64,000 bases of DNA from assembly GCA_937920275.1 (NCBI GenBank), contig CALGVD010000006.1, forward strand, positions 1 through 64,000. The letters are read 5' to 3'. The notes under the pieces were generated by a model. The model did not search any database, was not told the origin of the DNA, and worked only from the letters and a program-made list of their open reading frames with translations. Shown one piece after another: positions 1-64,000 of this stretch. The position numbers and the translations under genes were made by a program. The stretch is from an uncultured Pseudomonadota bacterium (GTDB lineage Bacteria > Pseudomonadota > Gammaproteobacteria > Steroidobacterales > Steroidobacteraceae). Each line of letters begins with the position of its first letter. The first letter of the stretch is position 1.

Positions 1-1133
1 GCGCGGCGGGCGCTGCAAGCGCGCTGCCGAGCGTCCGGGCGACGGCGCCCGGTACCCATGTCGCTGCGCTGCTCCCCTTGAGCGGCCGCAATGCCGGTGT
101 CGGTGCGCAGCTGCGTGATGGCCTGCTGGCGGGGTTCTTCGCACAGCCCGCTGCCGAGCGTACGCCGCTGCGGTTCTACGACATCGCCGCGCGACCCGTC
201 GGCGAGGCGCTGGCCGCTGCACGCGCCGCGGGCGCGGTGTTCGTGATCGGCCCTTTGATGCGGGATGATGTGCTCGCCGCAGCCGCGTTCGCCACCTCGA
301 CACCGGGCGCACCGCCGATGTTGGTGCTCAATTTCCTCCCGGCTTCGGGCTCGGCGGCCGTGCCCGCCGAGACACCGGCCACGCTCTACCAATTCGGGCT
401 GTCGCCGGAGGACGAATCGCGCAGCGTGGCGCGTCGAGCGATCGCGGACGGCCGTCGTCGGGCCGTCGCCCTGGTGCCGACCGGCGATTGGGGGGCGCGC
501 GTGCTCGCCGCCTTCAAAGACGAATTCGAGGCAGGTGGCGGCACGCTGCTTGCGCAGCGCGCGCTGGGTGGCCGCGATCTGGGGCCAGCGGTACGCAGCA
601 CGCTCGGCATCGACGCGAGCCGCGCGCGCCATCGGCGTCTTCAGTCGCTGATCGGCTCATCGCTGGTGTTCCAGCCACGCCGACGCGGCGATGTGGATCT
701 TCTGTTCGCGCCCGGCCAACCGGCCCTCATCCGTCAACTGCGCTCTCAACTGCAGTTCGAGGCGGCGGCCGACATCCCCATGTACTCCATCTCGGATGCT
801 TGGGACGGCCGGGTCGATGCGGACCTGAACGGCCTCACCTTCACGGATATGCCCTGGATGATCGCACCGGGCAGCGGCCGCAGCGCCACGCTGCGCAGCG
901 AGACTGAAGCGGCCTACGGCGACCTGCGCGACCGTGGCCGGCTGTTCGCGCTCGGCCACGATGCCTGGCTGGTCCAGGAGGGGCTGCGTAACGGTCGCTT
1001 CAGCGCCGGCAGCGGCGAACTCGAAGGCGTCACCGGACAACTCGTGCTCGATGATTCGCGGAGCGTCCGACGCGGCCTGCGCTGGGCGGAGATCCGCAAC
1101 AGCACGCTGCGCTTGCTGGATGACACACCCTGA
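1..1133 (+). CDS. lpoA: LpoA/LppC-family penicillin-binding protein activator (5' partial)
   Basis: The open frame enters the window at base 3, so the N-terminal part, including any lipoprotein signal, is missing. What remains begins near LLPLSGRNAGVGAQLRDG, the typical entry of the periplasmic-binding-protein-like C-terminal domain of LppC/LpoA proteins (family knowledge). It continues with a Rossmann-type substrate-binding fold, including LLFAPGQPALIRQLRSQLQF and, near the end, a domain with FALGHDAWLV. In enterobacteria LpoA is an outer-membrane lipoprotein that activates PBP1A from the periplasm. The following yraN gene overlaps its end by 14 bases, the classic yraM-yraN order. Orthology to the family is firm; activation of a specific PBP is inferred. 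Confidence 0.85.
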   Translation, partial: AAGAASALPSVRATAPGTHVAALLPLSGRNAGVGAQLRDGLLAGFFAQPAAERTPLRFYDIAARPVGEALAAARAAGAVFVIGPLMRDDVLAAAAFATSTPGAPPMLVLNFLPASGSAAVPAETPATLYQFGLSPEDESRSVARRAIADGRRRAVALVPTGDWGARVLAAFKDEFEAGGGTLLAQRALGGRDLGPAVRSTLGIDASRARHRRLQSLIGSSLVFQPRRRGDVDLLFAPGQPALIRQLRSQLQFEAAADIPMYSISDAWDGRVDADLNGLTFTDMPWMIAPGSGRSATLRSETEAAYGDLRDRGRLFALGHDAWLVQEGLRNGRFSAGSGELEGVTGQLVLDDSRSVRRGLRWAEIRNSTLRLLDDTP

Positions 1134-1512
1134 TCGGGGCGAACTCGGACGATCGGCCGAAGATCTGGCGGTCGCTCACCTAGAGGCCGCCGGCGCGCAG
1201 GTCCTGCTGCGCAATTTCCGTCGACGCACCGGGGAACTCGACATCATCGCGCAGCAAGGCAGCACATTGCTCGTGGTCGAGGTGCGATTGCGCAGCCGCG
1301 CGGACTACGGAGGCGCGGCAGCGAGCGTCGATGCCATCAAGCAGCGGAAGATCATCCGCACCACCGAGCAACTCCTGCAGACCCGCCGAGACCTCGCCCG
1401 TTGGCCGGTGCGCTTCGATGTGGTGGTGGTGATGCCGGAGCTTGCACCGACGGACCGCTCTGGCGCATGGCAGGTCGAATGGATCCGTCATGCCTTCGAA
1501 GCGCGGCGCTGA
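1120..1512 (+). CDS. yraN: YraN family (UPF0102) endonuclease-fold protein
   Basis: This is a 130-aa protein. I start it at the ATG at 1120, which overlaps the lpoA end and gives MTHPDRGELGRSAEDLAVAH, the normal family N-terminus. Visible family signatures are G(R)SAEDLAVAHLEAAG, LLRNFRRRTGELDIIA and LLVVEVRLRSR, which carry the acidic and basic residues of a restriction-endonuclease-like (PD-D/ExK) core. The usual K of the VEVK motif is R here. The molecular role of YraN is not well defined; DNA processing linked to transformation or Holliday-junction resolution has been suggested for the family. diaA and yraP, which follow yraN in E. coli, are absent and a convergent sspB comes next. Confidence 0.85.
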   Translation: MTHPDRGELGRSAEDLAVAHLEAAGAQVLLRNFRRRTGELDIIAQQGSTLLVVEVRLRSRADYGGAAASVDAIKQRKIIRTTEQLLQTRRDLARWPVRFDVVVVMPELAPTDRSGAWQVEWIRHAFEARR

Positions 1513-1532
1513 CGCGCAAGCGGACGCCCGGC

Positions 1533-2033
1533 TTACTTGACGACTGTGAGGTTCGGGCGGCCGCGGACGGGGCTGGTGGGGGCTGACGGGCCAGGCGACG
1601 CGGGCGGATAACCGGTGGGCGCGATGCCACCGTGGGCGCTGGTGGTGCCCGGCACCGTCGGAGCCTGCGGCGTCCGCGGCGCGAGCAGATCGGCGGGCGG
1701 CGCGAGTTCCCCCTCAGGCGGGAACACCATCCCCTCGCCGCTTTCGCGCGCGTAGATGCTGAGCACGGCCGCGACCGGGAAGCGCACCACACGAGGGACA
1801 CCGGAGAAACGGGCCTCGAAGCTGATGGTCTCGTTGCCGAGATCGAGATGACGGGTCGCCATCAGGCTGAGGTTCAGCACGATGCGACCGTCGCGGACAT
1901 GCGCCTTCGGCACATCCACGCCCTGCAGGTAGGTGTCGACGAGCACATGCGGCGTCATGCCCGCATCGCTCATCCACTGGTGCATGGCGCGCAGCAGGTA
2001 CGGACGCCTCGGCAACCGCTGGTCGTCGCTCAT
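1533..2033 (-). CDS. sspB: ClpXP protease specificity-enhancing factor SspB
   Basis: This 166-aa adaptor delivers ssrA-tagged and other substrates to ClpXP. The N-terminal ~105 residues form the substrate-binding domain, with YLLRAMHQWMSDAGMTPHVL, GRIVLNLSLMATRHLDLGN and AVLSIYARESGEGMVF all matching the family. A proline/glycine/serine-rich flexible linker follows. The protein ends in RGRPNLTVVK, the ClpX-docking XB module (RPxLxVVK in E. coli SspB). It lies 28 bases downstream of petC and on the same strand. sspA, which normally sits between them, is absent. Both functional ends are intact, so I expect a working adaptor. Confidence 0.95.
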   Translation of the reverse strand: MSDDQRLPRRPYLLRAMHQWMSDAGMTPHVLVDTYLQGVDVPKAHVRDGRIVLNLSLMATRHLDLGNETISFEARFSGVPRVVRFPVAAVLSIYARESGEGMVFPPEGELAPPADLLAPRTPQAPTVPGTTSAHGGIAPTGYPPASPGPSAPTSPVRGRPNLTVVK

Positions 2034-2061
2034 GATGTGCGCAGACCCGCGTCGCCGCGGG

Positions 2062-2814
2062 TCATTTCACGTCGCGCCAATACTCCCGCTTGAGGAGCCA
2101 AGCGAGCGCCGTGAACAAGGACAGGAACAACATGACCCAGATACCGAGCGACTGGCGGTAGGCCTTCACAGGCTCACCCGCGTACTCGAGGAAGTTGACC
2201 GTGTCGCGCACGAACTCGTCGTATTGCTCAGCGGTCAACTGACCCGGCTCGACGATCTCGAAGGAGTCGAAGGTGTCCAGACCGTCCTTCTTGACCGTCT
2301 TGAGGATCGGGGCGCCCTGCAGGGACGACAGCACATGCGGCATCGCCGTGCCGGGCAAGGCGAGGTTGTTGGTGCCGTTGGTGGTCTTCTCGTCGAGATA
2401 GTAGGTCTTCAGGAAGCGGTAGACATAGTCGCTGCCTTTGGAGCGCGCGATCAACGAGAGATCAGGCGGGGCTTTGCCGAACCACGCCTCGCCGTCGGCG
2501 GCCGTCAGCTTGGTCAACATGTAGTCGCCCTTCTTGGAGCCTGGCGACAGCATTTCTTCGAGCTGATCCTCGGGGATCTTCAGATCGGTCCCCATGCGCG
2601 AGTAACGGACGTACTTCAGCGAGTGGCAACCGGCGCAATACCCCATGAAGTTGCCGGCGCCGCGCTGCAGAGAGGCGGTATTGGAGATGTCGTTCCCCGG
2701 CTGCCAATCCTGCCATGCTCCCGGCAGACCGGCGGTGGCGGCGCGCACTGCAGGCGAGAAGGACAACGCCGAGAGCACGAGTCCCGCGGCGATCAGGGCG
2801 AACGCATTACGCAT
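2062..2814 (-). CDS. petC: Cytochrome c1, bc1 complex
   Basis: This 250-aa haem subunit of ubiquinol-cytochrome c reductase passes electrons from the Rieske protein to soluble cytochrome c. A cleavable signal peptide (about residues 1-26, ending AVRA) exports it. The haem-c motif CAGCH is at residues 60-64 and is followed by SLKYVRYSRM. A GTAMPHVL segment supplies the likely axial Met. A single C-terminal membrane anchor (SLGIWVMLFLSLFTALAWLL) is followed by KREYWRDVK. The start codon lies 8 bases inside the petB coding end, so translation is probably coupled. It is the last gene of petA-petB-petC. Confidence 0.96.
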   Translation of the reverse strand: MRNAFALIAAGLVLSALSFSPAVRAATAGLPGAWQDWQPGNDISNTASLQRGAGNFMGYCAGCHSLKYVRYSRMGTDLKIPEDQLEEMLSPGSKKGDYMLTKLTAADGEAWFGKAPPDLSLIARSKGSDYVYRFLKTYYLDEKTTNGTNNLALPGTAMPHVLSSLQGAPILKTVKKDGLDTFDSFEIVEPGQLTAEQYDEFVRDTVNFLEYAGEPVKAYRQSLGIWVMLFLSLFTALAWLLKREYWRDVK

Positions 2815-4057
2815 GGTAGTTGACCCTCTCCGGAGCGGCCTTGGTCTTCTCCACGCTCGTGTACCAGGGCATGAGGATGAAGTAGAGGAAATAGATGGCA
2901 GTGAAGATGCGCGCCAGGATGACGTACAGATCGCTCGCCGGCTTCAACCCGAGGTAGCTCAGCACGATGAACGAGATGACGAACAGCACGAGCGCCGTCT
3001 TCGACATCCAGCCCTTGTAGCGGATCGACTTCACCGGGGAGCGGTCGAGCCACGGCAGGAAGAACAGCACCACGATCGCGAGCAGCATGATCAGCGCGCC
3101 GAGTTGCTGGTCGGGCACGGCGCGCAACATCGCGAAGAACGCCGTGAAGTACCACACGGGGGCGATGTGATCGGGCGTCGAGAGGGCGTTGGCCGCCTCG
3201 AAGTTCGGCTTCTCGAGGAAGAGACCGCCGAAGGTCGGGACGAAGAAGATCACGCCGCAGAAGAACAACAAGAACACGCCCACGCCGAACAGGTCCTTGA
3301 TGGTGTAGTAGGGGTGGAAGGGGATGCCGTCGACAGGCTTACCGTTCGCGCCCAGCTTCGCCTTGATCTCGATGCCGTCGGGGTTGTTGGAGCCCGTCTG
3401 GCGCAAGGCGACGAGGTGCATCAGGATCAGGAAGGCGATGGCGAAGGGCATCGCGACCACATGCAACGCGAAGAAACGGTTGAGCGTGGAGTCGGCGATG
3501 CCGTAGTCGCCGCGGATCCATTCGACGAGACCCGGCCCGATGACCGGGATGGTGCCGAAGAGGTTGACGATGACCTGCGCACCCCAATAGGACATGTTGC
3601 CCCAGGGCAGCACATAACCCATGAACGCCTCGGCCATCAGCGCGAGATAGAGCAGCACGCCGAGGATCCACAACAGCTCGCGGGGCTCACGGTAGGAGCC
3701 GTACAACATCGCGCGGAACATGTGCAGATAGACGACGATGAAGAAGAACGACGCACCCGTCGAGTGCATATAGCGGATGAGCCAGCCCCACTCGACCTCG
3801 CGCATGATGTATTCGACCGAATCGAAGGCGGCCGTCTCGCTCGGCTTGTAGTGCATCGCGAGGAAGATGCCCGAGAGGATCATGATCACGAACACCAACA
3901 TCGCAAGGGCACCGAAGAAGTACCAGAGGTTGAAGTTCTTGGGCGCGAAGTAGCCCGTCAACTGCGATTCGACGAACTCGTCGACCGGCAGGCGCTTGTT
4001 GAGCCAGGCGCGGAAGCCGCCCTTCTGGGCAGCGTCGTTATCGTGGGCGGCGGCCAT
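2807..4057 (-). CDS. petB: Cytochrome b, bc1 complex
   Basis: This 416-aa, eight-helix subunit binds haems bL and bH and forms the Qo and Qi sites. I use the ATG at 4057, which overlaps the petA stop as ATGA and gives MAAAHDNDAAQKGGFRAWLN. Haem-ligand histidines are visible in LIRYMHSTGASFFFIVVYLH and FFALHVVAMPFAIAFLILMH. The Qo loop reads APVWYF rather than mitochondrial PEWY; PVWY is the usual gamma/betaproteobacterial form. A reading frame open farther upstream (to 4225) runs through petA in another frame and is not needed. The length matches bacterial PetB proteins. Confidence 0.96.
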   Translation of the reverse strand: MAAAHDNDAAQKGGFRAWLNKRLPVDEFVESQLTGYFAPKNFNLWYFFGALAMLVFVIMILSGIFLAMHYKPSETAAFDSVEYIMREVEWGWLIRYMHSTGASFFFIVVYLHMFRAMLYGSYREPRELLWILGVLLYLALMAEAFMGYVLPWGNMSYWGAQVIVNLFGTIPVIGPGLVEWIRGDYGIADSTLNRFFALHVVAMPFAIAFLILMHLVALRQTGSNNPDGIEIKAKLGANGKPVDGIPFHPYYTIKDLFGVGVFLLFFCGVIFFVPTFGGLFLEKPNFEAANALSTPDHIAPVWYFTAFFAMLRAVPDQQLGALIMLLAIVVLFFLPWLDRSPVKSIRYKGWMSKTALVLFVISFIVLSYLGLKPASDLYVILARIFTAIYFLYFILMPWYTSVEKTKAAPERVNYHA

Positions 4058-4674
4058 CAGGCAGCTCCTTCGGCGTTGGCGTCCAGACCGATGACGAGCA
4101 TCGTGTCGGACTCGAACTTGTGGGGCGGCACCGCCAGATTCAGCGATGCGGGCGAACCGTTGAACACGCGACCGGCGAGATCGAAGCGCGAACCATGGCA
4201 GGGGCAGAAGAAGCCGCCCGGCCAATCCGCGCCGAGGGTGGGCTCACCCTGCGTGAAATACTGCTTCGGCAGGCATCCGAGGTGCGTGCAAGCGGCGTAG
4301 AGCACGAGGAACTCGGGCTTGATCGAACGGGCTTCGTTCTTCGCGTAGACGGGCTGCGCGGAGGCATCGGACTGCGGGTCTTTGAGGCTGGGCCCGACCT
4401 TCGCGAGACCAGCGACGGCCTCAGGCGTGCGGCGCACGACATACACCGGCTGCTTGCGCCAGCTCTGGGTGATCATCTGGCCGGGTTCGAGTTTCGAGAT
4501 GTCGATCTCGAGCGGCGCGCCGAGCGCGCGGGCGCGCTCCGAGGGACGCCACGAGGCGATGAAGGGCACCAAGGTGAAGGCGCCGCCCACTGCTGCGGTG
4601 GCTGCCGTCGCCGCCGTCAAAAATTTGCGTCGGCTGGTGTCGGCTTCGTCGGGCAGATTGTCCGGATCGCTCAT
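4057..4674 (-). CDS. petA: Rieske iron-sulfur subunit, bc1 complex
   Basis: The 2Fe-2S subunit of the bc1 complex. The two cluster-binding boxes are CTHLGC and CPCHGS. The N-terminus carries a Tat-type signal anchor (SRRKFLTAATAATAAVGGAF) that spans the membrane. I choose the ATG at 4674 (MSDPDNLPDEAD, 205 aa) because GGGGAGAG lies about 9 bases before it. An in-frame ATG at 4692 would add six residues and cannot be excluded. This is the first gene of petABC. A perfect TATAAT -10 element lies about 65 bases upstream, and the divergent htrA gene starts at 4819. Confidence 0.95.
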   Translation of the reverse strand: MSDPDNLPDEADTSRRKFLTAATAATAAVGGAFTLVPFIASWRPSERARALGAPLEIDISKLEPGQMITQSWRKQPVYVVRRTPEAVAGLAKVGPSLKDPQSDASAQPVYAKNEARSIKPEFLVLYAACTHLGCLPKQYFTQGEPTLGADWPGGFFCPCHGSRFDLAGRVFNGSPASLNLAVPPHKFESDTMLVIGLDANAEGAA

Positions 4675-4739
4675 CGCAAGATCTCTCCCCATATCATCTC
4701 GCGGAGCCTCGCGAGGTGCTGTTACTGCGGAACGAGGGC

Positions 4740-4745
4740 ATTATA
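4740..4745 (-). promoter_or_regulatory. Candidate petABC promoter -10 (TATAAT)
   Basis: Read on the minus strand, a consensus TATAAT lies in the divergent petA/htrA gap and would start transcription about 60 bases before the petA ATG. I do not find a good -35 hexamer at 16-18 bases; TTGCCG is only 13 bases away. The call rests on the -10 alone. Confidence 0.45.
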
Positions 4746-4818
4746 CACGCCGTACTGTCGGCAAGCCCATTCAGCCAAACCTGATCAGCGGCATGCGGTT
4801 GTCAACGGAGCGGGCTCC

Positions 4819-6024
4819 ATGATGCGATGGCAAAAACCCGTGATCTTCCTCACCGGCGCCTTGGTCGGCGGACTCGCGCTTGCGTTCCTGGCAGTCCTCT
4901 GGCGCCCGGAACTGCTGAACGGTCGTCTCGCCGCCCGACAGGCGGCCCTTGCCGGGGCGTCGACCGCTGGGGCGTCGACCGCCGACTCTCCCGCAACGGA
5001 CTTGGGCCCGGGCGTGACCGCCACCCCCTCCCCGCCCAGCCCGGCACCGCTTGGCAGCTACGCCGATGCGGTGCGACGCGCGGCTCCGGCGGTGGTCAAT
5101 GTCTACGCCGCGCGGATCGTCACCGAACGACTGCCCCGCAACATCCTGCAGGACCCGTTCGGTGAGCTCGGGCCGCGCTACCGCCAGCGTCTCGAGCAAT
5201 CGCTCGGCTCCGGGGTGATCGTCGACTCTGCCGGACAGGTGGTCACCAACCACCATGTCATCGCCGACGCCGCCGCCATCCGTGTGCAGCTCGCCGACGG
5301 CCGGGAGGCGGATGCGCAGGTCATCGGTCGCGATCCCGACACCGACCTCGCCCTCCTCAGGATCACGCTGCGCGACCTGCCCGCCATCGAACTCGGCCGC
5401 TCCTCGACCCTGCGCGCCGGCGACATCGTCCTCGCGATCGGCAACCCGCTCGGACTCTCCGCCACAGTGACTCAAGGCATCGTGAGCGCGACCGGTCGTG
5501 GGCAGCTCGGCGTCGCCGTGTTCGAGAACTTCATCCAGACCGACGCACCGATCAATGTCGGCAATTCTGGCGGGGCGCTCATCAACACCCGCGGCGAGCT
5601 GGTCGGCATCAACACCGCGATCATCGCCCGCAACCTGGGGGTCGAGGGCATCGGTTTCGCGATCCCCGCGGATCTGGTGCGCGGCGTGGTGGGTGAGCTG
5701 GTGGCGCGCGGGCGGGTGGTGCGCGGCTGGGTGGGGTTCGATGTGGCGAACATCGACGACGCCAACGCCCGCGCGGCAGGTCTCTCACGCGGTGGCGTGG
5801 TGATCCTACGGCTTTATCAAGGCAGCCCCGCGCAACAGGCCGGACTGCAGCCGGGCGATCTCATCACCCGCATCGGTGGCAAAATTCCGGCCAGCGCGCA
5901 GGAGGTGCAGGTACGCATCGCCGCCATGCAGCCGGGCACGGCGCTGCTGATCAGCGTGCAACGCGGGGCGCAGACCGCAGACACGCAGTTGCAGGTCGTC
6001 GAACAACCGTTGCGGCAGCGCTGA
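4819..6024 (+). CDS. DegS/HtrA-type periplasmic serine protease
   Basis: This 401-aa trypsin-like protease starts at the ATG at 4819, which has GGAG eight bases upstream. One N-terminal membrane anchor (about residues 8-27) leads to a low-complexity Ala/Ser/Thr/Pro linker (residues 42-78). The protease domain has catalytic His146 in TNHHVI, Asp176 in DTDLALL and Ser250 in GNSGGAL. One PDZ domain follows (about residues 300-395, GSPAQQAGLQPGDLITRIGG). A single anchor and a single PDZ are the DegS/AlgW layout, which cuts the anti-sigma factor RseA/MucA in envelope stress; that role is inferred. The linker holds a 15-base tandem duplication (GASTA repeated). It is divergent from petABC and convergent with murA. 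Confidence 0.93.
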   Translation: MMRWQKPVIFLTGALVGGLALAFLAVLWRPELLNGRLAARQAALAGASTAGASTADSPATDLGPGVTATPSPPSPAPLGSYADAVRRAAPAVVNVYAARIVTERLPRNILQDPFGELGPRYRQRLEQSLGSGVIVDSAGQVVTNHHVIADAAAIRVQLADGREADAQVIGRDPDTDLALLRITLRDLPAIELGRSSTLRAGDIVLAIGNPLGLSATVTQGIVSATGRGQLGVAVFENFIQTDAPINVGNSGGALINTRGELVGINTAIIARNLGVEGIGFAIPADLVRGVVGELVARGRVVRGWVGFDVANIDDANARAAGLSRGGVVILRLYQGSPAQQAGLQPGDLITRIGGKIPASAQEVQVRIAAMQPGTALLISVQRGAQTADTQLQVVEQPLRQR

Positions 6025-6041
6025 CCGGGCGTCCCGGAGGG

Positions 6042-7313
<1,272 letters not shown>

Positions 7314-7565
7314 TCAGGCAGGCCGGTCGAGACCGGCCTCTTCGGGGGTCAACGCCTCGATGCTGAGGGCGTGGATCTCGCGGCCGACCAGTTCGCCGAG
7401 GGTTCGGTAGACCCGTTGGTGGCGGGCGATGGCTCGCTCGCCGACGAACTGCGGGGCGATGATACGGGCGGTGAAATGGGTCTGGTCGTCGGACAACACC
7501 TGGACATGGGCACCGGGCAGGCCGGTGCGGATGAGTTCAGCGACTTTTTCGGGATGCATGCTCAT
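7314..7565 (-). CDS. ibaG: BolA-family protein IbaG
   Basis: A small BolA-like protein of 83 aa from the ATG at 7565 (MSMHPEKVAELI). A longer frame reaches 7601, but its extra residues (MRASVMGWHHTA) do not look like the family. The BolA core is seen in GAHVQVLSDDQTHFTARIIA, FVGERAIARHQRVYRTLGEL and IHALSIEALTPEE, with the helix-turn-helix-like segment and a conserved His (ARHQRVY). BolA proteins pair with monothiol glutaredoxins and carry or sense 2Fe-2S clusters; IbaG is linked to acid stress. It is joined to murA in one operon and divergent from kdsD over about 20 bases. Confidence 0.88.
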   Translation of the reverse strand: MSMHPEKVAELIRTGLPGAHVQVLSDDQTHFTARIIAPQFVGERAIARHQRVYRTLGELVGREIHALSIEALTPEEAGLDRPA

Positions 7566-7570
7566 GGCGG

Positions 7571-7576
7571 TATGAT
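7571..7576 (+). promoter_or_regulatory. Candidate kdsD promoter -10 (TATGAT)
   Basis: TATGAT differs from the consensus at one base and ends only 8 bases before the kdsD ATG. Transcription would therefore begin within a base or two of the start codon. No Shine-Dalgarno sequence is visible before this ATG. There is no clear -35 element. Confidence 0.35.
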
Positions 7577-7584
7577 GCCATCCC

Positions 7585-8574
7585 ATGACTGATGCGCGCA
7601 CGATTGCCGATCAAGGTTTGGTGGACGCCGGCCGGCGCGCCCTCGCCACCGAACTGCGTGCGCTCGGGGCGCTCGAAGCCCGTATCGACCTCAGTTTTGC
7701 GGCGGCCTGCCGCCTAGCTCTCGCCTGTCAGGGCCGGATCGTCGTGACCGGCATGGGCAAATCCGGGCACATCGGCGGCAAGATCGCCGCCACCCTCGCG
7801 AGCACCGGCTCGCCGGCCTTCTTCCTGCACCCCGCCGAAGCCAGCCATGGCGACATCGGCATGATCACCCGCGACGACCTGCTGCTTGCGCTGTCGAACT
7901 CAGGGGAGACCCCGGAGATCCTGACCTTGCTGCCCCCGGTCGCGCGCATCGGCGTGCCGTTGGTGGCGATGACCGGTCATCCGACCTCGACCCTCGCCCG
8001 CGCCGCCAAGGTCCACCTCGATGTCAGCGTGCCCGCCGAGGCCTGCCCGCTCAACCTTGCGCCGACCGCCAGCACCACCGCCACGCTCGCCATGGGCGAC
8101 GCCCTCGCCGTGGCGCTGCTCGAGGCACGCGGCTTCACCGCCGAGGACTTCGCGCGCTCCCATCCGGGCGGCGCGCTCGGACGGCGGTTGCTGCTGCGGG
8201 TCGAGGATGTCATGCGACGCGGCGATGACGCGCCCAAGGTCACGGCCGACACGCCTGTCGCGCTCGGTCTCATCGAGATGTCCCGCAAGGGGCTCGGCAT
8301 GACGGTGGTGGTGGACGCCCAAGATCGCGCCATCGGTGTGTACACCGACGGTGACCTGCGCCGTTCGCTCGACCGACGCATCGATGTGCACGCGGCGCGT
8401 ATGCATGAAGTGATGACCCGTCCCTGCCGCAGCATCGGTCCGCGCGAACTCGCCGCCGAGGCCGTCCACCTCATGGAGACGCACCGCATCACATCGCTGC
8501 CGGTGGTCGACGAGGAGGGACGACTCGTCGGCGCACTCAATGTGCACGACCTGCTGCGTGCAGGCGTGGTCTGA
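7585..8574 (+). CDS. kdsD: D-arabinose 5-phosphate isomerase
   Basis: This 329-aa enzyme interconverts D-ribulose 5-phosphate and D-arabinose 5-phosphate, the first step of Kdo synthesis for LPS. The SIS sugar-isomerase domain fills about residues 40-180 (IVVTGMGKSGHIGGKIAATL, ASHGDIGMI, LALSNSGETPEIL, RSHPGGALG). Two CBS domains follow (about residues 205-325: VEDVMRRGDD, IGVYTDGDLRRSLD, HEVMTRPCRSI, SLPVVDEEGRLVGALN). It heads the kdsD-lptC-lptA-lptB-rpoN-hpf-rapZ-mgtE series. The Kdo-8-phosphate phosphatase gene kdsC, usually next, is missing. Confidence 0.95.
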   Translation: MTDARTIADQGLVDAGRRALATELRALGALEARIDLSFAAACRLALACQGRIVVTGMGKSGHIGGKIAATLASTGSPAFFLHPAEASHGDIGMITRDDLLLALSNSGETPEILTLLPPVARIGVPLVAMTGHPTSTLARAAKVHLDVSVPAEACPLNLAPTASTTATLAMGDALAVALLEARGFTAEDFARSHPGGALGRRLLLRVEDVMRRGDDAPKVTADTPVALGLIEMSRKGLGMTVVVDAQDRAIGVYTDGDLRRSLDRRIDVHAARMHEVMTRPCRSIGPRELAAEAVHLMETHRITSLPVVDEEGRLVGALNVHDLLRAGVV

Positions 8575-8576
8575 GC

Positions 8577-9149
8577 ATGTCCACGGACCCCGTCGCACGG
8601 CCGAGGATGCGGCTCGCCGCCCTCACGGCGGCCTTGCTGCCGTCGCTGTTCGGCGGATGCACCGGGGCGGAGACACCCGGGCCGGGCACGCTCGCCTCCA
8701 ATGACGACCCCGGCTACTCGGCGCGCGATGCGCAGATCATCGAGACCGGCGCAGATGGCAAACCGCGCTACATCCTGCGCGCCGCCGTGATCCACCAGGA
8801 TCCCGCCACGGGCAGCGTCGCGCTCGAGGCGGTCGATATGACCGTGTCGCAGCCGCAAGACCCGCCCTGGCGGGTGCGTGCGACGCAAGGAAGGCTGCCG
8901 CAAGATGCACGCTCGGTGGTGCTGGAAGGCAGCGTCGTGCTGGAAGGAGAGGCCGCGCCCGGTCAGGGCATGCTTCGCATCCGCACCGAACGCCTCGACT
9001 ACGACCTCAGCGCGGGACGGGTCACCGTCCCGGACGCTGTGAGGCTCGAGATGGGCGGTCGCACCCTCGAGGCGGTCGGCCTCGAGGCCGACCTCAACCG
9101 CCGCGAGGCGCAACTGCTCTCCAAGGTCCATGGCCGCTTCCAACCCTGA
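8577..9149 (+). CDS. lptC: LPS export protein LptC
   Basis: This 190-aa protein belongs to the LptC family, which passes LPS from the LptB2FG transporter to LptA in the periplasm. The beta-jellyroll is seen in YSARDAQIIETGADGKPRYI, DMTVSQPQDPPWRVRATQG, LRIRTERLDYDLSAGRVT and VRLEMGGRTLEAVGLEADL. It starts two bases after the kdsD stop and overlaps lptA by 20 bases. The hydrophobic N-terminus (RLAALTAALLPSLFGGC) is short and ends in FGGC, which resembles a weak lipobox; most LptC proteins have an uncleaved helix instead. Family assignment relies on position as well as sequence. Confidence 0.85.
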   Translation: MSTDPVARPRMRLAALTAALLPSLFGGCTGAETPGPGTLASNDDPGYSARDAQIIETGADGKPRYILRAAVIHQDPATGSVALEAVDMTVSQPQDPPWRVRATQGRLPQDARSVVLEGSVVLEGEAAPGQGMLRIRTERLDYDLSAGRVTVPDAVRLEMGGRTLEAVGLEADLNRREAQLLSKVHGRFQP

Positions 9150-9780
9150 CACTCCGGGGCGCGAGCCGAGGCCCACCCGCATCGCCTTCGCGGCGATCCT
9201 CGCGCTCGTGCTGGCGATGCCTGCGATCGCAGCGCAGCCGACCAAAGGCCGCAACGCCGAGATCGTGGTCGATGCGGCATCGTCAGATGTCGATTACCGC
9301 AGCAACACGCTGCTCTTCCGCGATGTGGTGATCACCCAAGGTCCGCTGCGGGTGCAGGCCGAGCGCGCCCGGGCGACCGGACTCGATTTCAAGGATGCGA
9401 CCTGGACCTTCAGCGGCAAGGTCAAGATCGATGTCGAGGGCGGGACGATGCGGGCCGAAGAGGCCGTCGTGAACTTCGTCGCCGACCAGCTGGCGCGCGC
9501 CACGGTGCGCGGCAAGCCTGCAGAGTTCGAACAACAGATGAAGACCGGCGGCAAAGCGCGCGGCCGCGCCGGCTCGTTGGTCTACGAGACCCGCGGCGGC
9601 ACCGTGACCCTCAAGGAGAACGCGTGGCTGAGCGATGGCCGCAGCGAGATCCGCGGCCAGCAACTGGTCTACGAGATCGCGGCGCAGCGTGTCCAAGCCG
9701 GCAAGACCACGGGCAGCGACGAGCGGGTCCGGATCGTGATCCGCCCGCAGACCGCCCCCGAGCCGAAGGTGACCCCGTGA
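9130..9780 (+). CDS. lptA: LPS transport periplasmic protein LptA
   Basis: A 216-aa periplasmic bridge protein that carries LPS between the inner-membrane LptC and outer-membrane LptD. The signal peptide is [20 protein letters not shown]. The OstA/LptA domain shows repeated beta-strands typical of the family: [61 protein letters not shown] and [10 protein letters not shown]. The start lies inside lptC and the stop TGA overlaps the GTG start of lptB, so lptC, lptA and lptB are tightly coupled. Confidence 0.93.
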
Positions 9781-10529
9781 GCCTGTCGCCCGTGGGCGAC
9801 GGCGGTCGACGACTGATCGCCCGTAACCTCGCCAAGGCCTATGGCGCACGCACCGTGGTCCGTGACCTGTCGCTCGAGGTCGGTGCGGGCGAGATCGTCG
9901 GCCTGCTCGGCCCGAACGGCGCGGGCAAGACCACCGCCTTCTACATGATCGTCGGGCTCGTCCCGGCGGATGCCGGCCGCATCCTGCTCGATGATCTCGA
10001 CTTGACGCACGAGCCCATCCATCGCCGCGCCCGCGCGGGGATCGGCTATCTGCCGCAAGAAGCCTCCGTGTTCCGCAAGTTGAGCGTCGAGGACAACATC
10101 CTCGCGATCCTCGAGACCCGCCCGGGTCTCGATCGGGAGGCACGACGCGCGCGCTGCGAGGAGATCCTCGCCGATCTGCGCATCGACCATGTGCGGCGCT
10201 CACCCGGCATGGCGCTCTCCGGCGGCGAACGGCGTCGTGTCGAGATCGCGCGCGCGCTGGCCGCAGACCCGCAGTTCCTGCTGCTCGATGAGCCGTTCGC
10301 TGGAGTGGATCCGATCTCGGTGCTCGACATCCAGCGCATCGTGCGCGAACTCGCCGCGCGTGGCATCGGGGTGCTGATCACCGACCACAATGTGCGCGAG
10401 ACGCTCGGCGTGTGCCGACGCTCGTACATCATCGGCGACGGCGTCGTCATCGCCCAAGGTGAGGCCGAGGAAATCCTTGCCAATCCCCGCGTGCGTGAGG
10501 TGTACTTGGGTGAGTCCTTCCGCCTATAG
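9777..10529 (+). CDS. lptB: LPS export ABC transporter ATP-binding protein LptB
   Basis: The 250-aa ATPase powers LPS extraction by LptB2FG. The GTG start at 9777 overlaps the lptA stop as GTGA. An open frame runs farther upstream but only through lptA. All ABC motifs are present: Walker [11 protein letters not shown]-loop [14 protein letters not shown], signature [15 protein letters not shown], Walker [13 protein letters not shown] and the H-loop in [10 protein letters not shown]. The C-terminal [19 protein letters not shown] is characteristic of LptB. rpoN follows after 34 bases. Confidence 0.97.
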
Positions 10530-10563
10530 GTGACGTCCCAGGGACGCCCCGCGAGTCTTCTCG

Positions 10564-12060
10564 ATGCTCAAGCAGTCGCTGCAACTCAAACTCGGCCAAT
10601 CGCTCACGATGACGCCGCAGTTGCAGCAGGCCATCCGCCTCCTGCAGATGCCGACGCTCGAACTGCAGGCGCACCTCGCCGAAGTGCTCGAAACCAACGT
10701 CATGTTGGAGCAGGAGGAACCCGAAGCCGCAGAGGCCGTGGACTTCGAACTCGGCGCACACTTCACGGCCGCCGCGCCACCCACCGAGGAGGCAGGCTTC
10801 ACCGAACCGGTCGAAGTCGAGGTGGTAGACCAACCGTGGGCCGACCGCGCCGGTACCGGCAGCGACTCCGGTCGAGCCGAGGATGACGAGGACCGCCCCC
10901 GCGACCTCGCCGACGAGCGAGGGGAGTCGCTGCGCGAGCACCTGCTCGGTCAACTGACCTTGCTCGGTCTGTCCGAATCCGACCTTGAAGTCGCCGCAGC
11001 GTTGGTCGATGCGATCGATGACGACGGCTACCTGACGGAGACCTTCGCCGAGGTCGCCCTCGACCTTGCCCACCATGGACCGTTCGGCGCGGCGCTGCAT
11101 GACGAGGAAGAGATCGAGCGCGTCTTGCTGCTGGTGCAGAAGCTCGATCCGGTCGGTATCGGCGCGCGCGATCTCATCGAGTGCCTCCAACTGCAGTTGG
11201 CCGCGCTCGCCCCGGCGACGCAGGGCCTCGGGCTCGCGCGCCGCATCGTCGATCATCACCTGAAACTGCTCGCACACCGCGATCTCGGACCGCTGCGCCG
11301 GGCGCTCGAGGTGGAAGGCTTGCAGGGCGAGGAGGCTGCGGCCGACGATGAGACGCTGGTCGCCGCGGTAGCCCTCGTCCGCGCCTGCCACCCGAAACCC
11401 GGCAGCCTCATCAGCGCGCTGCGACCTGAATACATCGTCCCCGATGCCATGGTGCGGCGCACCGCACGCGGCTGGTCGGTGGAGCTCAACGGCCGCACCC
11501 TGCCCCGTCTGCGCGTCAACAACGAGTACGCCGGCTTGATCGGCCAAGGTGCAGGGGGCGGCGGCCATGCGCTGCTGCGTTCGCAGCTTCAGGAGGCGCG
11601 TTGGCTCCTCAAGAGCCTCGAGATCCGCCACGACACGCTCCTGAAGGTCGCCCGCGCGATCGTCGAGCGTCAGAGCGAGTTCCTCGCCCAGGGTGAGGAG
11701 CACATGAAACCGATGATCCTGAAGGACATCGCCGCTGCGATCGGCATGCATGAATCGACGGTCTCTCGGGTCACCTCGGGAAAATACCTACATACCCCCC
11801 GCGGCGTGTTCGAACTGCGATACTTCTTCTCGAGCCAGGTCGAGGGCGATAACGGTGCAGGGACCTCCTCCACCGCGATCCGGGCGAAGATCCGGCGTCT
11901 GATCACCGACGAATCCGCCGGTGAGCCGCTGTCGGACGGCACACTGGCCGAATTGCTCTCGGCCCAGGGCATCCCGGTCGCCCGCCGCACGGTGGCCAAA
12001 TACCGCGAGGCGATCGGTATCGCCTCTTCCGCCGAGCGCAAGCGGGACGGTTCGCGCTAA
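10564..12060 (+). CDS. rpoN: RNA polymerase sigma-54 factor
   Basis: This 498-aa sigma factor directs transcription from -24/-12 promoters with help from AAA+ activators. Region I is the Gln/Leu-rich N-terminus (LKLGQSLTMTPQLQQAIRLL). An acidic, variable region II follows (about residues 50-120). The core-binding and DNA-binding region III includes the helix-turn-helix DIAAAIGMHESTVSRVTSGK. The C-terminal RpoN box reads ARRTVAKYREA, which contacts the -24 element. It sits between lptB and hpf as in other gammaproteobacteria. All functional parts are present and the length is typical. Confidence 0.97.
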   Translation: MLKQSLQLKLGQSLTMTPQLQQAIRLLQMPTLELQAHLAEVLETNVMLEQEEPEAAEAVDFELGAHFTAAAPPTEEAGFTEPVEVEVVDQPWADRAGTGSDSGRAEDDEDRPRDLADERGESLREHLLGQLTLLGLSESDLEVAAALVDAIDDDGYLTETFAEVALDLAHHGPFGAALHDEEEIERVLLLVQKLDPVGIGARDLIECLQLQLAALAPATQGLGLARRIVDHHLKLLAHRDLGPLRRALEVEGLQGEEAAADDETLVAAVALVRACHPKPGSLISALRPEYIVPDAMVRRTARGWSVELNGRTLPRLRVNNEYAGLIGQGAGGGGHALLRSQLQEARWLLKSLEIRHDTLLKVARAIVERQSEFLAQGEEHMKPMILKDIAAAIGMHESTVSRVTSGKYLHTPRGVFELRYFFSSQVEGDNGAGTSSTAIRAKIRRLITDESAGEPLSDGTLAELLSAQGIPVARRTVAKYREAIGIASSAERKRDGSR

Positions 12061-12111
12061 CCTCATCCTTCAAGATGGGGCCTTACGGATAACGATCAGG
12101 AGGATCAAGCC

Positions 12112-12429
12112 ATGCAGATCGAAGTCACCGGACGCCATGTCGAGGTCACAGAATCGATGCGCGCCTACGTGGTCAAAAAGATGGAACGCATCGTGCGTCA
12201 CTTCGACCAGCTGATCGATGCCCATTACGTGCTGTCCGTCGAGAAGCTGCGGCACTCGGCGGAGGCCACGCTGCGCGTGCCGGGCACCGACATCCATGCC
12301 GAAGCGACCGCAGAGGACATGTACGCCGCCATCGATGCGCTCGCCGATAAACTCGACCGCTTGGTGAAGAAGCGCAAGGAGAAAGCCGCCGACCACCACG
12401 CCGAGGAAGGCCGCGCCGCGCGGCACTGA
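12112..12429 (+). CDS. hpf: Ribosome hibernation-promoting factor (short form)
   Basis: A 105-aa protein that binds the 30S decoding region and promotes 100S ribosome dimers in slow growth. It begins MQIEVTGRHVEVTESMRAYV and shows the S30AE fold, with VPGTDIHAEATAEDMYAAID and LADKLDRLVKKRKEK at the C-terminal basic helix. It lacks the extra dimerisation domain of long HPF. A strong AGGAGG lies 9 bases before the ATG. rapZ follows after 9 bases; ptsN, which normally separates them, is absent. Confidence 0.95.
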   Translation: MQIEVTGRHVEVTESMRAYVVKKMERIVRHFDQLIDAHYVLSVEKLRHSAEATLRVPGTDIHAEATAEDMYAAIDALADKLDRLVKKRKEKAADHHAEEGRAARH

Positions 12430-12438
12430 GACCTCGTC

Positions 12439-13323
12439 ATGCCGGGTATGCGGATCATCCTCGTGAGCGGCCTCTCGGGGGCCGGTAAGAGCGTCGTGTT
12501 GCACGCGCTCGAGGATGTCGGCTACTTCTGCGTGGACAATCTGCCGGCGAGCCTGCTCGAATACTTCGTCTCGCACTCGCTGCGGAACAGCGAGAAGGGC
12601 GTGTTCGACCAGACCGCCATCGGTATCGACGCTCGGGACAACGCCCTCAGCCCCACCGATCTACCGCGCACCCTCGAAGCGCTGCGGCGCAGCGGTCTGC
12701 GCTGCGAACTTTTAGCGGTGACCGCCGCCGACACCGAACTGCTGCGCCGGTTCGGCGAGACCAAGCGTCGGCATCCCCTCGCGCAAGCCGGCGAGTCGTT
12801 GCAGCAGGCGATCTCGCGCGAGCGCGAACTGCTCGACCCGGTGATCCAGGCCGCTGATCTCGTCATCGACACCACCCACCTCGGCGTGCACCAGTTGCGC
12901 GAACTCGTCGTCCAGCGGGTGGACCACCGGCGCGCCGAGCAGCTGTCCGTGACGCTCGTATCGTTCGGCTTCAAGCATGGCGTACCGGGCGACTGCGACT
13001 TCGTCTTCGATGCACGCACGCTGCCGAACCCGTATTGGGACACCGCTCTGCGACCGCTCACGGGGCGCGATCCGGCGGTGGTCCGCTGGCTCGACGAACG
13101 GCCTGAAGTGCAGCGACTGCTCGATGAGTACGCCCAGTTCATCGGCGCCCGCATCGCCGAACACCGCGCCGCCCATCGCCGCTATCTCACCCTCGGCATC
13201 GGTTGCACCGGTGGCCAGCACCGCTCGGTCTATCTCGTCGAGCGCCTCGTCCAACGCCTCGCGCCTGAGGTGCCGGGTCTCAGCCGTCGCCATCACTCCC
13301 TCGATCTGCCGGGCCGGACATGA
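12439..13323 (+). CDS. rapZ: RNase adapter protein RapZ
   Basis: A 294-aa nucleotide-binding RNA-binding adapter. In E. coli it senses glucosamine-6-phosphate and delivers GlmZ RNA to RNase E; whether that circuit exists here cannot be seen. The N-terminal P-loop domain has Walker A GLSGAGKS and the YFCVDNLPASLL segment. The C-terminal domain has VTLVSFGFKHGVPGDCDFVF, DARTLPNPYW and GIGCTGGQHRSVYLVERL. The stop overlaps the mgtE start (ATGA). The neighbouring PTS-Ntr genes (ptsN, npr, hprK or EIIA) that usually flank rapZ are all missing. Confidence 0.95.
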   Translation: MPGMRIILVSGLSGAGKSVVLHALEDVGYFCVDNLPASLLEYFVSHSLRNSEKGVFDQTAIGIDARDNALSPTDLPRTLEALRRSGLRCELLAVTAADTELLRRFGETKRRHPLAQAGESLQQAISRERELLDPVIQAADLVIDTTHLGVHQLRELVVQRVDHRRAEQLSVTLVSFGFKHGVPGDCDFVFDARTLPNPYWDTALRPLTGRDPAVVRWLDERPEVQRLLDEYAQFIGARIAEHRAAHRRYLTLGIGCTGGQHRSVYLVERLVQRLAPEVPGLSRRHHSLDLPGRT

Positions 13324-14669
13324 CCGAGCTCACAGACAAGCAGGTGCGGCTCGGCGCGCTGCGCCAAGCCCTCGACGACGGCACGCTGCGCTCGGCGGAG
13401 CGCATGGTGGCGGCGCTGCACCCCACCGAGATCGCCTTGCTGCTCGAGTCCGTTCCGCCACGACAACGCGAACTCGTCTGGGAGATGGTCGAGCGGGACC
13501 TCGAAGGCGATGTGCTCGTCGAGCTCCATGAAAAAGTGCGTCAGGAGCTCATCGACTCGATGGAGCCCGGCGAATTGGTGGCGGCGACCGAGGGCCTCGA
13601 AGTCGACGACCTCGCGGACCTTGTCGGTGATCTGCCCGAGGCGGTCACGCGACAGGTGCTGCACTCCATGGACCAGCGCGACCGCGAACGGCTGCGGGCC
13701 GTGCTGTCGTGGCCCGAAGACAGCGCCGGCGGACTCATGAACACCGACACGGTGAGCGTCCGCGCCGATGTCTCGCTCGAAGTGGTGCTGCGCTACCTTC
13801 GCATGCGTGGCGATCTGCCGCCCCGCACCGACAGCCTGTTCGTCGTCGATCGCGACGACCGCTACCTCGGCACCATCGCCCTGACCCGGCTCATCACCGG
13901 CGATGCCGAGGCGACCGTCGGTCAGAGTCTCGATGCGGAGGCTGCGCGCATCGATCCTTCGACCGCAGCGCACGATGTGGCCCAGCTCTTCCAGGACCGC
14001 GACTTCGTGTCGGCAGCCGTGGTCGATGCGGAAGGCCGATTGATCGGACGCATCACCATCGACGATGTCGTCGACGTCATCCGCGAAGAGGCCGAGCACT
14101 CGGTGCTGTCGATGGCCGGCCTGCAGGATGACGAGGACCTGTTCGCAGGCATCCTCCCCTCGACGCGCCGCCGGGTGCTGTGGCTCGGCATCAACCTCAT
14201 CACGGCGTTCCTGGCGGCTGCGGTGGTCAAGACCTTCGAGGGCACCATCGAGAAGGTCGCTGCCTTGGCGGCGCTGATGCCGATCGTCGCCTCGATGGGC
14301 GGCATCGCAGGCACCCAGACCGTGACGCTCATCATCCGCGGACTCGCGCTCGGGCAGGTGCAATGGTCGAACGCCCGCTGGCTGCTGTTCAAGGAGATCG
14401 CAGTAGGCGGCCTGAATGGCCTGCTGTGGGCCTTGGTGGTCGGTCTCGTGACGGCGTACTGGTTCGGCACTTGGCATATCGCAGCCATCATCGCCGCCGC
14501 GATGCTCATCAACCTGCTGGCCGCCGCCGCCGTGGGCGTGCTGGTGCCGCTCGCGCTGCGCCGTTTCGAGATCGATCCGGCGTTGTCAGCCGGGGTGATC
14601 ATCACCACCTTCACCGACTGCATCGGTTTCGCGACATTGCTCGGGCTCGGCGCGATCTTCCTCACTTGA
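13320..14669 (+). CDS. mgtE: Magnesium transporter MgtE
   Basis: This 449-aa Mg2+ channel/transporter starts inside the rapZ stop codon. The cytosolic N domain (about residues 10-125) shows HPTEIALLLESVPPRQRELV and LADLVGDLPEAV. A CBS pair (about 130-250) starts at SAGGLMNTDTVSV and includes FVVDRDDRYLGTIALTRLIT and LIGRITIDDVVDVI. The five-helix membrane domain begins near residue 280 (WLGINLITAFLAAAVVKTFE) with LAALMPIVASMGGIAGTQT forming the pore region and ITTFTDCIGFATLLGL near the end. Mg2+ binding by the N/CBS domains gates the pore in the family. Placement behind rapZ resembles xanthomonads. Confidence 0.95.
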   Translation: MTELTDKQVRLGALRQALDDGTLRSAERMVAALHPTEIALLLESVPPRQRELVWEMVERDLEGDVLVELHEKVRQELIDSMEPGELVAATEGLEVDDLADLVGDLPEAVTRQVLHSMDQRDRERLRAVLSWPEDSAGGLMNTDTVSVRADVSLEVVLRYLRMRGDLPPRTDSLFVVDRDDRYLGTIALTRLITGDAEATVGQSLDAEAARIDPSTAAHDVAQLFQDRDFVSAAVVDAEGRLIGRITIDDVVDVIREEAEHSVLSMAGLQDDEDLFAGILPSTRRRVLWLGINLITAFLAAAVVKTFEGTIEKVAALAALMPIVASMGGIAGTQTVTLIIRGLALGQVQWSNARWLLFKEIAVGGLNGLLWALVVGLVTAYWFGTWHIAAIIAAAMLINLLAAAAVGVLVPLALRRFEIDPALSAGVIITTFTDCIGFATLLGLGAIFLT

Positions 14670-14709
14670 GGGCGGTTGAAGCCGGTGCGACCGCGCCGCG
14701 ACCGCCCCG

Positions 14710-15642
14710 TCAAACTGCAGTCAAGCGCCCCGACTGGAAGTCACGGATCGCCTGATCGATCTCCTCACGGGTGTTCATGACGAACGGCCCGTACTGCACC
14801 ACCGGCTCCCCGATCGGCCGGGCCGCGAGCAGCAAAGCTCGGCCGCGGCTCTGCGTCGCACGCAGCGTCACGCGCAACCCTAGGCCTTGCGCTGCGCGTC
14901 CGGCGCCCACATCGCCCGTGCCGCCGCCCAACACCCCACCCTGACGCGCCCGCAGCGTCGCCTCGCCGCCCGTCGCGGCAGGGACGCCGATCGCGCCTTC
15001 GTAGACATAGCAGTACGCATGGTGCGAGGCCGGGATGTCCACCGCGATGGCCGTACCCGCAGGCAGCTCGACATCGACAAACAGCGGTTGTGTGCTGATG
15101 CCCGTCACCGGACCGCTCGCGTGCCCGCCACCGAGCGACAGTTCCCCGGCGACGACCTTGGCCCGCACGCCTGTGGCATCGACGAGTTCAGGGATGGCGG
15201 CCGCGGGGATATCCCGGTACTCGGCGGGCCGCATCTTCTCGGCGGCAGGCAGGTTCAACCACAACTGGAAGCCGCGCATCAGACCGCTTTCCTGCTGCGG
15301 CATCTCCGAGTGGATGATGCCGCGACCGGCAGACATCCATTGCACATCGCCCGCGCGGAGATGTCCGCGATTGCCGAGGTGATCCTCGTGCAGCATGTGC
15401 CCCGCGAGCATGTAGGTCACGGTCTGGAAACCGCGGTGCGGGTGGGCCGGGAACCCCTTGATGTATTCGTCCGGGCGGTCGCTGCCGAACTCATCGAGCA
15501 TGAGGAACGGATCGAGCCGCGCGAACGGACCCTGACCGAGGCTGCGCCACAAGGTGACGCCCGCACCGTCCGCGGTGCGTTGCGCGTCGATGACGCGCTG
15601 CAGCACGCGCACAGGGGTGTCGGTGTCGGTGTCGGAAGTCAT
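14710..15642 (-). CDS. Pirin family protein
   Basis: A 310-aa bicupin of the pirin family. I use the ATG at 15642 (MTSDTDTDTPVRVLQ); the frame stays open farther but only opposite ndh. The N-terminal cupin carries the metal-binding motif FPAHPHRGFQTVTYMLAG with LHEDHLGNRG and GIIHSEMPQ, which hold the conserved His/Glu ligands. The C-terminal cupin shows PLFVDVELPAGTAI, YVYEGAIGV and ARPIGEPVVQYGPFVMNTRE, a typical pirin ending. Bacterial pirins include quercetinases and regulators of central metabolism; which applies here is unknown. It is divergent from the NDH-2-like gene over 48 bases. Confidence 0.92.
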   Translation of the reverse strand: MTSDTDTDTPVRVLQRVIDAQRTADGAGVTLWRSLGQGPFARLDPFLMLDEFGSDRPDEYIKGFPAHPHRGFQTVTYMLAGHMLHEDHLGNRGHLRAGDVQWMSAGRGIIHSEMPQQESGLMRGFQLWLNLPAAEKMRPAEYRDIPAAAIPELVDATGVRAKVVAGELSLGGGHASGPVTGISTQPLFVDVELPAGTAIAVDIPASHHAYCYVYEGAIGVPAATGGEATLRARQGGVLGGGTGDVGAGRAAQGLGLRVTLRATQSRGRALLLAARPIGEPVVQYGPFVMNTREEIDQAIRDFQSGRLTAV

Positions 15643-15690
15643 GAGGCTCGCGTAGGATACCTCTCCCGCGACCGATGCGCGCGCGAGCAG

Positions 15691-17037
15691 ATGACCCGGA
15701 CCATGGTCCCAGATACGCCCCCCAACGACCGTCCTCACATCGTCATCGTCGGTGGCGGTGCCGGCGGCCTCGAGCTTGCCACCCGTCTCGGCGACACCCT
15801 CGGTCGGCGCGGTCGCGCGAAGGTCACGCTCATCGAGCGCGGTCGCACGCACTTCTGGAAGCCCCACCTGCACGAACTGGCGGCCGGCTCCGTCGACCTC
15901 GATGTCCACGAGCTCGATTACCTCGCGCAGTCGCATTGGCATGGCTTCAAGTACCGCTACGGCGAGATGGTCGGCCTCGATCGGGCCGCGCGCGAAGTGT
16001 TGGTCGGTCCGGTGATGGACGAGGAGCATGGCGAGGAGATCGTGCCCGCTCGGCGCGTCGGCTACGATCTGCTGGTGTTGGCCGTGGGCAGCAATGTCAA
16101 TGATTTCGGCACGCCGGGCGTCATCGAGAACGCGATGGCCCTCGACAGCACCGCCCAAGCCGACCGCTTCCATCGTCGGCTGGTCAACGCCTTCCTTCGG
16201 GCGCACGCCCAGACCGTGCCGCTGCGGCGCGGACAGCTCGATGTGGCGATCGTCGGAGCGGGCGCGACCGGTGTCGAACTCGCCGCCGAACTGCACAACG
16301 CCACGCGCGAACTCGTGTCCTTCAGCCTCGACAACATCGATCCCGACAAACACATCCGCCTGCACCTCATCGAAGCCTCACCGCGCATCCTGCCGGCGCT
16401 GCCCGAGCGGATCTCGATCGCCGCACGCCGCATGCTCGATGATCTGAATGTGGAGGTGCACTGCGACGCGCGCGTCGCCGAGGTGCTGCCGCAAGCGGTG
16501 CGGCTCGCCGACGGTCGCGTGATCGACGCCGCGATGGTGGTGTGGGCGGCCGGCGTCAAAGCCGCACCGTTCCTCGCCAAGCTCGGCATCGCCACCAACG
16601 CCCTCAACCAGGTGAAGGTCGATGCCCGGCTGCGTTCGGTGGACGACCCCGACATCTACGCCCTCGGCGACTGCGCGGCGGTCGAGTGGGCGGGGCACCC
16701 GGGACGGCTCGTGCCGCCGCGCGCCCAAGCGGCGCACCAGCAGGCGATGTACCTCGTCAAGGCCTTGCGCCGACGGCTCGCGGGCAAGACGAGCCCGGCC
16801 TGGCGTTATCGCGACTTCGGCTCGCTCGTCTCGCTCGGCGAGTACTCGACCGTCGGCAACCTGATGGGCAACTTCGTCGGCGGAAATCTTTGGCTGGAAG
16901 GGCTGTTCGCGCGATGGATGTACCAGTCGCTCTACAAGATGCACGAGATCGCGTTGCACGGCTGGTGGAAGACCTCGCTCACCACCCTCGCCCGCCTGAT
17001 CGCGCGGCAGACGGAACCGCGCGTGAAGCTGCACTGA
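15691..17037 (+). CDS. NAD(P)/FAD-dependent oxidoreductase, type II NADH dehydrogenase family
   Basis: A 448-aa flavoprotein resembling non-proton-pumping NADH:quinone dehydrogenase (Ndh). The FAD-binding GxGxxG motif is in HIVIVGGGAGGLELATRLG and the NAD(P)H-binding one in LDVAIVGAGATGVELAAEL. VVWAAGVKAAPFLA and IYALGDCAAVE are typical FAD-contact motifs. The C-terminal amphipathic region (GLFARWMYQSLYKMHEIALH) probably anchors it to the membrane, as in Ndh. I start it at the ATG at 15691; another ATG at 15703 is possible. It would feed electrons to quinone and thus to the bc1 complex encoded earlier in the window. Quinone reduction is inferred from family. Confidence 0.9.
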   Translation: MTRTMVPDTPPNDRPHIVIVGGGAGGLELATRLGDTLGRRGRAKVTLIERGRTHFWKPHLHELAAGSVDLDVHELDYLAQSHWHGFKYRYGEMVGLDRAAREVLVGPVMDEEHGEEIVPARRVGYDLLVLAVGSNVNDFGTPGVIENAMALDSTAQADRFHRRLVNAFLRAHAQTVPLRRGQLDVAIVGAGATGVELAAELHNATRELVSFSLDNIDPDKHIRLHLIEASPRILPALPERISIAARRMLDDLNVEVHCDARVAEVLPQAVRLADGRVIDAAMVVWAAGVKAAPFLAKLGIATNALNQVKVDARLRSVDDPDIYALGDCAAVEWAGHPGRLVPPRAQAAHQQAMYLVKALRRRLAGKTSPAWRYRDFGSLVSLGEYSTVGNLMGNFVGGNLWLEGLFARWMYQSLYKMHEIALHGWWKTSLTTLARLIARQTEPRVKLH

Positions 17038-17278
17038 CCGGTCGCAGCTTCAGCAACGACGCGCAGCGCGGCGCGAACCACCAACCACTCGCACCGAAAG
17101 CCGCCCAGCGCCCCCGATCGATACGGCACGCGCGCGGCGCGATACCGGGTGGCGGAAGGTCGCGACCGCGAGGGACCGGTGCGACGCACGGAGTGCAAAG
17201 CAGTTTTTTTCGCATGGCATCGGGGAGTACGGCCCTCTGCCAAGATAACGGACAGTCAAATGACTTTCGGCAGGGTGC
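17038..17278. other. Convergent intergenic stretch, no gene seen
   Basis: This gap separates the ends of the NDH-2-like gene and the phytase gene. I see no credible coding frame with family resemblance. A 10-base palindrome GGTCGCGACC at 17158-17167 and a run of seven T at about 17205 are present, but they do not form a convincing terminator. Confidence 0.5.
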
Positions 17279-18379
17279 TCAGCGCCGAGCAGGCGCAGCG
17301 GCCGGCACCAAAGCCTGTAAAAGGTCGTCGATCGCGTAGAAATGGAAGGTCCGATCGTCGGACATCGCGACCAGCAACCCGCCGGGAAAGCCAGGAAGAT
17401 CGCCGGTGACGAGGTCGATGCCATCGGTCTGGCGGGCTGCGAACGCCACATGGCCGATGAAGCGGGGCTCGTCGGGGCTGCCTAGCGATCCTGCGAGGTC
17501 GAACACCCGCAGCGCACCGGCCTGTTGGTCCGACACCCAGAGCCAGGTCCGCCCTGCGGCATCCCGCATCACCGCGCTGCCCTCGTGGTCGCGCGCGAAA
17601 CCCGTGAGCCCGAAGGCTGCGAGTTCGTCATCCGCATCCTCCGCCGCCGGATCCACGCGGTACTTACGCAGACCGAAGGTTTCGTCGCTCGCGAACAGGT
17701 GCCCGCCCTTCGCATCGACCGACAGCGCCTCGATCTCCTTGCGACCGCTCCACTCGCCGAACGCACGCACGAACAGCCCACGCAGACGACCCGCACCGTC
17801 GTCGACCAACCGGTACTGGTGGAGATAGCCCTGCTTGGGCGCATGACGGTCCGAGCGGCTCACGGCGACGAGCAGCGCACCGTCCACCGGCCGCACCCAA
17901 GCCGCGACACCCATGACATCACGGGCGCGCTCGCCCTCGAAGACCGGTATGCCCCCTCCATCGACCGGCTGCATGCCGGGGAGCGCGTAGACGCGCAAGC
18001 GGTTCGCGAAACGCTCGGCGACGATGGCGACATCCACCGGCTTGCCACCCAGCATCACGCCGCGGGCGATGTCGACGTTGGTCGGACGCAGCAGGCCGCG
18101 CACCACCCGCTCCTGCTTGATCCGGCCATCGAGACCGAAAACATAGAGTGCGCCGTCGACATCCTTGTCGGTGCCGACGATCAGCGTGCGCGCAGGATCA
18201 GCCGGATCGACCCATATGGCCGGATCGTCGGTATCGTGGCGGACGGGCTCGCTGACCACCCGCGGCTGCACCGGCGCTCGCAGGGCCGAGGACTGGGCAG
18301 CCGCCGCCCCCGCCCGTGCGGCCATCGACATGGCGAGCAGGGCGAGGAATGCGATGGAAATCTGGCGATGGCGCTCCAT
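17279..18379 (-). CDS. Secreted beta-propeller phytase (3-phytase family)
   Basis: A 366-aa exported protein with a signal peptide (about residues 1-27, ending ARAGAAAAQ). It matches beta-propeller phytases, which are Ca2+-dependent phosphatases that release phosphate from phytate. Family motifs are RHDTDDPAIWVDPADP followed by LIVGTDKDVDGALYVFGLDG, then IEALSVDAKGGHLFASDE, ARDHEGSAVM and a DGIDLVTGDLPG segment. The acidic clusters supply Ca2+ ligands. It starts 10 bases after the TonB-receptor gene, so the two form an operon. The Pho-box-like array upstream of the receptor would place phytase under phosphate control. Extracellular or periplasmic location is inferred. Confidence 0.9.
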   Translation of the reverse strand: MERHRQISIAFLALLAMSMAARAGAAAAQSSALRAPVQPRVVSEPVRHDTDDPAIWVDPADPARTLIVGTDKDVDGALYVFGLDGRIKQERVVRGLLRPTNVDIARGVMLGGKPVDVAIVAERFANRLRVYALPGMQPVDGGGIPVFEGERARDVMGVAAWVRPVDGALLVAVSRSDRHAPKQGYLHQYRLVDDGAGRLRGLFVRAFGEWSGRKEIEALSVDAKGGHLFASDETFGLRKYRVDPAAEDADDELAAFGLTGFARDHEGSAVMRDAAGRTWLWVSDQQAGALRVFDLAGSLGSPDEPRFIGHVAFAARQTDGIDLVTGDLPGFPGGLLVAMSDDRTFHFYAIDDLLQALVPAAAPARR

Positions 18380-18389
18380 CGGCCCGATC

Positions 18390-20963
18390 TTACAGCTTCA
18401 GTCGCGCACCCACGAATACGCTGTAGCCGAACTGCTCGTACTCGTAGACCCGGCTCGGCCGACCGTAGTAGCGGATGCCCTTGGAGTTGGTCAGGTTCTT
18501 GGCCTCGACGAAGCCCTCGAGCATCTTGCTGAACTGGTAGCTGGCGGTGAAATCGATCTGGTCGCGGCCCGCGACATAGAGATCGAGCGCACCGTCTTCC
18601 GCGTTGATCTCATCGAGGTAATCGCTGCGGTCGGTGAAGCTCAGACGCAGGCTGACCGGACCCTTCTCGTAGAACAGCGCGAAGTTCGACACCGTCTCGG
18701 ACTGCCCGGGCAACGGGAAGTACTTCCGACCGCCGTAGCTGCGGCCGACATCGATGGAGGCATCGACATAGGTGAAGTTCGCGAACACGCCGAAGCCCGA
18801 CAGCCAACCCGGCAGCTGCGTGAACTGCTGCTGCCAGGCGAGCTCGACGCCGTACAACTCACCGTCCGCGTTCTCCGGCGTGATGATCGCCGCCGGCGCA
18901 CCCAAGTAGGTTCCCGTGCTGCGCAGCGTGTAGTTGTAGTCGGAGAGGTCCTTGTAGAAACCGCTGGCGGACAAGAGGCCGATCGGCTCGAAGTAGTACT
19001 CGAGCGACGCATCGAGGTTGTTCGACAGCGTCGGCTTGAGCGCCGGATTGCCCTGCTCGACGACGAGCAGCGTGCCGTCCTGCGACTCGACGGCGCGCGG
19101 GACGATGTCCGTGAAGTCCGGGCGCATCATGCCGCGGGTGACAGCGGCACGGGCGATCAGCGCATCGGTGACCTCGTAGCGGAGCGTGAGGCCGGGAAAG
19201 ACATCAGTATAGCTGCGCTCGTCGGTACGGGTGCTGAGGGCACCCGTATCCTCGTTGAAGACCGGAGCGGACCCTTCGGTCTCGGTACGCTCGACGCGCA
19301 ACCCCGCCACCAGGCTCAAGCGGCCGAAGTCAAGATCGGCCATGGCGTAGCCTGCGAGCACGGTCTCATCGGCCGTGTAATCGGCGGTCGCCGACTGCTC
19401 GACGCGGATCGGCGAACGGGCCTTGGTGGCGTTGAAGTAGGCGTCTGCAAGGGAGGTGTCTACCTTGAAACCGAGGTCGTAGTTGTAGTTCCGGCTCGGG
19501 AGGCTGGAGAGGTAGCCCGAGAGCGGACGACCGAGCGAGGCTGAAGAAGCCCGGTCACGGAATCGGTTCTGGTCCACCTTACGCTCACTAGTCTTGTACT
19601 TGGCACCGAACTTCAAGCGGCCTTCGGCACCACCCCACTGCACCGGAAGGCCCGCATTGATGACTGCCGCGATCGTATCGTCGGAGGTGTCGGAGGTGCG
19701 GTACGCGTTCTCGCGGAACGAGAAGTTCGCCGGATTGAGGTGCTGGTTGGTGGTGAACAGCGAGATCGCGGGCTCGCGGACATCGTCCGTGAAATCGTAG
19801 CTGATCGGCGCAGTCGCAGTGCCAAGCGCCGCGGTACGCCACAACAGCTCGTCGCGTTGGGGGTAGGTCTGTTCGGTGCTCGCGATCGACACCGATCCAT
19901 CGAGCGTCCAAGTGGCGAAGTCCTTCGAACCGCCGATCTCGCCGGTGACGATCTCGTTGCGCACGGTGCGATGCCGGATCTGCTTGCCGACGCGGATGTT
20001 GCGGAACGAGGCTTTCTCGTCCGTCGCGCCGGGCAGCAGTACGCCCTCGGACCACAGCAGGAGCAACTGATTGCGGTACTCATCGTCCGTGAACCGCGAC
20101 CAAGTGCCGCGGGCGAAGAGGCGGCCGCCGTCATCGGTGCGCATCTCCGCCGCACCGGTGAAGGCCATGCGCTCGCGCTGGGTGTCGTAATCTTTGAAAA
20201 GCGTCTCTTCGGCGCCGAACACCTGCCCGCCTTCGGGCCGGTCCAACCGGGCCCATACGGTCTCGATGTTGTCGACCTGACGGTCGGTCTCGGAGTAGCT
20301 GCCCGAAAACAGAAGCCCGAAGCGTTGGTCGCCGTCCCAGATATCGCTCACGGTGAACGAGCCACGCTTGTCGTGGGTACCGCCGAATTCGTTGTAGGAA
20401 CCACCGAACGAGCCCCGGGCACGGAAACCTTTGTAGTCGAACGGTGACTGCGTCTTGATGTTGACCGCACCCGTGATCGAGTCCGCATCCTGGTCCGGCC
20501 GCAGGGTCTTGGTGATCTCGAGCGAGCTGACGATGTCCGAGGGGATGGTATCGAGGTCGATGGCGCGTGTCTCAGGATCAACTGCCGAGATGCTCACACC
20601 GTCGATGGTCACGGCCGAGAATTCAGACGGGCCGCCACGGACATTGATGTACCGGCCCTCACCCTGGTCGCGGGAGATCGCGACACCGACGACGCGTTGC
20701 AGCGCCTCGGCGATGTTCGGGTCCGGGAAGCGGCCGATGGCATCGGCGGCCACCACATTGGTGACGCCGCTGGCGTTCTTCTGCTGGTCTGCCGCGCGCC
20801 TCGCCGAGTCGATGATGGCGGTGATGACCACCTCCTGCAGCACATCGGCGTCGGTGGGCGCGGTCGCCGCAGGGGCCTGTTGCGCGAGCGCGCCGATCGG
20901 GGCGAGCAGGGCTGCGACGATGGCAGTGCGGCAGGCGGCGTGGACGCCGGAATTGATGGACAT
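18390..20963 (-). CDS. TonB-dependent receptor (Xanthomonas/Caulobacter type)
   Basis: This 857-aa outer-membrane transporter has a signal peptide (ending GALAQQ) and a TonB-box-like VLQEVVITA. A plug domain follows (about residues 60-180) with DAIGRFPDPNIAEALQRVVG, YINVRGGPSEFSAVTIDG and DADSITGAVNIKTQSPFDYK, signatures of the Xanth-Caul receptor subfamily. The beta-barrel runs to the C-terminal strand FGYSVFVGARLKL. A GAGG Shine-Dalgarno lies 6 bases before the ATG. The downstream phytase suggests it imports a phosphate-containing or inositol-phosphate substrate; TonB receptor-phytase pairs are known in proteobacteria. The substrate is inferred only from context. Confidence 0.93.
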   Translation of the reverse strand: MSINSGVHAACRTAIVAALLAPIGALAQQAPAATAPTDADVLQEVVITAIIDSARRAADQQKNASGVTNVVAADAIGRFPDPNIAEALQRVVGVAISRDQGEGRYINVRGGPSEFSAVTIDGVSISAVDPETRAIDLDTIPSDIVSSLEITKTLRPDQDADSITGAVNIKTQSPFDYKGFRARGSFGGSYNEFGGTHDKRGSFTVSDIWDGDQRFGLLFSGSYSETDRQVDNIETVWARLDRPEGGQVFGAEETLFKDYDTQRERMAFTGAAEMRTDDGGRLFARGTWSRFTDDEYRNQLLLLWSEGVLLPGATDEKASFRNIRVGKQIRHRTVRNEIVTGEIGGSKDFATWTLDGSVSIASTEQTYPQRDELLWRTAALGTATAPISYDFTDDVREPAISLFTTNQHLNPANFSFRENAYRTSDTSDDTIAAVINAGLPVQWGGAEGRLKFGAKYKTSERKVDQNRFRDRASSASLGRPLSGYLSSLPSRNYNYDLGFKVDTSLADAYFNATKARSPIRVEQSATADYTADETVLAGYAMADLDFGRLSLVAGLRVERTETEGSAPVFNEDTGALSTRTDERSYTDVFPGLTLRYEVTDALIARAAVTRGMMRPDFTDIVPRAVESQDGTLLVVEQGNPALKPTLSNNLDASLEYYFEPIGLLSASGFYKDLSDYNYTLRSTGTYLGAPAAIITPENADGELYGVELAWQQQFTQLPGWLSGFGVFANFTYVDASIDVGRSYGGRKYFPLPGQSETVSNFALFYEKGPVSLRLSFTDRSDYLDEINAEDGALDLYVAGRDQIDFTASYQFSKMLEGFVEAKNLTNSKGIRYYGRPSRVYEYEQFGYSVFVGARLKL

Positions 20964-21015
20964 GATGACCTCGGACGGACCCAGTAGAGATAGGTCGCCA
21001 TGGTCGTCACCCCGC

Positions 21016-21055
21016 GTGACAGAACGATTACGAAATCATTACCAGATGATGACTA
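21016..21055 (-). promoter_or_regulatory. Four-unit Pho-box-like direct repeat array
   Basis: On the minus strand four heptamers sit at exact 11-base spacing: TAGTCAT (21055-21049), TGGTAAT (21044-21038), TCGTAAT (21033-21027) and CTGTCAC (21022-21016). The Pho box bound by PhoB dimers is two CTGTCAT-like heptamers with 4-base spacers, so this looks like two boxes in tandem. The last unit matches the consensus fully at CTGTCAY and the others keep GTMAT. It lies 52 bases before the receptor start codon. I see no ideal -10 at the usual distance; the closest is TATCTC at 20987-20992. Confidence 0.6.
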
Positions 21056-21076
21056 AGCCGCTGTTTTAAGCGTCCG

Positions 21077-21586
21077 TCAGGCGGTATCCCGACGCACCAG
21101 TGTCACGAAGGACATGTCGCAGGCATGCCGTTCGTCGGCTGGCCAACGCTCGCGCGCGGTCTCCCGCCACACCTGAGGATCGAACGGCGTCAGACGGGCA
21201 TCGCCTTCCGGCTGGGCGTGGACTTCGGTGAGCAGGATGCGGTCGGCCAGCGGCAGCGCGAGCGCGTAGATCTGCGCGCCGCCGATGACCGTCAGCTCGG
21301 GCACTTCACCGGCGACGGCCAGCGCCGTCGCGAAGTCCGGCACCACCTGCACGACAGGATCGTGCGGCAGCCAGCCCGCTTGGCGCGTGAGGACGATGTT
21401 GAGGCGCCCCGGCAAGGCTCGGCCGATCGACTCGAATGTCTTGCGACCCATGACCACCGGCTTGCCGATCGTCGCCGCCTTGAAGCGCCGCAGGTCCTCC
21501 GGCAATCGCCACGGTAGCCCACCGTCACGGCCGATCACGCCGTTGTCGGCCATGGCGACCGCGAGCGTGATCGACGGTGTCGGCAT
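21077..21586 (-). CDS. folA: Dihydrofolate reductase
   Basis: This 169-aa NADPH-dependent enzyme regenerates tetrahydrofolate after thymidylate synthesis. Family residues are in ITLAVAMADNGVIGRDGGLP followed by WRLPEDLRRFK (the active-site acid), then PVVMGRKTFESIGRALPGR, NIVLTRQ and VIGGAQIYALALPLADRILL. The length and motifs are those of a normal trimethoprim-sensitive type enzyme. It begins one base after the SET-domain gene stops and lies downstream of thyA, so the two coupled folate genes flank the SET gene in one operon. Confidence 0.96.
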   Translation of the reverse strand: MPTPSITLAVAMADNGVIGRDGGLPWRLPEDLRRFKAATIGKPVVMGRKTFESIGRALPGRLNIVLTRQAGWLPHDPVVQVVPDFATALAVAGEVPELTVIGGAQIYALALPLADRILLTEVHAQPEGDARLTPFDPQVWRETARERWPADERHACDMSFVTLVRRDTA

Positions 21587-21587
21587 G

Positions 21588-22166
21588 TCAGCGTCGGCGA
21601 CCGGCCTTGGCGCGGGAAACGGGCTTTTTAGCCGGCTTCTTGGCGGGCTTCTTGGCCTTTTTCTTGGGCGCCTTCTTCTTCGGCGCCTTCTTCACCGGCT
21701 TCTCGGCTGGGTAAAGCATGGTGCCGCGGCACTTCGGGCTGCCACAGCGGCAGGCGAAGATCTCATCGACATCGTCCGGATCGTCCTTCTCGCGCCCGAT
21801 CTCGTAGTCATAGCCGAGTTCCTCGCCCTTCTCGATGAGACGGGTCGACTCGATGAAGACGCGGCGCTCCTGGATGATCGACTCGCAGTTGCCATCGCAG
21901 GAGTGGTTGATGAAACGCGCGCCGTTGCCACCGACGCCTGCATCGATCACCACATGTCGGTCGACGATGAAGAGGAATGTGTGGTTGTCGTTCGGGTCGT
22001 GGTCTACATATCGATCGTCTGCTTGCTTGTGCGTGATCCGGTCACCGAGATACTCGATGACCCGGGTGCCCTTCGGGATGCGGCGCGCAGCGAAGACGCC
22101 CTTGCCGTGTATGGGGGAATCGCGGACCTCGATCCAGCGGCTGGTGCGCATTTCGGGAATCGGCAC
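21588..22166 (-). CDS. SET-domain protein-lysine methyltransferase with histone-H1-like tail
   Basis: A 192-aa protein with a compact SET domain (about residues 8-135). Visible motifs are DSPIHGKGVFAARRIPKGTR (SAM-binding start), ARFINHSCDGNCES (the NHSC active-site pseudoknot) and GEELGYDYE (catalytic Tyr). A post-SET zinc motif FACRCGSPKCRGTM follows. The last ~40 residues are Lys/Ala/Pro repeats (KKAPKKKAPKKKAKKPAKK and then KPAKKPVSRAKAGRRR), like histone H1 or bacterial H1-like proteins. SET proteins transfer methyl groups from SAM to lysines. The substrate is unknown; the tail may bind DNA or be self-methylated (inference). It lies between thyA and folA on the same strand. Confidence 0.9.
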   Translation of the reverse strand: MPIPEMRTSRWIEVRDSPIHGKGVFAARRIPKGTRVIEYLGDRITHKQADDRYVDHDPNDNHTFLFIVDRHVVIDAGVGGNGARFINHSCDGNCESIIQERRVFIESTRLIEKGEELGYDYEIGREKDDPDDVDEIFACRCGSPKCRGTMLYPAEKPVKKAPKKKAPKKKAKKPAKKPAKKPVSRAKAGRRR

Positions 22167-22220
22167 GGTGGGGTCTCTCCTTGTGGTCTTCGAGCGTGAC
22201 GGGTTACGAGCCTGACGGGC

Positions 22221-23015
22221 TCAAACCGCCACCGGCGCACGGATGGCCGGGTGCGGGTCATAGCCTCTGAAATCGAAGTCATCGAAAGCATAGTCGAACA
22301 AGCTGGGTGGACGCCGAAGGATCGCCAGTGTCGGCAGCGGCCGCGGTTCCCGCGCGAGCTGCAGATCCGCCTGCTCGAGATGATTGAGGTAGAGATGGCA
22401 ATCGCCGCCGGTCCAGACGAAATCACCGACATCAAGCGCGCATTGCTCCGCCACCATGTGGGTGAGCAAGGCATAAGAGGCGATGTTGAACGGCACTCCG
22501 AGGAAGATGTCGGCGCTGCGCTGGTAGAGCTGACAAGAAAGCCGGCCCTCCGCCACATGGAACTGGAAGAAAGCGTGGCAAGGCATCAACGCCATCTTCG
22601 AGAGCTCACCCACATTCCAGGCGCTGACGATGATGCGCCGAGAGTCGGGCTGCGTCCGCAGCTGGTGAAGCACCTCGGCGATCTGGTCGATGCTGCCGCC
22701 ATCGGGGGTCGGCCATGAGCGCCACTGCTTACCGTAGACCGGTCCGAGTTCCCCGTCGGCATCCGCCCATTCGTCCCAGATCGAGACTCCATGCTCGCGC
22801 AGGTAGGCGACATTGGTGTCGCCGCGCAGGAACCAGAGCAGTTCGTGCACCACCGACTTCAGGTGCACCTTTTTGGTGGTGACCAACGGAAACCCGCGGC
22901 GCAGGTCGAAACGCATCTGATGACCGAACACCGAGAGCGTGCCGGTTCCGGTGCGGTCGGCCTTGCGGGTGCCGTGGTCGCGCACGAGACGCAGCAGATC
23001 CTGGTACTGCTGCAT
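22221..23015 (-). CDS. thyA: Thymidylate synthase
   Basis: A 264-aa enzyme, the same length as E. coli ThyA, that converts dUMP to dTMP using methylene-tetrahydrofolate. The catalytic Cys is in [15 protein letters not shown]. Other signatures are [54 protein letters not shown] and [11 protein letters not shown]. lgt ends three bases upstream, the conserved lgt-thyA pair, and the SET gene and folA follow. The dihydrofolate it makes is recycled by folA in the same operon. Confidence 0.97.
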
Positions 23016-23018
23016 CGG

Positions 23019-23825
23019 TCAGCGCCGCTCCACCGTCCGCTCGTTCCCGCTCGTCTCGTTGCGCCGATACGCGAGCGACAACAAAGCGAGTCCGGCGATC
23101 AGCATCGGCAGGGTCAGCAGGTGTCCCATGGTGAGCCAGCCGCCGTAGAGGTAGCCGATGTGTTCATCCGGCAACCGCCAGAACTCTACCGTGAGGCGCC
23201 CGAGCGCGTACATCACGAGGAACAAGCCAGCGGGCGCGAAACGCGGCCGCGGCTTCGAGGTGAACCACCAGAGCACGGCGGCGAGCAGCAGACCCTCGAG
23301 CAAGGCTTCGTATACTTGGGTCGGGTGGCGCGGTATCCCGTCCACCAGAAAGACCCAGGGCGCATCACCCGACCGACCCCACAATTCGCCGTTGATGAAG
23401 TTGCCCATGCGCACGGCGAAGATACCGAGCCCCGGCAAGGCGGCGGCGAAGTCGAACACATCGGCGATCTGCCGGCCGCGGCTGCGCGCGAACCACGCGA
23501 GCGCCAACAGCACGCCGATCAAGCCACCATGGAAGGACATGCCCCCGTCCGTGATGCGCAGTGGATACCACGGATCCTCGGCCCAGAAGCCGAGCCCATA
23601 GAAGAGGACATAGCCGAGGCGCCCGCCGAGGATCACCCCGAGCATCGCGAAGAACAGGAAGTCATCGACATCGACCGCGCTCCAGGTCGACCCTGGCCGT
23701 GCCGCGCGGCGACGGGCGAGCCACCACGCCGTGGCGAAGGCGATGACGTAGGTGAGCCCGTACCACCGCACCTGGAGGGGTCCCAGCGAGAAGGCGACCG
23801 GATCGAAGCCGGGATAGGTCAGCAT
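23019..23825 (-). CDS. lgt: Prolipoprotein diacylglyceryl transferase
   Basis: A 268-aa inner-membrane enzyme with seven predicted helices that attaches diacylglycerol to the lipobox Cys of prelipoproteins. Signatures are PLQVRWYGLTYVIAFATAWW, LGGRLGYVLFYGLGF, GGMSFHGGLIGVLLALAWF (with the essential His) and the Lgt signature VRMGNFINGELWGR. The C-terminus has the last helix LPMLIAGLALLSLAYRR. It ends three bases before thyA. rlmI ends 13 bases upstream on the same strand. Confidence 0.97.
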   Translation of the reverse strand: MLTYPGFDPVAFSLGPLQVRWYGLTYVIAFATAWWLARRRAARPGSTWSAVDVDDFLFFAMLGVILGGRLGYVLFYGLGFWAEDPWYPLRITDGGMSFHGGLIGVLLALAWFARSRGRQIADVFDFAAALPGLGIFAVRMGNFINGELWGRSGDAPWVFLVDGIPRHPTQVYEALLEGLLLAAVLWWFTSKPRPRFAPAGLFLVMYALGRLTVEFWRLPDEHIGYLYGGWLTMGHLLTLPMLIAGLALLSLAYRRNETSGNERTVERR

Positions 23826-23838
23826 CCCGCGATTCTAA

Positions 23839-25083
23839 CTACAGCGACCGGGTGACGCGGCAGAAAAACGCCTTGAGGTAACGCGTCTCGGGGATGGCGG
23901 GGTGGACGGGGTGATCCGGCGACTGACCGCCTTGATGCAGCACTTGCACGAAACGGTCGACATGCCGGGCCGCGGTCTGGATCGCCCCGCGAAGCTCCTC
24001 GCCAGGCATGTGGAAGGAGCAGGAACACGACACCAGCAGACCGTCCGGTTCGAGCACCCGCAACGCGAGCTGGTTGAGCTTGCGATAGGCGGCCTGTCCC
24101 TGCGGGAATTCCTTACGGCGCTTGATGAATGCCGGCGGATCGACGATCACGGCATCGAAACGCTCACCGGCGGCGGCGAGCGCGGCAAGGGCATCGAATG
24201 CGTCATCGCGCAGGAGGGTCGGGACGACGGGCGCTGCGCCGTCCCCTGCCGCCACCGCCTGCACATGCACCCCCGCGAGGGCGAGGGCGCTCGCGGACGA
24301 ATCGATGCAGGTGATCGCGCGGGCGCCGAGGGCGGCGGCCGTCGTCGCCCAACCGCCCGCGTAGCTACAGACATCGAGCACGCGCTTTCCCGGCGGCAGA
24401 AAGCGTCCGAGCAAACTGCGGTTGAAGGTCTGGTCGTAGAACCAGCCGGTCTTCTGAGCGCTCTCGAACGGGATGGCGAAACGCAGCTCCCGCCCGTCGG
24501 GCAGCGTCTCGCGCACTTCGAGCTCCGTCGGCATATCGCCTTGGACGCAGACGATCTCGCTCGGCAGATCCTCGACGCTACGGGCGCCCGAGTCGTTCTT
24601 CCAGAGCAGAACCCGTGGCGCGATCACTTTGACGAGCGCGGCTTCGATGACCGGTCGCAACCGCTCCATGCCGGCGGTCCCGATCTGGCCGACCAGGACA
24701 TCGCCGTAGCGATCGATGACGAGACCCGGCAAGCCGTCAGCCTCGCCGAACACCAAGCGATAGTAGGGCTTGGGATAGAGGCTCTCGCGCAACGCCAGCG
24801 CCGCACGCAGCCGCGTGAGGACCCACGCCCGACCGACCGGTGTCTCGGCGTCACGCGTCAGCAACCGCGCGGCGATCAGCGTCGCCGGGTTCACATAGGC
24901 GATGCCGAGAGGCTGCCCGCGGTCGGTCACCACCCGGGCCTGCTGCCCGGGCTCGAACGCGGTGAGGGGTGTCGCGGTGGTGTCCACCTCGTTGCTGAAG
25001 ACCCAAAGATGTCCCGCGCGCAGGCGTCGATCTTCACCGCGACGCAGGCGCAATTCGGGCAGGTTCGCGGAGGTTGTGCTCAA
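23839..25083 (-). CDS. rlmI: Class I SAM-dependent rRNA methyltransferase, RlmI family
   Basis: The N-terminal PUA domain (LPELRLRRGEDRRLRAGHLW, VFSNEV) leads to a RlmI-type methyltransferase domain: FNRSLLGRFLPPGKRVLDVC, SYAGGWATTAAALGA, VDPPAFIKRRKEFPQG and LVSCSCSFHM. RlmI makes m5C1962 in 23S rRNA in E. coli; the exact site here is inferred. No ATG or GTG fits the start. I propose the TTG at 25083 (414 aa; AGG about 9 bases upstream), with another in-frame TTG at 25134 that would add 17 residues. The rest of the gene is intact. It leads the rlmI-lgt-thyA-SET-folA series. Confidence 0.88.
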   Translation of the reverse strand: MSTTSANLPELRLRRGEDRRLRAGHLWVFSNEVDTTATPLTAFEPGQQARVVTDRGQPLGIAYVNPATLIAARLLTRDAETPVGRAWVLTRLRAALALRESLYPKPYYRLVFGEADGLPGLVIDRYGDVLVGQIGTAGMERLRPVIEAALVKVIAPRVLLWKNDSGARSVEDLPSEIVCVQGDMPTELEVRETLPDGRELRFAIPFESAQKTGWFYDQTFNRSLLGRFLPPGKRVLDVCSYAGGWATTAAALGARAITCIDSSASALALAGVHVQAVAAGDGAAPVVPTLLRDDAFDALAALAAAGERFDAVIVDPPAFIKRRKEFPQGQAAYRKLNQLALRVLEPDGLLVSCSCSFHMPGEELRGAIQTAARHVDRFVQVLHQGGQSPDHPVHPAIPETRYLKAFFCRVTRSL

Positions 25084-25168
25084 GGGGAGACCTGCGGGGA
25101 CGAGACGGGCCGCGGATTCTAGACTGTTCCGCAACCCTGCGGGCCCGGGTGTCCCGGGCGAGGCGCCA

Positions 25169-25420
25169 TCACCGGCTGGGCGATGGACCTGGCGCAGCGC
25201 CCGAACAGGCCTTTGCGCGACGCGCCGCCATCTCGGCGTGCAGGCGCTGCATCGCCTCGGATCCGGTGGTCACACACAGAAAGGGGAACAGGCCGTGCAG
25301 CACGCAGGCCATCCCTGCGACGATCATCCGCAGGCCGAAGGCCGTGGCTTGCATGAGGTGCCCGACATAGCTCTCACCGACCGAGGCCGGGTGTTCTTCG
25401 AAATGTCGCAGCAGTCCCAT
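25169..25420 (-). CDS. DUF6356-like small membrane protein
   Basis: An 83-aa protein with HFEEHPASVGESYVGHLMQA, one central hydrophobic segment (FGLRMIVAGMACVLHGLFPF) and TTGSEAMQRLHAEMAAR. This combination (EHP.SVGE.Y..HL, then a helix and LPFLFVTTGS-like) matches the DUF6356 family of uncharacterised proteins as I remember it. Function is unknown. It lies upstream of rlmI on the same strand and is divergent from the Lrp-type regulator. The C-terminal residues are low-complexity Ala/Pro/Ser. Confidence 0.65.
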   Translation of the reverse strand: MGLLRHFEEHPASVGESYVGHLMQATAFGLRMIVAGMACVLHGLFPFLCVTTGSEAMQRLHAEMAARRAKACSGAAPGPSPSR

Positions 25421-25479
25421 GAGCCTCTACGATATCCCGCGAGGCGGGCAATCGGGTTGCGTTCCCCTGCCTCAGCGGC

Positions 25480-25508
25480 GTGACAAGAGAAAAGAAATAT
25501 CTTAAAAT
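25480..25508 (+). promoter_or_regulatory. Sigma-70-type promoter of the Lrp-family gene
   Basis: GTGACA (25480-25485) and TAAAAT (25503-25508) are each one mismatch from the -35 and -10 consensus and are separated by exactly 17 bases. The spacer is A-rich, unlike the surrounding GC-rich DNA. Transcription would begin near 25515, about 18 bases before the GTG start of the regulator. Confidence 0.65.
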
Positions 25509-25532
25509 TGAGTTTTCGCGCAATGGTGTTTC

Positions 25533-26000
25533 GTGGACAAGCTGGATCGCAAGATACTTGATCTGTTGCAGAAGGATGCCGACCTGACGGCCACCGAGAT
25601 CGCCGAGCGCGTCGGCCTCTCGAAAGCGCCCTGTTGGCGGCGCATCCAAAGGCTGCGCGAGACCGGCGTGATCCGTCGCACGGTGGCCCTGCTCGATGCG
25701 CGAGCCCTTGATGTCGGCACCACGGTGTTCGTCACCATCAAAGCCCCGAGCCACAGCGCCAACTGGTTCGAGCGTTTCTCGAAGGTGGTCCGCGACCTAC
25801 CCGAGGTCACCGAACTGCACCGCATGAGCGGCGATGTCGATTATCTGCTGCGGGTGGTGGTACCTGACATCGCCGCCTACGACGCGGTCTACAAGCGGCT
25901 GATCGCGGCGATCGACATGCTGGATGTCAGCGCCAGTTTCTCGCTCGAGACCATCAAGTCGACCACCGCACTGCCGCTGCACTACGCCAAGCTGTCCTGA
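25533..26000 (+). CDS. Lrp/AsnC-family transcriptional regulator
   Basis: A 155-aa regulator from the GTG at 25533 (MDKLDRKILDLLQKDADLTA). The N-terminal winged helix-turn-helix is clear in TEIAERVGLSKAPCWRRIQR followed by LRETGVIRRTVALLD. The C-terminal RAM (amino-acid-binding) domain shows VFVTIKAPSHSANWFERFSK, LHRMSGDVDYLLRVVVPDIA and the end SFSLETIKSTTALPLHYAKL. Such proteins form dimers to octamers and respond to amino acids. No target gene is evident; the neighbours are convergent or divergent, so it may regulate itself or distant genes. It faces the phosphosulfolactate-phosphatase-like gene across 17 bases. Confidence 0.94.
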   Translation: MDKLDRKILDLLQKDADLTATEIAERVGLSKAPCWRRIQRLRETGVIRRTVALLDARALDVGTTVFVTIKAPSHSANWFERFSKVVRDLPEVTELHRMSGDVDYLLRVVVPDIAAYDAVYKRLIAAIDMLDVSASFSLETIKSTTALPLHYAKLS

Positions 26001-26017
26001 CGCGTCGGCCGGAGGGC

Positions 26018-26725
26018 TCAGGCGGACCGCCGCCGCAACTCGAGCCACCCTTCGTCCGAGCGCCCGAGCGCCACTGCGAACGGAACCTGATCGATCGCGG
26101 TGCAGAGCGCGAAATCGCCCTCCGGCGCCCAATCGGCCGCAGGGTCGAAGAACTTCGCCGCAGCGGGCGCAGCGCGTAGACGCGCGGGCAGTTCCGCTTC
26201 GTCCGGGGAGCCACCCTCGGTCTCCTCGCCGAGCCGCATCGCCAACCAAGCCGCGCAGGACTCGTCCTCGACGCAAGGCTCACGCGCCTCGTGACCCATC
26301 GCGACCAGCGTCACGACGGATGGATGCAGCGCGCGGATCGCCGCCACGGTCGCCGCGGCGTTGGCGAAGGCACCCGTGAACACATGCTGCGCCGAGCGTG
26401 CGGCGGCCACGAGACCTTGGGTACCGGCATGGGTGGTATGGATGATCGTGCGACCTGCAAGCGGCTGCGCAAGGACATCGGTCGGCGAATTACCGCAGTC
26501 GAACCCCGGCAACGGCCGGGCATGACGCTCTCCGACGAGCAAGGCATCAGGCAGGATGGCCTTGAGCGCACGGGCCTCTTCGATCCCGGACACCGGCAAT
26601 ACGCGTTCAGCCCCCGCCGCCAGGGCATGGGCCACGAGCGAGCAGGCACGGAACACATCGATGATCACGGCGACGCCGGTCGCCGAAGCGGCGCCGGCGA
26701 GCAGCGATACGCGTCGGACGGTCAG
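26018..26725 (-). CDS. 2-phosphosulfolactate phosphatase (ComB) family protein
   Basis: A protein of about 235 aa. Family features are VAVIIDVFRACSLVAHALAA, VGERHARPLPGFDCGNSPTD, AGRTIIHTTHAGTQGLVAAA and VTLVAMGHEAREPCVEDESC, with acidic residues that bind Mg2+ in ComB. ComB serves coenzyme M synthesis in methanogens, but many bacteria without coenzyme M carry homologues of unknown role, so I give no gene symbol. The homologous N-terminus (RRVSLLAGA) lies before any ATG, GTG or TTG. The best start is a CTG at 26725 that overlaps the upstream gene's stop (CTGA). A GTG at 26668 would remove conserved residues. Confidence 0.75.
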   Translation of the reverse strand: MTVRRVSLLAGAASATGVAVIIDVFRACSLVAHALAAGAERVLPVSGIEEARALKAILPDALLVGERHARPLPGFDCGNSPTDVLAQPLAGRTIIHTTHAGTQGLVAAARSAQHVFTGAFANAAATVAAIRALHPSVVTLVAMGHEAREPCVEDESCAAWLAMRLGEETEGGSPDEAELPARLRAAPAAAKFFDPAADWAPEGDFALCTAIDQVPFAVALGRSDEGWLELRRRSA

Positions 26726-27312
26726 CCCGCCCAGGCGCGCACCGCGCCGGTGTCGAGATGCACGAACGCGGAACGGCGGTAGTAGCCCACCCCGCCACGG
26801 CCCGCCGACACGGCGACATCGCGCAGCGCCGCGCAATCGATGCCCTGCAGCCGCACGTCGATCGCGCGACCCTGCATGTGCAAGCTCTTGCGCGCGACGC
26901 CGCCACCACCGGTGCGGCGCAACATCTCGTTGGTATGCGAGGAGCGGAAGCCCGAGATGACCTGAAAACGCGGCTCGACCCCGAGCTTGGCGGCGGCGTC
27001 CGCGAGCCAGTCGAACAACGCCGGGTCGATACGCCCGGCTTCGTTGGCGCGATGGTCGCGCAGCAACCACTGCAACTTCTCGAGCGAACCGCCGATCAGC
27101 CCGGTGGCATCGCGGTAGGCGAGCTGCAGGGATTCGGAGGTGTGGGTGTTGACGAGCTCGATCCAGCGCGTGAGCGCGCGTCCACCCGACTGCACGGCAG
27201 GGATCAGCGGCTCGGCTTCGGCTGAACGGGGGATCGGACACAGCACGGTTCCCACGGCGGCAGCACCAAGCATCAGGAAACGACGGCGATCGGATCTCGT
27301 AGGTGGCGTCAT
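26722..27312 (-). CDS. YcbK-like DUF882 protein, Tat-exported peptidase M15 relative
   Basis: A 196-aa protein from the ATG at 27312 (MTPPTRSDRRRFLMLG), with GGAA 6 bases upstream. A GTG at 27324 is an alternative. The N-terminus is a twin-arginine signal (RSDRRRFLMLGAAAVGTVL). The DUF882 domain has RWIELVNTHTSESLQLAYRD, QVISGFRSSHTNEMLR, KSLHMQGRAIDVRL and SAFVHLDTGAVRAW, with the His/Asp/His arrangement of Zn peptidases that cut peptidoglycan cross-bridges. E. coli YcbK/MepK is an endopeptidase of this family; activity here is inferred. Its stop overlaps the likely CTG start of the ComB-like gene. Confidence 0.9.
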   Translation of the reverse strand: MTPPTRSDRRRFLMLGAAAVGTVLCPIPRSAEAEPLIPAVQSGGRALTRWIELVNTHTSESLQLAYRDATGLIGGSLEKLQWLLRDHRANEAGRIDPALFDWLADAAAKLGVEPRFQVISGFRSSHTNEMLRRTGGGGVARKSLHMQGRAIDVRLQGIDCAALRDVAVSAGRGGVGYYRRSAFVHLDTGAVRAWAG

Positions 27313-27459
27313 AGGCTGTTCCACTTTTTCGTCAGAAGTTGAGGGTCTGAGGCCGGCCGTCTTGGACCGTTAAGCCGCGGATGCTCCCAGAGACGGACCC
27401 GCGGGGCAACCCCCGACCTTAAATCCACGCCGCGACGGAACTTCCGGCGGCCGCGACGG

Positions 27460-28662
27460 TCAGCGATCGATGCGCATGACTTGGCCGCGGTCGCCAGGCT
27501 CGAGGTTTGCCGACACCACCGTCGCCCTCGGGAAAAAATTGAACTCCGAGGCGCTCGCCCAGGTGTAGGCGCCCATCGCACGACCGACCACGAGATCGCC
27601 CTCGTCGAGCAAGGGCAACGAGAGATTCTCGGCGATCACATCGATGCTGTCGCAGGTCGGACCCGCGAGCACGGCAGGTTCGCGTTTGCCGCCGCGCTTG
27701 AGCGCTTCGAGCGGGTAGCGCGCGTGGTCGAACAACTGGCCGCTATAGGACCCGTACAAGCCGTCGTCCAAGTAATACCACCAACGACCCTCGCGCCGCG
27801 CGCGGCCCATCACACTCGCCACGCCGATGGCCGAGGGTCCGGCGATGTAGCGACCGGGCTCGGCGATCACACGGACCCGCTTCGGCAACTTCGCGAGCGC
27901 TGCCCGCAACGGCGCGCAGAAGTAGCCGATCTCCGGGGCGCGCGTGCCGTAGTCGATGGGGAACCCACCACCGATGTCGAGGGTGTCGCAAGGTCCGAGC
28001 CGTTCGCGCCGCGCAGCCGCGAGCAGCTTGCCGCAGACCTCGATGGCCTCGACATGCTTACCCGGATCCGGCGCCTGCGAACCGACATGGAACGACAATC
28101 CTTGGATCGTGAGCCCGAGGTCTTGGGCGCGACGCGCGAGCGGCAACAATTGCTCAGGGTCGCAGCCGAACTTACGCGAGAGATCCGACACCGCACCCGG
28201 GCTGCGGAAGGAGACCCGCAACAGCAGGGCCGCACGGTCGGCGTAGGGCACGAACTTGCGCAGCTCGTCGGGGTTGTCGGCCACGAACACGCGCACCCCG
28301 CGATCGAGCGCGGCGCGGATGTCGATATCCCGCTTGATGGGGTGGGTGTGGATGCAGAGCGCCGGATCGACGCCCATGCGCGCGACCAGCTCGACCTCGC
28401 CGGTGGTCGCAAGATCGAGAAAACCACCCTCCCCCAATACCGTGCGCACGACCGCCGGATGCGGCAACGGCTTGAGCGCATAGTGCAGGTCGACCCCGGG
28501 CAACGCCTGCTGCAGCTGCCGGAACTGCCGCCGCACGCGCTCGCAGTCGACGATGAGCAACGGCGATCCGAACTCGGCCACCAAGCGACGGATCTCGCGG
28601 GGCGCGAACGGATCGATGAACGCAGCACGCGCGGGGCGTGTCGCAGGACGGCGGGTCTTCAT
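27460..28662 (-). CDS. Type III PLP-dependent decarboxylase, ornithine/lysine decarboxylase-like
   Basis: A 400-aa alanine-racemase-fold enzyme beginning at the ATG at 28662 (MKTRRPATRPARAAF). The PLP lysine is in VDLHYALKPLPHPAVV. Other family motifs are GLSFHVGSQAPDP, DTLDIGGGFPIDYG, VIAEPGRYIAGPS (phosphate binding), GPTCDSIDVIAENLSLP (the catalytic Cys) and DEGDLVVGRAMGAYTWASAS. This set is shared by eukaryotic-type ornithine decarboxylase and bacterial L/ODC enzymes, which make putrescine or cadaverine. Substrate choice cannot be read with certainty. It lies 34 bases after the sua5-type gene on the same strand. Confidence 0.88.
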   Translation of the reverse strand: MKTRRPATRPARAAFIDPFAPREIRRLVAEFGSPLLIVDCERVRRQFRQLQQALPGVDLHYALKPLPHPAVVRTVLGEGGFLDLATTGEVELVARMGVDPALCIHTHPIKRDIDIRAALDRGVRVFVADNPDELRKFVPYADRAALLLRVSFRSPGAVSDLSRKFGCDPEQLLPLARRAQDLGLTIQGLSFHVGSQAPDPGKHVEAIEVCGKLLAAARRERLGPCDTLDIGGGFPIDYGTRAPEIGYFCAPLRAALAKLPKRVRVIAEPGRYIAGPSAIGVASVMGRARREGRWWYYLDDGLYGSYSGQLFDHARYPLEALKRGGKREPAVLAGPTCDSIDVIAENLSLPLLDEGDLVVGRAMGAYTWASASEFNFFPRATVVSANLEPGDRGQVMRIDR

Positions 28663-28696
28663 GGAGCGCGATGTTTGCACGATGGAGGCAGTGCGC

Positions 28697-29638
28697 CTAG
28701 CGGAACGTGGCGGCGGCACGGGCCAGACGATCGCGTACGGCCTCCCACTCGGGCGTCGCCGGCGCCTCCTCGACCAGCAGACGGTCGACGCCACGCGCAT
28801 CGAGTCTGCGCAGGTCCGCATAGAGCGCGCGCCCGTAGGTCGCCGCATCGCAGCCGGGCGGACATCCGAGCGTCGCCACCCGCAGGCCCTCAGCCGTCGC
28901 GCGCGCGACGGCCTCGGCAAGACCGCCGGCGGGCACCAGTTCGAGAGGCGTGCGCGGCGCGTAATGCTGCGCGGTGCTGCCGGGGACACGCGGCGCAGAC
29001 GCGGCGGCGACGCCCACCACCGGCGTGCCGAGCACGGCCTCGATCTCCGCGCGACCGATCACACCGGGACGCAGCAGCTGTGGCACTGGCCCGAGCAACG
29101 AAATGATGGTCGACTCGAGACCGACCTCACAGTCACCGCCTTCGAGGATCACCGCGATGCCTTCCGGGAACTCCTCGCGGACATGCGCGGCACAGGTCGG
29201 TGACACACGACCATAGCGGTTCGCCGAGGGCGCTGCGATGCCGCCGCCGAAGGCGCGCAGCAAGGCCTGCGCGACCGGATGGGATGGCACGCGGATGGCG
29301 ATCGAGTCCTGACCGCCGGTCAATTCATCCGGTACGCCGGGCGCCCGCCGCAACACCAGCGTCAGAGGACCGGGCCAAAAGTGCGCCGCAAGCACCTGCG
29401 CGGCGGGGGGTACCTCGACGACCCACTCCGGCAGCGCTGCGGCGTCGGCGAGGTGCAGGATCAAAGGATGGTCGGTCGGACGGTTCTTGAGCGCGTAGAT
29501 CTTGCGCAGCGCAAGCGGATTGCGCGCGTCGGCGCCGAGACCGTAGACGGTCTCGGTCGGCATCGCCACCAGCCCACCCGCGCGCAACGCGACGACGGCA
29601 GCGGCGAGATCGGGCGCGGCACCCACGGTGGCGTTCAT
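28697..29638 (-). CDS. L-threonylcarbamoyladenylate synthase, Sua5 type
   Basis: A 313-aa enzyme making threonylcarbamoyl-AMP for the universal t6A37 modification of ANN-decoding tRNAs. The YrdC domain shows LVAMPTETVYGLGADARNPL, IYALKNRPTDHPLILHL, HFWPGPLTLVLRR, IAIRVPSHPVAQALLRAFGG and APSANRYGRVSPT. A linker with PGSTAQHYAPRTPLELV leads to the C-terminal Sua5 domain, so this is the two-domain form rather than short TsaC. It is followed by the decarboxylase gene and is divergent from the MttB-family gene. Confidence 0.94.
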   Translation of the reverse strand: MNATVGAAPDLAAAVVALRAGGLVAMPTETVYGLGADARNPLALRKIYALKNRPTDHPLILHLADAAALPEWVVEVPPAAQVLAAHFWPGPLTLVLRRAPGVPDELTGGQDSIAIRVPSHPVAQALLRAFGGGIAAPSANRYGRVSPTCAAHVREEFPEGIAVILEGGDCEVGLESTIISLLGPVPQLLRPGVIGRAEIEAVLGTPVVGVAAASAPRVPGSTAQHYAPRTPLELVPAGGLAEAVARATAEGLRVATLGCPPGCDAATYGRALYADLRRLDARGVDRLLVEEAPATPEWEAVRDRLARAAATFR

Positions 29639-29866
29639 GGTCGCAGTCTATCGCTGAACGCCACTGCGGTGGACGCGTGGTGATCGATGCGCAGACCGCC
29701 CCGTGCCCGTACCGCGTCGGTTGACAGCCCATCGCCCGACCTTCAGTGTCTGCCCTCCTCCCAGACTGAGCCGGTATCCCGCTTTGAAGCGCTCGCACCT
29801 CCGACGGTGGGTCGACACCCAAAATACCGGCCTCGCGACCGCGGCGCACCCGCGTCTCGAGAACGC

Positions 29867-31432
29867 ATGAGCGGCGACGCCCCGCAAGGCGGCGAGGCAG
29901 CCGCGATCGGTCCGCGACGCAGCCGTGACGCGCGGCGCGCCGAACGCAGCCGTCAGGGTGCCGTCCAGCTCGGCTACATCCGTCGCAGGATCCCGGCAGT
30001 CGAACTGCTGCACAACGAAGCGATCGAGATCATCGAACACAACGCCGAGACGCTGCTGCAGGAGATCGGCGTCGAGTTCCGGCGCGACCCCGAGTCGCTG
30101 CGCCTGTGGCGCGCGGCGGGCGCAGATGTGCAGGGCGAGCGGGTGCGGATACCGCGCGGTCTCTGCCGTACCTTGCTCAAGACGGCACCCGCGTCCTTCG
30201 AGGTGCATGCGCGCAACCCGGCGCGCACCGTGCGCTTCGGCGGCGATGCGATGGTGTTCTCGCCGGTGGGCGGACCGCCCTTCGTGACCGATCTCGAGCG
30301 CGGTCGGCGCTATGCCACGCTCGAGGACCTCGTGAACTTCATCAAGCTCGCGCATATGGCGCCCGCGATCCATTTCTCGGGCGGCAGCGCCTGCGAGCCG
30401 ATGGACATCCCCGCCGGCAAACGGCATCTCGATGTGCAGTACGCCTATTTCCGGTACAGCGACCAGGCCTGCGAAGGCACGCCCGAGACCCCGGGGCACG
30501 CCGCGGATGCCGTGCGCATGGCCGAAGTGCTCTTCGGCACGGGCTTCGTCGACTCGCATACCGTGCTGCTCGGCAACATCAACTCCAACTCGCCGCTGAC
30601 CTTCGATGGCCGCATGCTCGGCGCGCTGCGCGAGTTCGCCGGCCACAACCAAGGGACGATCATCGTGCCCGCCGTGCTCGCGGGCGCGATGGGCCCGGTG
30701 ACGCCCGCGGGCTGCATGTCCGAGATCCTCGCCGAGACGCTCGCCGGCATGGCGCTCACACAGCTCGTTCGTCCGGGCGCACCGGTGATCATGGGTTCGT
30801 TCGTGGGCGCGGTGTCGATGCGCACCGGCTCACCGACCTTCGGCACCCCCGAGGCGACGCAGATGATCTTCGCCACTGCGCAGCTTGCGCGACGGCTCGG
30901 CGTGCCCTGTCGCAGCGGCGGCTCGTTGTGCGCCTCGAAAGTAGCGGATGCGCAGGCGGGCTACGAGAGCGCGCACACGCTGCTGCCCACGGTGCTCGCG
31001 GGCGTACATCTCGTCACGCATGCGGCGGGCTGGCTCGAGTCCGGTCTCGTCGCAAGCTACGAGAAGTTCGTGATGGACGCCGATCAACTCGCGATGATGC
31101 AATCGCTCGCCGCCGGTATGGACCTCACCGAACGCGGCCAAGCGATGGACGCCCTCCGTGAAGTCGGTCCCGGAAGCCATTTCTTGGGCGCGACGCACAC
31201 GCTTGCCCACTTCGAGCATGCGTTCCACCAATCGACGATCGCCGACTATGCGCCCTTCGAGCAGTGGGCAGCGGAAGGCAGCCTCAGCGCCGAACAGCGG
31301 GCGCACGGCGTCTGGAAGCGGATGCTCGCCGAGTATGCCGATCCCGGCCTCGATCCGGCCGTCGACGAGGCGCTGCGCGAGTTCGTCGAGCGGCGGCGCG
31401 CCGAGCTCGGCGATGCGGTGGAGGAGGACTGA
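29867..31432 (+). CDS. Trimethylamine methyltransferase (MttB) superfamily protein, non-pyrrolysine type
   Basis: A 521-aa protein from the ATG at 29867 (MSGDAPQGGEAAA; GAGA 6 bases upstream). The TIM-barrel family is recognisable in LLHNEAIEIIEHNAETLLQE, IGVEFRRDPESLRLWRAAGA, FGGDAMVFSPVGGPPFVTDL, LVNFIKLAHMAPAIHFSGG and GAPVIMGSFVGAVSMRTGSP. MttB enzymes move methyl groups from quaternary or tertiary amines to a corrinoid protein. True MttB has an in-frame UAG for pyrrolysine; this gene has none, like glycine-betaine (MtgB)-type members. No corrinoid-protein gene is adjacent. Substrate is unknown. Its 3' end faces DUF72. Confidence 0.85.
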   Translation: MSGDAPQGGEAAAIGPRRSRDARRAERSRQGAVQLGYIRRRIPAVELLHNEAIEIIEHNAETLLQEIGVEFRRDPESLRLWRAAGADVQGERVRIPRGLCRTLLKTAPASFEVHARNPARTVRFGGDAMVFSPVGGPPFVTDLERGRRYATLEDLVNFIKLAHMAPAIHFSGGSACEPMDIPAGKRHLDVQYAYFRYSDQACEGTPETPGHAADAVRMAEVLFGTGFVDSHTVLLGNINSNSPLTFDGRMLGALREFAGHNQGTIIVPAVLAGAMGPVTPAGCMSEILAETLAGMALTQLVRPGAPVIMGSFVGAVSMRTGSPTFGTPEATQMIFATAQLARRLGVPCRSGGSLCASKVADAQAGYESAHTLLPTVLAGVHLVTHAAGWLESGLVASYEKFVMDADQLAMMQSLAAGMDLTERGQAMDALREVGPGSHFLGATHTLAHFEHAFHQSTIADYAPFEQWAAEGSLSAEQRAHGVWKRMLAEYADPGLDPAVDEALREFVERRRAELGDAVEED

Positions 31433-31442
31433 GCGTCGCGAG

Positions 31443-32432
31443 TCATGCGACCGGGTCATCCGCCGACTGTCGTGCCAACGCCTCGATGGACAGCGGAGCG
31501 GACCCTTCGGCCTTGTTGTTGACGATGACCAACGATCCCCGGCCGCGCGACGCGGCCGCCCGCAGCAGCGCCGCGATCCGGCCGCGGGCATCGGGGTCGG
31601 GTTCGACCAAGCGATCGAACGGCGCGTAGGTCGCGCGGGCCTCGTCGTAGGCGCGATCGCGGCGCAACAACCAGCGGATCACGAGCGGCCCTGCGCCGAT
31701 CGGATCGCGCTCGGGATCGACGCCCTGAGCGTCCACGGACGGCATACGCGGATGGGCGCAGAGTCCGTGCACCGCACCGGCATCGGCGAGCAGGGCGTGA
31801 TAATCGGCCCCGAGCACGAACGGATCGCGCCATTCGCAGGCGTAGCAGGGCCCGCGCGGCAAGCCGCGCAAGAACGCTGAGAGCCGATCGAGCAGCAGCG
31901 CGCGGTGACGCTGCACGCGCTCGCCGAGCGGCGAGAACTGGAAGAGGACGACCCCCAAGCGCTCGCCGAGCAGTCGGCGGGCCGGGTCGATGACCACGCG
32001 GGTGGCGTAGTCGGCATCGAGGAAGGCCTCGGGGGTGTCGCCCAAGAACGCCGGGCGTCGTGCGCTGCGTGGCGTCGTGAGCGCGGCATGCGCCTTCATG
32101 AGGAAACGGAAATCCGCGGGCACCGAGTCCGCCATGCGCTCGAGCGTGAGCGGGTCGAGCGGCGCGTAGAAACTGCGATCGACCCCCACCGCCCGAAGCA
32201 ACGGGTGGCGCGCGTAGGCGGCAAGCCCCTGCCGAGCGAGTGCGCCCTCGTCGTACACCCCGTCGTAGACGATGCCGGCCCAGCCCGGGAACGACCAGGT
32301 GGAGGTCCCGAAGCGCAGGCTGGTCGGCAACTTCGCCGCGAGTGCTGCGAGCGCTGGATCGGCGGGTTGCGCAGCGATGGCGGCCCGGGCGCCGCCACCG
32401 AACAGATCGGGCTGCGCGTCGGACCCGCTCAA
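31443..32432 (-). CDS. DUF72 (YecE-like) domain protein
   Basis: A 329-aa TIM-barrel protein of unknown function. Conserved family parts are LRFGTSTWSFPGWAGIVYDG, YARHPLLRAVGVDRSFYAP, DFRFLMKAHAALTTP, LGVVLFQFSPLGERV, YACEWRDPFVLGADYHALL and SLVIVNNKAEGSAPLSIEAL. The start appears to be a TTG at 32432 that overlaps the stop of the upstream kinase gene (TTGA). It is the last gene of the series that begins with the glycine riboswitch. Nothing in the sequence suggests a specific reaction. Confidence 0.87.
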   Translation of the reverse strand: MSGSDAQPDLFGGGARAAIAAQPADPALAALAAKLPTSLRFGTSTWSFPGWAGIVYDGVYDEGALARQGLAAYARHPLLRAVGVDRSFYAPLDPLTLERMADSVPADFRFLMKAHAALTTPRSARRPAFLGDTPEAFLDADYATRVVIDPARRLLGERLGVVLFQFSPLGERVQRHRALLLDRLSAFLRGLPRGPCYACEWRDPFVLGADYHALLADAGAVHGLCAHPRMPSVDAQGVDPERDPIGAGPLVIRWLLRRDRAYDEARATYAPFDRLVEPDPDARGRIAALLRAAASRGRGSLVIVNNKAEGSAPLSIEALARQSADDPVA

Positions 32433-33367
32433 GCCTCGAGCGCGGTGCCGAAGGCCTGATGGTAGAGGCGCGCGAACTCTTCTCGGCCGAAGCGGTGGTT
32501 CTGGGTGCCGTGGTGCGCGATCTTGAGCGACCCCATCAGCGAGGCGATGCGGCCCGTCACCGCCCAATCGAGCCCGCGCTGCAGACCGTAGAGCAATCCG
32601 CCCCGGTACGCATCACCACAGCCGGTGGGATCGGCGATCCGCTCGGGCTTGACCGGCGGGATCTCGATGACGCGGCCGCCGGTGTGGATGTGCGAACCCT
32701 CGCCGCCGCGGGTGACGATCAGCGCCTCGACCCGATCGGCGATGTCGGCGACGGCCCAACCGGTGCGCTCGACCAACAGGCTGGCTTCGTAATCATTGAC
32801 CGCCACCCAGCGCGCCTGGCCGATGAGCGTGCGCAGGTCATCGCCGCCCAAGATCGTCATCGCCTGGCCCGGGTCGAACACGAAGGGGATCTCGGCTTTC
32901 GCGAACTGCGCGGCGTGCTCGAGCATGCCTCGGTGGCTCTCGGGCGCGACGATACCGAGCGTGATGCCCGCGCTGCGCGGGACTTCGTTCAGATGGGCGC
33001 GGTTCATGGCGCCTGGATGGAAGGCCGTGATCTGGTTGTTGGCGGCGTCGGTCGTGATGTAGGCCTGTGCCGTGTACTCGTCCGCGAGCTCGCTCACGAA
33101 TTCCGCGGGCAGCCCGTTGTTCTGCATCCACGCACGATAGGGTCCGAAGTCATGGCCCACCGTCGCCATCACCTTGCCATCGCCGCCCAGCAGCTTGAGG
33201 TTATAGGCGATGTTACCGGCGCAGCCGCCGAAGTTGCGGCGCAGCGCGGGCACCAGGAACGCCACATTGAGCATGTGGATGCGGTCGGCCAGGATGTGGT
33301 CCTTGAACTCGCCTTCGAACACCATCACCGTGTCGTAGGCGATCGAGCCGCAGATCAATGCCGTCAT
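32429..33367 (-). CDS. PfkB-family carbohydrate/nucleoside kinase (adenosine kinase-like)
   Basis: A 312-aa ribokinase-superfamily enzyme. The ATG at 33367 overlaps the dgkA stop (ATGA) and gives MTALICGSIAYDTVMVFEGE. The ribokinase N-terminal substrate region has RRNFGGCAGNIAYNLKLLGG, and the PfkB signature 2 is DPTGCGDAYRGGLLYGL, carrying the catalytic Asp. VIVTRGGEGSHIHTGG is part of the ATP site. Xanthomonads have a close family usually annotated as adenosine kinase or carbohydrate kinase; I cannot assign the acceptor sugar. It is coupled to dgkA upstream and DUF72 downstream. Confidence 0.88.
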   Translation of the reverse strand: MTALICGSIAYDTVMVFEGEFKDHILADRIHMLNVAFLVPALRRNFGGCAGNIAYNLKLLGGDGKVMATVGHDFGPYRAWMQNNGLPAEFVSELADEYTAQAYITTDAANNQITAFHPGAMNRAHLNEVPRSAGITLGIVAPESHRGMLEHAAQFAKAEIPFVFDPGQAMTILGGDDLRTLIGQARWVAVNDYEASLLVERTGWAVADIADRVEALIVTRGGEGSHIHTGGRVIEIPPVKPERIADPTGCGDAYRGGLLYGLQRGLDWAVTGRIASLMGSLKIAHHGTQNHRFGREEFARLYHQAFGTALEA

Positions 33368-33747
33368 ACGAACCTCTCCCAGAGCAGCAGCGCCCATACC
33401 GTCACCAACAACGCGAAAGATGTGAACACCGCCGCCGAACCGATGTCCTTGGCGAGTCCGGAGAGCGCATGACGCTCAAGACCGATGCGATCGACTGTGG
33501 CCTCGATGGCGCTGTTGAGCAGCTCGACGATGAGGATCACGAACAACGGCCCGACCAACAACGCACGCTCGATGCCGTCCTGGCCGAGCCAAAGACCGAC
33601 CGGGAACAGCAGCACGCACAAGGCGAGTTCCTGCCGGAAGGCGGCCTCCTCGCGGAACGCTCCGATGTAACCTTTTGCGGTGTTGCCGAAGGCGCGCCAA
33701 AGGCGGATCAGACCCGTCGGCTTCGGGCGGTCGGTGAGCGGGGCCAT
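33364..33747 (-). CDS. dgkA: Diacylglycerol kinase
   Basis: A 127-aa integral membrane kinase with three predicted helices that phosphorylates diacylglycerol left from membrane-derived turnover. The family signatures are AFREEAAFRQELALCVLLF, VELLNSAIEATVDRIGLERH (active-site Glu and Asn) and LAKDIGSAAVFTSFALLVTV. Length is typical for DgkA. It starts four bases after the gcvPB stop and its own stop overlaps the kinase start, so it appears to be part of the gcv transcription unit. Confidence 0.95.
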   Translation of the reverse strand: MAPLTDRPKPTGLIRLWRAFGNTAKGYIGAFREEAAFRQELALCVLLFPVGLWLGQDGIERALLVGPLFVILIVELLNSAIEATVDRIGLERHALSGLAKDIGSAAVFTSFALLVTVWALLLWERFV

Positions 33748-33751
33748 CCGG

Positions 33752-35233
33752 CTATTGTACCGGCTTCCAGGTCAGTTCGAGATGCTTCGCGGCGCGCACA
33801 TCGTCGAGCCGCCGTACGGGCATCGTGTAGGGCGCAGCTTTCAGCCTCGCGGGATCGGATCGCGCCTCGGCGAGGATCGCGACCATCGCCTCGACGAACC
33901 CATCGAGGGTCTCGCGGCTCTCGGTCTCGGTGGGCTCGATGAGCAGGCACTCCGGGACCAACATCGGGAAATAGGTCGTCGGCGCGTGGATACCGAAATC
34001 GAGCAGCCGCTTGGCGATGTCCATCGCCGTGACGTCGAACTCCTTCGCCTCGCGCCGCAAGGTCAGGATGAACTCGTGGCTCGCCCGTCGCGTGGGATAG
34101 GCGAGTTCGTAGCCTGCATCACGCAGCCGAGCCTGCAGATAGTTCGCATTGAGCGTCGCGAACTCGCCGACGCGGGCCATGCCGTCGCGGCCGAGCATGC
34201 GCATGTAGATGTAGGCGCGCAGCAGCACACCCGCATTGCCCATGAAGGCCGACAGCCGGCCGATGCTCTGCGGACGATCGGTCTCGTCCAGCCATCGATG
34301 ACCTTGCTCGTCGCTCCCGACGAGCGGTACCGGCAGGAACGGCTCGAGGCGCGCGCTGACCCCCACCGCGCCGGCGCCCGGCCCACCGCCGCCATGCGGC
34401 GTCGAGAAGGTCTTGTGCAGGTTCATGTGGATGGCATCGAAACCCATGTCGCCCGGACGCACCTTGCCGAGGATGGCGTTCAGGTTGGCGCCGTCGTAGT
34501 ACAGCAACCCGCCTGCACCGTGCACGATGCGCGCGACCGCCTCGATCTTGCGTTCGAACACCCCGAGCGTGGAGGGATTGGTGAGCATGATGCCCGCGGT
34601 CTTCGGCCCCACCGCCTTCGTCAGCGCATCGAGGTCGACATCGCCCTCGGCATCGACCGGGATCTCTTTGACCGAGCAGCCGCACATGGTGGCGGTCGCG
34701 GGATTGGTGCCATGCGCCGCCGCCGGGACGATGATCTCGTCGCGGGCCAGGTCGCCCCGCGCCCGATGGTAGGCGCGGATCATGGCGACGCCGGCGAACT
34801 CGCCGTGCGCACCGGCCATCGGGCTGAGCGACACCGCCGCCATGCCGGTGACCTCCTTCAACATGTCCTGCAGCTCGGACATGCAACTGAGGAAGCCCTG
34901 TCCGACCGTCGCCGGTGCAAGCGGATGGCGACCGAGGAACTGCGGCAGCATCGCGTACTGGTTACAGGCCTTGGGGTTGTACTTCATCGTGCAGGAACCG
35001 AGCGGGTAGAAGTTCGTGTCGATCGAGAAGTTCAGTTGCGAGAGGCGCGTGAAATGGCGCACCGCATCGAGTTCGCTCACCTCCGGCAGCAGCGGCGCCT
35101 CGCGACGGCGTAGCGCATCCGGTATCGCCGCGCGCCCGATGGCGTCGGCAGAGGGCGCCGGCGGATGCTGGGCTGCAGCGCCGCGTCCGGGCCGCGAGTA
35201 CTCGAAGATCGGCTTTTCAAGCGTCTGGTTCAT
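33752..35233 (-). CDS. gcvPB: Glycine dehydrogenase (decarboxylating) subunit 2
   Basis: The 493-aa PLP-binding half of split P-protein, which decarboxylates glycine and passes the aminomethyl group to lipoyl GcvH. The PLP lysine is in [20 protein letters not shown]. Other signatures are [61 protein letters not shown]-like [20 protein letters not shown] and [20 protein letters not shown]. It follows gcvPA by about 36 bases. The two-subunit form is usual in many gammaproteobacteria outside the enterics. Confidence 0.96.
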
Positions 35234-35269
35234 GACAAGTTCTCCGTGAGGATCAGCGCTGCGCGCGGC

Positions 35270-36643
35270 TCAGGCTGCACGCAGCGCCTCGAGCGCCCGA
35301 CCGAGCGCTGCGGCGTAACGTTCGATGTCGGCGTCGGTCTTGGTCTCGGTCGCACAGACGAGCAGCGCGTGGCCGAGCTCGGGGTAGTCCGCGGCGAGAT
35401 CGAGCCCGCCCAGGATGCCCTCGGCTTCGAGCGCACGCAGCACGCCTGCAACGGGCCGGTCGATCCGCAGCACAGCCTCGTGGAAGTGCGCCCCGGCGAA
35501 CGCCGGTCGGACTCCCTGCAGGGTCGACAAGGCCGCGACCAGCTGCGCGGTGCGCGTCATCGACGCCTCGGCGACGCGCGCGAGCCCTGTCGGACCGAGC
35601 AAGGTCATGTAGAGGGTGGCCGCCGTCATCAACAGCCCTTGGTTGGTGCAGATGTTGGAGGTGGCCTTGCCACGCCGGATGTGCTGCTCGCGCGCTTGCA
35701 AGGTGAGCGTGTATCCAGTGCGACCCTCGAGATCGACGGTGCGCCCGACGATGCGGCCCGGCATCGATCGCACATGCGCCATGCGGGTCGTCATGAACCC
35801 GAAGTAGGGTCCTCCCGAAGACAACGGCACGCCGAGCGGCTGGCCCTCGCCGACGCAGATGTCTGCGCCGCGGGTGCCCCACTCGCCGGGCGGCTTGAGC
35901 AACGCCAGCGAGGTCGGATTGACGACCGCGATCACCATCATGCCGAGTGCATGGGCCTGATCGGTGAGCGCATCGACATCCTCCAGACGACCGAAGAAGT
36001 TCGGTTGCTGGATGACCACTGCAGCGATGTCCTCACCCGCGTACGCCGCGAGTGCCGCGGGGTCGATGCTGCCCGTGTCGGACAAGCACGGGATCGTCTC
36101 GAAGCGCAGTCCTTGACCGCCCGCGGTGTTCCGCGCCACCTGCCGATAGCGGGGGTTGACCGTCGTCGGCAGAAGCACGCGCTGACTGTTCGATCGACGA
36201 TGCGCCCGCACCGCCATCAGCGCCGCCTCGGCGACCGCTGAACCGCCGTCGTAGAGCGAGGCGTTCGAGACCTCGAGCCCGGTCAGGCTAGAGATCATGG
36301 TCTGGTACTCGTGGATGAGCTGCAAAGTGCCCTGACTGGCCTCGGCCTGATAAGGGGTATACGCGCTGTAGAACTCGCCGCGTGTGGCGATCGCCCATAC
36401 CGCGGCAGGGATATGGTGCTCGTAGGCGCCGCCGCCCAAGAACGACAGCGGTTGGCCGTCCTGGCGCGCCCGTTCGGACATCAAGCGGCCGATCTCCATC
36501 TCCGAAAGGCCGGGCGGGATGCCCGCGAGGCCCTGCACGCGCAGACCCGCGGGGATCTCGTCGAACAACGCCTCGATGGAGGGTGCGCCGATCGCTGCAA
36601 GCATGAGGCGGACATCCTCTTCGGTGTGCGGGATGAACGGCAC
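35270..36643 (-). CDS. gcvPA: Glycine dehydrogenase (decarboxylating) subunit 1
   Basis: The 457-aa partner subunit of split P-protein. It starts at the GTG at 36643 ([20 protein letters not shown]), four bases after the gcvH stop; TGAGG lies just upstream. Signatures are [75 protein letters not shown] and [20 protein letters not shown]. It lacks the PLP lysine, which is on gcvPB, as expected. An open frame to 36790 runs into gcvH and is not the start. Confidence 0.96.
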
Positions 36644-36647
36644 GGCC

Positions 36648-37043
36648 TCAGCCCCCTGTCGCGGCGAGTTGTCCGCCGTAGGCTTCAGCGTCGAGCAAGC
36701 CCGCGAGCGCGGCCGGCGAGGCAGGCTGTAGGCGCAGCATCCAACCGCGACCGTAGCAATCTTGGTTGACGAGTTCCGGTGCCGCCGCAAGCGCCAAGTT
36801 CACGGCGATGACGGTGCCCGCGATCGGGCTGTAGACATCCGAGGCGGCCTTCACCGACTCGACCACGGCGCAGCCCTCGCCGGCGGCGAGCACGCGGCCC
36901 GTCTCGGGCACTTCGACGAACACCAGATCACCGAGCGCGGCTTGGGCGTGCTCGGTGATCCCGACCTCCACCGAACCGTCCGGCAGCAGGCGCGCCCATT
37001 CATGGGTCTTGGCGTATCGCAGTTCAACAGGTACTTGGCTCAT
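36648..37043 (-). CDS. gcvH: Glycine cleavage system H protein
   Basis: A 131-aa lipoyl carrier that shuttles the aminomethyl group among P, T and L proteins. The ATG at 37043 has GGAG 8 bases upstream and gives [20 protein letters not shown]. The lipoyl-lysine lies in [20 protein letters not shown], the standard lipoyl motif. [20 protein letters not shown] and [17 protein letters not shown] complete the fold. It is second in the gcvT-gcvH-gcvPA-gcvPB order. Confidence 0.97.
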
Positions 37044-37085
37044 GGGGAGGACTCCGTAGGAGGTCGAGGTTTTCAAAGATCGTTC

Positions 37086-38189
37086 TCAAAGATCGATGAG
37101 GATGCGGCCGTGACGCAGGAACGGCAGCTTGACGACACGGGCTGGCAGCCACTTGCCGCGCATCTCCACCTGCACCGCGCTGCCGGTCGCACTCGGCACG
37201 CGTGCGAACGCGATGGATCTTTCGAGGCTCGGCGACCAGGTGCCGCTCGTGACCTCGCCGTCGCCGATGCCCGCAGCGGAGACCTTCTGGTGACCCCGCA
37301 GCACCCCACGCTCCTCGAGCACGAGACCGACCAGCTTCATCGGGACACCCGCCGTGCGCAGCGCCTCGAGCGCGCGGCGACCGACGAAATCGCGGTCCGG
37401 CGGATCGAACGCGACCGTCCAGGCGAGACCCGACTCCAGCGGGTTCGTCGATGCGTCCATGTCGTTGCCGTAGAGGTTCATGCCAGCCTCGAGCCGCAGC
37501 GTGTCGCGCGCACCGAGGCCGCAGGGTGCGACACCCGCCGCGGCCAGCGCGCGCCAGAACGGCTCGGCTTCGGCCGCGGGAAGCATCACCTCGAAACCGT
37601 CCTCACCCGTGTAGCCGGTGCGCGCTACGAACCAGTCGCCACATCCGCAGGCGGAGAACGGCTCGAGCGCGAGCGCCGAGGCACGGTCAGCCGCATCGGC
37701 ATCGAGCAGGTCGGCGACCCGCGCACGGGCCTCGGGACCTTGCACCGCGATCATCGCGAGGTCGCTGCGCTCGATGATGTCGAGCTCGGCGCCTCGACCC
37801 GCGGCACACGCACGCATCCACGCCAGATCTTTGTCGCGGGTGCCGGCGTTGACCACCACCCTGAACCAGTCTTCCGCCATGAGGTAGACGATCAGGTCGT
37901 CGAGGACACCGCCCGACTCGTCGAGCATGCAGCTGTAGAGCGCCTTGCCGGGCCGCTGCAGCTTGCCGATGTCGTTGGCGAGGAGCCATCGGAGGAACGC
38001 ACGGACACCGGGCCCATGCAGATCGATGACGCACATGTGGGAGACATCGAACATGCCCGCTGCGCGGCGCACGCTGTGGTGCTCCTCGATCTGTGAGCCG
38101 TAGTGGACCGGCATGTCCCAGCCGCCGAAATCGACGCTGCGCGCGCCGAGCTCGCGGTGCAGTGCGTGGAGTGGGGTCTGTCGTGCCAT
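37086..38189 (-). CDS. gcvT: Aminomethyltransferase (glycine cleavage T protein)
   Basis: A 367-aa enzyme that transfers methylene to tetrahydrofolate and releases ammonia. The ATG at 38189 ([20 protein letters not shown]) has GGAGG 8 bases upstream. Frames open farther are only the riboswitch and antisense DNA. Signatures are [32 protein letters not shown] (with the catalytic Asp region), [34 protein letters not shown] and [20 protein letters not shown]. It is the first gene behind the glycine riboswitch and supplies one-carbon units to folate genes such as thyA. Confidence 0.97.
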
Positions 38190-38231
38190 GAGGGGCGCCT
38201 CCGAGGATCCGAAGGGCCGTACCGAGCGGCC

Positions 38232-38263
38232 AAAAAAACGGCAGGAAGGCCACCCCCCTGCCG
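38232..38263 (-). terminator. Riboswitch-linked intrinsic terminator before gcvT
   Basis: On the minus strand the arms CGGCAGG and CCTGCCG (38263-38257 and 38245-38239) enclose a 11-base loop and are followed by seven T (38238-38232). The hairpin lies directly after the second glycine aptamer and 42 bases before gcvT. This is the likely expression platform: glycine binding would prevent the stem and allow read-through. Confidence 0.85.
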
Positions 38264-38480
38264 CCCCTCTGTCCTCTTGACCTGAGAGATCGGGTCCACC
38301 GCGCCGGCGGACCGCTCCCCTTCGGTGGGTGGCGCCTCCCGATGGGGGCGACGACACCGCTCTCCAGAATTCGCCTGCGACCTGCCGTTCTTTTGCCTGA
38401 GCGTTTCCGGGCGGAAACTTGCGCCTTCGGCGTCTGCCACCCCCTTGAGGGCGGGGCAGATCTCTCCGGCGAGGTCGGAA
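38264..38480 (-). ncRNA. Tandem glycine riboswitch
   Basis: Two glycine-aptamer copies are readable on the minus strand. The first starts GGAGAGATCTG at 38467, has GACGCCGAAGGCGCAA in its core and CTCAGGCAAAAGAACGG at its end (about 38383). The second starts CTGGAGAGC near 38367, has CCACCGAAGGGGAGC in its core and ends TCTCAGGTCAAGAGGACAGA near 38266. The GGAGAG/CTCTCAGG pairs and CCGAAGG cores are the hallmarks of the glycine riboswitch, and the paired arrangement is the common one. It precedes gcvT, whose products consume glycine. Confidence 0.95.
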
Positions 38481-38531
38481 TACACGAACAAGAGGGATAT
38501 TATCAGCACCGGTGACACGGAGAACGCCCTG

Positions 38532-40408
38532 ATGAACCTGCCGAAGCTTTTTTTCTTCGCCGCCCCCCCGGGCCGCCCTGTCCTGTCCCGGTCCAAGGCG
38601 TCCGCGGGGATCGTGGCGGCACTGCTCGTCCTCGGCGGCGCATTCAGCGATGGCGCTGTGGCGCTGGCGGCGACGGGCCCCGACCGCAGCCCTGCTGGCG
38701 AACGATTGCATGCCTTGTTCGAATCGGCTTGGCAGCAGGAACTCGCCGATAACCCGATGATGGCGACCTATACCGGCGACACGCGTTTCAACGACCGCTG
38801 GACCGACCTGTCTGCCGCCGGACTCGCACGCCGCCACCAGCACGACCGCGACACGCTCAGCGCGCTGCGCGCCATCCCGCGCACGGGGCTGACACCCGCC
38901 GAGCAGCTCGACTATGACCTCTTCGCACGCGAGTACGAGCAGCGTCTCGCGACGCACGCCTTCAAGCCCTGGCTTTACCAGATCGACCATATGGGCGGCA
39001 TCCAGACCCTCTCCGAGACGGCCGAGATACTGTCCTTCCAATCGGTCAAAGATTATGAGGACTGGATCAAGCGTCTGCAGGGGGTGGGACCGCTGGTGGA
39101 CCAGCACATCGCGCTGCTCGACGAAGCCGTCCGCGAAGGTCGCACGCAGCCGCGCGCGATCATGGAGCGCCTGCCGCCGCAGCTCGCGCTGCAGGTCGTC
39201 GACGCACCGGAGAAGAGCCCGTTCTACCCGCCCTTCCAGCGCTTCCCTGACGGGATCGGCGCCGCCGACCGCGCGCGGCTCGAGGCCGCAGGGCGTGCCG
39301 CGATCGCAGACTCGGTGCTGCCCGCCTATCGGCGCCTGCAGACCGCCTTCGTCGAGCGCTATCTGCCGGCCACGCGTGCGAGCGTCGGCATCTCCGGTAC
39401 GCCGCAGGGCGCCGACTACTACCGCGAACGCATCGCTTACCACACCACCCTGTCCGGGCTCACCGCCGAGGAGATCCACGCCATCGGTCTCTCCGAGGTG
39501 GCACGCATCCGCGCCGAGATGATCAAGATCAAGGATCAGGTGGGCTTCAAGGGCACGCTGCAGGAATTCTTCGTGTTCCTGCGCACCGACCCGCAGTTCT
39601 ACTACAAGACCTCGCAGGAGCTGTTCGACGCCTACCTCGCGGTCTCCAAGCGCATCGATCCAGGTCTCGTGAAGCTTTTCGGCAAACTGCCCCGCACGCC
39701 CTATGGGCTGCGTGCGATCCCGGCGACCAGTGCGCCCAACACCACCACCGCCTACTACCAACCGCCGGCGGCAGACGGCAGCCGGGCGGGCTTCTACTAT
39801 GTGAACCTCTACCGGCCCGAGGTGCGCCCCAAGTACGAGATGGAGGTGCTGTCGGTGCATGAAGCGGTGCCCGGCCACCACCTACAGATCGCGCTCGCGC
39901 TCGAGCAGGCCTCGATGCCGCAGTTCCGCCGCAACGCCGGCTACACCGCCTACGTCGAGGGCTGGGCGCTCTATTCGGAGAGCCTCGGCGAGGAGCTCGG
40001 GCTCTACCAAGACCCGTACTCCAAGTTCGGACAGCTGACCTACGACATGTGGCGCGCGGTGCGGCTCGTGGTGGACACCGGTCTGCACGCCAAGGGCTGG
40101 ACCCGCCAGCAGGCCGTCGACTACTTCAAGGACAACGCTGCCAAGACCGAGGCGGACATCGTCAACGAGATCGACCGCTATATCGCCTGGCCCGGACAAG
40201 CCCTGGCCTACAAGATCGGCCAGCTGCGCATCTCAGCACTGCGGCGCGAAGCCGAGACCGCACTCGGCGCGCGTTTCGACATCCGCGCCTTCCACGACAT
40301 GCTGCTCGCCACCGGCGCCGTACCGCTCGATGTCATGGAACCGCGCATGCGCGCCTGGATCGTCGCCCAGCAGACCAACTCGGAGCAGGCCACCTCGGAG
40401 CAGGCCAA

Positions 40409-40412
<4 letters not shown>
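38532..40412 (+). CDS. DUF885 family putative zinc metallopeptidase, exported
   Basis: A 626-aa protein from the ATG at 38532. The N-terminus (MNLPKLFFF, then a hydrophobic stretch [20 protein letters not shown]) is a signal peptide or anchor. The DUF885 domain carries the Zn-peptidase-like motif [20 protein letters not shown] (HExxxGHH) and [20 protein letters not shown]. The substrate is unknown; peptides or murein fragments are guesses. The C-terminal [11 protein letters not shown] contains an in-frame 15-base duplication. The stop overlaps the GTG start of ispG. Its 5' end sits back-to-back with the gcv riboswitch, so the two promoters must lie within about 60 bases. Confidence 0.9.
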
Positions 40413-41664
<1,252 letters not shown>

Positions 41665-41668
<4 letters not shown>

Positions 41669-41997
41669 GCGGATTGACCGAGAAGCGATGCGTGCCCTGC
41701 GAAGGCGGCGTGCCGCCTCTGCCGCGCGCCGAGTGCGAGCGGCTGCTCGCGCAGCTGTCGGCGCAGTGGCGCCTGTCGCCCGACGGCACGGAACTGCAGC
41801 GCGATTTCGCGTTCAAGGACTTCTACCGCACGATGGGTTTCGTGAACGCCCTCGCGCATATCGCCAACTCGGAGGACCATCACCCGGACCTCACGATCGG
41901 CTACGGATACTGCCGGTTGCGCTACATGACCCATGCGGTGAACGGTCTCACCGAGAACGACTTCATCTGCGCTGCGAAGATCGACCGGCTAGTTTGA
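41665..41997 (+). CDS. phhB: 4a-hydroxytetrahydrobiopterin dehydratase
   Basis: A 110-aa pterin-4a-carbinolamine dehydratase. The active-site motif is [20 protein letters not shown] with [20 protein letters not shown] at the end, both diagnostic. It recycles the pterin cofactor of phenylalanine hydroxylase; no phhA is seen here, and the family also occurs with molybdopterin functions. It is coupled to ispG (ATGA) and its last 9 bases overlap the end of convergent ubiI. Confidence 0.95.
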
Positions 41998-43236
41998 GCC
42001 GCGGCGTCGGGCGAGCACGGGCAGATCGCCCGCCGAGCCGAGCGCGAACTGGGCGAAGCCGCGGCGCAGCAACGCTTGTCGGCCGACGAGACCGAGCCCA
42101 CGCTGGGCGATGCGACCCACCGGACCGTCGCCGAAGGCGAGGAAGCGGTTGAGCAGATCGAGCGCGAGGGACATGGATTCATTGCCGCCCTTGCGCCAAC
42201 GCTCGTAGCGACGCAGCACGCGCAAGGCACCGGGGTCCTCGCCCTGCGTCGCCGCCTCCTGCAACACCTCGGCGAGCGCGGCGGCGTCCATGATCCCGAG
42301 GTTCAGACCCTGACCTGCAAGCGGATGCACGATGTGCGCGGCATCACCGACCAAAGCGCAACGCTCGCGCACATACGCGGGGGCGAGCGCCCGGCGCAGC
42401 GGAAAGAGGCTGCGCGGCCCGGCGAGCCGCAACGCACCGAGCACGCCGTCGCTGGCCGCCGTGAGTTCGGCCTCGAACTCCTCCACGGACAAGGCGACCA
42501 CGGCCTCGGCGCGCAGGCGAGGCAGCGACCATACGATGGAGCACCGGCCGTCCGCGAGCGGCAACAACGCGAGCGTGCCGTGCCCAAGGAAGCGCTGCCA
42601 GGCTGTACGCGCATGCGGCAGTTCGCTGCGCACCGTCGTCACCACGCCCTGCTGGTCGTAGTCCTGCGACTCGATGCCGAGACCGGCCGCCTCGCGCACC
42701 GCCGAACGACCCCCATCCGCGCCGACGACCAGCGCTGCGCGCATGCGATGGGTGTCGGTGACGAGTGTCACGCCGCCCTCCTCGAAAGCGAGCGAGCGCA
42801 GGGGCTCACTGCAGATCTCGCCGCCCGCGGCGACGAAGGCGTCGAGCGCTGCCCGCTGCACGCGGGCGTTCGGGACGATGTGACCCAGATCGGGTTCGCC
42901 GAGTTCGGTGGCATCGAAGGTGATCGATCCGTCGCCCCGCGGCGACTCCGTGCCCGGCCACACATGCATCCGCTCGTAGGGGCTGAGCAGCCCGGGGACA
43001 CCCTCGAGCGCCGCCCAAGCACCGGCGGCACGCACCACGCGCTGACTGGCGCCCGACAAAGCCACGACGCGCAGATCCGCCTGCGGATCGATCGGCGCAT
43101 CGATCGGCGCCGGTGGACGGGGTTCGATGAGCAGCACGCGGCGGCGCGTACCGCCGCTGCGGCAGAGCAGCGCGCCGAGCAGGGCGCCGACCGGTCCGCC
43201 ACCGACGATGGCGACATCGAGCTCACGGCGGCTCAA
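41989..43236 (-). CDS. ubiI: FAD-dependent ubiquinone hydroxylase, UbiI/VisC-like
   Basis: A 415-aa class A flavin monooxygenase of the UbiH/UbiF/UbiI group, which hydroxylate the quinone ring. The FAD motif is LDVAIVGGGPVGALLGALLC. VVGADGGRSAVREAAGL and the signature ALVGDAAHIVHPLAGQGLNL (GD motif) follow. The only sensible start is a TTG at 43236 overlapping the stop of a 24-codon ORF (TTGA). Which ring position it hydroxylates cannot be read safely; the ubiH-ubiI order behind pepP suggests UbiI (C5), but this is context only. Confidence 0.88.
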   Translation of the reverse strand: MSRRELDVAIVGGGPVGALLGALLCRSGGTRRRVLLIEPRPPAPIDAPIDPQADLRVVALSGASQRVVRAAGAWAALEGVPGLLSPYERMHVWPGTESPRGDGSITFDATELGEPDLGHIVPNARVQRAALDAFVAAGGEICSEPLRSLAFEEGGVTLVTDTHRMRAALVVGADGGRSAVREAAGLGIESQDYDQQGVVTTVRSELPHARTAWQRFLGHGTLALLPLADGRCSIVWSLPRLRAEAVVALSVEEFEAELTAASDGVLGALRLAGPRSLFPLRRALAPAYVRERCALVGDAAHIVHPLAGQGLNLGIMDAAALAEVLQEAATQGEDPGALRVLRRYERWRKGGNESMSLALDLLNRFLAFGDGPVGRIAQRGLGLVGRQALLRRGFAQFALGSAGDLPVLARRRGSN

Positions 43237-43307
43237 AACAACACCTTCATGCAGGCAACACCTTCATGCAGGCAACACCTTGCATGCAGGTTCACACCCG
43301 CGTTCAT
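43233..43307 (-). CDS. 24-codon ORF bridging ubiH and ubiI
   Basis: The ATG at 43307 overlaps the ubiH stop (ATGA) and the stop TGA overlaps the TTG start of ubiI (TTGA). The predicted peptide is MNAGVNLHARCC then LHEGVACMKVLF, with four Cys... three of them in a CC pair plus one. Most of it is encoded by three tandem copies of a 17-18-base unit read in changing frames. I recognise no family. Its main job may be to pass ribosomes from ubiH to ubiI, since ubiI has a weak TTG start. Whether the peptide is stable is unknown. Confidence 0.45.
   Translation of the reverse strand: MNAGVNLHARCCLHEGVACMKVLF
43239..43290. repeat. Three tandem 17/17/18-base repeats
   Basis: On the plus strand CAACACCTTCATGCAGG occurs at 43239-43255 and 43256-43272, and CAACACCTTGCATGCAGG, with one extra G, at 43273-43290. 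Each copy carries, on the minus strand, an ATG and an AAGGTG that resembles a Shine-Dalgarno sequence. The array fills the ubiH-ubiI junction. Copy-number change would shift the frame of the bridging ORF because 17 is not a multiple of three. Confidence 0.95.
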
Positions 43308-44563
43308 GGACCCGCCACCGGACGCGCACCCGACGCGAGACGCGGAGCGCGGTCGCCGAAACCCCAACTGAGCCGCGACATGGCGCGCTTGGCGGTCGGC
43401 GAGAGATCGAACATCAAAAGACCGAGGTCGCGCAGCCACGGCACCCCGGGCCGCTGGTCGCCGAACAGCTTCACGAGGCCATCGGTGAATCGCACCATGC
43501 CGTCGCGGTCCGAAGCACGCCGTGCCGCGTACTCGGCGAGCAACGCAGGCGTACCGGGGTCGGCGGCGGCTGTGCCATCCCCCCGCGCCGCGATCAGGAG
43601 CTCGGCGAGCGTCGCCGCATCGCGCAGCCCGAGGTTGAACCCCTGCCCTGCGACCGGATGCAGCCCCTGCGCTGCATTGCCGACCAAGGCCACTCGCTGC
43701 CCTGTCACCTGCGCCGCACGCACCAGCTTCAGCGGATAAGCGCTGCGGGTGCCCACCCGCAGGAAACGACCGACCCGCCAACCGAAGGCCTGCTGCAACG
43801 CGGCGAGATACTGCGCATCCGGCAGCGCGAGCACACGCTGTGCGTCCGCCGGTGCCAAGGTCCACACGACCCCCCAAGCGCCGCCCACCATCGGCAGCAC
43901 CGCAAAAGGCCCCTGTGGCGTGAAGCGCTCGTAGGCCGTGCCCTCGGCCGGCTGCGCGGCGAGCACATGCGCCACCACGGCGACCTGCCCATAGTCCTCC
44001 TCGCTCGCCGCGAGCCCGGCAGCGGCGCGCAACTGCGAACCGGCGCCGTCAGCCGCCACGGCGAGCCGCGCCCGCAGCGGCAAGCCGCCGGGATCGGTGT
44101 GCAGTTCGACGCAGTCCTCATGGATCGTCACGGCGGTGCAGCGGGCCGGCATCCGCGATTCGAGCGCGGGCAAGGCCGCGAGCCGCGCCCGCAGCGCAGC
44201 GCCGAGCACGCGGTTGGTGACGACGAAACCGAACGCATCGAGCTCGAGCGCCTGCGCCTCGAGCCGAGCAAAGCCATAACGGCCGGCGTCGGAGACATGG
44301 ATACGGCGGATCGGCGCGGAGGACGGTCCGATCGCCTCCCATAGGCCGAGGGACTCGAAGATGCGCCGCGAACCATTGCCGAGCGCAGTGGTGCGATCAT
44401 CGAAACTCGGTTGGCGTGCGGCATCGGCGGCGGCGCCCTCGATCAGCGCGACCTTCAGGCCGCTCGCGCCGAGGGCGGCGACGAGACTGGCACCCACCAG
44501 TCCCCCGCCGACGATCGCGACATCGACTTCGACCGCAGCAGCGCCACTGCCGCGGTCGCTCAT
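43304..44563 (-). CDS. ubiH: 2-octaprenyl-6-methoxyphenol hydroxylase
   Basis: A 419-aa FAD monooxygenase of ubiquinone synthesis. The dinucleotide motif is VDVAIVGGGLVGASLVAALG. FDDRTTALGNGSRRIFESLG is typical of UbiH, followed by AADGAGSQLRAAAGL and ALVGNAAQGLHPVAGQGFNL, where GD is replaced by GN as in many UbiH proteins. The start overlaps the pepP stop (ATGA). The set ygfB-pepP-ubiH-ubiI is a conserved gammaproteobacterial operon. Confidence 0.93.
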   Translation of the reverse strand: MSDRGSGAAAVEVDVAIVGGGLVGASLVAALGASGLKVALIEGAAADAARQPSFDDRTTALGNGSRRIFESLGLWEAIGPSSAPIRRIHVSDAGRYGFARLEAQALELDAFGFVVTNRVLGAALRARLAALPALESRMPARCTAVTIHEDCVELHTDPGGLPLRARLAVAADGAGSQLRAAAGLAASEEDYGQVAVVAHVLAAQPAEGTAYERFTPQGPFAVLPMVGGAWGVVWTLAPADAQRVLALPDAQYLAALQQAFGWRVGRFLRVGTRSAYPLKLVRAAQVTGQRVALVGNAAQGLHPVAGQGFNLGLRDAATLAELLIAARGDGTAAADPGTPALLAEYAARRASDRDGMVRFTDGLVKLFGDQRPGVPWLRDLGLLMFDLSPTAKRAMSRLSWGFGDRAPRLASGARPVAGP

Positions 44564-46002
44564 CGCGCGTCCCGCCGACCCTTGCGGGGGGCTGAACGGA
44601 CGGTCGTTGACGCCCCGTGCGGCATCGTGGCGGCGGACACCGCTGCGGCGGCCGTGCGACCTTCGGCCATCAGGGTCTCGATCGCACGCGGATCTTTGGG
44701 GACGCGGTCGGTGAGCACTTCGCGACCCTCACGGGTCACGAGCACATCGTCCTCGATCCGGATACCGAGACCGCGCAGTTCCGGCGGCGCCTCGCGCGCA
44801 CCGGGCGCGACATAGAGCCCTGGCTCGATGGTGAGCACCATGCCCGGCTCGAGGTCCCGCCAGACATCGCCCGTCTTGTACTCACCGACATCGTGCACAT
44901 CCATGCCGAGCCAATGACCGGTCTTGTGCATGTAGTAGCGGCGATAAGCCTCGGACTTGATGAGCGTCGGCACCCGACCTTGCAGCAAGCCGAGCTTCAC
45001 CATGCCGGCCGTCAACACCTGGACGGCCACCTCATGCGGGCGGTTCCAGGGCACGCGCGGTCGTACGGCATCGATGGCGGCGAGGTTGGCCTCGAGCACC
45101 ACTTCGTACGCTGCACGCTGGACATCGGTGAACCGGCCGTTCACGGGGAAGGTACGCGTGATGTCGGAGGCATAGCTGCGGTACTCGCAGCCGGCGTCGA
45201 TCAGCAGCAGGTCGCCGTCTCGCAGCGGCGATTCGTTCTCGCGGTAGTGGAGGATGCAGCCGTTGGCACCGCCACCGACGATCGGCAGGTAGGAGATGTC
45301 CGCATCGGAGCGGTTGAACTCGTGACGGATCTCGGCGGCGATCTCGTACTCGAACATGTCCGGCCGGCAATGTCGCATGGCCCGCCGATGGGCCGCGCAG
45401 GCGATGACGGCCGAATGACGCATCTGCGCGATCTCCGCTCGGCTCTTGTAGAGCCGCATCTCGTGCAGCGGGTGCTCGAGCGCGACGATCTCATGCGGCG
45501 CGTGGCGACCATGCTTGGCCAGCGCGCGCAGCCCGTTGACCCAACCGACCACGCGCTGATCGAAGTCCCGGTTGACCCCGACGGTGTAGAACACCCGGGC
45601 GCGGTTCTCCATGAGACCGGGGAGGATGTCGTCGATGTCGGCGATCGGGAAGGCATCATCGGCGCCGAACCGGCGGCGCGCACCGGTAGGGCCGGCACGC
45701 CGACCATCCCAGGTCTCGCGCGCGGGATCACGGTCTCGCACGAACAACAGGTACTCGCCTTGCGGTCGCCCCGGCACCAACACCGCGACCGACTCCGGTT
45801 CGGCGAAACCGGTGAGGTAGTGGAAGTCGCTGTCCTGCCGATAGGCGTACTCGACGTCGTTGTTGCGCAGATGTACGGGCGCCGCGGCGATGATGGCGAT
45901 GGTGTCGCGGCCCATCTCGCGCATCAGCGCACGCCGACGACGGGCGTATTCCTCGCGGCCGATCGGCGCGGGCGGTTCAGTGGATCGCGGAGGGGGGGAC
46001 AT
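44560..46002 (-). CDS. pepP: Xaa-Pro aminopeptidase
   Basis: A 480-aa metallopeptidase that removes N-terminal residues before proline. The ATG at 46002 (MSPPPRSTEPPAPIGREEYA) lies inside the ygfB coding end by 26 bases. The N-terminal domain has NNDVEYAYRQDSDFHYLTGF. The pita-bread catalytic domain has metal ligands in LLLIDAGCEYRSYASDITRT (two Asp), HKTGHWLGMDVHDVGEY (His), VLTIEPGLYVAPG (Glu) and GIRIEDDVLVTREG (Glu). The C-terminal extension is low-complexity Ala/Ser/Arg. It is the second gene of the ygfB-pepP-ubiH-ubiI operon. Confidence 0.95.
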   Translation of the reverse strand: MSPPPRSTEPPAPIGREEYARRRRALMREMGRDTIAIIAAAPVHLRNNDVEYAYRQDSDFHYLTGFAEPESVAVLVPGRPQGEYLLFVRDRDPARETWDGRRAGPTGARRRFGADDAFPIADIDDILPGLMENRARVFYTVGVNRDFDQRVVGWVNGLRALAKHGRHAPHEIVALEHPLHEMRLYKSRAEIAQMRHSAVIACAAHRRAMRHCRPDMFEYEIAAEIRHEFNRSDADISYLPIVGGGANGCILHYRENESPLRDGDLLLIDAGCEYRSYASDITRTFPVNGRFTDVQRAAYEVVLEANLAAIDAVRPRVPWNRPHEVAVQVLTAGMVKLGLLQGRVPTLIKSEAYRRYYMHKTGHWLGMDVHDVGEYKTGDVWRDLEPGMVLTIEPGLYVAPGAREAPPELRGLGIRIEDDVLVTREGREVLTDRVPKDPRAIETLMAEGRTAAAAVSAATMPHGASTTVRSAPRKGRRDAR

Positions 46003-46543
46003 CGGATCGGGGCCGCTCCGGACCCTCGCGGTAAGGCGCCAGTTCTTCGTGCAGCAACTGCACCGCGACCCGCACGAACTCCACGAGCTCGGTGTAGGCC
46101 TGTTCGTTCTCCTCTTCCGACTCATCCGGGTCGGCATCGACCCGGGTGATGGCCGTCAGGTCGCGCACGACCTCCGCCACGGATTCCGGCAGATGTTCGG
46201 GATCGGGCAGCACGCTCGTACCGAGACCGTACAGGAAACCCTGACACCACTCGCCGAGCGCTTGGGCGCGCTCCCCGATCGGCGCATCATCGGCGGGCAG
46301 CAAGGGCTCGAGCAGTCCGCTCTCCGCCAAAGATGCGCGGGTCCAGTCGAACAACGATTGCATGTCCGCGGCAGCGACACCGGGCTTAGCCTCGGGGAAT
46401 ATCTCCCGCAGCCAATGCTCCAAGGTGAAACCCTGATCGGCACAGAGCGCCCCGACCAGCGTCCCGTGGGCCTCGGGCAGGTCGGACAATGCGCGGGCCT
46501 GCTGCAGGGTCAGGGCCAGTTCATGGAACGGCAGCGGTGACAT
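45977..46543 (-). CDS. ygfB: UPF0149 family protein YgfB
   Basis: A 188-aa protein of the YgfB/YecA group. Family signatures are DLPEAHGTLVGALCADQGF and LGEWCQGFLYGLGT, with the acidic stretch DADPDESEEENEQAYTELVE near the end. Its function is uncertain; in Pseudomonas YgfB affects regulation of beta-lactam resistance. It heads the pepP-ubiH-ubiI operon and is divergent from the zapB/zapA-like pair. No strong promoter is obvious; CATAAT on the minus strand near 46550 is a possible -10. Confidence 0.9.
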   Translation of the reverse strand: MSPLPFHELALTLQQARALSDLPEAHGTLVGALCADQGFTLEHWLREIFPEAKPGVAAADMQSLFDWTRASLAESGLLEPLLPADDAPIGERAQALGEWCQGFLYGLGTSVLPDPEHLPESVAEVVRDLTAITRVDADPDESEEENEQAYTELVEFVRVAVQLLHEELAPYREGPERPRSDVPPSAIH

Positions 46544-46560
46544 GGGTGGAATTATGCCTC

Positions 46561-46610
46561 AAGGACCCCCGCTTGCAGGGCCTGCCCGGGGAGGGTCCTT
46601 GCGATTTTTT
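46561..46610. promoter_or_regulatory. Nested inverted repeat with T-run in the ygfB/zapA divergent region
   Basis: AAGGACCC (46561-46568) pairs with GGGTCCTT (46593-46600). Inside it lies the palindrome GCAGGGCCTGC (46575-46585). On the plus strand the outer stem is followed by GCGATTTTTT, which looks like a terminator although no gene ends here, and then by TATACT (46615-46620), a likely -10 for the zapA operon. It could be an operator or an upstream terminator-like insulator; I cannot decide. Confidence 0.45.
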
Positions 46611-46666
46611 CCCCTATACTTCCACCTTCAGTGACCCACCCACCCGAACACGCCGATGGGATGCAC

Positions 46667-46891
46667 ATGAACGATCGTACGGGCCTCGACGCTGAACTGC
46701 GCCGCCTCGAGAAACAGGTGGACGACCTGCTCGCAGCCCTCGGCGCCCTGCGCGAAGAGAACCGCGCATTGCGCCATCGGCAGGACCATCTCTCCACCGA
46801 GCGGGCAAGCCTCATGCAGCGCAACGAGCAGGTGCGCACCCGGGTCGAAGCGATGATCGGCCGCCTGAAGACGCTGGAGCATGGCTCATGA
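46667..46891 (+). CDS. ZapB-like coiled-coil protein (TIGR02449 type)
   Basis: A 74-aa, almost wholly coiled-coil protein: LDAELRRLEKQVDDLLAALG, ALREENRALRHRQDHLSTER and VRTRVEAMIGRLKTLE. Small proteins of this type lie upstream of zapA in many gammaproteobacteria and resemble ZapB, the partner of ZapA at the division site; that role is inferred. I start it at the ATG at 46667; an ATG at 46661 or a GTG at 46631 are alternatives. Its end overlaps zapA by 4 bases. Confidence 0.82.
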   Translation: MNDRTGLDAELRRLEKQVDDLLAALGALREENRALRHRQDHLSTERASLMQRNEQVRTRVEAMIGRLKTLEHGS

Positions 46892-47223
46892 GCGCCAACG
46901 ACAAGGACACCGATAAGGAACTCGCGCGGGTCAGCGTCCGCATACTCGACAAAGAGTTCATGATCGCCTGCCCCTACGAACAGCGCTCCGCGCTGCTCGA
47001 CTCCGCGCAGTACCTCGACGCGAAGATGCGCGAGGTCCGCGACAGCGGCAAGGTGGTCGGGATCGACCGCATCGCCGTCATCGCCGCCCTGAACCTCACC
47101 AATGAACTGCTGCGGCTGCAATCGCGCGAGCAGCAGCTGGAGACCGAACTGGGCGGTCGGGTGCGCGCCCTGCGCGAACGCATCGACGGTGCCGTCGCCC
47201 GCAGCCAACAGCTCGACCTCTGA
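46888..47223 (+). CDS. zapA: Cell division protein ZapA
   Basis: A 111-aa FtsZ-associated protein that bundles protofilaments at mid-cell. The globular head is VSVRILDKEFMIACPYEQRS with LLDSAQYLDAKMREVRDSGK. The C-terminal coiled coil starts at IAVIAALNLTNELLRLQSRE. The ATG overlaps the upstream stop. The order zapB-like, zapA, 6S RNA and fau is conserved and supports the call. Confidence 0.94.
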   Translation: MSANDKDTDKELARVSVRILDKEFMIACPYEQRSALLDSAQYLDAKMREVRDSGKVVGIDRIAVIAALNLTNELLRLQSREQQLETELGGRVRALRERIDGAVARSQQLDL

Positions 47224-47302
47224 GCGCAGCGCCACCGTCATCCTCGAGCGACCGGATCCGCAGGCGGTACAACGACCGCTTCGGCTGGTGTAGAGTGTTC
47301 AG

Positions 47303-47495
47303 GCGTCACCTGCAGTGTTCGACAGTGGATCGGGTACTGCCTCTCGACCCTAAGTTGGAACGCCCAGGGGCATCAGGTCTTGCCGCCAGCACTGTGCAAG
47401 TCCGCCTCGAGCGGAAAGCCTTACCTGGCGCAGGCCGCCCCACTTGTTGCTCTGTGTCGAGAGCAACGGTCCACACCGGCACAGGCGGGTGACGT
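47303..47495 (+). ncRNA. ssrS: 6S RNA
   Basis: A non-coding RNA of about 193 bases in the canonical site between zapA and fau. The closing helix is GCGTCACC near 47303-47310 with GGTGACG at 47488-47494. The 5' part CAGTGTTCGACAGTGGATCG and the 3' landmark GCGGAAAGCCTTACCTGGCG resemble the conserved UGUUCG and AGAAGCCUUA parts of E. coli 6S RNA. 6S RNA mimics an open promoter and holds sigma-70 polymerase in stationary phase. TAGAGT at 47291-47296 may be its -10. The exact ends are estimates. Confidence 0.85.
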
Positions 47496-47561
47496 CTCTA
47501 TCCTCGGCGCGCTGCGATGCGGCGCGCCGGCTCTAGCCCCGCTCTCTGGCATGGAGATCCC

Positions 47562-48218
47562 ATGGTGGAACTCGTGGCGCAAGCCTTGACGGCCAGCGAC
47601 CCGGCGACGCTGCGCAGCGAACTGCGGCGCGGACTACGGCGCAAAGCGCGCGCGGCACGCGCAGCGCTGCCGCCCGAAGAACGCCGCCGTGCCGAACAGG
47701 CCATCTCCCGCCACCTCATCGCTCAGCTTCGCGGCACCGGATCGCTCGCCCCACGCACGCGCATCGCCGGCTACCTCGCGGTGCGCAGCGAGATCGGCAT
47801 CGCGGATTTCCTGGCCTGCGCGATCGATGCGCAGTGCAGCGTCTTCCTGCCGCGCGTCACCGCCCCGCGTCTCGGTCGCATGACCTTCTCGCCTGCGGCC
47901 GCCACCAGACGCTGCGGCGCCTTCGGGATCCCGGAACCCGACAGCCGCGAACGGATCGACGCACGCTGGCTGCATATCGTGCTGCTGCCCTTGGTCGGCT
48001 TCGACGACGAGGGGAACCGCCTCGGGTCGGGAGCGGGGTTCTACGACCGTGCGCTCGCCTTCCGCGCCTGGCGCGACCACTGGCGCGGTCCGCAACTCAT
48101 CGGCGTGGCGCACTCCTGCCAACGGACGGCCGCCCTGCCGACGCTGCCCACCGATATCCCGCTCGATGCCGTGGTGACCGAAAAAGGCTTTTTTTCCCTA
48201 TCCGGAGCAACTCGATGA
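47562..48218 (+). CDS. fau: 5-formyltetrahydrofolate cyclo-ligase
   Basis: A 218-aa ATP-dependent enzyme that converts 5-formyl-THF to methenyl-THF. I use the ATG at 47562, with GGAG 5 bases before it; the frame is open from 47517 through the 6S tail. Family motifs are RGLRRKARAARAALPPEERR, GYLAVRSEIGIADFLACAID, VLLPLVGFDDEGNRLGSGAG with the following FYDRALAF, and IGVAHSCQRTAALPT. The gene is the usual downstream partner of 6S RNA (ygfA in E. coli). Its stop overlaps the EVE-domain gene. Confidence 0.95.
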   Translation: MVELVAQALTASDPATLRSELRRGLRRKARAARAALPPEERRRAEQAISRHLIAQLRGTGSLAPRTRIAGYLAVRSEIGIADFLACAIDAQCSVFLPRVTAPRLGRMTFSPAAATRRCGAFGIPEPDSRERIDARWLHIVLLPLVGFDDEGNRLGSGAGFYDRALAFRAWRDHWRGPQLIGVAHSCQRTAALPTLPTDIPLDAVVTEKGFFSLSGATR

Positions 48219-48679
48219 AGCATTGGCTGATGAAGAGCGAGCCCTCGGTGTTCGGCATCGACGATCTTGCGAAAGCGCCGCGGCGCACCAGCGGCTGGGA
48301 CGGCGTGCGCAACTATCAGGTGCGCAACATGCTGCGCGACGAGTTCGCGGTGGGCGATCTCGCGTTCTTCTACCACTCGAGTTGCCCGGAACCCGGCATC
48401 GCGGGCGTGATCAAGGTCGTGAAGGCGGGCTACCCCGATGCGACGGCGCTCGACCCGAAGCATCCGAACCACGATCCGACAGCGAGCCTCGATACGCCGC
48501 GTTGGTATCAAGTCGATGTACGCCTCGAACAGCGTTTTTCTCGTGTGATCACGCTCGATGAGCTGCGTGCGCACGAGCAGGACAAGCTGCATGGATTGCG
48601 CGTGCTGCAGCGGGGTAACCGGCTCTCCATCACGCCTGTCGATGCGGCGCATTGGCGCTTCGCCCTTTCGCTCCTCTGA
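48215..48679 (+). CDS. EVE-domain protein
   Basis: A 154-aa protein that is a single EVE (PUA-like) domain: MKHWLMKSEPSVFGIDDLAK, RRTSGWDGVRNYQVRNMLRD, VGDLAFFYHSSCPEPGIAGV and DTPRWYQVDVRLEQRFSR. EVE domains bind modified bases in nucleic acid, such as 5-methylcytosine derivatives, and are linked to RNA modification or to restriction of modified DNA. Here it is a stand-alone housekeeping version coupled to fau by ATGA. Its ligand is unknown. Confidence 0.93.
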   Translation: MKHWLMKSEPSVFGIDDLAKAPRRTSGWDGVRNYQVRNMLRDEFAVGDLAFFYHSSCPEPGIAGVIKVVKAGYPDATALDPKHPNHDPTASLDTPRWYQVDVRLEQRFSRVITLDELRAHEQDKLHGLRVLQRGNRLSITPVDAAHWRFALSLL

Positions 48680-48687
48680 CCAGTTGC

Positions 48688-48715
48688 TTGTTTTTTACAA
48701 TCGCGTGTATATACT
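48688..48715 (+). promoter_or_regulatory. Promoter of the 17-codon lysine/alanine peptide gene
   Basis: TTGTTT (48688-48693) and TATACT (48710-48715) with a 16-base, A/T-rich spacer form a good sigma-70-type promoter. An overlapping TTGCTT (48684-48689) with TATATA (48708-48713), 18 bases apart, is also possible. The region is markedly AT-rich compared with its surroundings. Confidence 0.65.
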
Positions 48716-48748
48716 CGGCCCGGGACTAACCACAACTGGAGACCTATC

Positions 48749-48802
48749 ATGGCTAAGGCCAAGAAGAAGGCTGCTAAGAAGAAAGCCGCCAAGAAGAAGT
48801 AA
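48749..48802 (+). CDS. 17-aa lysine/alanine-rich peptide
   Basis: The ATG at 48749 encodes [17 protein letters not shown] and ends in TAA. Ten of 17 residues are Lys and six are Ala. GGAG lies 7 bases before the ATG (a strong Shine-Dalgarno), a promoter lies 30-60 bases upstream, and a strong hairpin terminator follows at 48861. It therefore looks like a complete one-gene unit. I do not recognise a named family; the sequence resembles histone-H1-like tails and bacterial AlgP/Hc1-type KA repeats. It could bind nucleic acid or ribosomes. Codon use (AAG-rich) fits lysine repeats only and is not a transfer signal. Confidence 0.7.
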
Positions 48803-48860
48803 GATCCTCACGGATCTTCGGCGCACGTGATGAAAATCCCGTCGTCGCTTCTATAAATGG

Positions 48861-48890
48861 AGATGCCCGCGAAAGCGGGCATCTTCATTT
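48861..48890 (+). terminator. Intrinsic terminator after the K/A peptide gene
   Basis: AGATGCCCGC and GCGGGCATCT form a perfect 10-bp stem with a GAAA tetraloop, followed by TCATTT. It lies about 58 bases after the peptide stop and 40 bases before rpiA, so it should isolate the peptide unit from rpiA. Confidence 0.85.
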
Positions 48891-48930
48891 GGGCTCCCTG
48901 AAAACCCTGCAGATCACGAGGAAAACAGCC

Positions 48931-49590
48931 ATGTCCGATGCAGCACGGGGCAAGCAAGCGGCAGCCGAAGCCGCCCTCGAGTTCCTCACCGACGACACCA
49001 TCATCGGCGTCGGCACAGGATCGACCGTCAACTTCTTCATCGATGCGCTCGCCACCCGGCGCGACCGGGTGCGCGGTGCCGTCTCCTCTTCCGAAGTCTC
49101 CACGGCACGTCTCCGGGCGGCCGGCATCGAGGTGTTGGACCTCAACCAGACCGGCGATCTGGAACTCTATGTCGATGGCGCCGACGAGGCGGACCGCCAC
49201 GGGCGTCTCATCAAAGGCGGCGGCGGCGCGCTGACACGCGAGAAGATCGTCGCGGCAGCCTCTCGGCGCTTCGTCTGCATCGTCGATGACAGCAAGGTGG
49301 TCGATGTACTCGGCCGCTTCCCGCTGCCGGTTGAAGTGATCCCGATGGCCCGCTCCTATGTGGCGCGTCAACTGCTGAAGCTCGGCGGACAACCGGTGTT
49401 GCGCGAGGCATTCATCACCGACAACGGCAATCCCATCCTCGATGTGCACGGGCTGCGCATCCTCGACCCGCCTGCACTCGAGGCCGCCATCAACGGCATC
49501 GCCGGCGTCGTCACCGTCGGCCTGTTCGCCCAGCGCGCCGCAGATATCGTGCTGGTCGGCGACGCGGGTGGCGTGCGGCTCCTCAAATGA
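48931..49590 (+). CDS. rpiA: Ribose-5-phosphate isomerase A
   Basis: A 219-aa enzyme of the pentose phosphate pathway. The ATG at 48931 has GAGG 9 bases upstream. Signatures are [78 protein letters not shown] (with the catalytic Glu) and [19 protein letters not shown]. The length is the same as E. coli RpiA. The stop overlaps the GST gene. Together with rpe further on, it feeds ribose phosphate to purine synthesis. Confidence 0.96.
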
Positions 49591-50483
49591 GCGAGACACG
49601 CGACACGAGCCGCGATATCCCGAGCGGCTACACCCCGCCCGCGGTCTGGGTCTGGAACAAGGGCGGCGGCGGGCGTTTCGCCGCCATCAACCGTCCGACC
49701 GCTGGCCCGACCCACGAGCATGAGTTACCGGTCGGCCGTCATCCGCTGCAACTCCACTCTCTCGGCACCCCGAACGGCGTCAAAGTCACGGTGCTGCTCG
49801 AGGAACTGCTCGCCCTCGGTCATTCAGGGGCTGAATACGATGCCTGGCTGGTGCGTATCAACGAGGGGGACCAGTTCACGAGCGGCTTCGTGGCTGTGAA
49901 CCCGAATTCCAAGATCCCGGCGCTGCTCGATCGCTCCACCTTGCCGCCGACCCGGGTGTTCGAGTCCGGCTCGATCCTGCTCTACCTCGCCGAGAAGTTC
50001 GGGGCATTCCTGCCGCCCGCGGGTGCGCAACGGGTCGAGTGTCTCAACTGGCTCTTCTGGCAGATGGCGAGCGCGCCGTATCTCGGCGGCGGCTTCGGCC
50101 ATTTCTATGCCTATGCTCCGGTGAAGATCGAGTACGCGATCGACCGCTTCGCGATGGAAGCCAAGCGTCAGATGGATGTGCTCGACCGGCGGCTCGCCGG
50201 ATCACCGTGGCTTGCGGGTCCGGAATACACCATCGCCGACATCGCGGTGTGGCCCTGGTACGGGGTGCTGGCGCTCGGCGAACTCTACGGTGCAGGCGAG
50301 TTCCTGCAGGTGCAGGACTATCCGCACCTCCGTCGTTGGGCGGAGACCATCGCTGCGCGACCCGCGGTGCAGCGCGGTCGACGCGTGAACCGCAGCTGGG
50401 GCGATCCGGCTGGACAACTGGCCGAGCGGCACGACGCGACCGATCTCGATCGACCGGGCGTACGGCCAGAAGACTCGCGCTGA
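49587..50483 (+). CDS. Glutathione S-transferase family protein, YghU-like
   Basis: A 298-aa protein of the nu-class GST family (YghU, a disulfide-bond oxidoreductase). Features are [20 protein letters not shown] and [20 protein letters not shown] at the N-terminus, the thioredoxin-like domain ([46 protein letters not shown]) and the all-helical domain with [20 protein letters not shown]. Family members bind two glutathiones and reduce disulfides or peroxides. It is coupled to rpiA and ends before a bidirectional terminator. It is not SspA. Confidence 0.92.
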
Positions 50484-50540
50484 GGCTGCGCTGCGCATCG
50501 CCATCCTCGACTGCAGGACAAGGGATTGCAGGACAAAGAA

Positions 50541-50580
50541 AAAGGCCCGCATCGTTTCGGCGATGCGGGCCTCTTTTTTG
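50541..50580 (+). terminator. Bidirectional intrinsic terminator
   Basis: GGCCCGCATCG (50544-50554) pairs with CGATGCGGGCC (50561-50571) around a TTTCGG loop. CTTTTTT follows on the plus strand (end of the GST gene) and an A-run on the left gives a T-run on the minus strand, so it also ends the rplM-rpsI-tRNA transcript. Confidence 0.9.
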
Positions 50581-50652
50581 GCTGGGGGACTAGGATTCGA
50601 ACCTAGGTAAACGGAGTCAGAGTCCGTTGTCCTACCGCTAGACGATCCCCCA
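50579..50652 (-). tRNA. glnV: tRNA-Gln (CUG)
   Basis: A 74-base tRNA with encoded CCA. The acceptor TGGGGGA pairs with TCCCCCA, the anticodon loop is CTCTGAC with anticodon CTG at 50620-50618, and the T loop is GTTCGAATC. Gln identity follows from the anticodon and the U1-A72-type weak first pair typical of tRNA-Gln. It lies 38 bases after rpsI on the same strand and just before the terminator, so it may be part of the ribosomal-protein transcript. Confidence 0.95.
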
Positions 50653-50690
50653 AAAAGCTTCCGAGGGTCGGAACGCGTCCCTGTTGGCGA

Positions 50691-51080
50691 TCAGCGCTTG
50701 GAGTACTGCGGACCGCGACGGGCCTTGCGGCGGCCGACCTTCTTACGCTCCACCTCGCGGGCATCGCGGGTGACGAACCCGGCGACGCGCAGCGGCTGGC
50801 GCAACGATTCATCATACTCGATGAGTGCGCGGGTGATGCCGTGGCGGATCGCGCCGGCCTGGCCGGTGATGCCACCGCCCGCGACCGTCACATCGACATC
50901 GAACCGGCCGAGCGTATCGGTCAGCTCGAGCGGCTGACGCACGATCATGCGGCCCGTCTCGCGACCGAAGAAATTCTCGATGGTGCGGGTGTTGATCGTG
51001 ATGCGGCCGGAGCCGGGCTTGAGGAACACACGGGCCGTGGAGGTCTTGCGGCGGCCGGTGCCGTAGTTCGTGGCGGGCAT
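50691..51080 (-). CDS. rpsI: Ribosomal protein uS9
   Basis: A 129-aa 30S protein. It begins [20 protein letters not shown] and ends [18 protein letters not shown], the C-terminal tail that reaches the P-site t[23 protein letters not shown] is the S9 signature. It follows rplM by 22 bases in the universal rplM-rpsI pair. Confidence 0.98.
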
Positions 51081-51102
51081 TCAGTATTCCTGCGCTGTTC
51101 GA

Positions 51103-51531
51103 TCAGATGTTGAGGGGCTTCGGCTGCTGCGCCGAGTGCGGATGGGTATCGCCCGCGAAAACATGCAACTTGCGGTACATGCTCCGGCCGAGGATGGTCT
51201 TCGGCAGCATGCCTTTGACAGCGAACTGGATGACGCGCTCGGGGTGCTCCTTGAGGAGTTTGCCGAGGGCGATGGACTTGATGCCACCGATCGCACCGGT
51301 GTGGTGGTAGTAGATCTTGTCGGTCATCTTCGCGCCCGTGACGCGGACTTGCCCGGCGTTCAACACGACGATGTGGTCGCCCATGTTGACGTGAGGGCTG
51401 TAGTCAGCCTTGTGCTTGCCCTTGAGGCGCAACGCGATCTGCGAGGCGAGCCGACCGAGCGTTTTGCCCGTGGCATCGACGACAAACCAGTCTCCCCGCA
51501 CGGTGGCGGGCTTGGCGAAAACAGTGCTCAT
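51103..51531 (-). CDS. rplM: Ribosomal protein uL13
   Basis: A 142-aa 50S protein, the same length as E. coli L13. Signatures are [60 protein letters not shown] and [24 protein letters not shown] lies 8 bases before the ATG. It is first in rplM-rpsI-tRNA-Gln. Confidence 0.98.
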
Positions 51532-51596
51532 ATCTGGATCTCCGCTCGCGACGGACCGGAATACCCGGTGGCCACAAGTCCCGAAAAAGGGTGCGA

Positions 51597-51625
51597 AGTT
51601 TACTCAAGCCGCGCGGGGTTTGCAA
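51597..51625 (-). promoter_or_regulatory. Candidate rplM promoter
   Basis: On the minus strand TTGCAA (51625-51620) and TAAACT (51602-51597) are separated by exactly 17 bases. Each has four of six consensus bases. The start would be near 51590, leaving a leader of about 58 bases before rplM. Confidence 0.5.
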
Positions 51626-51751
51626 AACCTCCCGCAAAGGCGCACTCGGGCCCCGGTCGGCGACCGGCTTGTCCACCCTGTGGACGGATGATGTAAAACT
51701 CGCCAGCGCAGCGGGACCCCGCCCCTACAAATGCGGCCGGAGCGGCCGTTA

Positions 51752-51757
51752 TATAAT
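51752..51757 (+). promoter_or_regulatory. Candidate coq7 promoter -10 (TATAAT) adjoining the start codon
   Basis: A perfect TATAAT in ATATAATGTGCC ends 5 bases before the coq7 ATG. Transcription would begin at or next to the A of the start codon, which predicts a leaderless mRNA. No Shine-Dalgarno is present. A convincing -35 is not seen. Confidence 0.5.
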
Positions 51758-51762
51758 GTGCC

Positions 51763-52410
51763 ATGCGAAACAACCACCCGATCGATCCGCTGTTGATGAC
51801 GCTCGATCGGGCGCTGCGGTCCGTGTTCGCCCCCCCCTTGGCGAACCGGCCCCTGCCGCAGCCCGCGGGCGACCTTTCGCTGCCGGAAGCGCCCCTGACG
51901 GAGGCCGAGCGGAAAGCCTCGGCCGCCCTGATGCGGGTCAACCACGCGGGCGAGGTCGCTGCGCAGGCGCTCTACCACGGTCAGGCCGCATTCGCCGCCC
52001 GGCCCGAGGTGCGCACGCTGCTCGAGGATGCCGCGCGTGAGGAAGCCGACCACCTCGCGTGGTGCGAGCAGCGGCTGCGCGAACTCGGTTCCCGGCCGAG
52101 CCTGCTCGGGCCGCTCTGGTACGCCGGGTCCTTCGCGCTCGGCGCCGCGGCCGCATTCGCCGGCGATCGCGCGAGCCTCGGTTTCGTGAGCGAGACCGAG
52201 CGCCAGGTCGAGGGCCACCTCGATTCTCACCTCGCGCGCCTGCCGGCTCACGATGTACGCAGTCGGGCGATCCTCGAAGCCATGCGCAGCGACGAGATCG
52301 AGCATGGCGCGGAAGCGCGCGCCGCGGGCGGCGTCGAGCTGCCCTCGCCGGTGCGCGCTGCGATGCGCGCCTCGGCCAAGGTCATGACCACCACGAGCTA
52401 TTGGCTATGA
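51763..52410 (+). CDS. coq7: Demethoxyubiquinone hydroxylase Coq7
   Basis: A 215-aa di-iron monooxygenase of the ubiquinone pathway, replacing UbiF. The carboxylate/His ligands are in [20 protein letters not shown] (Glu), [19 protein letters not shown] (ExxH), [17 protein letters not shown] (Glu) and [17 protein letters not shown] (ExxH). The ATG at 51763 has no Shine-Dalgarno and sits just behind a TATAAT. The next in-frame ATG (51796) also lacks one. coq7 followed by a CRP/Clp regulator resembles xanthomonads. With ubiH and ubiI in the window, ring hydroxylation is well covered. Confidence 0.94.
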
Positions 52411-53195
52411 CACCCGCCGCCGCCCTTCCGCGCCCCTCGCCGAGAAAGCTGCCCGTCCGCGAAGCGCCCACCCTCTCACCCGGGCTACAGCTGTTCCTGC
52501 AGCATGCCCGCAGACGGTCCGTCCCTTCGAAGACCGTGCTCGTCAGCGCCGGCGAGACCGCCGAGCAGTTGTTCTATGTGTTGGCCGGTTCGGTCGAGGT
52601 GCTGATCGAGGACGATAGCGGCAACGAGATCGTGCTGGCCTATCTCTCGAAGGGACAGTTCTTCGGCGAGATGGGGCTGTTCGGCATCGACAGGCGCACC
52701 GCCTTCGTGCGGGCCCGCGGCCGTGCCGAGATCGCGGAGATCCCGTATTCCCGGTTCCGACAACTGGCGAACGAGACGCCGTCGCTCACCTTCGAGATCG
52801 CCACCCAACTCGCGATGCGCCTCGAGCGCACCAACCGCAAGCTCGGCGATCTCGCCTTCGTCGATGTCAGCGGACGCATCGCGCATGCGCTGCTCGATCT
52901 CTGCGACGAACCGGAGGCGATGACCCACCCCGAGGGCACACAGATCCGGGTGTCACGCCAAGAGCTTTCGAGGCTGGTCGGCTGTTCGCGCGAGATGGCC
53001 GGACGCGTGCTCAAAGCCCTCGAGACGCAGGGCCTGCTGCAGGCTCGCGGCAAGACCATCGTGCTCTACGATGTCCGCCCGGCGTCGCGCGGCATGGCGG
53101 CCGCTCGCACGATGAAGACGCTGCCCGGCAAGCCCGGTCGGGCTCAACCGGCCGCAGCGATCGCTGCGCGCATGGCCCGCACCGTCGCCGCGTAA
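52407..53195 (+). CDS. CRP/Clp/Vfr-family transcriptional regulator
   Basis: A 262-aa global regulator whose ATG overlaps the coq7 stop (ATGA). The cyclic-nucleotide-binding domain has [20 protein letters not shown] and [20 protein letters not shown], keeping the Glu and Arg that hold cAMP in CRP (with Thr for the next Ser). The dimer helix has [20 protein letters not shown]. The DNA-binding helix reads [20 protein letters not shown], with the RE..GR residues that read TGTGA half-sites. The sequence is close to Xanthomonas Clp, which responds to c-di-GMP; which ligand applies here is open. A basic tail of about 35 residues extends past CRP, and its end overlaps rpe. Confidence 0.92.
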
Positions 53196-53839
53196 TCCAA
53201 GCTGCCGAAGATCGCCGAGCCTGCCACGAAGGTGTCCGCGCCGGCTGCGGCCACCTCGCCGATGTTATCGACCTTGATGCCGCCATCCACCTCGAGGCGG
53301 ATGTCGCGGCCGCTTGCGGCGATGCGCCCACGCACCGCCCGGATCTTCTCGAGCGTCGCCGGGATAAATGCCTGACCACCGAATCCGGGGTTCACCGACA
53401 TCAGCAACACAAGATCGAGCTGCTCCAGCGTGTGATCGAGCCACGCGAGCGGCGTCGCAGGGTTGAGCACGATTCCGGGGCGGCAACCATGCTCGCGGAT
53501 GAGCGCGATCGTGCGATCGACATGATCGCTCGCCTCCGGGTGGAAGCTGATCCAGCTCGCACCCGCCTTGGCGAAGTCGGCGACCAAGCGATCGACCGGT
53601 CGCACCATCAGATGGACATCGATGGGGGCGGTGATCCCGTGCTTGCGCAAGGCCTCGCAGACCAACGGCCCGATCGTGAGGTTCGGGACATAGTGGTTGT
53701 CCATCACATCGAAGTGGATGAGGTCGGCCCCCGCATCAAGCACCGCTTCCACCTCGGCGCCAAGCCGGGCGAAATCAGCCGACAGGATGGACGGCGCGAT
53801 CCAGGGGGTGTTCGACACGGACGCAGGCTTGGCGGTCAC
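53144..53839 (-). CDS. rpe: Ribulose-phosphate 3-epimerase
   Basis: A 231-aa pentose-phosphate enzyme. Signatures are [77 protein letters not shown] and [20 protein letters not shown], with the metal-binding His and Asp. The GTG start at 53839 overlaps the djlA stop (GTGA). Its last 52 bases overlap the end of the convergent CRP-like gene, so the two mRNAs can pair. Confidence 0.96.
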
Positions 53840-54822
53840 GGTTTCATTCCTCGCGCTGCGCGGATGATGTCCCAGGCTTCGATGATCTGCTGGGTACGTT
53901 GCTTGGCATGTTCGAGCATCGATTCGGGCAACCCGTTGGCCCGAAGTTTATCAGGGTGATGCCGTGACAGCTGTCGACGATACGCCTTGGTGATCGCGTC
54001 GTCCGCCGCCGATTGCCGCACACCGAGCACCTCGTAGGCCTCCGCCAGCGACATGCGCGGCACCGCACCGGGGGCGCGTCCCGCGCCAGCGCCACGCGTC
54101 TCACCGCGGCCCGCCGCACCCGGGGCTGCACCGGCGCCTTGGGGACCTGTCCCCGCTGCGCGCTCGCCGTTCCCCTGACCCTGCCGACCATGACGCTGTC
54201 GCAGCACCGTCTCGAGCCGCGCGAACTCGAGGCCGCCCACGCCCAACATCGCTGCGATGCGGATCAACAGCGGGCGCGACGGTCCGCGCAGATCCGATCC
54301 GCCGAGCGCGGCACGCAGCTGGATCTCAAGGAAGGTGCGCGCCAGGTCCGGACGCCCTGCACAAGTGCGGCGCAGCGCCATCACGGCACGGCTGAGGTCA
54401 TAGTCCGGATGTTTGCCGCGGTTGAAGTGACCGATCGCGTCGCTGACCTGCGCCTCGCCGAGCCGGAAGGCGGACATCACCGCGCCTGCCGCGCGGATGT
54501 CCTGCTCCGAGACGCGCCCGTCCGATTTGGCCACATGACCCATGACCTCGAAGGTGGTGCGGAAATAGCGCTCGGCGACCGCGAGCGGGTCGCTCACCCC
54601 CACCGCCTCGTCCTCGGTATCGCCACCCTCGGCCGCCTCGGCGGCCTCGGCGTCCTCCACCCAGTGTTGCGGGCGGCGGCGCTGCGAGGCACGCAGATCC
54701 CGCGCACCGGCGTCGAGCTTGTCATCGACGAGGTGCCCAGCGATCACGCCCAAGACCGCGCCTATGCCACCGCCGGCCAAAGCCCCGAGTGCGCCGCCGA
54801 AGAGTTTCCCCGACCATTTCAT
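53836..54822 (-). CDS. djlA: DjlA-like co-chaperone (TerB and J domains)
   Basis: A 328-aa membrane-anchored J-protein. The N-terminal glycine-rich helix (residues 6-32, [20 protein letters not shown]) is the DjlA type. The TerB domain (about 85-205) shows [20 protein letters not shown] and a Gly/Ala-rich linker (about 215-255) follows. The C-terminal J domain has [20 protein letters not shown] and [12 protein letters not shown] with the HPD motif that stimulates DnaK. It is coupled to rpe downstream and divergent from purC. Confidence 0.93.
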
Positions 54823-54873
54823 CCTGCAATACTACCAATCCCCGGTGATCGGCCGGAACGGACCGGAGCACGC

Positions 54874-55866
54874 GTGGAAAGAAGCCCCCCTGTCAGAGTG
54901 GTCGCCGTCGCCGACCCGGCGTCCAACTCGACCGGTGCACCGCCGGTGCACACCACCGCGCTGCGCCACCTGCGCCGGATCCACGCCGGCAAGGTGCGGG
55001 ATATCTACGAGGTCGACGCCGACCACATGCTGATCGTCACCACCGACCGTTTGTCGGCGTTCGATGTGGTGTTGCCCGACCCGATCCCGCAGAAAGGCCG
55101 CGTGCTCACCGAGATCTCCGATTTCTGGTTCCGTCGCACCACGCATATCGTCCCGAACCAGCTGTCGGAGATGAGTCTCGATGCGCTACCGCTCGATCCC
55201 GACGAGCGCGCGATGCTCGCGGGCCGGGCGGTGATCGTGAAGCGCCTGAAGGCCTTGCCGATCGAGGCGGTGGTCCGTGGCTACCTCATCGGTTCAGGCT
55301 GGAAGGATTACCGACGCACCGGTGCGGTATGCGGCATCGCGCTGCCCCCGGGGCTCGAGCTCGCCTCGCCGTTGCCGCAGCCACTGTTCACGCCCGCCAG
55401 CAAGGCGCCCGCGGGCCAGCATGACGAGAACATCGATTTCGCCGAGGTCGAGCGACTGATCGGCCACGCGCTGGCTGCGCAGGTCCGGGACACTTCGCTC
55501 GCGCTCTACGCCTTCGCCGCCGAGCATGCGCGTGCGCGCGGACTGATCATCGCCGACACCAAGTTCGAGTTCGGCCTCGACGCCGAGGGACGGCTGACGC
55601 TCATCGACGAAGTGATCACACCCGACTCCTCGCGCTTCTGGCCCGCTGACACCTGGCGCCCGGGCGCAAGTCCGCCGTCCTTCGATAAACAGTTCGTGCG
55701 CGATCATCTCGAGACGCTCGATTGGGACAAAACCGCACCCGGGCCGTCTCTGCCCCCTGAGATCATCGACAAGACGAGCGCCAAATATCTGGAAGCCCTA
55801 CGACGCTTGACCGGACCGGCGCTCGGGACCGCCGCGGGCACGCAGCCCGCACCCCGGCCGGGTTGA
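54874..55866 (+). CDS. purC: Phosphoribosylaminoimidazole-succinocarboxamide synthase
   Basis: A SAICAR synthase of up to 330 aa, of the long form found in xanthomonads and yeast rather than the 237-aa E. coli type. Motifs are HAGKVRDIYEVDADHMLIVT, TDRLSAFDVVLPDPIPQKGR, EAVVRGYLIGSGWKDYRRTG, DENIDFAEVERLIG and IIADTKFEFGLDAEGRLTLI followed by DEVITPDSSRFW. No ATG fits. I prefer the GTG at 54874, with GGAG 5 bases upstream; GTGs at 54898 and 54946 are alternatives closer to the conserved core. It joins purE and purK in this window. Confidence 0.93.
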   Translation: MERSPPVRVVAVADPASNSTGAPPVHTTALRHLRRIHAGKVRDIYEVDADHMLIVTTDRLSAFDVVLPDPIPQKGRVLTEISDFWFRRTTHIVPNQLSEMSLDALPLDPDERAMLAGRAVIVKRLKALPIEAVVRGYLIGSGWKDYRRTGAVCGIALPPGLELASPLPQPLFTPASKAPAGQHDENIDFAEVERLIGHALAAQVRDTSLALYAFAAEHARARGLIIADTKFEFGLDAEGRLTLIDEVITPDSSRFWPADTWRPGASPPSFDKQFVRDHLETLDWDKTAPGPSLPPEIIDKTSAKYLEALRRLTGPALGTAAGTQPAPRPG

Positions 55867-55878
55867 CGGACGACCGGC

Positions 55879-57111
55879 GTGCTGGACACCCCCTGGCGGC
55901 AACTGGATGGCTGGCTCTGGGGCCGGCTCGCGCAGGGGAATGGGCTCGCGGCGCGTGCGCTGCGGCAGCTGCGCTATCCCTACGCGGTGATCCGCGACCT
56001 CACCCTCGGCGACGTCAACCTGCGCGCGATGGGCCTCGTCTACAACACCCTGCTCGCGCTCATCCCGCTGCTCGCCCTCAGCTTCGCGGTGCTCAAGGTG
56101 TTCGGTGCGCAGCGCGACCTCGAACCGCTGCTGCTCGAGTTCTTCCGTCCGGTGGGCGATGCGGCCTCGCAGCTCACGGGGCGCGTCATGTCGTTCGTGG
56201 ACGGCGTCTCGAGCGGGCTCGTCGGCGTGTTGGGCTTCGCCCTGCTGCTCTGGATCCTCATGGGCACCCTCCAGAAGGTCGAGGACAGTTTCAACTATCT
56301 TTGGCGGGTCGAACAGCCGCGCACGCTCGGCCGCCGCATCGCCGAATATCTGGTGCTGGTGATCGTCGGGCCGATGATGCTGGCACTCGTCTTCGGGCTC
56401 GGCATCGCACCGCCGCTGATGTTCACCGCGCTCTTCATCGCGCTCTACCGCTTCGTACCGAACACCAGCGTGCGCTGGTTGCCGGCGATCGGCGGCGGCC
56501 TGGTCGCGGGTGCGCTGTGGTGGATGGTGGCGCAGGTGTTCGCCGACCTCTACACCCAGGCCCGCAGCATCACGATCGTCTATGCGGGCTTCGCGCTCAT
56601 CATCGCTGCACTGGTGTGGACCTGGGCCGGATGGCTGATCCTGCTGATCGGCGTGCAGGTGTCGTTCTACCTGCAGAACCCGGGCTATCTCAGGCTCGGT
56701 CTCGTGGAGTTACGGCTCTCGGCGGCGGAGACCGAGGACATCGCCCTGCGGTTGATGCTGCTGGTCGGTCGGTCGCATGTGCAGGGAGCGCGGCGCTGGC
56801 GCAACGAGGGGCTGGCACGCGCGTTGCGGGTGCCGAGCATCGCCGTGGCGCAGGTGACCGGCATCCTGGAGCAAGCGGGCTTGCTCGCCGCCGACGAGCA
56901 CGACGCTTGGCTGCCCGGCCGGGACATCGACCACATCACGCTGCAGGAGCTGCTGCGCGTGGTGCGCAATCCGCGCAGCACCTTGGTCGACCATGACGCC
57001 GCGAAACCGTTGCCGGCCGTGGACGCGCTGCGGGCGGAGCTGCAGCGCGCCTCGGACGAGGCCTTGCAGGGCCGGACGCTCGGCTCATGGGTGGCCGGTC
57101 ACCCGGAGTGA
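55879..57111 (+). CDS. YihY/BrkB family inner-membrane protein
   Basis: A 410-aa protein from a GTG at 55879. The YihY family region has DLTLGDVNLRAMGLVYNTLL, ALIPLLALSFAVLKVFGAQR, VEDSFNYLWRVEQPRTLGRR, KRF-like YRFVPNTSVRWLPAIGGGLV and about six membrane helices. A cytosolic C-terminal winged-helix-like part (VPSIAVAQVTGILEQAGLLA) follows, as in longer family members. YihY proteins are widely conserved; once called ribonuclease BN in error, their role in the membrane is not settled. It lies 12 bases after purC. Confidence 0.9.
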   Translation: MLDTPWRQLDGWLWGRLAQGNGLAARALRQLRYPYAVIRDLTLGDVNLRAMGLVYNTLLALIPLLALSFAVLKVFGAQRDLEPLLLEFFRPVGDAASQLTGRVMSFVDGVSSGLVGVLGFALLLWILMGTLQKVEDSFNYLWRVEQPRTLGRRIAEYLVLVIVGPMMLALVFGLGIAPPLMFTALFIALYRFVPNTSVRWLPAIGGGLVAGALWWMVAQVFADLYTQARSITIVYAGFALIIAALVWTWAGWLILLIGVQVSFYLQNPGYLRLGLVELRLSAAETEDIALRLMLLVGRSHVQGARRWRNEGLARALRVPSIAVAQVTGILEQAGLLAADEHDAWLPGRDIDHITLQELLRVVRNPRSTLVDHDAAKPLPAVDALRAELQRASDEALQGRTLGSWVAGHPE

Positions 57112-57154
57112 GGCCACCCCCGCCGCCGCTGCGACGGACGGCGCCAGCCGCGCT

Positions 57155-58501
57155 TCATTCGCCCGCGACGGTCATCTCGCCGACCAGCACCGAACCGGTA
57201 CGGATGCCGCCCCGCGCATCGATGTCGCCACCGATCGCTGCCAGCCCGAGATAGAGGTCCTTGAGGTTGCCGGCGATGGTGATCTCGTGCACCGGAAAGG
57301 CGGGCGCGCCGTCCTCGACCCAGAAACCGGTGACGCCGCGTGAGTAGTCGCCGGTGACGCCGTTGACGCCCTGGCCCATGAGTTCGGTCACCAGCAGGCC
57401 GCGACCCATGCGGCGCAGCAGTTCCGCCTGAGAAGGCGCTCCGGCGGACGGATCGACCAAGAGGTTGTGCAGCCCGCCCGCATTGCCGGTGCTGACCAGA
57501 CCGAGCTTGCGCGCCGAGTAGCTGCCGAGCAGGTAGCCATCGAGCACGCCGTCACGGACCAGTTCACGGTCGCGGGTGCTCACGCCCTCGCTGTCCCAGC
57601 CCGTGCTCGCGAGCGCCTTCGGCAGGTGAGGCCGCTCGTGCATCTGCACCCAAGAGGGGAAGATGCGCTCGCCGGCAGCGCCCAGCAGGAAGCTCGCCTT
57701 GCGGTACTGTGCGCCGCCGCTGATCGCGCCGATGAGATGACCGATGAAGCCGCGTGCCACTTCCGGCGCGAACAGCACCGGCGCCCGTGTCGTGGCGATC
57801 CGCCGCGCGCCGAGCCGGGCCACGGTGCGCTCGCCGGCGATGCGGCCGATGTGCGCAGCCGTCGCGAGATCGCGCGGATCACGCGCGGTCTCGTACCAGT
57901 AGTCGCGCTGCATCTCGCCATCCTCGCCCGCCAGCAGCACGCAACTGAGCGAATGGCTGGTGGCGCAGTCGCCGGCGAGGAAACCGTGGCTGTTGCCATA
58001 GACGCGCACCCCGCGTTGCGAACCGACGCTCGCACCCTCGGAGTTGTCGATGCGCGGATCGACGGCGCGACCCGCTGCCTCGCATTCACGCGCCAAAGAC
58101 ACCGCCGCCTCCGGTCCGATGTCCCACGGGAAATCAAGTTCGAGCGCCAACGGTTCGCGGGCGAGCAGCGCGGGATCGGCGAGGCCAGCGCATTCGTCCT
58201 CGGCCGTATGGCGCGCGAACGCACAGGCCTTGGCGACGGTGGCGCGTACCGCATCGGCGGAGAGGTCGGCGGTGCTCGCCGAACCTTTGCGCTGCCCGAA
58301 ATAGACGGTGACACCCAGCCCGCGGTCGCGTTGGTACTCGACCGTCTCGACTTCACCGAGCCGCACCGAGACCGACAGGCCTTGCTGCAGGCTGGCATCG
58401 ACCTCGGCCTGCGAGGCCCCGAGCCGGCGTGCCTCATCGAGCGCCCCTGCGACCACAGCCTTCAGGGCGGGAATCCGGCCGGGATCGACTTGCTGCGACA
58501 T
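57155..58501 (-). CDS. pmbA: Metalloprotease PmbA/TldE
   Basis: A 448-aa subunit of the TldD/TldE (PmbA) protease that matures microcin B17 and degrades CcdA in E. coli. It has SVSVRLGEVETVEYQRDRGL, NSEGASVGSQRGVRVYGNSH, VLFAPEVARGFIGHLIGAIS, LLGSYSARKLGLVSTGNAGG and the C-terminal VTGFWVEDGAPAFPVHEITI with GNLKDLYLGLAAIGGD. TldE lacks the HExxxH zinc motif, which is on TldD; tldD is also in this window. It is divergent from yjgA, the conserved arrangement. Confidence 0.95.
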   Translation of the reverse strand: MSQQVDPGRIPALKAVVAGALDEARRLGASQAEVDASLQQGLSVSVRLGEVETVEYQRDRGLGVTVYFGQRKGSASTADLSADAVRATVAKACAFARHTAEDECAGLADPALLAREPLALELDFPWDIGPEAAVSLARECEAAGRAVDPRIDNSEGASVGSQRGVRVYGNSHGFLAGDCATSHSLSCVLLAGEDGEMQRDYWYETARDPRDLATAAHIGRIAGERTVARLGARRIATTRAPVLFAPEVARGFIGHLIGAISGGAQYRKASFLLGAAGERIFPSWVQMHERPHLPKALASTGWDSEGVSTRDRELVRDGVLDGYLLGSYSARKLGLVSTGNAGGLHNLLVDPSAGAPSQAELLRRMGRGLLVTELMGQGVNGVTGDYSRGVTGFWVEDGAPAFPVHEITIAGNLKDLYLGLAAIGGDIDARGGIRTGSVLVGEMTVAGE

Positions 58502-58583
58502 GTCAGAATTGTATCAGTCGCGGCCCTCCGGTCGCGGGAGCACGCCGATGATGCCAACAGGATCCCGATGGGCGGAGACCGCC

Positions 58584-58925
58584 ATGCCTGACGATGCCGA
58601 GGGCGCCGAGGGCGTCGAGGACGACTCGCTTGAGGGCCGCCCAAGCAAAAGCTCGCGCAAGCGCGCAGCACACGCCGCACAGGCGATGGGCGAGCGGCTG
58701 ATCACCCTTCGGGAGGCGGAACTCGAACGCTTAAGCCTGCCCGAGCCGCTGCTCACGGCGGTGCGCGAGGCGCGGCGTATCCGTTCGCACGGCGGCCTAT
58801 CGCGCCAAAAGCAGTACATCGGCAAACTGATGCGCGAGATCGACCTTGCCCCGCTCGAGGCGGCGCTCGGCCCCGCCGCCGCCCCGCCCCGGCCGCGTCG
58901 CGCCAAACCCGGTCGGTTCCGCTAG
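58584..58925 (+). CDS. darP: DUF615 (YjgA/DarP) family protein, short form
   Basis: A 113-aa protein from the ATG at 58584, with GGAG 6 bases upstream. It shows the DarP N-terminal half: GRPSKSSRKRAAHAAQAMGE, LPEPLLTAVREARRIRSHGG and SRQKQYIGKLMREIDLAPLE. DarP usually has about 180 aa and helps late 50S assembly. Here the second half is missing; the protein ends in a proline/arginine-rich tail. No frameshifted remnant is evident before purE starts 10 bases later. It may be a shortened but working protein. Its divergence from pmbA supports orthology. Confidence 0.82.
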   Translation: MPDDAEGAEGVEDDSLEGRPSKSSRKRAAHAAQAMGERLITLREAELERLSLPEPLLTAVREARRIRSHGGLSRQKQYIGKLMREIDLAPLEAALGPAAAPPRPRRAKPGRFR

Positions 58926-58934
58926 AATCCAGCG

Positions 58935-59444
58935 ATGAAACCTCGGGTCGGTATCGTCATGGGCTCGCGCTCCGACTGGGAGACGATGCGTGCAGCGGCC
59001 GAGATGCTCGAGAGCCTCGGCATCTCCCACGAGACCCGTGTGGTCTCCGCGCACCGCACGCCGGATCTCTTGTTCGAATACGCCGAGAGCGCCGCAGCGC
59101 GCGGCCTGCAGGTCATCATCGCCGGCGCAGGCGGTGCCGCGCACCTGCCCGGCATGCTCGCCGCGAAGACCACTTTACCGGTGCTCGGTGTCCCGGTGCA
59201 GTCCAAGACCCTGAGCGGGCTGGACTCATTGCTCTCGATCGTACAGATGCCGACCGGCATCCCGGTCGCCACCTTCGCCATCGGCACCGCCGGTGCCAAC
59301 AACGCCGCGCTCGCTGCCGCCGCCATCCTCGCACTGCACGATGTCGAAGTGGACACCGCCCTGAAGGCCTTCCGCGCCCGGCAGACCAGCGCCGTGCTCG
59401 AACAGCCCGACCCGCGCGATCCGCCGCCGCTCCCCCGCACATGA
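58935..59444 (+). CDS. purE: N5-carboxyaminoimidazole ribonucleotide mutase
   Basis: A 169-aa class I PurE. Active-site motifs are [33 protein letters not shown] and [20 protein letters not shown], with the catalytic His in [26 protein letters not shown] closes the fold. It converts the unstable N5-CAIR made by PurK to CAIR. The stop overlaps the purK start (ATGA). Confidence 0.97.
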
Positions 59445-60550
59445 CCGTCGGGATCGTGGGCGGTGGCCAGCTCGGGCGGATGCTCGCGCTCGCCGGCTAC
59501 CCGCTCGGCCTTGATTTCCTGTTCCTCGACCCCGCAAGCGGCACACCCGCCTCGCAGGTCGCCCCCATGCTGCAGGGTGCGTTCACCGATGCCGCCTTGC
59601 TGCGTGAGCTCGCAGTACGCAGCGAGGTGCTGACCTTCGATTGGGAGAACATCTCGGTCGAAGCGTTGCGCGCGCTCAGCCGCGAGACACGCATCGCGCC
59701 ACCGCTCGCGGCGCTCGCCGTGTCCCAGGACCGGCTCGCCGAGAAGCGTCTGTTCGCGAAGCTCGGTATCCCGACGACGCGCCATGCGGCCGTCGACTCG
59801 CCCGCCTCGCTCGCCCGTGCCCTGCGCGACGTCGGCCTGCCCGGCGTGTTGAAGACCCGGCGGCTCGGCTATGACGGCAAGGGGCAGGCCGTGGTGCGCA
59901 GCGCGGAAGATGCTGCAGCGGCCTTCGAAGCGCTACGGGCATCACCGCTCATATACGAAGAATTCGTGCCCTTCGACTTCGAGGTGTCGATCATCGGTGT
60001 CCGCAACCGGCAGGGCGAAGTGGCGGTCTATCCGCTCAACCACAACCTGCACCGCGAGGGCGTCCTGCGGTTGACGCGCGCACCGTGGCAGGCGCCGACG
60101 CTCGAGCGACGCGCCGCCACCTACCTGCGGCGCATGCTGGAGCACTTCCGCTACCAAGGGGTCCTCAACATCGAATTCTTCGTGCGCGGCGGCAGACTGC
60201 TCGCCAACGAGACCGCGCCTCGGGTGCACAATTCCGGCCATTGGACCATCGAAGGCGCGGCCACCAGCCAGTTCGAGAACCATCTGCGCGGCATCCTCGG
60301 CTTGCCGCTCGGCGCGACCACACCGCGCGGTCATGCGGCGATGCTCAACCTGGTGGGGACGATGCCTGCGCGCGAAGGCGTGCTCGCGCTGCCGGAGGGT
60401 CACTGGCATGACTACGGAAAATCGCCGCGCCCTGGCCGGAAGCTCGGCCATGTGACCTTGCTCGCCCCCACCGCGGCGGCACGGGATGCTGCGGCGAAGC
60501 GCTTGCTGCGACGCATCGACCCCGAGGCCGCGCGCGGCATGACCGGCTAG
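59441..60550 (+). CDS. purK: N5-carboxyaminoimidazole ribonucleotide synthase
   Basis: A 369-aa ATP-grasp enzyme. It begins [23 protein letters not shown]-grasp parts are [20 protein letters not shown] and [19 protein letters not shown]; metal and substrate residues are in [20 protein letters not shown] and [20 protein letters not shown]. It works directly before PurE. It ends two bases before the convergent tldD stop. Confidence 0.97.
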
Positions 60551-60552
60551 GG

Positions 60553-62031
60553 TCAGCCCGTCCCGCCGACCGTCAGACCATCGACCCGCAGCGTCGGCTG
60601 ACCGACCCCGACCGGTACGCTCTGGCCTTCTTTGCCGCAGGTACCGATGCCGTCATCGAGTTTAAGATCGTTGCCGACCATGGACACACGGGTGAGCACA
60701 TCAGGGCCGTTGCCGACCAGCGTCGCGCCCTTGATCGGTGCGCCGATGCGGCCGTTCTCGATGAGGTAGGCCTCGGCGGCCGAGAACACGAACTTGCCGG
60801 AGGTGATGTCGACCTGGCCGCCGCCGAAGTTGACCGCATAGATGCCGCGCTCGACCGAGGCGATGATCTCCTGCGGATCGTGCGGTCCTGCACGCATGTA
60901 GGTGTTCGTCATGCGCGGCAGCGTGAGGTTGGCGAAGGACTCGCGCCGCCCGTTGCCGGTGGAGTGTGTGCCCATCAGGCGCGCGTTGAGCTTGTCCTGC
61001 AGATAGCCCTTGAGGATGCCGTCCTCGATCAGCGTGGTGCAGCGTGTCGGCGTGCCTTCGTCGTCGATGTTGAGCGAACCACGGCGCGAGGACAGGGTGC
61101 CGTCGTCGACCACCGTGCAGAGCGGCGCAGCGACGCGCTCGCCGATGCGGCCGCTGAACGCCGAGGTGCCCTTGCGGTTGAAGTCGCCTTCAAGACCATG
61201 GCCGATGGCCTCGTGCAGCAGGATGCCGGGCCAACCGGCGCCGAGCACCACCGTCATCGAGCCCGCCGGTGCGGGCACGGCGGTGAGGTTCACCAAGGCT
61301 TGGCGCGCCGCCTCTCGACCGAGCGCGAGCGGCCGATCGCCCGCGACCAGCTCGGTCAATGAATAGCGACCGCCCATGCCGGCGAATCCGGTCTCGCGGC
61401 GCCCGTCCTGTTCGGCGATCACCGAGACGTTGAAGCGCACCAAAGGCCGCACATCGGCGGCGAGCGTCCCCTCGCCGTCGGCGATCAGCACCAGGTCCCA
61501 GGAGGTCGATACCGATGCCATCACCTGGACGATGCGCGGGTCGACGCGACGCGTCTCACGGTCGACCCGCTCGAGCCACCGCACTTTGTCGTCGTCGGAC
61601 AGTGAGCCGACCGGATCGATGGCGGGATAGAGCGCGTGTCCTTGTGTACGGCGCAACACCGGCGCACGCCCTTCGCGCCCACCTGCGGCGATCGCCCGCG
61701 CCGCACGCGCCGCCTCGGCGAGCGCTTCGGGCAGGATCTCATCCGAATAGGCGAAACCGGTCTTCTCACCGGACAACGCCCGCACGCCGAAGCCTTGTTC
61801 GATGCTCGCGCTGCCTTCCTTGACGATGCCATCCTCCAAAGACCAGCCTTCATCGCGCGACAGCTGGAAGTAGAGGTCGGCGGCATCGACACCCCCGGCG
61901 AGCACTTGGCCGAGCGTCCGCTCGAGCTGTGCGATGTCGAGGCCTGCCGGCCGCAACAGCAGTTCCTCCGCGAGTGCGAGCGGATCCTCGCCGGCAGGTC
62001 GGGACGGGACGGATGTTTCGCTGCGGATCAT
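60553..62031 (-). CDS. tldD: Metalloprotease TldD
   Basis: A 492-aa catalytic subunit of TldD/PmbA. I use the ATG at 62031 ([17 protein letters not shown]); an open frame extends to 62115 but overlaps the nit gene. The zinc site is [19 protein letters not shown] (HExxxH). Other features are [40 protein letters not shown] and the C-terminal [20 protein letters not shown], where Cys is a further zinc ligand. It lies 22 bases after nit in the rng-nit-tldD operon. Confidence 0.96.
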
Positions 62032-62053
62032 CGGGTTGAAGGTCTCCGGGAGG

Positions 62054-62860
62054 TCAAAGAACGCGATGGGCGAGCGCCGGGAACGCGGCACGCGCCGCGC
62101 GTTGCGCGGCGGCATCGAATGTCGCGATCACCACGCCCTCGCCCGCGGCGCGGCGCGCCAGCACCTCGCCCCAGTGGTTGATGACGAGGCTGTCGCCGTA
62201 GGTCTCGCGACCGTTGTCATGATGGCCCCATTGACCGGCCGCCACCATCCCCGCAAGGTTCTCGATCGCCCGCGCCCGCAACAGCACCTCCCAGTGCGCG
62301 CGGCCGGTGGGCACGGTGAACGCCGCCGGGAGCACGAACCAGGTCGCGCCCGCGGCCGAGAGCTGCCGGAAGAGCTCCGGGAAACGCAGGTCGTAGCAGA
62401 TGGCGAGGCCGACCCGGCCGACCGGCGTGTCGACGCTGACCACTGTCTGCCCCGGGCACATGGATGCCGACTCGCGGTGGCTCTCGACCGCGCCCGGCAC
62501 ATCGACATCGAAGAGATGGATCTTGTCGTAGCGAGCGACCTCGCGACCCGTATCGTCGTAGACGAGAAGCGCCTGCGCGAAGCGTGGCTCACCCGGCAGC
62601 CGCAAGGGCAGCGTGCCCGCGATCACCCACAACCCGAGCTCGCGTGCAGCCGTCGACATCGCCGTCTGGATCGGGCCGTCGCCATGGGTTTCGGCGATCG
62701 CACGACGCTCGGCCGCATCGCGCGCCATGAGCGCGAAGTTCTCGGGCAACACCGCGACACGGGCACCCGACGCCGCCGCCTCGGCCAACAACCGACGGGC
62801 GGTCTCGACATTGGCACCGGCATCGGTTCCGGAGGTCATCTGAAGGGCGGCGACAGTCAT
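62054..62860 (-). CDS. Carbon-nitrogen hydrolase (nitrilase superfamily, Nit-like)
   Basis: A 268-aa hydrolase whose Glu-Lys-Cys triad is in [25 protein letters not shown] and [17 protein letters not shown]. This branch is close to Nit1/Nit2-type amidases that repair deaminated glutathione, or act as omega-amidase. The gene sits between rng and tldD, a common gammaproteobacterial arrangement. The ATG overlaps the rng stop (ATGA). The exact substrate is inferred from family. Confidence 0.93.
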
Positions 62861-64000
62861 AATGCGATCACATCATACCGGTCGAGGGCGTACGAAGACT
62901 CGGCCTGCAGGCGGACCGGTCGCCCCGCCGCGGCCTCAAGTGCGGCGAGTCCCGCCGCCTCGTCGAGCAGCCGGGCGACGACCTCCTGATGCGCAAGCAC
63001 CATCCAGCCAGCGCCCGCCGACACGGGGGCCTGACGGCGGATCTCGCGGAAGATGTCGTGGCAGACCGTCTCCACCGAACGCACCCAGCCGCGGCCCTGA
63101 CACGCCGGACAGGGATCGCACAACTGGCGCTCGAGGCTCTCGCGGGTGCGCTTGCGGGTCATCTCCACGAGCCCGAGCGGCGAGATCTCCCCCACCGAGG
63201 TCTTCGCGTGGTCGCCCCCCAGCGCCGCGCGCAGCGCCGTCAGCAGCTGTGCACGATGCGCCTCGTCCTGCATATCGATGAAATCGACGATGATGATGCC
63301 GCCGAGGTTGCGCAGCCGCAGCTGGCGTGCGATCGCTGTCGCCGCCTCGAGGTTGGTGCGGAAGATCGTATCTTCGAGACCGATATGTCCGACGAAAGCG
63401 CCGGTGTTCACATCGATGGTGGTCATCGATTCGGTCTGGTCGATGACGAGATGGCCGCCCGACGGCAGCGGCACCTGCCGCTCGAGCGCACGGGCGATCT
63501 CGGCTTCGATACCGAAGAGGTCGAAGAGAGGTCGCGCCGCGGCATGCAATCCGAGGCTCGGCGCACCGTCGGGCAGCAGCTCGCCGACGAACTGCCGCAG
63601 CTCACCGAGCTCCGCGGCATCGTCGACCCAGACCTGCTCGACACCGCGGGCGAGCTCATCGCGCAGCACCCGTCGCGCCAACGGCAGATCCTCGTGGACG
63701 AGCGCACCGGGTGTGGCACGCAGGTGCCGCTCGCGCACCTGCCGCCAGAGCCGCTCGAGGTACTCGAGGTCGACGGCGAGCGCTGCCGCGTCGACGCCTT
63801 CGGCGGCGGTGCGCAAGATGTAACCGCCGGGATGACCGTCAGCGACCAGCGACTGCACCATCGTGCGCAGCCGCGTACGCTCAGTCTCATCCTCGATGCG
63901 CGAGGAGATGCCGATGCCCCGGCCACGCGGCATGAACACGAGATAGCGCGAGGGCAGGGTCACGAAAGTGGTCAGGCGTGCGCCCTTGGTGCCCAAGGGG
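62857..64000 (-). CDS. rng: Ribonuclease G (5' partial)
   Basis: At least 380 residues of the C-terminal part of RNase G; the N-terminal S1 domain lies beyond the window. The frame is open at the edge (LGTKGARLTTFVTLPSRYLV). The catalytic DNase-I-like region has MTTIDVNTGAFVG and GGIIIVDFIDMQDEAHRAQL with the Mg2+-binding Asp residues. The zinc link is CDPCPACQGRG, which ties the dimer. It ends in [11 protein letters not shown] and lacks the long scaffold tail of RNase E. RNase G matures the 16S 5' end and decays mRNAs. It leads rng-nit-tldD. Confidence 0.95.
   Translation of the reverse strand, partial: PLGTKGARLTTFVTLPSRYLVFMPRGRGIGISSRIEDETERTRLRTMVQSLVADGHPGGYILRTAAEGVDAAALAVDLEYLERLWRQVRERHLRATPGALVHEDLPLARRVLRDELARGVEQVWVDDAAELGELRQFVGELLPDGAPSLGLHAAARPLFDLFGIEAEIARALERQVPLPSGGHLVIDQTESMTTIDVNTGAFVGHIGLEDTIFRTNLEAATAIARQLRLRNLGGIIIVDFIDMQDEAHRAQLLTALRAALGGDHAKTSVGEISPLGLVEMTRKRTRESLERQLCDPCPACQGRGWVRSVETVCHDIFREIRRQAPVSAGAGWMVLAHQEVVARLLDEAAGLAALEAAAGRPVRLQAESSYALDRYDVIAL

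Follow-up and report, generated by a model that had tools for sequence, protein, structure and literature searches.

A 17-residue lysine/alanine protein gene between EVE and rpiA, probably a miniaturised orthologue of longer H1-like proteins

The DNA analysed here, a stretch of 64,000 nucleotides (the window), contains a very short gene between those for an EVE-domain protein and ribose-5-phosphate isomerase A (rpiA), and this gene is conserved family-wide at one fixed chromosomal spot. It is probably an orthologue, cut to near-pure KKKAA units, of an H1-like protein of 57-195 aa that is found in related Gammaproteobacteria at the same fau/EVE-rpiA position behind a common promoter, and its product probably acts as a polycation. 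Positions 48684-48890 read as a complete single-gene unit with a predicted product of 17 lysine/alanine-rich residues. The parts of this unit and its two neighbours are as follows.

48215-48679, plus strand: gene for an EVE-domain protein, the upstream anchor (it precedes the micro-ORF in all 110 loci with both flanks).
48684-48716, plus strand: promoter TTGCTTGTTTTTTACAATCGCGTGTATATACTC, with a -10-like TATACT at 48710-48715 and a conserved TTGCTTG block near -35 (read directly; alignments).
48722-48748, plus strand: 5' leader, beginning at about the predicted transcription start, with a GGAG Shine-Dalgarno sequence at 48738-48741 (read directly; alignments).
48749-48802, plus strand: micro-ORF of 17 aa with 10 lysines and a TAA stop at 48800-48802 (read directly; conserved in relatives).
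48803-48850, plus strand: hairpins of the 3' UTR between stop and terminator, variable and missing in some relatives (fold; relatives' loci).
48861-48884, plus strand: terminator-like hairpin AGATGCCCGC-GAAA-GCGGGCATCT, its stem prolonged outward in the fold (read directly; fold; compensatory changes).
48931-49590, plus strand: rpiA, the downstream anchor (it follows the micro-ORF in all 110 loci with both flanks).

The -10-like hexamer sits in GTGTATATACTC, the -35 region TTGCTTGTTTTTT starts at 48684, and the transcription start is an unmapped prediction from the -10. An initial annotation of this DNA had called the promoter hexamers good; the -10-like one is present, but the -35 is weak by consensus, and a strict promoter scan of the window calls no promoter here. 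The ribosome-binding site that it described, seven bases before the ATG at 48749, and the 17 codons with their stop are as it had them. The 10-bp stem of its terminator hairpin is likewise perfect, although the U-tract that follows is poor. One K/A ORF of this type occurs in the window, against none in 100 first-order Markov copies, and thus exceeds chance expectation. Elsewhere in the window, a 6S RNA precedes fau (47304-47495, plus strand; Rfam RF00013, 63.9 bits), and there are tandem glycine riboswitch aptamers (38267-38479, minus strand).

The region, taken as 217 bases, is present in 19 of the 23 other genomes of the same genus and in one genome of another genus of the family; the same-genus search is free of promoter-selection bias. 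Three of the four genomes that lack it (G013, G016 and G017) yield no rpiA as well, and assembly gaps are therefore likely. In the fourth, G020 (locus L224), EVE runs straight into rpiA with no gene in the slot; this is a true absence and a natural loss, so the micro-gene is dispensable somewhere. A promoter/leader pattern, GTGTATATACTN{5,9}GGACTAAC, run on a public genome collection found 112 contigs, many titled Steroidobacteraceae or Gammaproteobacteria, and in nearly all of them a K/A micro-ORF follows; because this search used part of the promoter, the invariance of the searched promoter bases is partly by construction. Pattern contigs and same-genus loci together give 127 loci with an intact-looking K/A ORF, which are not all independent because some genomes were fetched twice (under a handle and under a contig name), and which hold 71 distinct ORF sequences. 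The relatives are mostly metagenome-assembled genomes. The ORFs are of 16-26 aa, with one lineage at 61 aa; locus L019 has a 15-aa version with an altered start context, and one 19-aa entry is truncated by a contig end.

Wherever both neighbours are present (110 of 110 loci), the micro-ORF has EVE before it and rpiA after it, on the same strand. The conservation of the ATG, the frame and the K/A pattern in relatives, which the initial annotation had proposed as the check on the gene, is thus borne out. Three contigs titled Klebsiella pneumoniae, Candidatus Planktophila lacus and Janthinobacterium lividum (L085, L036 and L069, respectively) carry the family's micro-ORF, promoter and neighbours, and are probably mislabelled metagenome bins. 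Searches of open-access papers for H1-like proteins and for small proteins linked to rpiA turned up no earlier description of the gene, which is weak evidence of novelty.

The micro-ORF is under protein-type selection. Among the 71 distinct nucleotide versions, the 16-aa class has a pS of 0.58 and a pN of 0.05 (pN/pS 0.083), and the 21-aa class a pS of 0.59 and a pN of 0.10 (pN/pS 0.167). One identical 16-aa protein is encoded by 17 nucleotide versions. The start, the stop and the lysine pattern are kept although synonymous sites are near saturation, and changes of length, from 15 to 61 aa, stay in frame.

Beyond this family there is a longer lysine-rich gene with a common promoter, of which the micro-gene appears to be a shortened orthologue; the initial annotation overlooked this. 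Elsewhere in the order, the fau/EVE-rpiA gap of other families is occupied by lysine-rich H1-like proteins of 57-195 aa (those of L208, L219 and L212, for instance, have 160, 181 and 195 aa, respectively), and part of family f15 again has micro-forms of about 20-35 aa (L205, L206, L239-L241, L243, L244, L248 and L257). More distant members of the class (L178, L179, L184, L190 and L194) keep the fau/EVE side, with no rpiA in the 1.5 kb examined. Protein likeness among the slot genes beyond composition is mainly a common MA.KKK-like start, and the sequences are of low complexity, which defeats the usual protein homology scores; orthology therefore rests on slot and promoter.

Two models were used for the promoter comparison. 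R1, a sequence-only model of promoter plus ORF, has matches in 163 of the 196 order genomes scanned and, for the class, in 112 of 369; because many of these matches are only compositional K/A, loci were inspected. Matches spanning K/A codons alone were rejected as compositional and not counted as evidence of orthology, for which slot or promoter was required. R2, a model of promoter and leader built without any coding base to avoid circularity, was applied to 57 loci. Its matches fall in the leader of the lysine-rich ORF in 33 of the 45 occupied slots, and the 12 empty ones have none; run on 185 whole class genomes it recovered three, and is too weak for distant members. Promoter homology with the long genes is thus demonstrated within the order; for the class at large, its basis is R1 together with visible similarity (CTGGAAATTT ... 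TATATACTC). With the shared slot, the R2 matches make a miniaturised orthologue of the H1-like gene the best reading of the 17-mer.

Within its own genome the promoter is unique, with up to three mismatches allowed, so that no regulon of like promoters is apparent. Its mean identity across loci is about 80%, compared to 28% for the 60 bases upstream, a difference that is partly biased because many loci were found via part of the motif. The leader consensus among relatives is CGGACTAACCCGA.., and GGACTAACC is nearly invariant, many loci having been selected by it. Other members of the class have K/A micro-ORFs of 19, 16 and 30 aa (L181:1520-1579, L192:1515-1565 and L197:1524-1616, respectively) whose leader differs and around which the DNA examined has no fau, EVE or rpiA match; these are possibly convergent.

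The direction of the length change was followed on an RpiA tree, where loci of the micro, long and empty states fall into clusters (15 changes of state, compared with 51 after shuffling; L222 is labelled as empty, yet has the gene, partly masked by N). Micro forms occur in f1 and separately within f15, in the latter nested among long forms. The tree is of a single gene with modest support and a midpoint root, and f1 includes some long-form families, so shrinking of the H1-like gene at least twice is likely but unproven. The 61-aa form in the window's own genus shows that the gene is also able to re-expand. It is an even call whether two or more lineages independently reduced an H1-like protein to one of 16-26 residues, a functional oligolysine protein that stands alone and has kept its own ancient promoter. 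Such a protein would be among the smallest bacterial proteins conserved across a family and, in effect, a genetically encoded polyamine.

Known lysine-rich proteins offer several comparisons. Homologous micro-proteins of 20-61 aa match no model of Pfam or NCBIfam, and the 17-mer itself is below the 20-residue minimum of these scans. In Pfam, six of seven long orthologues have no family match; one long orthologue reaches E 8.7e-8 and 32.9 bits against HC2, the histone H1-like nucleoprotein family (PF07382), under the cut-off of 40. Two long orthologues match the Burkholderia-type H1-like protein (NF038053) at E 0.002 and 2e-4, far under its 80-bit cut-off; that protein is likewise lysine-rich and H1-like, but the micro-proteins tested do not match it. 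Like the window protein, Hc2 (HctB; PF07382, NF038052) is a stand-alone lysine/alanine-rich protein whose length varies by lysine-rich units, reported as 165-237 aa with variation by lysine-rich pentamers (PMC2848022). The window protein, however, has 17 aa and belongs to another lineage and neighbourhood, and as its long orthologues do not reach the curated cut-offs, membership of the Hc2 family (PF07382/NF038052) is not claimed. AlgP and PhaF of Pseudomonas share lysine/alanine-rich repeats, disorder and DNA-binding peptides: in AlgP, KPAA-repeat peptides rich in lysine and alanine bind DNA, and the domain acts in the spacing of polyphosphate granules (PMC9239181). These proteins are longer, and it is their C-terminal domain, with its KPAA repeats, that is lysine-rich, whereas the window protein has no proline and consists of the K/A run alone.

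With 10 lysines in 17 residues, the product would be a small disordered polycation working by charge alone. It could neutralise and bridge polyanions, in the first place nucleoid DNA and possibly RNA or polyphosphate, much as an H1 tail or an encoded polyamine would. The initial annotation had suggested a basic micro-protein that might bind DNA, RNA or the ribosome, which is consistent with the H1-like orthologues of the slot. DNA bridging of the kind that a 150-mer achieves is beyond a 17-mer, and thus the function of the micro-protein may have changed. It may be that the protein acts on the ribosome or on polyphosphate and not on DNA; the same charge logic would apply, and AlgP associates with polyphosphate granules (PMC9239181), but no result here is specific to either target and such a role is unlikely. 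If the miniaturised H1-like orthologue is the correct reading, the locus offers a natural length series of lysine-rich nucleoid-type proteins, from 16 to about 195 residues behind one promoter, in which the amount of H1-like tail that is required becomes directly testable. Family-wide conserved genes of 16 codons can also sit between well-known genes, under the usual length limits of gene calling.

The transcript itself has marked structure, and a structured small or dual-function RNA could be the product, with the ORF incidental or secondary. A 169-nt stretch folds with a z of -5.97, the terminator-like hairpin has compensatory changes in its outer stem pairs among 43 distinct versions (its inner six pairs are part of the search pattern and hence uninformative), and the leader is near-invariant, though many loci were chosen by it. 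The hairpins between stop and terminator, however, are variable and missing in some relatives, and six loci (L046, L072, L074, L076, L089 and L105) have a 3' UTR of only about 60 nt with the terminator-like hairpin alone; this variability disfavours a structured regulatory RNA as well as a classical attenuator. The protein-type constraint on the ORF, its in-frame length changes, to as much as 61 aa within the genus, and the long ORFs behind the common promoter in other families also count against an RNA product, which we consider quite improbable.

The layout also resembles that of amino-acid leader peptides, in which a short ORF rich in one residue is followed by a terminator-like hairpin and then a gene. 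A ribosome stalling on the lysine codons would switch the downstream hairpin and so attenuate rpiA, which follows in every locus with that flank, and the weak U-tract would allow read-through. The gene rpiA is not one of lysine or alanine biosynthesis, however, so there is no fitting downstream pathway. The single-sequence fold has no competitor to the terminator stem, comparison of the variable hairpins between loci brought out no conserved alternative one, and at 61 aa within the genus, or 57-195 aa in orthologous slots, the ORF is far too long for a leader peptide. Attenuation of rpiA is accordingly very unlikely. A decaying, functionless remnant of an H1-like gene, as the short length relative to the orthologues and the loss in G020 might suggest, is hardly credible given the low pN/pS at near-saturated synonymous divergence and the retention of promoter, start, stop and hairpin across the whole family.

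Lysine-rich sequences occur elsewhere in these genomes. A protein search of the window's own genome with a K/A 50-mer gave no match and missed even the slot gene, so it is uninformative. A second stand-alone K/A micro-ORF of 30 aa with its own terminator-like hairpin is present at G000:C84, about 4450-4590 on the minus strand (L283, minus strand), and also in G008 and, made longer by an insert, in G004. In the window, positions 21600-21720 (minus strand) encode a lysine-rich C-terminal tail with tandem repeats of 12-15 bp, on an ORF for a putative SET-domain protein; similar tails are found in G015 and G005.
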